A stretch of 22,057 bases of DNA from IMG/VR virus record IMGVR_UViG_3300008113_006560, positions 1 to 22,057 of that record. One strand, 5' to 3'. The position numbers and the translations under genes are program-made. Source of the stretch: a virus. Under the pieces are notes generated by a model. It was not told the DNA's origin, made no database searches, and saw only the letters and a list, made by a program, of their open reading frames with translations. This document shows positions 1 through 22,057 of the stretch, one piece after another (positions within the stretch are counted from its first letter, which is position 1; each line of letters starts with the position of its first letter).

Positions 1-821
1 TTGATGATGAGTTTACCTTGTGTCTTACTTCTTAACACATCAAACTTGCGGTCATAATCTTGCTTACTGATTGTATGTAACTCTTGTATGTCAATGTTCA
101 AAAGATTAGCATCGATTCGTTCAGCGATTCTTTCTTCTGCCATCTCAAGTGTGATATACAAAACATTTCTACCTTGACTGATACAGGAGGCAGCCACATG
201 ACACATAAACAAAGATTTGCCAACTCCTGTACCCGCCAAAGCAATATTCAAAGTCTTAACTGGAAGACCGCCTTTTGTAATCTTGTTAAACAAGTCAAGG
301 TCAAAACGAACACGTTCTTCAACACGATGATAGAAATCAAATCGGTCTTCTGCATCGTTGATATAATCGTGACCAATGTGTGAATCAAAAGAAACACCAA
401 GAGCATCACTTAGGAGTTTTGGTATTTCACCTTTGGATGTCTTGTGATTCTTGTCATCAAGAATCGAAACAGATTCCATGATGGCATTATAGATGGCTTT
501 ATCTTGACAGAACTTTTCAGTCTGTTCGATAAGCCATTGTTCTTCGGTGGGTTCTTCTCTTTGTTTGTAAATTTCATCAAGAAGATTAATAGATGTTCTA
601 ACTTGTGTTTCAGTTAGAGATTTACTTTCTGTGAAGTTAATTACCAAAGCTTCATGTGTTGGTAAACTTTTATATTTGTTTACAAACTCATTAACTTCTT
701 TGAAGACTACCTTCTCGGTATCATCAGAAAAGTAGTCAGGGCTTATGAATGGTAATACCTTACGGCAATAACTATCATTGTAAATCAGGTTCTTCAGTAT
801 TGAATGTTCTAGTCGGTTCAT
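1..821 (-). CDS. 41: Replicative DNA helicase, T4 gp41 / DnaB-like (3' end outside window)
   Basis: This is the hexameric helicase that unwinds DNA at the phage fork and recruits primase. The first 273 residues are visible. The N-terminal domain resembles T4 gp41 along its length (for example SFDSHIGHDYINDAEDR near 144-160, against SFDSYVGHDWMDD in T4). A RecA-type ATPase core follows, with Walker A GTGVGKS at about 197-203 and then NVLYITLEMAEERIAERIDAN. The start at 821 is chosen because MNRLEHSILKNLIYND aligns with the T4 N-terminus. This start lies 47 bases inside the upstream gene, and its ribosome binding site is weak. The gene runs off the left edge, so the Walker B and C-terminal parts cannot be seen. 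It follows uvsX and a gp40-position gene, as in T4. Confidence 0.93.
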   Translation of the reverse strand, partial: MNRLEHSILKNLIYNDSYCRKVLPFISPDYFSDDTEKVVFKEVNEFVNKYKSLPTHEALVINFTESKSLTETQVRTSINLLDEIYKQREEPTEEQWLIEQTEKFCQDKAIYNAIMESVSILDDKNHKTSKGEIPKLLSDALGVSFDSHIGHDYINDAEDRFDFYHRVEERVRFDLDLFNKITKGGLPVKTLNIALAGTGVGKSLFMCHVAASCISQGRNVLYITLEMAEERIAERIDANLLNIDIQELHTISKQDYDRKFDVLRSKTQGKLII

Positions 822-1086
822 TATGTTGATTTATCAAAATCTCTGTTAGTATGTCACCCATGATTATAACAAATTCTTCGTTGTTTTGCAACTCATCTAT
901 GTCATGTTCACCTGAGTGTACGAGTGTATAACCGAATTGTAGTTTTGCGAATTCGCCGGCCTCTTGAACTCTTGCCTTACCATAATGGTAGACAACACCA
1001 GCAAATTCACCTTGGAGAATTTGAATTCCCGTAATATCGGAATTGGTGAAGTCTATAAAACGGTAATCTTTACCTTCAATCGGCAT
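775..1086 (-). CDS. Conserved protein in the T4 gene 40 position (between uvsX and 41)
   Basis: This 103-aa soluble acidic protein sits between uvsX and the helicase gene. T4 keeps gene 40, a head-vertex assembly chaperone, in that position. The match is by position and approximate size only, and I see no diagnostic motif. The sequence has an alternating beta-like pattern (GVVYHYGKARV, AKLQFGYTLVHSG) followed by DIDELQNNEEFVIIMGDILTEIL, which looks like a compact beta-sandwich with a C-terminal helix. I chose the ATG at 1086, preceded by AAGAAGAAG and overlapping the uvsX stop by 11 bases. An in-frame ATG at 1137 (METLWEKV) would add 17 residues and a longer overlap. The function is not known from sequence. 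Confidence 0.7.
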   Translation of the reverse strand: MPIEGKDYRFIDFTNSDITGIQILQGEFAGVVYHYGKARVQEAGEFAKLQFGYTLVHSGEHDIDELQNNEEFVIIMGDILTEILINQHNEPTRTFNTEEPDLQ

Positions 1087-2140
1087 TTTCTTCTTCTTGT
1101 AAAAGAACTGGGTTACTTTCTCCCATAATGTTTCCATATGCAATCTCATATTTTTGTTTAACAAATTCTTTAAATTTCACATCAGCCAAAATTGGTTCCA
1201 TAAATTCAGGTGTTGAAGTATCTGCAATTCGTTTCTTATCACCAATCTCACCCGTCTTCTGGTCTACCTTTGCATACCAACCATTGGTTGGTTTGACCAC
1301 ATGGCCGGATTCAAGTGCAAGGTCAAGTAGACCAGAATACTTACTAATGCCACCATCAAAAGATACAGAAATAGGTATTTTAGATTTTTCTTTAACATAA
1401 CGGGACTTTTCTACGTTGATAATAAAATGATAGCCAACAATTTCAGTACCATCTTTATCTTGTTGGCGACCAAGAATATAAATGTTGTCAGCTGAATAAT
1501 AAGAACCTGTACCACCACCAACAATTGCTTTAGGGAACATACCAATTTCCATGTATGTGTGATTGACCACAACCATTGGAATGTCTTTGATATTCAAGTG
1601 TGGTGTAACCATTCTAAACAATGATTTAACTTGTTTAGCACGACTCATATCTGCAACAGATTTACCTTCAAGTGCATCTTCTACTTCCTTCTTAGATGCT
1701 AGATTGCCAATAGAATCAAGAACGATAATCAACTTATCACCACGGTTCACATCTTGAAGCTGTTGCATTATATCGAACTTCAACTGTTCAATGTCAGTTA
1801 AAGGTGTGTGTAGAACTCTGTCCATGTCAATCTGAAATGTTTCAAAATATTTGACAGGTGTTCCAAACTCTGAATCATAGAACAATAACACCGCTTCAGG
1901 GTATTTGTCCATGTATGCTTTTGCCATCAATAAACTGAAGGCAGTCTTAAAGTGTTTCGATGGTCCGGCCCACATCGTAAGACCTGGAATAATACCACCA
2001 TCTAGTTTACCACTTAGTGCCACATTAATCATTGGCACATCTGTTGGTACCATATCCTTTTCAGTAAAGAATTTTGATTTAGATAGAATTGCACTATCTT
2101 TAATTGTTGAATTCTTTTTCAACTTGTCCAATAAACTCAT
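1076..2140 (-). CDS. uvsX: UvsX RecA-like recombinase
   Basis: This is a strand-exchange protein that coats single-stranded DNA for recombination-dependent replication and repair. It has 354 aa, somewhat shorter than T4 UvsX (about 390). Walker A is GPSKHFKT at 59-66, the atypical UvsX form of the P-loop. LLFYDSEFGTP (85-95) is the segment with the catalytic glutamate, and Walker B is LIIVLDSIG (137-145). VVNHTY (191-196) precedes a glycine-rich GGGTGSYYSAD stretch matching the DNA-binding L2 region. The C-terminus is acidic (EEENAD), as is usual for RecA-family regulatory tails. AAGGA lies 6 bases before the ATG. The gene is followed by the gp40-position gene and the helicase, as in T4. Confidence 0.96.
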   Translation of the reverse strand: MSLLDKLKKNSTIKDSAILSKSKFFTEKDMVPTDVPMINVALSGKLDGGIIPGLTMWAGPSKHFKTAFSLLMAKAYMDKYPEAVLLFYDSEFGTPVKYFETFQIDMDRVLHTPLTDIEQLKFDIMQQLQDVNRGDKLIIVLDSIGNLASKKEVEDALEGKSVADMSRAKQVKSLFRMVTPHLNIKDIPMVVVNHTYMEIGMFPKAIVGGGTGSYYSADNIYILGRQQDKDGTEIVGYHFIINVEKSRYVKEKSKIPISVSFDGGISKYSGLLDLALESGHVVKPTNGWYAKVDQKTGEIGDKKRIADTSTPEFMEPILADVKFKEFVKQKYEIAYGNIMGESNPVLLQEEENAD

Positions 2141-2151
2141 AATATTTCCTT

Positions 2152-2997
2152 TTAAAATGTTCCACCCTCAAGAGAATTCTTCCGAGGTTTAATCTCTACT
2201 ATGTCCGATTTCTTTATGACTTCTGTATCTTCCATGAACAATTCTACACTAAGTGCTGTCGATTTGGCAACCTCTTTCTTCTTCTTTACCTTAGGTTTGG
2301 ATGATTCTATGGATTCTAATTCTTCTTCTTTTAATCTTAGGTATGTTTGATTAGAAGCAATCAATAACAAAACGGCAAGTGGGTCAAATACCACAATGAT
2401 AATAAGAATAACCAGTCTTACAGCTTTATCTATAAAACCGGCATCATCTTTTGTATAGAATAATTCGGCAATGTATTGAATCGGACCTACTTCTGCCAAC
2501 AGAGTGTTTTCTTCTTTCAGTAGAGGTAACTTTTCATTCGACAACCTTTTCATCTCAGCTTGCACTTCTTGTATTTGAACATCAATCTTTCGTGATGCTG
2601 TTGCTGGGTCGCCGGCTCTTTGAAGTAAATAACTCAATCGTTCTTTTGCAATCTTCTCTTGTGTTTCTAATGTTTTTAACTGAACACTATTTGCACCAAT
2701 ATTTACATTTGTATCTAAATGTGCTTTAGATAAGTAACCAAAAATACCCATCGATGTGATTGCCATCAATAAAATTATGGCAATCAAAAGATAGTAACGC
2801 ATTGCTTGCATTGTAACAGACCAATTGTTATATAGCCAAGAAATTGTTACCAATTTAGATAACTCTAATACTGTACCCATCACAATAATTGGCCAGTATG
2901 AACCTGGAAATATCTGTGCAAGTCCGATAACCGAATAGTAAGCAGCAACTGCTGATAAAGCAATTGCGCTAATAAAAGGTAACAGGACTTGTATCAT
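2152..2997 (-). CDS. Membrane protein with four helices and a central coiled coil
   Basis: The protein is 281 aa and its function is unknown. Hydrophobic segments lie at about 3-27, 35-55, 68-89 and 192-215. Between the third and fourth lies a charged, heptad-like region (about 105-170, e.g. KTLETQEKIAKERLSYLLQ) that should form a coiled coil. After the last helix comes a lysine- and glutamate-rich tail of about 65 residues (EEELESIESSKPKVKKKKE). The even number of segments would place both ends on the same side of the membrane. It lies between the hydroxylase gene and uvsX, starting 1 base from the hydroxylase stop, so it is probably co-transcribed with replication genes. A role in altering the host envelope or excluding other phages is possible, but nothing in the sequence shows it. 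Confidence 0.85.
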   Translation of the reverse strand: MIQVLLPFISAIALSAVAAYYSVIGLAQIFPGSYWPIIVMGTVLELSKLVTISWLYNNWSVTMQAMRYYLLIAIILLMAITSMGIFGYLSKAHLDTNVNIGANSVQLKTLETQEKIAKERLSYLLQRAGDPATASRKIDVQIQEVQAEMKRLSNEKLPLLKEENTLLAEVGPIQYIAELFYTKDDAGFIDKAVRLVILIIIVVFDPLAVLLLIASNQTYLRLKEEELESIESSKPKVKKKKEVAKSTALSVELFMEDTEVIKKSDIVEIKPRKNSLEGGTF

Positions 2998-3545
2998 TAT
3001 GGGTTTGATTTTGAATGTGGCACATCAAAGACAAAGGTGATTCTTGTGCAATCACCAACATTCTCTGCACCGTGTAATAGTTTATTATTGAACCACAACA
3101 ATGTACCTGGTTCAACAATCACTTCTTCATTTCCAACCATATACTTATATCGACCTTGAATTGATAAATGATATCTATCTTTCGTAAGGTAATAAGTGCC
3201 TTCATCTATGTGTCGGCCAACTGTACCACCAACTTCTAATGATAGAAATCCACATCGTTTGAAATCTTTGAAATGTCTTTTGAGAAAACTAATTACCTCG
3301 GTGTGCCTGTAATATGCAGTAGTTGGAATACAAATCTCACTATCACCAACAAAATCTTTTATATCTGTTACGCCACCAACAACTAACTGCAATACACCAG
3401 CAGGCAAATCATCAAAGCCACGGTCAATCAAAGATTGAGCACCTTCTAAATCCTTTTGATTTTCCCAATCTTCAGGATATTGTTTCAGTTGATTAATTAT
3501 CTTTGAAACATTAATGCCTGTTTTAATGACACGAATATTATCCAA
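2997..3545 (-). CDS. Aspartyl/asparaginyl beta-hydroxylase-like 2OG-Fe(II) oxygenase
   Basis: This is a predicted iron- and 2-oxoglutarate-dependent hydroxylase of about 182 aa. The double-stranded beta-helix signature is present. HIDEG (about 112-116) supplies the H-x-D iron ligands, LLHGAENVGD holds the distal iron histidine (about 158), and the arginine of CTRITFVFDV (about 168) would bind 2-oxoglutarate. YHLSIQGRYKYMVG and EPGTLLWFNN are typical of the Asp/Asn hydroxylase family. The substrate is unknown. No ATG begins the frame. I chose the TTG at 3545 because GGAGAG (3551-3556) precedes it by 5 bases; another TTG at 3572 would add 9 residues. The chosen ribosome site lies inside the 27-bp repeat shared with the end of the polymerase gene, so it would have existed before the endonuclease gene was inserted. 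Confidence 0.82.
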   Translation of the reverse strand: MDNIRVIKTGINVSKIINQLKQYPEDWENQKDLEGAQSLIDRGFDDLPAGVLQLVVGGVTDIKDFVGDSEICIPTTAYYRHTEVISFLKRHFKDFKRCGFLSLEVGGTVGRHIDEGTYYLTKDRYHLSIQGRYKYMVGNEEVIVEPGTLLWFNNKLLHGAENVGDCTRITFVFDVPHSKSNP

Positions 3546-3564
3546 AGAAACTCTCCAATGAATT
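3538..3564. repeat. 27-bp perfect direct repeat, copy A (downstream of the endonuclease gene)
   Basis: This is identical to 4135-4161, offset by 597 bases (199 codons). On the minus strand it encodes the last eight codons and stop of the endonuclease. It also contains the GGAGAG ribosome site and TTG start of the hydroxylase gene. Identity ends at a mismatch on each side (3537/4134 and 3565/4162). Confidence 0.97.
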
Positions 3565-4131
3565 AATTTCAATACTTTTAAATCTATTCAGTTCCATATT
3601 TTCTTTATGTTTTTTAGTTGAAATAAAAACCATATCTTTTTTATTGGAGTAAGGTAATAACATTGTTTTTCCATGTGTTGGATATTCCATAGTTCTAAAT
3701 GGTATTTTTAATTTAGATGATTCTTCATAATTATGCATTATTTGTGCAATTAGATTTGGATAAAAATAACAAGAAGGACTGTTTTTAATACCAAACATCT
3801 CTTTAACATTTTCACCACATAATGTAGTTATTTTTAGTGGATTTCTTTTCTCTTTTGGTTTATAATTTATATCATCACTAAAGATTTTTTCAAATGTTGG
3901 TTCATCATAATCAAACCATTCACCATTTATGTGAAATTCTCTCAGTTGTTTATGATATTTTTTCTCTGTAAAGAAACTATGTTCCTCAGACCTACATTCA
4001 ATTTGATAAATTACATTTAGAATATTAGGATTTCCAGTTTGTAAATCAGAAAGTCGTTGTTCTACATTATTTGCTTTACCAATTTTTATTGCTTTAGATT
4101 TTTCATCTAATATGAAATAAACATAACTCAT
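3538..4131 (-). CDS. GIY-YIG homing-type endonuclease (T5orf172/MUG113 family)
   Basis: This predicted mobile DNA endonuclease has 197 aa. The N-terminal domain (about 1-85) carries the T5orf172 form of the GIY-YIG fold: YVYFI at 3-7, AIKIGKANNVEQRL at 14-27 with the conserved arginine at 26, QTGNP at 31-35, and NGEWF at 69-73. The rest (about 90-190) is unrecognised and may bind the target DNA. The gene starts three bases after the polymerase stop. Its last eight codons plus stop are identical to those of the polymerase (NSLESFFG) because they lie in a 27-bp direct repeat. It is visibly more AT-rich than its neighbours, which fits recent acquisition. It interrupts an otherwise tight polymerase-hydroxylase junction. 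Confidence 0.88.
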   Translation of the reverse strand: MSYVYFILDEKSKAIKIGKANNVEQRLSDLQTGNPNILNVIYQIECRSEEHSFFTEKKYHKQLREFHINGEWFDYDEPTFEKIFSDDINYKPKEKRNPLKITTLCGENVKEMFGIKNSPSCYFYPNLIAQIMHNYEESSKLKIPFRTMEYPTHGKTMLLPYSNKKDMVFISTKKHKENMELNRFKSIEINSLESFFG

Positions 4132-4134
4132 AAT

Positions 4135-4161
4135 TTATCCAAAGAAACTCTCCAATGAATT
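4135..4161. repeat. 27-bp perfect direct repeat, copy B (end of the polymerase gene)
   Basis: This is identical to 3538-3564. On the minus strand it encodes the last eight codons and stop of DNA polymerase. Together the two copies bracket the inserted GIY-YIG endonuclease gene, like the duplicated flanks expected after repair of a cut at this site. Confidence 0.97.
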
Positions 4162-6693
4162 CTTTTTCTCAGTCGACCAGCCCATACAATCAAGAATCAC
4201 TTTAATTGGTTCAACAAAAGATTTATCAAATTGTGTATCGTAATCAATATACATCTGCATATCAAACTCTTTTGGTAATCTTTGAGGAAAAGATAATACT
4301 GAATCTTTAAAAGGATTTGGTTGCTTAAGATAGGTAAATTTTAACTTCTCACCTTCTTGAATGAACGGATATTTTTTATCTAAACCTTTTTGTTTAAGAT
4401 AATGATTGTATATGATTGCACCCTTAACATGAATAGGTGTGCCTTTCTTATACATCATAACACTATCAGAATATGTTTTCAGTCCGTTCAAACCTCTTGG
4501 GAAAGAAATGTCCTCAACAGGTAAATTCTTAAACTCTGTTTTGAAGTCATCGATAAACTTATGTATATCTTCTTCGGTACCATTCAACATAATACCAATT
4601 GATTGGCGCATCTTCTCACGAACAGCTGCAGGTGTCGATGACTTAACCATCTCAAGACCCATCACTTTGATTTGAGGTTCGTTATATTGTACACCTTCAT
4701 TGTTGTAGATGTTTAGAATATATCGTTTCTTGGCAGTCCAAATACCTTTATCAGAAAGACCTTCACGTTTCATTTCCATCTTTTGTTTGTATGCGTGAAC
4801 ATATTCAGCAAGTTCTTTATAACTCGCATCAATAAACGGTTGGATTTTATCTTCACATACACGGTCCATGAAGGTAATAACTTGTTGTTTGTCAATTCCT
4901 GTAGAGGTAGAAGCTTTCTGTCCCGTACCATACACTTTGTCAACAAGTGGACCAAAGCGGAGATAAATCGAATCTGTGTCCGAGGCGATAACATAATCTA
5001 TTCCAGTAGTCTTTAAAAGTTTATTCATATACTCATTTAGCTTGTTTTCAATCCAACGAATTGATAACTGGCCAGCCAGAGTTACAGCCAATGCTTGTCG
5101 CAAATCATAGAAGCGGAAGTATTGTGAACCAAGAGCACCATAAGCTGAATTTAATGAAACTTTCTTTGCTAGTTGTAGATTATTATATCGAGCAATCTTC
5201 TTTTCTATTTCATATAATTTAGTTTTGTCTTTTTCGTTTTCGTAGTCTTGCTTTGCTTTCAGCATTAACTTCTTAAACTTCTTTCTATCTTCATACATTT
5301 CTTCCAACATCGTAGGTAAGAAACCTTGTTTGTCAGTACGGAAGAATTGACCATTTGGTGTGAGTGTAACATCACTTAATTTTGAAGTATCAACATCTTT
5401 GTTCAGCATCTTTTCAACAGAAACACCATTCATAATCACATCACGCATCTCATCTGTATAATCAGATGGCTCAATTAATGTTTCTGGTGAAATGTTATAT
5501 TGCATCATCAAATGAGGATACAAACTGTTCAAGTCAAACGATGCAACCCAATTGTGTAGGCCAACTTGTGGGTCTTTAACATATGCACCTTCAAATGCGG
5601 ATGTTTTATCTTTAACAACTCTTGGTGGCACAACAATCTTTTTATCTAAAAGATATGAGTATGTCATAGAATCCCACATACGAGTTTGTGCAAACACATC
5701 ATCATAGTTTGATTTTGTATCATATGCAAGAGTAATCGCCAACTCAATCAGTTTTAACTTATCATCAAGTTTCATAATCAAGTCAACGTCTTTGATGTTA
5801 TACTCAATAAACTTTTGATAGTTCAGTCTATACAAAGCATGAAGATTATCATACTCATCATATGCAATCTTACCTTCACCAAGTTCTACTTGTGCAATAT
5901 TGTCAAGACGATACGATTCTTGTGATTTACCACCTGGCGCATACCATTTGTATAACTCAATGTAATCTAGTGCAGATACACCAAGAAAATCATAAGCAAC
6001 CATCTCACGACCATTAACATTGGCCTTGCGTTCACTAATAATATTCCAAGGTGATAACTTCTTCGCCTCATCTTCATCAAGAATTTTACGCAAACGATTA
6101 ACAAGGTAAGGCATATCAAAGAACTTGATATTCCAGCCAGTAATAATATCAGGACAATTTTCTTGCCAATAGTTTATGAAATTCTTGCATAGTGAATATT
6201 CATCTTTGCATTTGACATATCTTTCGGTGCCTTGTACGTTGTAGTCACCACAACCAAATACAACACAAGTGCCATCAAAATATTTCACACAGATAGCGGT
6301 GATAGGCTCAAGAGCAAGATATGGGTCAGGAAAACCATTCTCTGAACCAACTTCAATATCAACTGCACCAATAGATATGTTTTCGATATCCCATTCTACC
6401 ATGCCACGATGTTGTTCGGTGATGAAAGCATATTCAAATCTATTCATGCCATAGATTTTGAAATTCTCAACGCCTTCATATAGTTTGATGAACTCTCTCG
6501 CATCACGAATGCCATCAAACTTCATTGGCTCGAGTGTTTCACCCTTCAATGTTTTCCATGGTGATTCTTTTTTGGATGGCAAAAACAAAGTAGGCGAGTA
6601 AGGAATTTTCACCTTGACTCGCCTGCCATTCTCTACGCCACGATAAAGTATGTTGTTGCCTACGCTGGCAACCGATGTGTAAAATTTATTCAT
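4135..6693 (-). CDS. 43: DNA polymerase, family B, T4 gp43 type
   Basis: This is the replicative phage polymerase with 3'-5' proofreading, 852 aa (T4 gp43 is 898). The exonuclease motifs are intact: Exo I VDIEVGS (D112, E114), Exo II GWNIKFFDMP (N188, D193) and Exo III YNIKDVDL (Y298, D302). The polymerase motifs are intact: A FDLNSLYP (386-393), B KKVSLNSAYG (510-519) and C SDTDS (571-575). The C-terminal peptide SLESFFG occupies the position where gp43 proteins dock on the sliding clamp. No intron or intein interrupts the gene, but an endonuclease gene has been inserted directly after it. Unlike in T4, gp43 is separated from regA by about 3.6 kb of accessory genes. The ATG at 6693 has no strong ribosome site. 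Confidence 0.98.
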   Translation of the reverse strand: MNKFYTSVASVGNNILYRGVENGRRVKVKIPYSPTLFLPSKKESPWKTLKGETLEPMKFDGIRDAREFIKLYEGVENFKIYGMNRFEYAFITEQHRGMVEWDIENISIGAVDIEVGSENGFPDPYLALEPITAICVKYFDGTCVVFGCGDYNVQGTERYVKCKDEYSLCKNFINYWQENCPDIITGWNIKFFDMPYLVNRLRKILDEDEAKKLSPWNIISERKANVNGREMVAYDFLGVSALDYIELYKWYAPGGKSQESYRLDNIAQVELGEGKIAYDEYDNLHALYRLNYQKFIEYNIKDVDLIMKLDDKLKLIELAITLAYDTKSNYDDVFAQTRMWDSMTYSYLLDKKIVVPPRVVKDKTSAFEGAYVKDPQVGLHNWVASFDLNSLYPHLMMQYNISPETLIEPSDYTDEMRDVIMNGVSVEKMLNKDVDTSKLSDVTLTPNGQFFRTDKQGFLPTMLEEMYEDRKKFKKLMLKAKQDYENEKDKTKLYEIEKKIARYNNLQLAKKVSLNSAYGALGSQYFRFYDLRQALAVTLAGQLSIRWIENKLNEYMNKLLKTTGIDYVIASDTDSIYLRFGPLVDKVYGTGQKASTSTGIDKQQVITFMDRVCEDKIQPFIDASYKELAEYVHAYKQKMEMKREGLSDKGIWTAKKRYILNIYNNEGVQYNEPQIKVMGLEMVKSSTPAAVREKMRQSIGIMLNGTEEDIHKFIDDFKTEFKNLPVEDISFPRGLNGLKTYSDSVMMYKKGTPIHVKGAIIYNHYLKQKGLDKKYPFIQEGEKLKFTYLKQPNPFKDSVLSFPQRLPKEFDMQMYIDYDTQFDKSFVEPIKVILDCMGWSTEKKNSLESFFG

Positions 6694-6705
6694 TCACACA
6701 TTATA

Positions 6706-7017
6706 TCACAGTTTAAAGTTATTAGAGGCAATTTGAATGCCAGAACCAAAAATCTTGCTGTACTGATTTTCTACTTCAAGAATGGGTTCATTAATCATTA
6801 GAATATCTTGCCGTTTAATTTTAAATCCAGTTTTGAATTCTACGGCAAACTCAACGAAAGGAACAAAAGTGATTCCGCCTTGAGGATTTTGTGGTGTAGG
6901 TGGTACTGAAATAACCTGAACACAATCTTTTACTTCAACGTAATCATTCTCTGGTAAGTCTTTGACTTCACCGAGAATCGTATGGTTCGTTTTGAATGTT
7001 ATTAATTTTACTGTCAT
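6706..7017 (-). CDS. Conserved phage protein, predicted small beta-barrel
   Basis: This 103-aa protein has no recognised catalytic motif. The order of strands (VKLITFKTNHTILGEV, YVEVKDCVQVISVPP, GGITFVPFVEFAV, GFKIKRQDILMI) suggests a small five-stranded barrel of the Sm/LSm kind, followed by a conserved-looking tail EVENQYSKIFGSGIQIA. The fold is inferred from pattern alone. The start at 7017 is preceded by AGAGAT. Its first 50 bases overlap the end of the upstream gene in another frame. The stop is 12 bases before the polymerase start, so it is likely co-transcribed with gene 43. Confidence 0.75.
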   Translation of the reverse strand: MTVKLITFKTNHTILGEVKDLPENDYVEVKDCVQVISVPPTPQNPQGGITFVPFVEFAVEFKTGFKIKRQDILMINEPILEVENQYSKIFGSGIQIASNNFKL

Positions 7018-7144
7018 AATGTTTAATCTCTAAAACCGATTCAATCGGAAGTTTATTTGAAAAATCGACCGCTTCAGCTAAAGTTTCAAACTCTTTAGAA
7101 TCTACGGCCGAACCACCTGTTCGATAGTAGGCTACTTTATACAT
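6968..7144 (-). CDS. Small unknown protein
   Basis: This 58-aa protein begins MYKVAYYRTGGSAVD, with a beta-strand, then a helix (LAEAVDFSNKLP), then a strand (VLEIKHYD), a compact alpha/beta arrangement. It has no recognised family. The start at 7144 is preferred over the longer open frame because GGAG lies about 10 bases upstream and the extra N-terminal residues only shadow the upstream gene. It overlaps the upstream gene by 8 bases and the next gene by 50, so translation is probably coupled. Confidence 0.65.
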   Translation of the reverse strand: MYKVAYYRTGGSAVDSKEFETLAEAVDFSNKLPIESVLEIKHYDSKINNIQNEPYDSR

Positions 7145-7361
7145 TGACCCTTGTCTCCGCTGGCAAAACGCCAATGGTGACCCAGCGCTTTGGGAAAAGC
7201 ATTTCACGACCACGGAAGTCGTTCATGTTTTGTGATGGGTCTTGAACCCAACCAAGAACCTCCACCTTATTATCAATCTCCCGCAGATAGAGGTCATACC
7301 TATCTGCTCTAGGAAGTTTATACTCAACTGCCAACTTTTTAGCGAGTTCACGAATATTCAT
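7137..7361 (-). CDS. Small unknown protein with its own promoter
   Basis: The predicted protein is about 74 aa (MNIRELAKKLAVEYKLP...). The N-terminal part looks like an amphipathic helix, followed by RYDLYLREIDNKVEVLGWV and a basic, arginine-rich stretch. I recognise no family. The start is uncertain. The ATG at 7361 follows AAAGAG closely, while an in-frame ATG at 7373 would add MKEN but would leave only about 10 bases of leader after the promoter at 7390-7418. The longer open frame up to 7490 lies inside the upstream gene and is unlikely to be used. The gene heads the short group leading to DNA polymerase. Confidence 0.62.
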   Translation of the reverse strand: MNIRELAKKLAVEYKLPRADRYDLYLREIDNKVEVLGWVQDPSQNMNDFRGREMLFPKRWVTIGVLPAETRVNV

Positions 7362-7389
7362 ATTCTCTTTCATAGTTAAATTAAATGGT

Positions 7390-7418
7390 ATTATATCAGA
7401 GTTTGTTATCGATGGCAA
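7390..7418 (-). promoter_or_regulatory. Sigma70-type promoter upstream of the 7361 gene
   Basis: TTGCCA (7413-7418) and TATAAT (7390-7395) are separated by 17 bases. The promoter is placed within the last codons of the MazG-like gene, and predicted transcription starts near 7383. It could drive the small genes and gene 43 as a unit. Confidence 0.6.
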
Positions 7419-7788
7419 CATTTTTACAGGTAAACTTGCTGAAGTCTGGTTTCTTCCAACCTTCAGGCTTGAGAATTTTGCCGTCATCACGTTTGATAAC
7501 TTTGCCTGTTACAGTATCAATCTTGGCAAGATTACTTCTTGCACCTTCATCCCATGCACCTTCAACATCATATCCTTTTGATAGCATATAACCAACAATC
7601 ACCCAAATCATATCAAAGCAAGCATCTAATGTTTCAACATCATCTTCATTAATTCTTGCTTCACAAAATTCTTGATATTCTTCATCAATTAGTTTACGAT
7701 ATAATAAAGATTGTGTTTCATTCTCCTTGTTTAATGATTGACCTGAGGCCAACATAAACATCTGAACATCAGTAAAAACTTTGGTCAT
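7396..7788 (-). CDS. MazG-like / PRA-PH-type nucleotide pyrophosphohydrolase
   Basis: This all-alpha NTP pyrophosphohydrolase-like protein has 130 aa. The metal-binding pattern of the superfamily is visible: E36-E37-x-x-E40 in LIDEEYQEF, then E52 with D55 and D59 in VETLDACFDMIWV. Its C-terminal part, NLAKIDTVTGKVIKRDDGK followed by KPEGWKKPD, is the sort seen in phage members related to phosphoribosyl-ATP pyrophosphohydrolase. Such enzymes hydrolyse nucleoside triphosphates or alarmone-like nucleotides; the actual substrate is not shown by the sequence. It overlaps the stop of the cytidylyltransferase gene by 4 bases and lies in the nucleotide-metabolism block near dCMP deaminase. Confidence 0.82.
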   Translation of the reverse strand: MTKVFTDVQMFMLASGQSLNKENETQSLLYRKLIDEEYQEFCEARINEDDVETLDACFDMIWVIVGYMLSKGYDVEGAWDEGARSNLAKIDTVTGKVIKRDDGKILKPEGWKKPDFSKFTCKNVAIDNKL

Positions 7789-8246
7789 TTGTTAACCTTA
7801 TTTAATTCTGATTGATAAGTTCTTTTGCGTAATTCAGAAGAGCTGAATCGATGATTGCGAGAGTTGTACCAAATTTTGACACCACGGTCTTCACAGATTT
7901 GTTTACCTGTAAACTCTTTGTCTTTGTATTCTTCACCAATAACACGAACATTAATAGGCAAGAACATTAACAAGTCTTCAAGGTCTTTCTCTGTATCATA
8001 AACAATAATCTCATCAATAAACTTGACAGCAGATAATTGAACATATCGTTCAACGATTGATTGTACAGGTTTGTTTTTAACATCTGGTCGGTCAATCGTT
8101 GGGTCACTTTGAACTGCAACAATTAAATAATCACAAATAGTTTTACATTCAGCCAGCATCAAAATATGACCAGCGTGAAGTAAATCAAAAGTTGAACAGG
8201 TAAAACCAATGGGTTTACCAATCATATTATCAGGGAGCACTAACAT
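7785..8246 (-). CDS. Cytidylyltransferase-like protein (TagD / glycerol-3-phosphate type)
   Basis: This nucleotidyltransferase has 153 aa. The HxGH signature is in STFDLLHAGHI (HAGH 24-27), followed by RYVQLSAVKFIDEI (about 67-80), RVIGEEYKDKEFTGK (about 101-115) and the C-terminal SSSELR (135-140), equivalent to the ISST-x-x-R motif. This layout matches the glycerol-3-phosphate cytidylyltransferase branch, which makes CDP-activated alcohols. In a phage it may supply an activated precursor for modifying a surface structure or metabolite, but the acceptor is unknown. AGAGG lies about 9 bases before the ATG at 8246, which favours that start over an in-frame ATG seven codons later. It overlaps the MazG-like gene by 4 bases. 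Confidence 0.88.
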   Translation of the reverse strand: MLVLPDNMIGKPIGFTCSTFDLLHAGHILMLAECKTICDYLIVAVQSDPTIDRPDVKNKPVQSIVERYVQLSAVKFIDEIIVYDTEKDLEDLLMFLPINVRVIGEEYKDKEFTGKQICEDRGVKIWYNSRNHRFSSSELRKRTYQSELNKVNK

Positions 8247-8248
8247 AT

Positions 8249-8593
8249 TTATTTTACCTCTAATCCGTTTTCATAACCACGAGCATAATCTTCCGCATCC
8301 GCTTCTGCATTTTCTATATCACCATATGGATTATAAAATTCTTCTTTAGCTATTGCAGAATTATATCCTTGTATGTATGGTGCTTGTTCATAGAGAACAA
8401 TTTTATTTCTCTTTTTAACCATAGTTTTTTCCTCTTTGGTAATATTTTTCAAATGTACTGCACCATCTACCATGGTTATACTTAGTACATCACCGGGTTT
8501 CCAACCAAGGTCTTCAATCATTTCATCCGAGAACTGTAATATAGCATCACCATTTTCGCAAATCTCAACAACCTCTGCACTATATCTTTTCAA
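8249..8593 (-). CDS. AbrB/SpoVT-like domain protein with an RMF-like C-terminal segment
   Basis: This 114-aa protein has two parts. Residues 1-50 (EVVEICENGDAILQFSDEM, then LGWKPGDVLSITMVDGAVHL) match the swapped-hairpin AbrB/SpoVT DNA-binding fold. Residues 58-114 (YIQGYNSAIAKEEFYNPYGD, then DYARGYENGLE) resemble ribosome modulation factor-type sequences, with GY-x-x-A, NPY and RGY-x-x-G spacing. Inside the gene an ATG at 8422 is preceded by AAAGAGG at 8431-8437 with an 8-base gap, so the C-terminal half (57 aa) could also be made alone. The N-terminal part may act as a small regulator. Both function calls are by resemblance only. The gene overlaps the end of the dCMP deaminase gene by 14 bases. 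Confidence 0.78.
   Translation of the reverse strand: MKRYSAEVVEICENGDAILQFSDEMIEDLGWKPGDVLSITMVDGAVHLKNITKEEKTMVKKRNKIVLYEQAPYIQGYNSAIAKEEFYNPYGDIENAEADAEDYARGYENGLEVK
8420..8437 (-). promoter_or_regulatory. Internal ribosome binding site and ATG inside the AbrB-like gene
   Basis: AAAGAGG (8431-8437), an 8-base gap and ATG (8420-8422) lie in frame at codon 58, exactly at the junction between the AbrB-like and RMF-like parts. Confidence 0.55.
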
Positions 8594-9092
8594 TTGTTAC
8601 TCCTGATTTTTCAAGAAACGTGATGCCACTATTATCCCTATAAGTGTTCCGATATAGAACACACCCAATACCACTTTGGTAGATAAGTTTGGCACAGTCC
8701 AAACATGGAGCATGGGTAATAAACATAGTAGCACCCAAACCAGATTCGGTAGATTTAGCAAGTTTCGCAATTGCGTTTGTTTCAGCATGAAGCACCTCGG
8801 GTTTAGTTTTTAAGGCATATCTTCTAGCATATCCTAGGTCGGGATCGATATCTTCTTCCTCAAATGGCCATTGTTCGTAAATCTCATCAGGACTCAACCA
8901 GCCGCCGGCATCACTCATATAGTCTTTATACTCACAATTGTTATCCCAACCTGAAGGCATACCATTGTAACCAATTGAAATGATTCTATCATCTTTGACT
9001 ACAATGGCACCAACATGAAGTCTTTTGGCAGAAGACAATTCTGCAAATGTCTCCGCCACTTTCATATAGACTTCTATGAATTTACTTTTCAC
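8580..9092 (-). CDS. cd: dCMP deaminase
   Basis: This enzyme converts dCMP to dUMP, feeding thymidylate synthesis for an AT-rich genome. It has 170 aa. The zinc-site motifs are HAETNA (H102, catalytic E104) and PCLDC (129-133, cysteines 130 and 133). The N-terminal RLHVGAIVVKDDRIISIGYNGMPSGWDNNCE is typical of the T4/eukaryotic dCMP deaminase family. A loop between 55 and 95 (DYMSDAGGWLSPDEIYEQWPFEEEDID... region) is a longer insertion than in compact members. The start overlaps the upstream 54-aa gene by 11 bases. Allosteric control by dCTP/dTTP is known for the family but cannot be judged here. Confidence 0.95.
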   Translation of the reverse strand: MKSKFIEVYMKVAETFAELSSAKRLHVGAIVVKDDRIISIGYNGMPSGWDNNCEYKDYMSDAGGWLSPDEIYEQWPFEEEDIDPDLGYARRYALKTKPEVLHAETNAIAKLAKSTESGLGATMFITHAPCLDCAKLIYQSGIGCVLYRNTYRDNSGITFLEKSGVTIEKI

Positions 9093-9246
9093 TACGTCTT
9101 TCTTTCTGTGATGGTATTGGTTTTTCAGATTCTACCTGAGCATTAATCATCAATCTTTTGTAGATGTTACGTTCAGTATCATTGGTCAAGGTAGCCATGA
9201 ATCGTTTTGTTTGTTTGCTCAGTTTAAAGTTACTATTAGTTTTCAT
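9082..9246 (-). CDS. Small basic protein, 54 aa
   Basis: The ATG at 9246 opens a 54-codon frame, MKTNSNFKLSKQTKRFMATL, continuing with TNDTERNIYKRLMINAQVESE and a charged tail ending at 9082. It is rich in lysine and arginine and probably helical. The arrangement of a basic helix followed by Y-K-R-L-M-I-x-A-Q resembles a small conserved protein of T4-like marine phages of unknown role. It fills the otherwise empty gap between the phosphoesterase and dCMP deaminase genes and overlaps the latter by 11 bases, which supports it being real. Confidence 0.72.
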   Translation of the reverse strand: MKTNSNFKLSKQTKRFMATLTNDTERNIYKRLMINAQVESEKPIPSQKERRSEK

Positions 9247-9270
9247 AATTTAATTCCATTCATTTTGTTT

Positions 9271-10215
9271 CTAAACTTCCATGTATTTCAATTTAAAACG
9301 GTCAGCTCTATCTTCGTAACCATCGTAACCACGGGGATTACAAACGACACGGGTAGAACCAACCATGTAGTCAAAGTCTTCATGTGTGTGTCCGTGAGTC
9401 CACAATTTAATTTGTGGATGATCCATGATGTATTCATCCAATGAAGAACTGTAACCACCATTCATCAATTCTTCCTTTGCATAACGAGGATGAGTAGATG
9501 CTTTGCTTGGTGCATGATGACCAACAACAACAAACTTTTGGTCAAACTTACCTTCAATCACAGTTTGAATATAACCAAACATTTGTTTATGGTCAACAAC
9601 GGCATCTTCGGGACAAAATGTAGAAGGCTGTGAAACTCTTTTATGTCCAATCTCAATGTAACCACCAGATTCTTTGGTAAGATATCGACTACCATTCTTA
9701 CCATCGGGTGTGAAATTTGGATTTTCTTCGTATATTGGAACTTTACGTTCAATCATACGATTAGAATTTGATACACAACGGAAGTCATTCATCATTCCAC
9801 GAATATGCAGTAGAGTCATTTCATCCTCTTTGTTCATATCAGTCCATAATGTACCACCAATGAATGTTACATCATCAATCACTTTAGATTCTTTGTCAAG
9901 CAAATATACATTGCTCAACATATTAGATTCTAACATTGATTTGAGTTTGTTTCCACTTGTAGCAAAATCACCATTGTAGTGTTCATGGTTACCCATAATA
10001 TAAATCACATGAGGAAATTGGAATGAGCAACGCTTGAAGAAATCGGCAATACGATTACTACGAGCGCCTTCTAGGAAGTTGTGTGGGTCGGGTCGACCAA
10101 TGTCAGCAGCTACACAGATATCTCCACCGAGTATTAATACATCGGCATTTTCCGTGTTCTGCAAATTGATATCTGCAAATTCTAGGTGAATGTCAGAGGC
10201 AAGTGCTATTTTCAT
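9271..10215 (-). CDS. Calcineurin-like metallophosphoesterase
   Basis: This two-metal phosphoesterase has 314 aa. All five metal-binding motifs are present: ASDIHLE (D8, H10), GGDI (30-33), GNHEHY (75-80), VGHHAPS (231-237) and HGHTH (274-278). The architecture suits a phosphodiesterase, nucleotidase or protein phosphatase, and the substrate cannot be told from sequence. The ATG at 10215 is chosen because DIH normally lies close to the N-terminus in this family. The 23 extra residues upstream in the open frame would lie across a -10 element and a hairpin. The gene begins a unit just after regA. Confidence 0.88.
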   Translation of the reverse strand: MKIALASDIHLEFADINLQNTENADVLILGGDICVAADIGRPDPHNFLEGARSNRIADFFKRCSFQFPHVIYIMGNHEHYNGDFATSGNKLKSMLESNMLSNVYLLDKESKVIDDVTFIGGTLWTDMNKEDEMTLLHIRGMMNDFRCVSNSNRMIERKVPIYEENPNFTPDGKNGSRYLTKESGGYIEIGHKRVSQPSTFCPEDAVVDHKQMFGYIQTVIEGKFDQKFVVVGHHAPSKASTHPRYAKEELMNGGYSSSLDEYIMDHPQIKLWTHGHTHEDFDYMVGSTRVVCNPRGYDGYEDRADRFKLKYMEV

Positions 10216-10239
10216 AATATAATTTTCTGCTAAGATGCA

Positions 10240-10252
10240 ACCATTATAACAC
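10240..10252 (-). promoter_or_regulatory. Extended -10 promoter element upstream of the phosphoesterase gene
   Basis: On the minus strand this reads GTGTTATAATGGT, an extended -10 (TGTTATAAT) identical over 13 bases to elements at 16918-16930 and 19467-19479. No consensus -35 lies 17 bases upstream, where the sequence falls in a 9-bp hairpin arm. Confidence 0.5.
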
Positions 10253-10262
10253 AAATTTTGAG

Positions 10263-10287
10263 AAGGTGCGGCAAACAACCGCACCTT
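10263..10287 (-). terminator. Hairpin after regA, possible weak terminator or attenuator
   Basis: This is a perfect 9-bp GC-rich stem (10263-10271 with 10279-10287) with a 7-base loop, lying 18 bases beyond the regA stop. No run of T follows on either strand, so it may be an RNA-stabilising or partial termination element rather than a classical intrinsic terminator. Confidence 0.45.
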
Positions 10288-10304
10288 TCAGGCAAACTAT
10301 TTAA

Positions 10305-10718
10305 TTAATAACTATGATTTTCGTTTGGTTTTTTACCGATATTATATTTCGGTACCAATTCCCATTCATCTTTTTCTTTGAAAGCAATAATCTTAATTTG
10401 ATGTAATGGTGCAACATCTTCACCAATTACCTTTGGATTTAAAATCTTAACAAGACCCCATTCTTCCAATAATTTTGCAATTGCATTTCTTCTCTGAACA
10501 TCATTCTCAGAGATATTTGTTGGCTTACCATCCAACGCAAACAGTTCTTTAAAGTGTACCAAATAGTAATGTCCTTGCTTGTGTAATATATGACATGACT
10601 GGTACAGGACCTTTTCTTTGCGAGATGATACACCAATTCGGGTAAGCGTTTCTCTTACCTTCAAAAAATCATCCTGTTCATTGAGTGTAACCTCAACAAA
10701 CTTGGCCAAATCAACCAT
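10305..10718 (-). CDS. regA: RegA translational repressor
   Basis: This RNA-binding repressor shuts off translation of phage early mRNAs at their start sites. It has 137 aa. The similarity to T4 RegA is plain along the chain: DDFLKVRETLTRIGV, KEKVLYQSCHILHKQGHYYLVHFKE, RRNAIAKLLEEWGLV and WELVPKYNIG near the C-terminus. The N-terminus is about six residues longer than in T4 (MVDLAKFVEVTL). AAGGA lies 6 bases before the ATG. In T4 the targets include genes 45 and 44 and regA itself, which lie directly upstream here too. Gene 43 does not follow directly as it does in T4. Confidence 0.97.
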   Translation of the reverse strand: MVDLAKFVEVTLNEQDDFLKVRETLTRIGVSSRKEKVLYQSCHILHKQGHYYLVHFKELFALDGKPTNISENDVQRRNAIAKLLEEWGLVKILNPKVIGEDVAPLHQIKIIAFKEKDEWELVPKYNIGKKPNENHSY

Positions 10719-10719
10719 A

Positions 10720-11103
10720 TCATTTCCTTAATCCACCTGTATCGGCTTGTTCTTTTAATTGTTGGATTTGTTCATTACTAAGTAGGCGTAGAGCTTCACG
10801 AGCTTTGGTGTCTGAAAAACCATAGATGGTCTTAATACATTCTATATCTTCACTTTTTTCAGACTTAACCCACTTTGCAAAAGGTCGTTTTTGTGACCTA
10901 ATCGTATTTAGTAAAAAATCATATTGCAACTTTTTGTCGAGATGGTGGCGTTGGTTGACCTCATTGGCATATCCGATGCAGTCTTTGTGATAGGATAATG
11001 ACCGGTTAACGAGAAATGGAGTATATGACTTTTCTGTGACCTCATCGACAATCAGGTTCTTCTTGCCATACAAAATCTGGTTTACATAATCAAACGGATT
11101 CAT
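10720..11103 (-). CDS. 62: Clamp loader small subunit, T4 gp62
   Basis: This is the non-ATPase subunit of the loader that opens the gp45 ring with gp44. It has 127 aa, shorter than T4 gp62 (187). It is recognised by FDYVNQILYGKK, PFLVNRSLSYHKDCIGYANE, QRHHLDKKLQYDFLLNTIR and the C-terminal YGFSDTKAREALRLLSNEQ. It lies immediately before regA, the T4 order. Its start overlaps the end of the split nuclease gene by 14 bases. Two foreign-looking genes separate it from gene 44, unlike in T4, where 44 and 62 are adjacent. Confidence 0.93.
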   Translation of the reverse strand: MNPFDYVNQILYGKKNLIVDEVTEKSYTPFLVNRSLSYHKDCIGYANEVNQRHHLDKKLQYDFLLNTIRSQKRPFAKWVKSEKSEDIECIKTIYGFSDTKAREALRLLSNEQIQQLKEQADTGGLRK

Positions 11104-11500
11104 AAAATTGTACCAATGTATTTTGTTGTTGAAATTGTGGTTCTTTTACCTCTTCCAATTTTTTCTGTTTATAGTCTAATAAAAACTGTTGATTTTCACT
11201 TCGTGAGGAATGTATTTTATTCATAACCACAGCGAAAGATACATCCATCATCTCACAGAACTGTTCACCCGTTACTATCTTCAGGTAGTCTAGTCCTTCA
11301 TACAAACTAACATTCCTACCAGATGCACCTAGAAAATTGACAACAAAGATTTTAGTTTCATATTCTGAATGTATTTCTTCTAAATGTAATTTCAATCTTT
11401 GATATTTGGCTTTCTCTCCATGTGCCTTCTTTGAGTCCATGTTTCTGAGATTAATCTTTAATTCATACACATAGATTATTCTTTTATCTTCATCTATCAA
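11090..11500 (-). CDS. C-terminal part of a frameshifted PD-(D/E)XK nuclease-like gene
   Basis: The frame is open from 11500, beginning with TTG (LIDEDKRIIYVYELKINL), but coding sense extends upstream to about 11553 as FLLHKPKFGAEVPDYVLIDEDK. Joined to the preceding fragment, this gives PDYVLIDEDKRIIYVYELK, a PD-x(n)-E-x-K arrangement of restriction-endonuclease-like nucleases, followed by NMDSKKAHGEKAKYQRLKLHL and a strand TKIFVVNFLG. The C-terminus is glutamine- and lysine-rich. Without the first 65 residues this fragment lacks the opening helix of the fold. If expressed as a full protein the gene would be about 200 aa. It sits between a small membrane protein gene and gene 62. Confidence 0.7.
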   Translation of the reverse strand: MIDEDKRIIYVYELKINLRNMDSKKAHGEKAKYQRLKLHLEEIHSEYETKIFVVNFLGASGRNVSLYEGLDYLKIVTGEQFCEMMDVSFAVVMNKIHSSRSENQQFLLDYKQKKLEEVKEPQFQQQNTLVQFYESV

Positions 11501-11694
11501 AACATAGTCAGGTACTTCTGCACCAAACTTAGGTTTATGTAACAGAAACTTTCCTGCTCAACAAAGTAACCAAACTTACAACAGGCAGATGCAAGACAAC
11601 TATAAAACTTAGCCGTTTCAAAATCACCTGTCAGTAAATAAATTGGATTATTGTATAAAGCTTTCTCATCTAAATTACGTTCATCAATAATCAT
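11497..11694 (-). CDS. N-terminal part of the same frameshifted nuclease-like gene
   Basis: The ATG at 11694 overlaps the stop of the upstream membrane protein gene by 4 bases. The frame reads MIIDERNLDEKALYNNP, then LTGDFETAKFYSCLASACCK and FGYFVEQES, after which the sense passes to the -1 frame at about 11545-11552 (AAAGTTTC on the minus strand). The remaining 16 codons of this frame (FCYINLSLVQKYLTMF) look meaningless. No canonical X-XXY-YYZ slippery heptamer lies in frame, so a one-base deletion, real or a sequencing error, is more likely than programmed frameshifting. Confidence 0.65.
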   Translation of the reverse strand: MIIDERNLDEKALYNNPIYLLTGDFETAKFYSCLASACCKFGYFVEQESFCYINLSLVQKYLTMF

Positions 11695-11975
11695 AACATT
11701 CTCACTAGGCCAATTGTATCAATTGCGGTTAGCAAGATATAGTTAACAAGCATACCAAAACTTCTCCGAGTCCAAGCAGCCCAAGCGTACATAGCACAAC
11801 CAGTAATCCATATAGGATAGAGAACAAGTAGGGGTGGATGTGGTACCGTGGCAGCCATCGTAATAGCACACCCGATAGATATAGCCCAAGCAAACAACTC
11901 AATAGAAAAGCGAAAACGATTACTAACATAGTCATTACGAATCCATTCTATGGTTGGTGTAAAGATTTTAATCAC
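11691..11975 (-). CDS. Small membrane protein, three helices
   Basis: This 94-aa protein has hydrophobic segments at about 24-43, 48-68 and 73-92, separated by very short loops (PHPP and TRRS). The basic N-terminus and the positive TRR loop suggest the N-terminus lies inside the cell. There is no recognised family. It is inserted between genes 44 and 62, starting within the last codon of gene 44 and overlapping the nuclease-like gene by 4 bases, so it would be translated with the clamp loader genes. Its role is unknown; a minor resemblance to small transporter-like phage proteins is too weak to name. Confidence 0.8.
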   Translation of the reverse strand: MIKIFTPTIEWIRNDYVSNRFRFSIELFAWAISIGCAITMAATVPHPPLLVLYPIWITGCAMYAWAAWTRRSFGMLVNYILLTAIDTIGLVRML

Positions 11976-12829
11976 TTAAACTCCAACGACACCATCAATT
12001 CTGTCAAGCAAGCCACAAGATTAATTTCTTGGTCTGCAACAAATGCTTGTTTGTATTGATAGTCTGCAATAATAATAACTGCTTGCGGAATGGATTGAGG
12101 TTTTAATACTTCATACAAGTTATCATAGAGTTTACGATAGAGTGCAGCTGGGTCAATATCATTACTGGCAACCCATTTACGAATTGCACCAAAGTCTTTA
12201 TCTTTAATGAATTTGATAATGTCATTCAACGACACATCAACAATTTGAGATAGAACACCAGTATCAATCTTACCAAACTTTGAGAACCTTTGCAGTTCAT
12301 TAATGACACGGCGGAAATCTGGAAAGTGTTTCTTGATTAACTCAGCAACAACTGGTGTTTCATAATCAATTTGTTCTTCAGATAAAATCGTTTGAATAGT
12401 CTTAAAGAATTGACCAGCCATAGATGACTTCTCAGAAGCTTTAAGTGTGAATTCAATGACCGCACACCGACTGTGTAGAGGTTCAATGATTTTGTTTTTG
12501 AAGTTACAAGTAAAGATGAATGAGCAGTTGCCAGCAAATTCTTCAATTGCATTTCGAAAAGCTGCCTGAGCATTTGCAGACAGATAGTCAGCCTCATCGA
12601 TGATGATGACTTTACGACCACCAGAAAAAGACATTGATGATGCATAGTTGGTGATTTTGTTTCTGACCATATCAATGCCGTTCTCATCAGAACCATTGAT
12701 AATCATAAAATCACAACCGATTTCATTACACATGGCTTTCGCCACAGTAGTCTGACCAACGCCTGCACCGCCAGTAAGTAAAAGATTAGGTATGTTCTTC
12801 TGTAATATAATTAAATTCGTATCAGTCAA
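11972..12829 (-). CDS. 44: Clamp loader ATPase subunit, T4 gp44, with altered Walker A and missing N-terminus
   Basis: This is the AAA+ subunit that loads the gp45 clamp using ATP. It has 285 aa (T4 gp44 is 319). Recognisable parts are INGSDENGIDMVRNKITNYAS (about 44-64), Walker B VIIIDEADYL (74-83), sensor-1-like FTCN (106-109), the SRC arginine finger motif (120-122) and KKHFPDFRRVINELQRFSK. Two things are odd. The usual Walker A GxxGxGKT reads GGAGVGQTT (20-28), with glutamine in place of the essential lysine. The segment with the KYRP box before the P-loop is also absent, as only about 18 residues precede the P-loop. The start is a TTG (12829) that overlaps the stop of the upstream gene. 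A damaged or mis-sequenced gene is possible. Confidence 0.88.
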   Translation of the reverse strand: MTDTNLIILQKNIPNLLLTGGAGVGQTTVAKAMCNEIGCDFMIINGSDENGIDMVRNKITNYASSMSFSGGRKVIIIDEADYLSANAQAAFRNAIEEFAGNCSFIFTCNFKNKIIEPLHSRCAVIEFTLKASEKSSMAGQFFKTIQTILSEEQIDYETPVVAELIKKHFPDFRRVINELQRFSKFGKIDTGVLSQIVDVSLNDIIKFIKDKDFGAIRKWVASNDIDPAALYRKLYDNLYEVLKPQSIPQAVIIIADYQYKQAFVADQEINLVACLTELMVSLEFK

Positions 12830-13019
12830 TAGATTTTGGAAAAGGCCAACTCAACTCACCTTCAATCTCTTTGATACGTCCTTCCAAAACACTAATTGCA
12901 GTATTGAAATGACCAGTACCTTCTTCATGTGGTTTGTATTTATTTCTCAAAACTTCAATTTCTTTTTTCAATACAGAAACATATTCAGTTTTGTCCACCC
13001 AAGTTCTTATTTCACCCAT
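12822..13019 (-). CDS. Small coiled-coil protein between genes 45 and 44
   Basis: This 65-aa charged protein contains two helical stretches (DKTEYVSVLKKEIEVLRNKY and TAISVLEGRIKEIEGE) joined by a PHEEGTGH turn, suggesting a helical hairpin. The pattern resembles a small conserved protein found next to the clamp gene in some T4-like phages. It starts 3 bases after the gp45 stop (ATG at 13019) and overlaps the start of gp44 by 8 bases. Its last residues (LSWPFPKSID) look unrelated to the helices and may mark a junction where upstream gene 44 sequence was lost. Its function is unknown. Confidence 0.72.
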   Translation of the reverse strand: MGEIRTWVDKTEYVSVLKKEIEVLRNKYKPHEEGTGHFNTAISVLEGRIKEIEGELSWPFPKSID

Positions 13020-13021
13020 GA

Positions 13022-13705
13022 TTAGGCCTTTTCAAACTTAGAACCAGCTTCAGTTGTAATCCAATACTGTAAAGGAATCTTTTTGTTTGTGAAGTGTGAA
13101 ATGCCTTTAGATGAGATTTTAACATCATAAGCACCAGCCAAAACTTTGGTGATGTTTTCAGTTTTAAATACCATGCGATACTTATCACCATTACCTTTTG
13201 CAATTTCAAGTGCATCGGTGTGAGCAGCATCATTTGAGGTATCTAGTGTGATGATATTAATTGTTTCACCATTCGATTCGATCCCAATGTGAGGTGAACC
13301 TAGAACAGATGCACTACGCAAAATCCAATCAAAGTCTTCAGCTGTCATCTGAAAAGAAATCTCAGGGTCAGGCATTTGTAATTGTTTCTCTGGCGGTAAC
13401 GTGAGCATAGATGAATCGCAGAAACGATAATTGGTTTTACTACGACCTTTGTTACCAATGATAACAGCAGACTTTTCAGTAAACTCAAAAGTTGGAGTAT
13501 CTTTGTGTAAAGATACAACAGAAAGAAATTCGTTTAAATTGTAAACGCCAAAATTGGTAGTAATTTCTTCATTGATGGTAACTTCGGCCAAGATATTCTT
13601 ACCAGAAGATACAGTCTTTAGAACTTTACCTTTCTTAAAGTAAATGCCTTGATTGATGTTACCAAAGTTTTTTAGAACACTCAAGGTGTCATTAGATAGT
13701 TTCAT
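13022..13705 (-). CDS. 45: Sliding clamp, T4 gp45
   Basis: This is the ring-shaped trimeric processivity factor for gp43, also used for late transcription in T4. It has 227 aa, the same length as T4 gp45 within a residue. It is recognised from MKLSNDTLSVLKNFGNINQG at the N-terminus, which matches MKLSKDTTALLKNFATINSG of T4, with two clamp domains following. GGAG lies 6-7 bases before the ATG. A promoter is present just upstream (13735-13763), so genes 45, 44, 62 and regA probably form one unit. RegA is known to repress this gene in T4. Confidence 0.95.
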   Translation of the reverse strand: MKLSNDTLSVLKNFGNINQGIYFKKGKVLKTVSSGKNILAEVTINEEITTNFGVYNLNEFLSVVSLHKDTPTFEFTEKSAVIIGNKGRSKTNYRFCDSSMLTLPPEKQLQMPDPEISFQMTAEDFDWILRSASVLGSPHIGIESNGETINIITLDTSNDAAHTDALEIAKGNGDKYRMVFKTENITKVLAGAYDVKISSKGISHFTNKKIPLQYWITTEAGSKFEKA

Positions 13706-13734
13706 AATTTCTCCACAAAAAAATAATATAAATG

Positions 13735-13763
13735 ATTATACAACATTAACGAATGAATTGCAA
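13735..13763 (-). promoter_or_regulatory. Sigma70-type promoter upstream of gene 45
   Basis: TTGCAA (13758-13763) and TATAAT (13735-13740) are separated by 17 bases. The -35 lies in the end of the kinase gene. The leader to the gene 45 start is about 20-25 bases and contains GGAG. Confidence 0.65.
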
Positions 13764-14357
13764 CAGCTGTTTCACTTTATTACCTAGTTCATTAACTGTG
13801 CCATCGTTGTCTATGGTATAATTAAATTCAGAACCAATCCAATCCCATTCCGATTGGTGTATGCCTTTGTCTTTCATTCCCATAATTGCTGATGAAAAGC
13901 CGGCAGCTGCATCTTCGGCAAGTTTGTACCAATCAGGTTCTTCACCTCGCCCGACACGCACAATTACTCCACCGTTTTGTTGAATGTAGTTTATCTCATT
14001 TTTAAATCGAACATCAGTAACAACTACATCTTTACCTTTTGCACGATTCAATAATGAGATAACCCATACATCTTGGTGAAACACATTTCTTCCTGCTTCT
14101 GTGCCCATCAATTGTAATGCCAAGCGTGGCGTAAAAGAATAACCAAATTTTTCACTCCAGAAAGAATCTGGTTCTTCACGCCACTTGCGAGAAACTTCAG
14201 TATCACCCTCAAGCATCTCTCTTGGCCAACCGAACATTATTGAGCAGGCATCCTTTAAAGGTTTGGCAAAACTATCTTTGGTGAATCCATGAACTTCAAG
14301 GATATCACCAACTGTCCCTTTACCAGAACCGATAAAACCTACCAGCCCTATAATCAT
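13746..14357 (-). CDS. Deoxynucleoside monophosphate kinase (T4 gp1-like)
   Basis: This P-loop kinase phosphorylates dNMPs to dNDPs for phage DNA synthesis. It has 203 aa. It begins MIIGLVGFIGSGKGTVGDIL with P-loop GFIGSGKGT (7-15), followed by SFAKPLKDACSIMFGW, RLALQLMGTEAGRNVF and DVVVTDVRFKNE, the arrangement typical of phage dNMP kinases. The ATG at 14357 forms an ATGA overlap with the glycosyltransferase stop. The longer open frame upstream of it is a shadow of that gene. The function is well supported, though whether modified nucleotides are substrates is unknown. Confidence 0.88.
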   Translation of the reverse strand: MIIGLVGFIGSGKGTVGDILEVHGFTKDSFAKPLKDACSIMFGWPREMLEGDTEVSRKWREEPDSFWSEKFGYSFTPRLALQLMGTEAGRNVFHQDVWVISLLNRAKGKDVVVTDVRFKNEINYIQQNGGVIVRVGRGEEPDWYKLAEDAAAGFSSAIMGMKDKGIHQSEWDWIGSEFNYTIDNDGTVNELGNKVKQLLQFIR

Positions 14358-15169
14358 AGACGGCCTGTATACTGTGCAACTGCTGGCATATTGCCAGTAA
14401 ATGCATATGTACCAATGTGCTGTGTACGCATCCAAGGACAGAGATAAATTTGTCCACCCATTTTGCGCCACATTTGACAGAACATATAATCTTCACTTAG
14501 ATATCGTTCTGAACCGCCACCTGTAATAGATTCTTTGGTGTCGATAACAGTATCAAAGTAAGCATGGATGTAACGTGATCCATCAAAGTTAGCTTGACCA
14601 ACGTGGTCTGGTTTGTATTTGATAGTTGGATATTCAACTGCCATCTTTTCAAACACATGACGTTTAATCATCATGTGACCAGTTCCAATTTCCATCACCT
14701 CAAGTGGCTCTGAAACTTGGAATTGATTCGTGCCTTTAACTACGTTGAAGACATATTCACCAACCAAATTTTCAAGTTCTTTTGGTTCTAGGTTGGGATG
14801 TTTGCGAGCAGTTTCGGCTACATTGTTCCAGTTGATTGATTTTTTCGGATAAGGACCACCAATAACATCTTTGTCTAATGCCAATAGTGCAATGATATCT
14901 TGGGGTGAGTAATGAATATCAGAATCGATAAACAATAAGTGTGTGTGGTCTGAACGTAGAAACTCATCAACAAGATAATTGCGAGCTCTAGTTATTAATG
15001 ATTCGTTAAAAAGAAAAGAAAACTTAGTTTCAATACCATACCGAGTCATAGTGGTTTGCAAATCAAGGCATGATTTAACATACAAGCCGTGAGCCATACC
15101 GCCATACATTGGTGTAGCAATGAATATTTTATTCTTTTTCAACTCATCTACGTTTACTTGAATTTCCAT
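14354..15169 (-). CDS. Glycosyltransferase, GT-A-like fold
   Basis: This predicted nucleotide-sugar glycosyltransferase has 271 aa. It opens with KKNKIFIATPMYGGM (12-25), followed by NESLITRARN (55-64) and the metal-binding DSD at 82-84 in LLFIDSDIHYSP, then DVIGGPYPKKSI. Near the C-terminus SEDYMFCQMWRKMGG supplies the likely catalytic acidic pair, and TQHIG follows. There is no signal peptide or membrane helix, so it should act in the cytoplasm. The acceptor (modified DNA base, protein or host glycan) is not shown by sequence. It is followed by the dNMP kinase in a 4-base overlap. A strong terminator stands just upstream, with no obvious promoter between it and the gene. Confidence 0.87.
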   Translation of the reverse strand: MEIQVNVDELKKNKIFIATPMYGGMAHGLYVKSCLDLQTTMTRYGIETKFSFLFNESLITRARNYLVDEFLRSDHTHLLFIDSDIHYSPQDIIALLALDKDVIGGPYPKKSINWNNVAETARKHPNLEPKELENLVGEYVFNVVKGTNQFQVSEPLEVMEIGTGHMMIKRHVFEKMAVEYPTIKYKPDHVGQANFDGSRYIHAYFDTVIDTKESITGGGSERYLSEDYMFCQMWRKMGGQIYLCPWMRTQHIGTYAFTGNMPAVAQYTGRL

Positions 15170-15180
15170 AATGTGTCCAT

Positions 15181-15220
15181 AAAATAAAAAAAAAGGAGAG
15201 ATACTAATATATATCTCTCC
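15181..15220 (-). terminator. Strong intrinsic terminator after the winged-helix gene
   Basis: This is a perfect 9-bp stem (15195-15203 with 15212-15220), an 8-base loop, and a run of nine T on the minus strand followed by more T-rich sequence. It is placed 20 bases beyond the stop of the 15243-15515 gene. Confidence 0.92.
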
Positions 15221-15242
15221 TTCTTCAACTATTCGCCTCTAA

Positions 15243-15515
15243 TTAGGCAAATGCACGCTCACCAGTTGAACGAATTGCAGCAATACCTGCAGCGACCATA
15301 CGCTTAGTTGGTGTACCTAAACGATAAAAAGAAACTTTCTCTCCGCTTGTATTGATGCGGCTGTTCAAGTAAATTGCATTGCCTTCATTACGCAACTCAT
15401 TGATAGTTGCGGATGGGTTTGCAACACCGAAAACTGACTGCATTTTGTTTGCGGTCAAAGTGTTGTAAGAACCTTCTTTAGAAAGATAGGCAAGGACTTT
15501 AGATTTTGTAGACAT
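15243..15515 (-). CDS. Small winged-helix-like DNA-binding protein
   Basis: This 90-aa protein reads MSTKSKVLAYLSKEGSYNTLTA, then MQSVFGVANPSATINELRNEGNAIYLN, which fits a helix-turn-helix with a recognition helix around NPSATINELR and a following wing. The C-terminus (TPTKRMVAAGIAAIRSTGERAFA) is basic. Similar small HTH proteins are common in T4-like marine phages, where their role is unassigned. The ATG at 15515 is preceded by GGAG with 6 bases spacing. The gene is a one-gene transcription unit, with its own consensus promoter (15590-15618) and a strong terminator. That isolated, strongly promoted layout suggests high early expression and a regulatory role. Confidence 0.82.
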   Translation of the reverse strand: MSTKSKVLAYLSKEGSYNTLTANKMQSVFGVANPSATINELRNEGNAIYLNSRINTSGEKVSFYRLGTPTKRMVAAGIAAIRSTGERAFA

Positions 15516-15589
15516 AATATCTCCATGATAAAAACGAATCGCATTAAAAAAATTATCTGAGAGGCGACTCATCTCTCAAATGATGTGTA

Positions 15590-15618
15590 ATTATAACATA
15601 AAAAAAATAGTGTGTCAA
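15590..15618 (-). promoter_or_regulatory. Consensus sigma70 promoter for the winged-helix gene
   Basis: TTGACA (15613-15618), 17 bases, and TATAAT (15590-15595) with a TG one base upstream. It is a perfect match at both boxes. The leader is about 68 bases. Confidence 0.88.
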
Positions 15619-15639
15619 CACTTTTACAGGTAAATAAGT

Positions 15640-15667
15640 AAAAAAGACCCATCGTTGCCGATGGGTC
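15640..15667 (-). terminator. Intrinsic terminator after the CobS-like gene
   Basis: This is a perfect 9-bp stem (15646-15654 with 15659-15667), a 4-base loop, and six T on the minus strand. It lies 22 bases past the stop of the 15689-16885 gene and 22 bases before the next promoter. Confidence 0.92.
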
Positions 15668-15688
15668 AAGTGCCGAATAAATTAGTTT

Positions 15689-16885
15689 TTAGAAAGGAAT
15701 ATCTTCTTCCTGTTCTTCTTCCTGAATTTCAGGAGCCATTGTTTGTGTCATCAGAGTTTCAGTATTTGCACCCGCATCAACTTTGGTATACAAATCTAAG
15801 AATGACATTTTGGTATCGGTGTCAAAACGATTCAGGCATAACTCAATCGATTTCATCTTGTTACCAAACACACCATAAGTTTTGATAATGTGAACTAAAC
15901 GGCGAGTGGAAATCACTTCATCAAGGCCACCATCATCAAATGTTTTACGAATAACATCAGCCCAAGTAACAAGTTTCTCGGCAAATTCATCATCTGATTT
16001 ACCAACAGCAGTCAATTCTTTTTTCAGAATCTTGCGTTCAATGTTAATTGGAGGCCATTGTTGTTCGTAGGTATTCAAGAATCGTTCCAAGAAAGCTTCG
16101 TTCAATACGTTAGTGAACATATAACGGCCATCTTCTGAACCTTTGCCTTTAGTATTGGCAGTAGCTACGATTGTGAAGCCTACAGCAGGATAAACAATCT
16201 CATTCTTTTTCTTCAACAAGAATGGTTTGCCTTCAAGAACACGTTGCAATGAGGAAAGGTTCTGAGCACCATAATCAATTTCATCAATACACAAAACTGC
16301 ACCTTGACGAGCCGCAACAGTAACAGGACCATCACGCCATTCCATTTGACCATTAATTAAAACATAATTGCCAAGTAAATCACTTTCATCGGTTTCAGGT
16401 GTCATTGATACACAAACGAATTTGCGTTTTGCTTTGGCACAAGCCTGTTCAACAGACATTGTTTTGCCATTACCAGAATTACCTGTAATGAAGATTGGGA
16501 AGAATTGATTTGATGAAATGATATTAATCAAATCATCATAGTGTCCGAAAGGAACATAATTTTTGTAAACTGAAGGAACTAAATTTTCAGTTTCGAGTTG
16601 TGTAATAACACTAGTAATTCGATTACCAGTTTTCACTTCTTGTTTTGGCATTTGAATAACCTGTGCTTGTAAATCAATTGTTGTAGATTGTGAAACGGAT
16701 GCCGATGAAGGCACTTTATAAACACCACGTTTCTCACGATTGGCTAAATCATTAGTGAACCAATACGGATGAGCGATTTCTTCTTTATCGCAGATTTGTT
16801 TAATTTCTTCGAAAGTAACATTTTGTTTGCCAGTAGCAATCAAGGCGGACATAAATTTTTCTTTCACTTCAGCACGCTTACTCAT
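15689..16885 (-). CDS. cobS: AAA+ ATPase of the CobS/MoxR type
   Basis: This 398-aa AAA+ ATPase resembles the proteins annotated CobS in T4-like cyanophages. An N-terminal helical segment (1-60) is followed by a linker and the ATPase core: Walker A GNSGNGKT (135-142), TPETDESDLLGNYVL (162-176), Walker B VLCIDEID (197-204), sensor 1 TANTKGKG (242-249) and NEAFLERF with the arginine finger. The tail is acidic (QEEEQEEDIPF). True CobS drives cobalt insertion in cobalamin synthesis with a VWA partner. Here the upstream neighbour is also a VWA-domain protein, so the two probably act together, as MoxR/VWA pairs do. It has its own consensus promoter and terminator. Confidence 0.88.
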   Translation of the reverse strand: MSKRAEVKEKFMSALIATGKQNVTFEEIKQICDKEEIAHPYWFTNDLANREKRGVYKVPSSASVSQSTTIDLQAQVIQMPKQEVKTGNRITSVITQLETENLVPSVYKNYVPFGHYDDLINIISSNQFFPIFITGNSGNGKTMSVEQACAKAKRKFVCVSMTPETDESDLLGNYVLINGQMEWRDGPVTVAARQGAVLCIDEIDYGAQNLSSLQRVLEGKPFLLKKKNEIVYPAVGFTIVATANTKGKGSEDGRYMFTNVLNEAFLERFLNTYEQQWPPINIERKILKKELTAVGKSDDEFAEKLVTWADVIRKTFDDGGLDEVISTRRLVHIIKTYGVFGNKMKSIELCLNRFDTDTKMSFLDLYTKVDAGANTETLMTQTMAPEIQEEEQEEDIPF

Positions 16886-16920
16886 AATATAAAAACTCCA
16901 ATTTCAATTAAGATAACACC

Positions 16921-16949
16921 ATTATAACACGAAACCATAGCCTTGTCAA
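16921..16949 (-). promoter_or_regulatory. Consensus sigma70 promoter for the CobS-like gene
   Basis: TTGACA (16944-16949), 17 bases, and TATAAT (16921-16926), with the extended block GTGTTATAATGGT (16918-16930). It is a perfect match to the sigma70 consensus. It lies just after the stop of the VWA gene. Confidence 0.9.
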
Positions 16950-16975
16950 CCAGTCTGTTGCACAAAAACAACAAA

Positions 16976-19225
16976 CTAGGAGGCAATGCCTGCAATGAAT
17001 TTCGATACCAGAACACGGTTCACTTGCCGCTTTTTATTGAATTTCATAAAAGCATTTTTCAATTTGTTAGCGGTAAATTTACCATCGATTTCAATTGATT
17101 CACTTTCAATTTTCAAATCTTCACCAGAAGGTAAGAGGTAAAAACGATTGTAGCCTTTGTTGTAAGATTCAAGGAATTTATCCTTCTTAACTTTTGCAGC
17201 CAAATTTTTCACTTCGTGACAAACGTATCCTTTGTTGACACCTTCACCTTTTTCATTTTTGTATTTTTGCATAATGTCATTATACAATCTACGGCGAGAT
17301 TTAGAAGTAATAAAGAAACCAAAAATGCGAGTACCAGTTTTCTTTTTCAACCATTCAAATGCTGCTTCACGCAAGGCTTCACCAGGATAGATAACTTCAG
17401 GATTTAATTTCATTTGAAACTTGATACTGTCATCAGCAATAATAACATTCTCACGGGTATGAGACCAACCTTCCCATGAAACATTACCTCTGTTCTCATC
17501 ATACTTCAAATGGTAACCACAACTATCGGCATCACCATCGTGTACAACAATCAAATTCACGATATCAAGGTTATTTCTCATTTTGAATTTACTAATTGCA
17601 GGTTCAATTGCAAAAATTGATTGAATCAGAGGAGTCATACCAAGACCTTCTGAATGTGGAATAGTAAATTTTGGTCTATCTAAAGAGTATGCATTAGCAA
17701 GAAGAATCATATTCTTAACGCAACGATTATAATCTCCAGTTTTCATTGTAGAATTCAAATACTCACGCAAGTAAGCACCTTCAAATTCCATCTCACCAGC
17801 TTTTCTACTGAAAGCAGGAGTCATTTTTTCTTTATCAAAGACCGCATCGGTTACATCCATACGGCGACCATGGTCATAATCACTAAAACTATAAACAACA
17901 AAAGGAATATTCACTTTACGGCAAAATGCGGTCAGAATCAAAATCTGTTCAATAGAACCCGTCATATTATCACGCATCGAACCAGATTTATCAAGTAACA
18001 AAACCAAACCGTGGGATTTACCTTTTGGTAAAACAGTCATCTTGCGGAAGATATTATCTTCAACTTGGTACTTGTAAATTTTATTAATGTCAATATCACC
18101 TGTATCGGAGATTTTAGCCTTAGAGTAAGACCTTGCAGCCTTTTTCATTTCGAATTCTTTAGCCAACAAAGAAATATAACGGTCATTTTGAGTTTTGAAT
18201 TCTTTAACCAAATTCTCAACTGTACCATTATTATAGTTAGATAATTCTTTGAAATGTTGTTCCATCAATTCGTGAACCCGTTTGTAACCCGTATATACAG
18301 ATTTAGGATTCACCAACTTAGGCACATTCATGTAACGATAATCACGGCATTTTTCAGAAAGCAATTTGCCTTCATTATTTCTAAATGCTTCATCAGTAAC
18401 ACAATCTGGTTGGAATTCTTCACTTTCTTCACCGAATTCTTTAGAATTCTTTTCACGATTTAAGACATTTTGTTTTTCATCCAATTCTTCATCGGTTTCT
18501 TCAGCATCACCATCAGATGAATTTACATTTTGTTTTTCATCATCCGATTCTTCATCAGAATCTTCTGTATCATAGTCATCAGAATCTTCTGCATCATCAT
18601 AATCATCACCATAATCCATATCTTCAAAATCATCATATGGTGCATTGATTTGTTTTTTCGATTGTTCATCTTTTGAGTAATCAAAAATTTCATCACAAAC
18701 ATTCAGAACATCAGTCCATGTTTCAACTGCCTCAACTTTAGCAAGCATAGCTTGTTCTTTTTCATCAAAGGCAATACCTAACATTGTACCACCTTTTGTA
18801 TAAAGGTTCAAGCGGTCAATAAATGCCAAGTCATTTACATTTTGATTTTTGATACCGAAAAAATCACGGTCTAAAAGGTTAGAATAACCGTTAATGAATG
18901 ATTTACGAATGCCTGGATATTTACGTTTGACTTTTTTCTCAATGCGAGCATCTTCAATCACATTAAGGAATCGTTTGTAATTTTCACCTTTATTACAAAC
19001 GGCATCATGCCATCCATCTTTAGGTGTGTATAGAGCATGGCCAACTTCATGACCTAACAAAAGGTCATACAAATCACCAGTCATATCATCCCAAATTGGA
19101 CAATATAGAACACGGTTCAAAGTATCAAATTTTGCGGTTCTGATTTTTTGATGCTGAATCGTAAGATTTTCAGTAGCGAGCAATTTCGCCAATTGTGATT
19201 TTGATTCGACACTATAATTTTGCAT
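16976..19225 (-). CDS. HExxH metallopeptidase-like protein with a VWA domain (CobT-like)
   Basis: This large cytoplasmic protein has 749 aa. Near the N-terminus LLLGHEVGHALYTP holds a zinc-peptidase HExxH motif (H59, E60, H63), and NVIEDARIEKK (88-98) supplies the likely glutamate ligand. A low-complexity Asp/Glu/Ser linker spans about 195-275 and includes the hexapeptide DEKQNV twice. The VWA domain starts near 405, with a complete MIDAS motif DKSGS (412-416) and later HDGDADSCG. The layout matches CobT-like partners of AAA+ chelatases plus an N-terminal peptidase motif. It lies directly upstream of the CobS-like ATPase and has its own promoter. Whether it cleaves a protein is unknown. Confidence 0.87.
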   Translation of the reverse strand: MQNYSVESKSQLAKLLATENLTIQHQKIRTAKFDTLNRVLYCPIWDDMTGDLYDLLLGHEVGHALYTPKDGWHDAVCNKGENYKRFLNVIEDARIEKKVKRKYPGIRKSFINGYSNLLDRDFFGIKNQNVNDLAFIDRLNLYTKGGTMLGIAFDEKEQAMLAKVEAVETWTDVLNVCDEIFDYSKDEQSKKQINAPYDDFEDMDYGDDYDDAEDSDDYDTEDSDEESDDEKQNVNSSDGDAEETDEELDEKQNVLNREKNSKEFGEESEEFQPDCVTDEAFRNNEGKLLSEKCRDYRYMNVPKLVNPKSVYTGYKRVHELMEQHFKELSNYNNGTVENLVKEFKTQNDRYISLLAKEFEMKKAARSYSKAKISDTGDIDINKIYKYQVEDNIFRKMTVLPKGKSHGLVLLLDKSGSMRDNMTGSIEQILILTAFCRKVNIPFVVYSFSDYDHGRRMDVTDAVFDKEKMTPAFSRKAGEMEFEGAYLREYLNSTMKTGDYNRCVKNMILLANAYSLDRPKFTIPHSEGLGMTPLIQSIFAIEPAISKFKMRNNLDIVNLIVVHDGDADSCGYHLKYDENRGNVSWEGWSHTRENVIIADDSIKFQMKLNPEVIYPGEALREAAFEWLKKKTGTRIFGFFITSKSRRRLYNDIMQKYKNEKGEGVNKGYVCHEVKNLAAKVKKDKFLESYNKGYNRFYLLPSGEDLKIESESIEIDGKFTANKLKNAFMKFNKKRQVNRVLVSKFIAGIAS
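18465..18541. repeat. Imperfect 60-bp tandem repeat in the acidic linker
   Basis: A 17-bp block at 18465-18481 recurs at 18525-18541, exactly 60 bases (20 codons) apart, and encodes DEKQNV in each copy (residues 229-234 and 249-254). The intervening sequence is diverged, which suggests an old in-frame duplication within the linker. Confidence 0.6.
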
Positions 19226-19254
19226 AGTTTACCTATTTAACTTTTAATACAACC

Positions 19255-19283
19255 ATTGTAACACAGGTAGCTGGTATTGTCAA
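19255..19283 (-). promoter_or_regulatory. Near-consensus promoter for the VWA-peptidase gene
   Basis: TTGACA (19278-19283), 17 bases, and TACAAT (19255-19260), within the shared block GTGTTACAATGGT (19252-19264). The -35 overlaps the stop codon of the 59-aa gene upstream. Confidence 0.85.
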
Positions 19284-19459
19284 GCCTTGTTGTTGTTGGA
19301 AAACAACACTCTAAGTTCTTGATTTATATCAGTATTTTTACTTACTTCATGCAGTATTTCAGCCACACCATGAGTTTTGAAGGCATTTACCACATCGGTA
19401 ACACAGGAATAGAAGTGTTCTTCTTCCTGTTCTAGTAAGGTGTGTGAATAATCTCTCAT
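19280..19459 (-). CDS. Small acidic helical protein, 59 aa
   Basis: MRDYSHTLLEQEEEHFYSCV, then TDVVNAFKTHGVAEILHEV and a tail ending NNNKA. It appears to be all helical and carries a Glu-rich first helix; no family is recognised. Two upstream in-frame starts are less likely. The ATG at 19471 overlaps the -10 element, and the one at 19519 lies in the terminator. If transcription begins about 7 bases after the TATAAT at 19470-19475, the mRNA would have almost no leader before 19459, and no ribosome site is visible. It precedes the VWA-peptidase gene. Confidence 0.62.
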   Translation of the reverse strand: MRDYSHTLLEQEEEHFYSCVTDVVNAFKTHGVAEILHEVSKNTDINQELRVLFSNNNKA

Positions 19460-19466
19460 TGAAGTT

Positions 19467-19479
19467 ACCATTATAACAC
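19467..19479 (-). promoter_or_regulatory. Extended -10 element upstream of the 59-aa gene
   Basis: The minus strand reads GTGTTATAATGGT, identical to the elements at 10240-10252 and 16918-16930. The -35 position at 17 bases is CCACAC, which is poor; the TGTTATAAT extended -10 may compensate. Confidence 0.5.
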
Positions 19480-19504
19480 AAAAATCAATTCTGTGTGGCA
19501 ATAA

Positions 19505-19542
19505 TGAAAAAACCCCCATCGCTTTTGGGCAACAGGGGTTTT
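19505..19542 (-). terminator. Intrinsic terminator after the candidate small RNA
   Basis: This is an 8-bp stem (19509-19516 with 19535-19542) with an 18-base loop, ending in GGGGG then six T on the minus strand (complement of 19507-19512). It ends the transcript from the promoter at 19664-19692 and would also stop readthrough from the 19705-21042 gene. Confidence 0.8.
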
Positions 19543-19657
19543 AGGTTTCATTGAACTGGAGATTTAATGAAAGATGGAGCGGTGTCTTTGAGTTTCACAA
19601 AGTTAATTAAGGGGGTACCGAAATCTGTTATCCAACCCACCGCATATTTTTTACTAT
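19505..19657 (-). ncRNA. Candidate structured small RNA, about 150 nt
   Basis: This gap holds no minus-strand gene but contains a promoter (19664-19692), a structured stretch and a terminator. A 6-bp closing helix (19579-19584 with 19638-19643) encloses a hairpin with a 5-bp stem and 7-base loop (19586-19590 with 19598-19602). A separate 7-bp hairpin (19546-19552 with 19566-19572) precedes the terminator. I do not recognise a known family; it is not a tRNA. A short plus-strand frame (19567-19686, 39 codons, preceded by GGAG) covers part of the same region and is the main alternative. Confidence 0.5.
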
Positions 19658-19663
19658 GTTATA

Positions 19664-19692
19664 ATTATATAGGACTTTTTTCATAAAAGCAA
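19664..19692 (-). promoter_or_regulatory. Sigma70-type promoter for the candidate small RNA
   Basis: TTGCTT (19687-19692), 17 bases, and TATAAT (19664-19669), located between the stop of the DUF4338-like gene and the structured region. Predicted start is near 19657. Confidence 0.62.
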
Positions 19693-19704
19693 GCACTATT
19701 TGTA

Positions 19705-21042
19705 TTATCTGCCTACTTGGCCAAGATACTTTGCCTTAGTTTCTTCCCATGTAAGATACATCAAGTCATCATAGAACAAAGTTTCGGTTGATACCTTATT
19801 TTTCTTCTTTAGAAAACCAATACGACCCTTAGCGTGTTTCTCTTTCCATATCGTTGTCAATGATTCATAACTGGTATCAAATGATTTAACCAATTCAGTT
19901 TCTTTGATATCACCACGCAAGAAGTCAAATGAGTTATTGTATAATGGACTGAAATAAATGCCACGATGATGTTCAGCTTTAATCAATTCTTTTGGTATAC
20001 CCATCTTAGAGTAAGTAAAGTTTAATGAACGATTCTTGTGGTCTCGTTTATGTGGTTGACCACTTGCCTTCTTTGCAACATACCATTCAAAATATTTACG
20101 AGTATGATTTGCTTTTAACCATTCACGAATCTTGTATCGTGTATCTCTATTAGGTTCGAATGATACAGAACCAGAGGAGAAACCCATAGGGTTCCAATGG
20201 TCAAGATTATCATACTGTGATAGACCACCAGCTTTAGTTTTACCATACAATGATGTTGTTGTTACACCAATCAAGGTGTCACCATATTGTTTCTTCCAAA
20301 GTCTTTGCACTTCATCTGATAGGCAAAGCAATGCAAGTAACTTACCACCAACGTAGTTGTAACCAAGTGGCTGAAATGGAACAATCGTAGAACCAATCGC
20401 AGTATGATTAATCATGCCACCTTGTGTCTTGAGTTCACGGGGCCAACCAATTGCATTATCCCTAGGTGTTAGGTCAAGAAAGTCAGATGAAATACAAATA
20501 ACACCAAGATACTTACCAGTCTTATTATCTGCAACAAGGAAATTAAGGTTGCGACCAATGTTACTATTGTTCTTCATTGTTGAAATGAAGTTTCGTGCGG
20601 TGTTCCATCTTTCAGGTAAATCACTACGTTTAATCTTATCTTCAACAACTGTGCCATCAACACCTTTGCGTGATACAGAACCAGAATCATCGGTGTAAAT
20701 TAGAACAGGTTCAAGGTTCAAGTAGTCATCAGGACTTTCAGGCAACCAAATGTTACTCTTAACTTCATCTACCAATACTTGTTGTTTTGGGTCAAGCAGT
20801 TGTGTTTCTTCACCGAACAAAGTATTGTTTACGAATGTAGGATACTTTTCTTTGACTTCACACCACTTTTGGTATAGAGTGTATTCACGAACATCCATTG
20901 CAGACACATAGGTAAGGTCTTTGATGGTTTGCTCACGCAATTCATCTTGATTAATATCCATAAAAGATTCTGGCGGGTTGACTTCTTGCCACTTACGCCA
21001 TTGTTCTTCTACATCATCTTTTGGATCAAACGAATGTGCCAT
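19705..21042 (-). CDS. DUF4338/DruA-like protein
   Basis: This 445-aa protein has no membrane segment. The middle part resembles the DUF4338 family, which includes DruA of the Druantia anti-phage system. KYLGVICISSDFLDLTPRDNAIGW (177-200) is followed by an NHTAIGSTIVPFQPLGY strand region, GGKLLALLCLSDEVQRLWKKQYGD (232-255), then LIGVTTTSLYG and HWNPMGFSSGSVSF (282-295). This order (IGW, N, W/F-x-P, a helix with W-x-x-x-YG, then a tyrosine/tryptophan-glycine segment) is what I recall of the family. The first 150 residues and the basic C-terminus are unrecognised. Neighbours are a peptide deformylase and the candidate small RNA. The function is unknown, and the family call is moderate. Confidence 0.72.
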   Translation of the reverse strand: MAHSFDPKDDVEEQWRKWQEVNPPESFMDINQDELREQTIKDLTYVSAMDVREYTLYQKWCEVKEKYPTFVNNTLFGEETQLLDPKQQVLVDEVKSNIWLPESPDDYLNLEPVLIYTDDSGSVSRKGVDGTVVEDKIKRSDLPERWNTARNFISTMKNNSNIGRNLNFLVADNKTGKYLGVICISSDFLDLTPRDNAIGWPRELKTQGGMINHTAIGSTIVPFQPLGYNYVGGKLLALLCLSDEVQRLWKKQYGDTLIGVTTTSLYGKTKAGGLSQYDNLDHWNPMGFSSGSVSFEPNRDTRYKIREWLKANHTRKYFEWYVAKKASGQPHKRDHKNRSLNFTYSKMGIPKELIKAEHHRGIYFSPLYNNSFDFLRGDIKETELVKSFDTSYESLTTIWKEKHAKGRIGFLKKKNKVSTETLFYDDLMYLTWEETKAKYLGQVGR

Positions 21043-21616
21043 TATCTTTTTGAAGCCTTTTCACTTTTTTAATTAACTTCTGTTGTTTTTGTCTTGCCAT
21101 TTTTAAAGCTAAAGGCTTTACATATTCAACCATACGAATACCATTCATGTGGTCTAGTTCATGTAGAAAACATCTAGCAGTAAGACCTTCAAATGTTGTA
21201 TTGATTAATTTACCATTAACATCATAAAACTCCACATCGATTGATAAAGGCCTTTCAATGTTTAAAAATAAACCAGGAAAAGATAAACAACCTTCTTTAT
21301 TTTTTTCTACCGCACCAACGATTCGAATCACCTTTGGATTAATGCATGGAATAACCATATCTTCATTGCCAATCACAAACACCCTTTCGAATACACCACA
21401 TTGATTGGCAGACAATCCAAGACCACTATACAGTTTCATAGTCATCTTTAATCTACTAACCAAGTTTGTCATAACAGGATTAGGTAATCTAGATAATTCA
21501 TATTCAGGAATACTTCGCTTCAACATTGGATGATTCTCATCATACAACGGCAACGGTTCAATCTGTTGTTCTTTAATTATACCTTGTTCGGTATTGATTG
21601 TTAAAATTTCACTCAT
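21026..21616 (-). CDS. def: Peptide deformylase
   Basis: This metalloenzyme removes the N-formyl group from new proteins. It has 196 aa. The three family motifs are present: GLGLSANQ (65-72, for GxGLAAxQ), EGCLS (108-112, metal ligand C110) and HELDH (152-156, metal ligands H152 and H156 with catalytic E153). Phage versions are known in marine T4-like phages, usually shorter at the C-terminus than bacterial enzymes. Here about 40 residues follow the HELDH motif, ending in a lysine-rich helix (MARQKQQKLIKKVKRLQK). It overlaps the next gene by 17 bases and the upstream 60-aa gene by 8 bases. Confidence 0.94.
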   Translation of the reverse strand: MSEILTINTEQGIIKEQQIEPLPLYDENHPMLKRSIPEYELSRLPNPVMTNLVSRLKMTMKLYSGLGLSANQCGVFERVFVIGNEDMVIPCINPKVIRIVGAVEKNKEGCLSFPGLFLNIERPLSIDVEFYDVNGKLINTTFEGLTARCFLHELDHMNGIRMVEYVKPLALKMARQKQQKLIKKVKRLQKDNGTFV

Positions 21617-21791
21617 TGTTCATTACCCAATTCTCACAAAAAATTTCTGCATCTTGTTCATTATTAAAATATTCAATGCCATTATACTCTATATCAGAGT
21701 CATAAAGCAAGGCTGTGTATTCACTTTTGCCTGCTAAGTAAATCTTTGCTGTTTTGTTTTCATTCATAAAACAATGTAATTGATGTATCAT
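21609..21791 (-). CDS. Small unknown acidic protein, 60 aa
   Basis: MIHQLHCFMNENKTAKIYL, then SEYTALLYDSDIEYNGIEYF and NNEQDAEIFCENWVMNNE. It looks like a small alpha/beta protein with several aromatic residues and a C-terminal helix; no family is recognised. AGGG lies 7 bases before the ATG at 21791, just at the stop of the preceding gene. It is translationally linked on both sides (3 bases from the gene before, 8-base overlap with the deformylase gene). Confidence 0.65.
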   Translation of the reverse strand: MIHQLHCFMNENKTAKIYLAGKSEYTALLYDSDIEYNGIEYFNNEQDAEIFCENWVMNNE

Positions 21792-21794
21792 AAT

Positions 21795-22057
21795 TTACCC
21801 TATAATTGGTTTATCAAACAGAGATTCTTTTATTACCTGTGGATCCCATGCCGTTCTGGAATCACACATAAGAACATTCATGTCCAACAGTTCACGCAAT
21901 CCTAGATGCATATCAAATGGAACATTGTATTGTTCTTTTGCCTTAACGATATAATCTACCAAAAACTTTTGGTAGAGTTCAGCATACTTCTTCTGGCACA
22001 TATATGCTTTGTTGTCACCAATGGCAAACACTCTCCAATTTTTGTAGTTACCATTCG
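21795..22057 (-). CDS. Unknown protein, C-terminal part only
   Basis: The frame is open to the right edge of the window, so the start lies outside. The visible end reads NYKNWRVFAIGDNKAYMCQK, then a helix (YAELYQKFLVDYIVKAKEQY) and a tail CDSRTAWDPQVIKESLFDKP. A GTG at 22031 could be taken as a start, but the in-frame residues before it continue sensibly and no ribosome site fits it. There is no recognised family. It is part of the same run of overlapping genes as the deformylase. Confidence 0.65.
   Translation of the reverse strand, partial: NGNYKNWRVFAIGDNKAYMCQKKYAELYQKFLVDYIVKAKEQYNVPFDMHLGLRELLDMNVLMCDSRTAWDPQVIKESLFDKPIIG

Follow-up and report, generated by a model that had tools for sequence, protein, structure and literature searches.

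The gene between the DNA polymerase gene (gp43) and a hydroxylase gene in this T4-like phage probably encodes a free-standing homing endonuclease, borne on a mobile cassette that includes a gp43-type clamp-binding tail; its clamp binding, cleavage and homing are predicted from sequence comparison. Free-standing homing endonucleases of phages are well known, while it is poorly understood how they locate and cleave DNA under replication and how repair then takes over. If a mobile nuclease carries the clamp-binding peptide of the polymerase, homing would be linked directly to the replisome.

The window, by which we mean the whole stretch of 22,057 bases that was analysed, is an uncultivated virus record with homologues of gp45, gp44, gp62, RegA, gp43 and UvsX (Table 1). 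Its gp43 was found to align as far as the last residue of T4 gp43 (E 2e-132). Homologues of the hydroxylase start at the same codon position with either TTG or ATG, and the arrangement of GGAGAG and TTG was also observed in those relatives with an empty junction that use a TTG start.

Table 1. Features of the gp43-hydroxylase junction and the presumed clamp partner in the window
Feature	Position	Strand	Content or evidence
Aspartyl/asparaginyl hydroxylase-like protein, TTG start, MDNIRVIKTG...	2997..3545	-	Pfam PF05118 3.1e-7 (on longer ORF)
Downstream block copy	3538..3564	-	Last 8 nuclease codons and stop; also hydroxylase ribosome site and start codon
Free-standing T5orf172/MUG113 (GIY-YIG superfamily) endonuclease, 197 aa	3538..4131	-	Pfam, PHROGs, family alignment, AF2 model
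GGAGAG, candidate hydroxylase ribosome-binding site, 5 nt before TTG	3551..3556	-	Sequence
3-nt spacer ATT, gp43 stop to nuclease ATG	4132..4134	-	Sequence
Upstream block copy	4135..4161	-	Last 8 codons and stop of gp43 (NSLESFFG-stop)
gp43-type family B DNA polymerase, 852 aa, C-terminus ...TEKKNSLESFFG-stop	4135..6693	-	Pfam DNA_pol_B 5.7e-31 and exonuclease domain
gp45-type sliding clamp, presumed tail partner	13022..13705	-	PHROG processivity factor 2.8e-62; T4/RB69 clamp structures including 1b8h

The 27-bp repeat

An earlier note on this DNA had described a perfect direct repeat bracketing a gene with T5orf172/GIY-YIG motifs. This was confirmed, as the same 27 bp occur at 3538-3564 and at 4135-4161, spaced 597 bp apart, and the bracketed gene matches both Pfam T5orf172 (PF10544, 1.3e-11, 45.3 bits, cut-off 20) and MUG113 (PF13455, 2.2e-12, 47.8 bits, cut-off 22.3). 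The block is the longest exact direct repeat of the window, and a chance origin was excluded because the longest repeats in simulated sequences (n=100, first-order Markov, window length) averaged 14.7, with 19 as the maximum. Read along the minus strand, the block is AAT TCA TTG GAG AGT TTC TTT GGA TAA, nine in-frame codons for NSLESFFG and a stop. As the note had also stated, both neighbours are preserved, with gp43 retaining its last codons and stop and the hydroxylase its GGAGAG (3551-3556) and TTG (3545-3543), and removal of 597 bp gives the direct polymerase-hydroxylase junction seen in relatives. A point absent from that note is that the downstream copy is in frame with the nuclease, which gives the nuclease the same eight C-terminal residues as gp43. 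One 27-bp block performs three jobs, providing the nuclease C-terminus, the nuclease stop and the start signals of the next gene.

The proposal that a mobile gene entered by duplicating the flank was upheld only in part. Insertion at the gp43 3' end with intact neighbours stands, but the second copy is more than a scar of entry because it lies within the nuclease frame, moves with the nuclease and recurs elsewhere with different codons. As an example, the local gp43 tail of locus L086 differs from that of the window at 3 of 27 positions while its nuclease tail is that of the window, which indicates that the L086 tail arrived with the nuclease. A pure one-time duplication in the window phage was therefore revised. 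Target-site duplication by a transposon was ruled out, since in L086 the second copy has travelled with the nuclease as part of its ORF, and the same site has been re-used. Nor is the duplication a simple fill-in of a staggered cut, because GIY-YIG enzymes such as SegA leave 2-nt 3' extensions (PMC2988022).

At the position of the spacer, other gp43-site cassettes were observed to carry AATATATT or TATATT. The hydroxylase start signals of the upstream copy (4129-4143, minus strand) now read TTG GAT AAA TTA TGA, a minicistron of four codons. Its stop and the ATG of the nuclease overlap, and the minicistron could couple translation of the nuclease.

The endonuclease

The protein is laid out as an N-terminal nuclease domain, a conserved C-terminal region, a short variable linker and the tail NSLESFFG. 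In addition to its two Pfam matches above the cut-off, it has a PHROGs homing endonuclease match (5e-7), and its match to Pfam GIY-YIG is weak and below the cut-off of that profile. A search of NCBIfam gave no match, and no Zn-finger DNA-binding domain was recognised by Pfam. Residues Y5, K16, G18, R26, E56, H60, E71 and W72 are invariant in 24 family sequences and represent conserved residues of catalytic type. The AF2 model (pTM 0.44) is of good confidence in the core and of about 55 in the last residues; its best credible Foldseek matches are the GIY-YIG proteins 1zg2 and I-TevI 1ln0 (catalytic domain), both weak (E 0.08-0.4).

Empty and occupied alleles

Both empty and occupied alleles of the junction exist. 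Among 74 hydroxylase loci we observed 63 direct gp43-hydroxylase junctions, 7 with the nuclease and 4 that are other or truncated. Every empty junction contains one gp43 tail; when up to 6 mismatches were allowed, the block was detected as a single copy in 44 and as two copies in 0, the remaining junctions holding one diverged gp43 tail. The earlier note had asked for a comparison with relatives that lack the nuclease, and its expectation of a single copy agrees with these 63 junctions; neither empty relatives with two copies nor hydroxylases that start elsewhere with no such block were encountered. The near-identical empty relatives L004, L089 and L093 lack exactly the insert, having one block copy, no nuclease and a gp43 tail that runs directly into the hydroxylase. 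The L004 polymerase is 99% identical to that of the window, and the flanking bins of L089 and L093 are mostly 92-100% identical. An apparent insert between gp43 and hydroxylase in MH319741 proved to be a RecA-like gene in another order.

Mobility of the nuclease family

Relatives of the nuclease at useful similarity were found on virus contigs only, and a scan of genome contigs gave only one remote domain match. The gp43 3' end is occupied in loci of the window type and in L086/L087, L163/L164, L165, L166, L168-L170, L171/L172, L177 and L187. In L163/L164 the gene after the nuclease is a membrane-protein gene and not the hydroxylase, so that the constant partner is gp43.

The nuclease gene has moved horizontally and independently of its flanks. 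The nucleases of the window and L086 are 97% identical while their flanks are 89-90% identical, the identity changing at the gp43 stop and again beyond the second tail. Similarly, L165 and L166 have nucleases that are 90% identical and gp43 ends that are only 69% identical, whereas the hosts of L165 and L171 are 96% (gp43) and 94% (downstream) identical with nucleases at 83%. A single clade of gp43-site nucleases was rejected by the AU test on a tree built without the tail (p=0.0057, or 0.0036 without L177), and the gp43 3' end has been entered by the family on at least two occasions.

Other members of the family are located in the gp45-gp44 gap (L175), between gp44 and gp62 (L193, L195 and L196), after a helicase-like gene (L203) and at further intergenic positions. 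L193, L195 and L196 thus place the same endonuclease family in the clamp-loader junction, where sequence within the gp62 start provides the stop codon of the L193 nuclease. Between the gp44 and gp62 genes of the window we also noticed a gene (11090-11694, minus strand) that by eye has a PD-(D/E)XK-like nuclease motif, and for which Pfam and PHROG gave no match. This gene is one intact ORF in the relatives L214-L222, while a deletion has shifted its frame in the window; it overlaps the gp62 start and ends in QNTLVQFYESV, which resembles a clamp-binding motif.

The predicted clamp-binding motif

The window clamp matches T4/RB69 gp45 structures, among them the clamp-peptide complex 1b8h. The gp43 end of the window, EKKNSLESFFG, aligns with EKASLDFLFG of T4 gp43 and nearly to the end with RB69, and the motif is present in 45 of 46 distinct gp43 tails. 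In T4, gp43, gp55 and gp33 have similar and interchangeable C-termini that bind gp45, that of gp55 being placed on a divergent linker of variable length; a co-crystal of clamp and peptide is described in the same review (PMC2988020). The nuclease tail, being identical to the gp43 tail of the window, has the hydrophobic/acidic type of C-terminal motif that characterises the gp45 clamp-binding proteins gp43, gp33 and gp55.

C-termini were scored with a matrix made from 45 distinct gp43 tails, with 747 other ORFs, filtered by BLAST, as controls. Each of the nine separate gp43-site nucleases scored above at least 99.7% of the control ORFs, on a matrix that was chosen after the tails had been seen and with family members that are not independent. 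At other sites, 10 of 16 members ranked within the top 7% by the clamp-like character of their C-terminus. Six of these ranked within the top 1.5% (L167, L196, L192, L178, L191 and L203, where L192 runs off its contig and its C-terminus is possibly incomplete), and the others are L194, L173, L199 and L088. Several of these tails are very similar to the T4 gp33 end, NTLDFLL. With the same matrix no convincing motif was found in five or six non-gp43 members (L186, L188, L189, L193, L195 and L175). A clamp-type tail was likewise not found in T4 SegF, SegG, MobE and I-TevI, so a tail of this kind is not general to phage homing enzymes. The two top-scoring gp43-like C-termini among the control ORFs are TLEEFLMD (L152 5435-6247) and SIEKFF (L199 4589-5455), which belong to unrelated phage proteins, by eye one acyltransferase-like and one methyltransferase-like.

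Origin of the nuclease tail

In all nine separate gp43-site cassettes the nuclease C-terminus is gp43-like, often with different synonymous codons. Comparison of the two tails of each locus gave 18 synonymous codon differences, three of which are stop codons, and 8 non-synonymous differences (over eight codons). These data bear on a simpler explanation in which only preservation of the neighbours matters, the gp43 3'-end copy being carried since loss of the tail or of the hydroxylase start would be lethal or costly and the clamp-like peptide being a functionless by-product. The block does contain every signal that both neighbours need, and the same pattern is found with a different downstream gene in L163/L164. 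Furthermore, the nuclease tails of the window, L163 and L177 resemble the local gp43 tail at the DNA level and appear to be locally derived, and the summed distance of tails to their own host was below that of random pairing (p=0.002, from nine non-independent cases and with the truncated locus L155 ignored).

However, serine is encoded by AGY in the nuclease and by TCN in gp43 in five lineages, including L166, L168, L171 and L187, while the peptide is kept. This mismatch argues for an inherited tail that is maintained at the peptide level. Clamp-like tails were also observed far from gp43, where neither a tail that could be copied nor a shared downstream start is available (L167, L178, L192, L194, L199 and L203). 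We therefore regard insertion without a function for the peptide as possible but rather doubtful. Copying of the tail from the host and inheritance of the tail have probably both happened. The ribosome site and start of the hydroxylase, and its own origin as a gp43 copy, partly fix the tail of a gp43-site nuclease, and in such nucleases the peptide could be a hitchhiker.

The downstream repeat of L087 (806-832) differs by one base from that of its near twin L086, reading GGAAAG as in the gp43 copy of L087. This difference may be due to conversion between the two copies.

A model for homing

In the model that we favour, the junction at which gp43 and the hydroxylase gene of a T4-like phage overlap is the site of a free-standing homing endonuclease gene from the T5orf172/GIY-YIG superfamily, and the mobile cassette would extend from just past the gp43 stop to the end of the second gp43 tail. 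This tail would have three roles. It encodes the last eight residues and the stop of the endonuclease, and with SLESFFG, borne on a short linker, it would equip the enzyme with a C-terminal motif of the gp43 type for binding the sliding clamp. It also gives the next gene back its ribosome site and start codon. The enzyme is predicted to cut the gp43 junction of co-infecting phages in which this is uninterrupted, and repair of the break would copy the gene in, as with the Seg enzymes. The occupied allele would be protected because neither of its tails is still bordered by gp43 codons and the next gene together. By means of its tail the enzyme probably rides on gp45, and such tethering may help it to reach or cut replicating recipient DNA or may couple cleavage to repair synthesis.

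Alternatively, the gene might be a domesticated phage nuclease that no longer homes and that its gp43-like tail brings to the replisome, for example to exclude competing phages. Its conserved catalytic-type residues and replisome-like tail would suit such a role, recruitment into phage-satellite conflict is documented for other T5orf172 enzymes, and continued homing often cannot be read from sequence (PMC10448857). We consider domestication improbable, as the patchy presence of the gene in very close phages and its horizontal spread at the same site fit a gene that is active or recently active in mobility. A segmental duplication or template switch that flanked a resident nuclease by chance, with empty alleles arising as deletions between the repeats, is very improbable: the 27-bp repeat would permit exact recombinational deletion to an identical empty allele, but most relatives are empty across wide divergence (63 versus 7), the nuclease tree conflicts with the flanks and the site has been occupied more than once.

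Taken more broadly, the homing model may well describe a family of phage homing endonucleases tethered to the replisome by a C-terminal mimic of the polymerase clamp tail, which at gp43 sites would have come from an in-frame duplication of the last gp43 codons and would tie selfish cleavage and repair to replication.

Comparison with known systems

Precedents exist for free-standing homing endonucleases, for T5orf172 enzymes close to essential genes (PMC10448857) and for host 3' ends that are duplicated around endonuclease genes in mitochondria (PMC4019555). In the open-access literature we found no report of a homing endonuclease with a polymerase clamp-binding tail, which is weak evidence of novelty. 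The window gene resembles T4 SegA-G and MobA-E in being a short nuclease gene at a junction of conserved genes, often replication genes, that is present or absent among close relatives, and the Seg enzymes also belong to the GIY-YIG superfamily (PMC2988022). It differs from the Seg and Mob enzymes in matching T5orf172 rather than the classical GIY-YIG profile, and from SegF, SegG, MobE and I-TevI in its clamp-type C-terminus.

The T5orf172 enzymes of ICP1 and other phages share the nuclease domain, the adjacency to essential genes and modular C-terminal parts; 87% of them have Zn-finger DNA-binding domains, unlike the window nuclease as judged by Pfam, and the word "clamp" is absent from the text of that study (PMC10448857). 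In Aeromonas phage 25 (seg43) and related split polymerases an endonuclease is likewise tied to a T4-type polymerase gene (PMC2988022, PMC2993671). Those genes interrupt or accompany a split gp43, whereas gp43 of the window is whole and has its 3' end duplicated. A second copy of host-gene C-terminal coding sequence also flanks an endonuclease in the mitochondrial inserts of Phlebia cox2 and atp6 and Allomyces atp6; the fungal copy forms an alternative or replacement end of the host gene, while the copy in the window is the C-terminus of the endonuclease itself (PMC4019555). The T4 late transcription factors gp33 and gp55, which are clamp-bound, similarly have a gp43-like clamp motif at the C-terminus, on a variable linker in gp55, but unlike the window gene neither is a nuclease or mobile.
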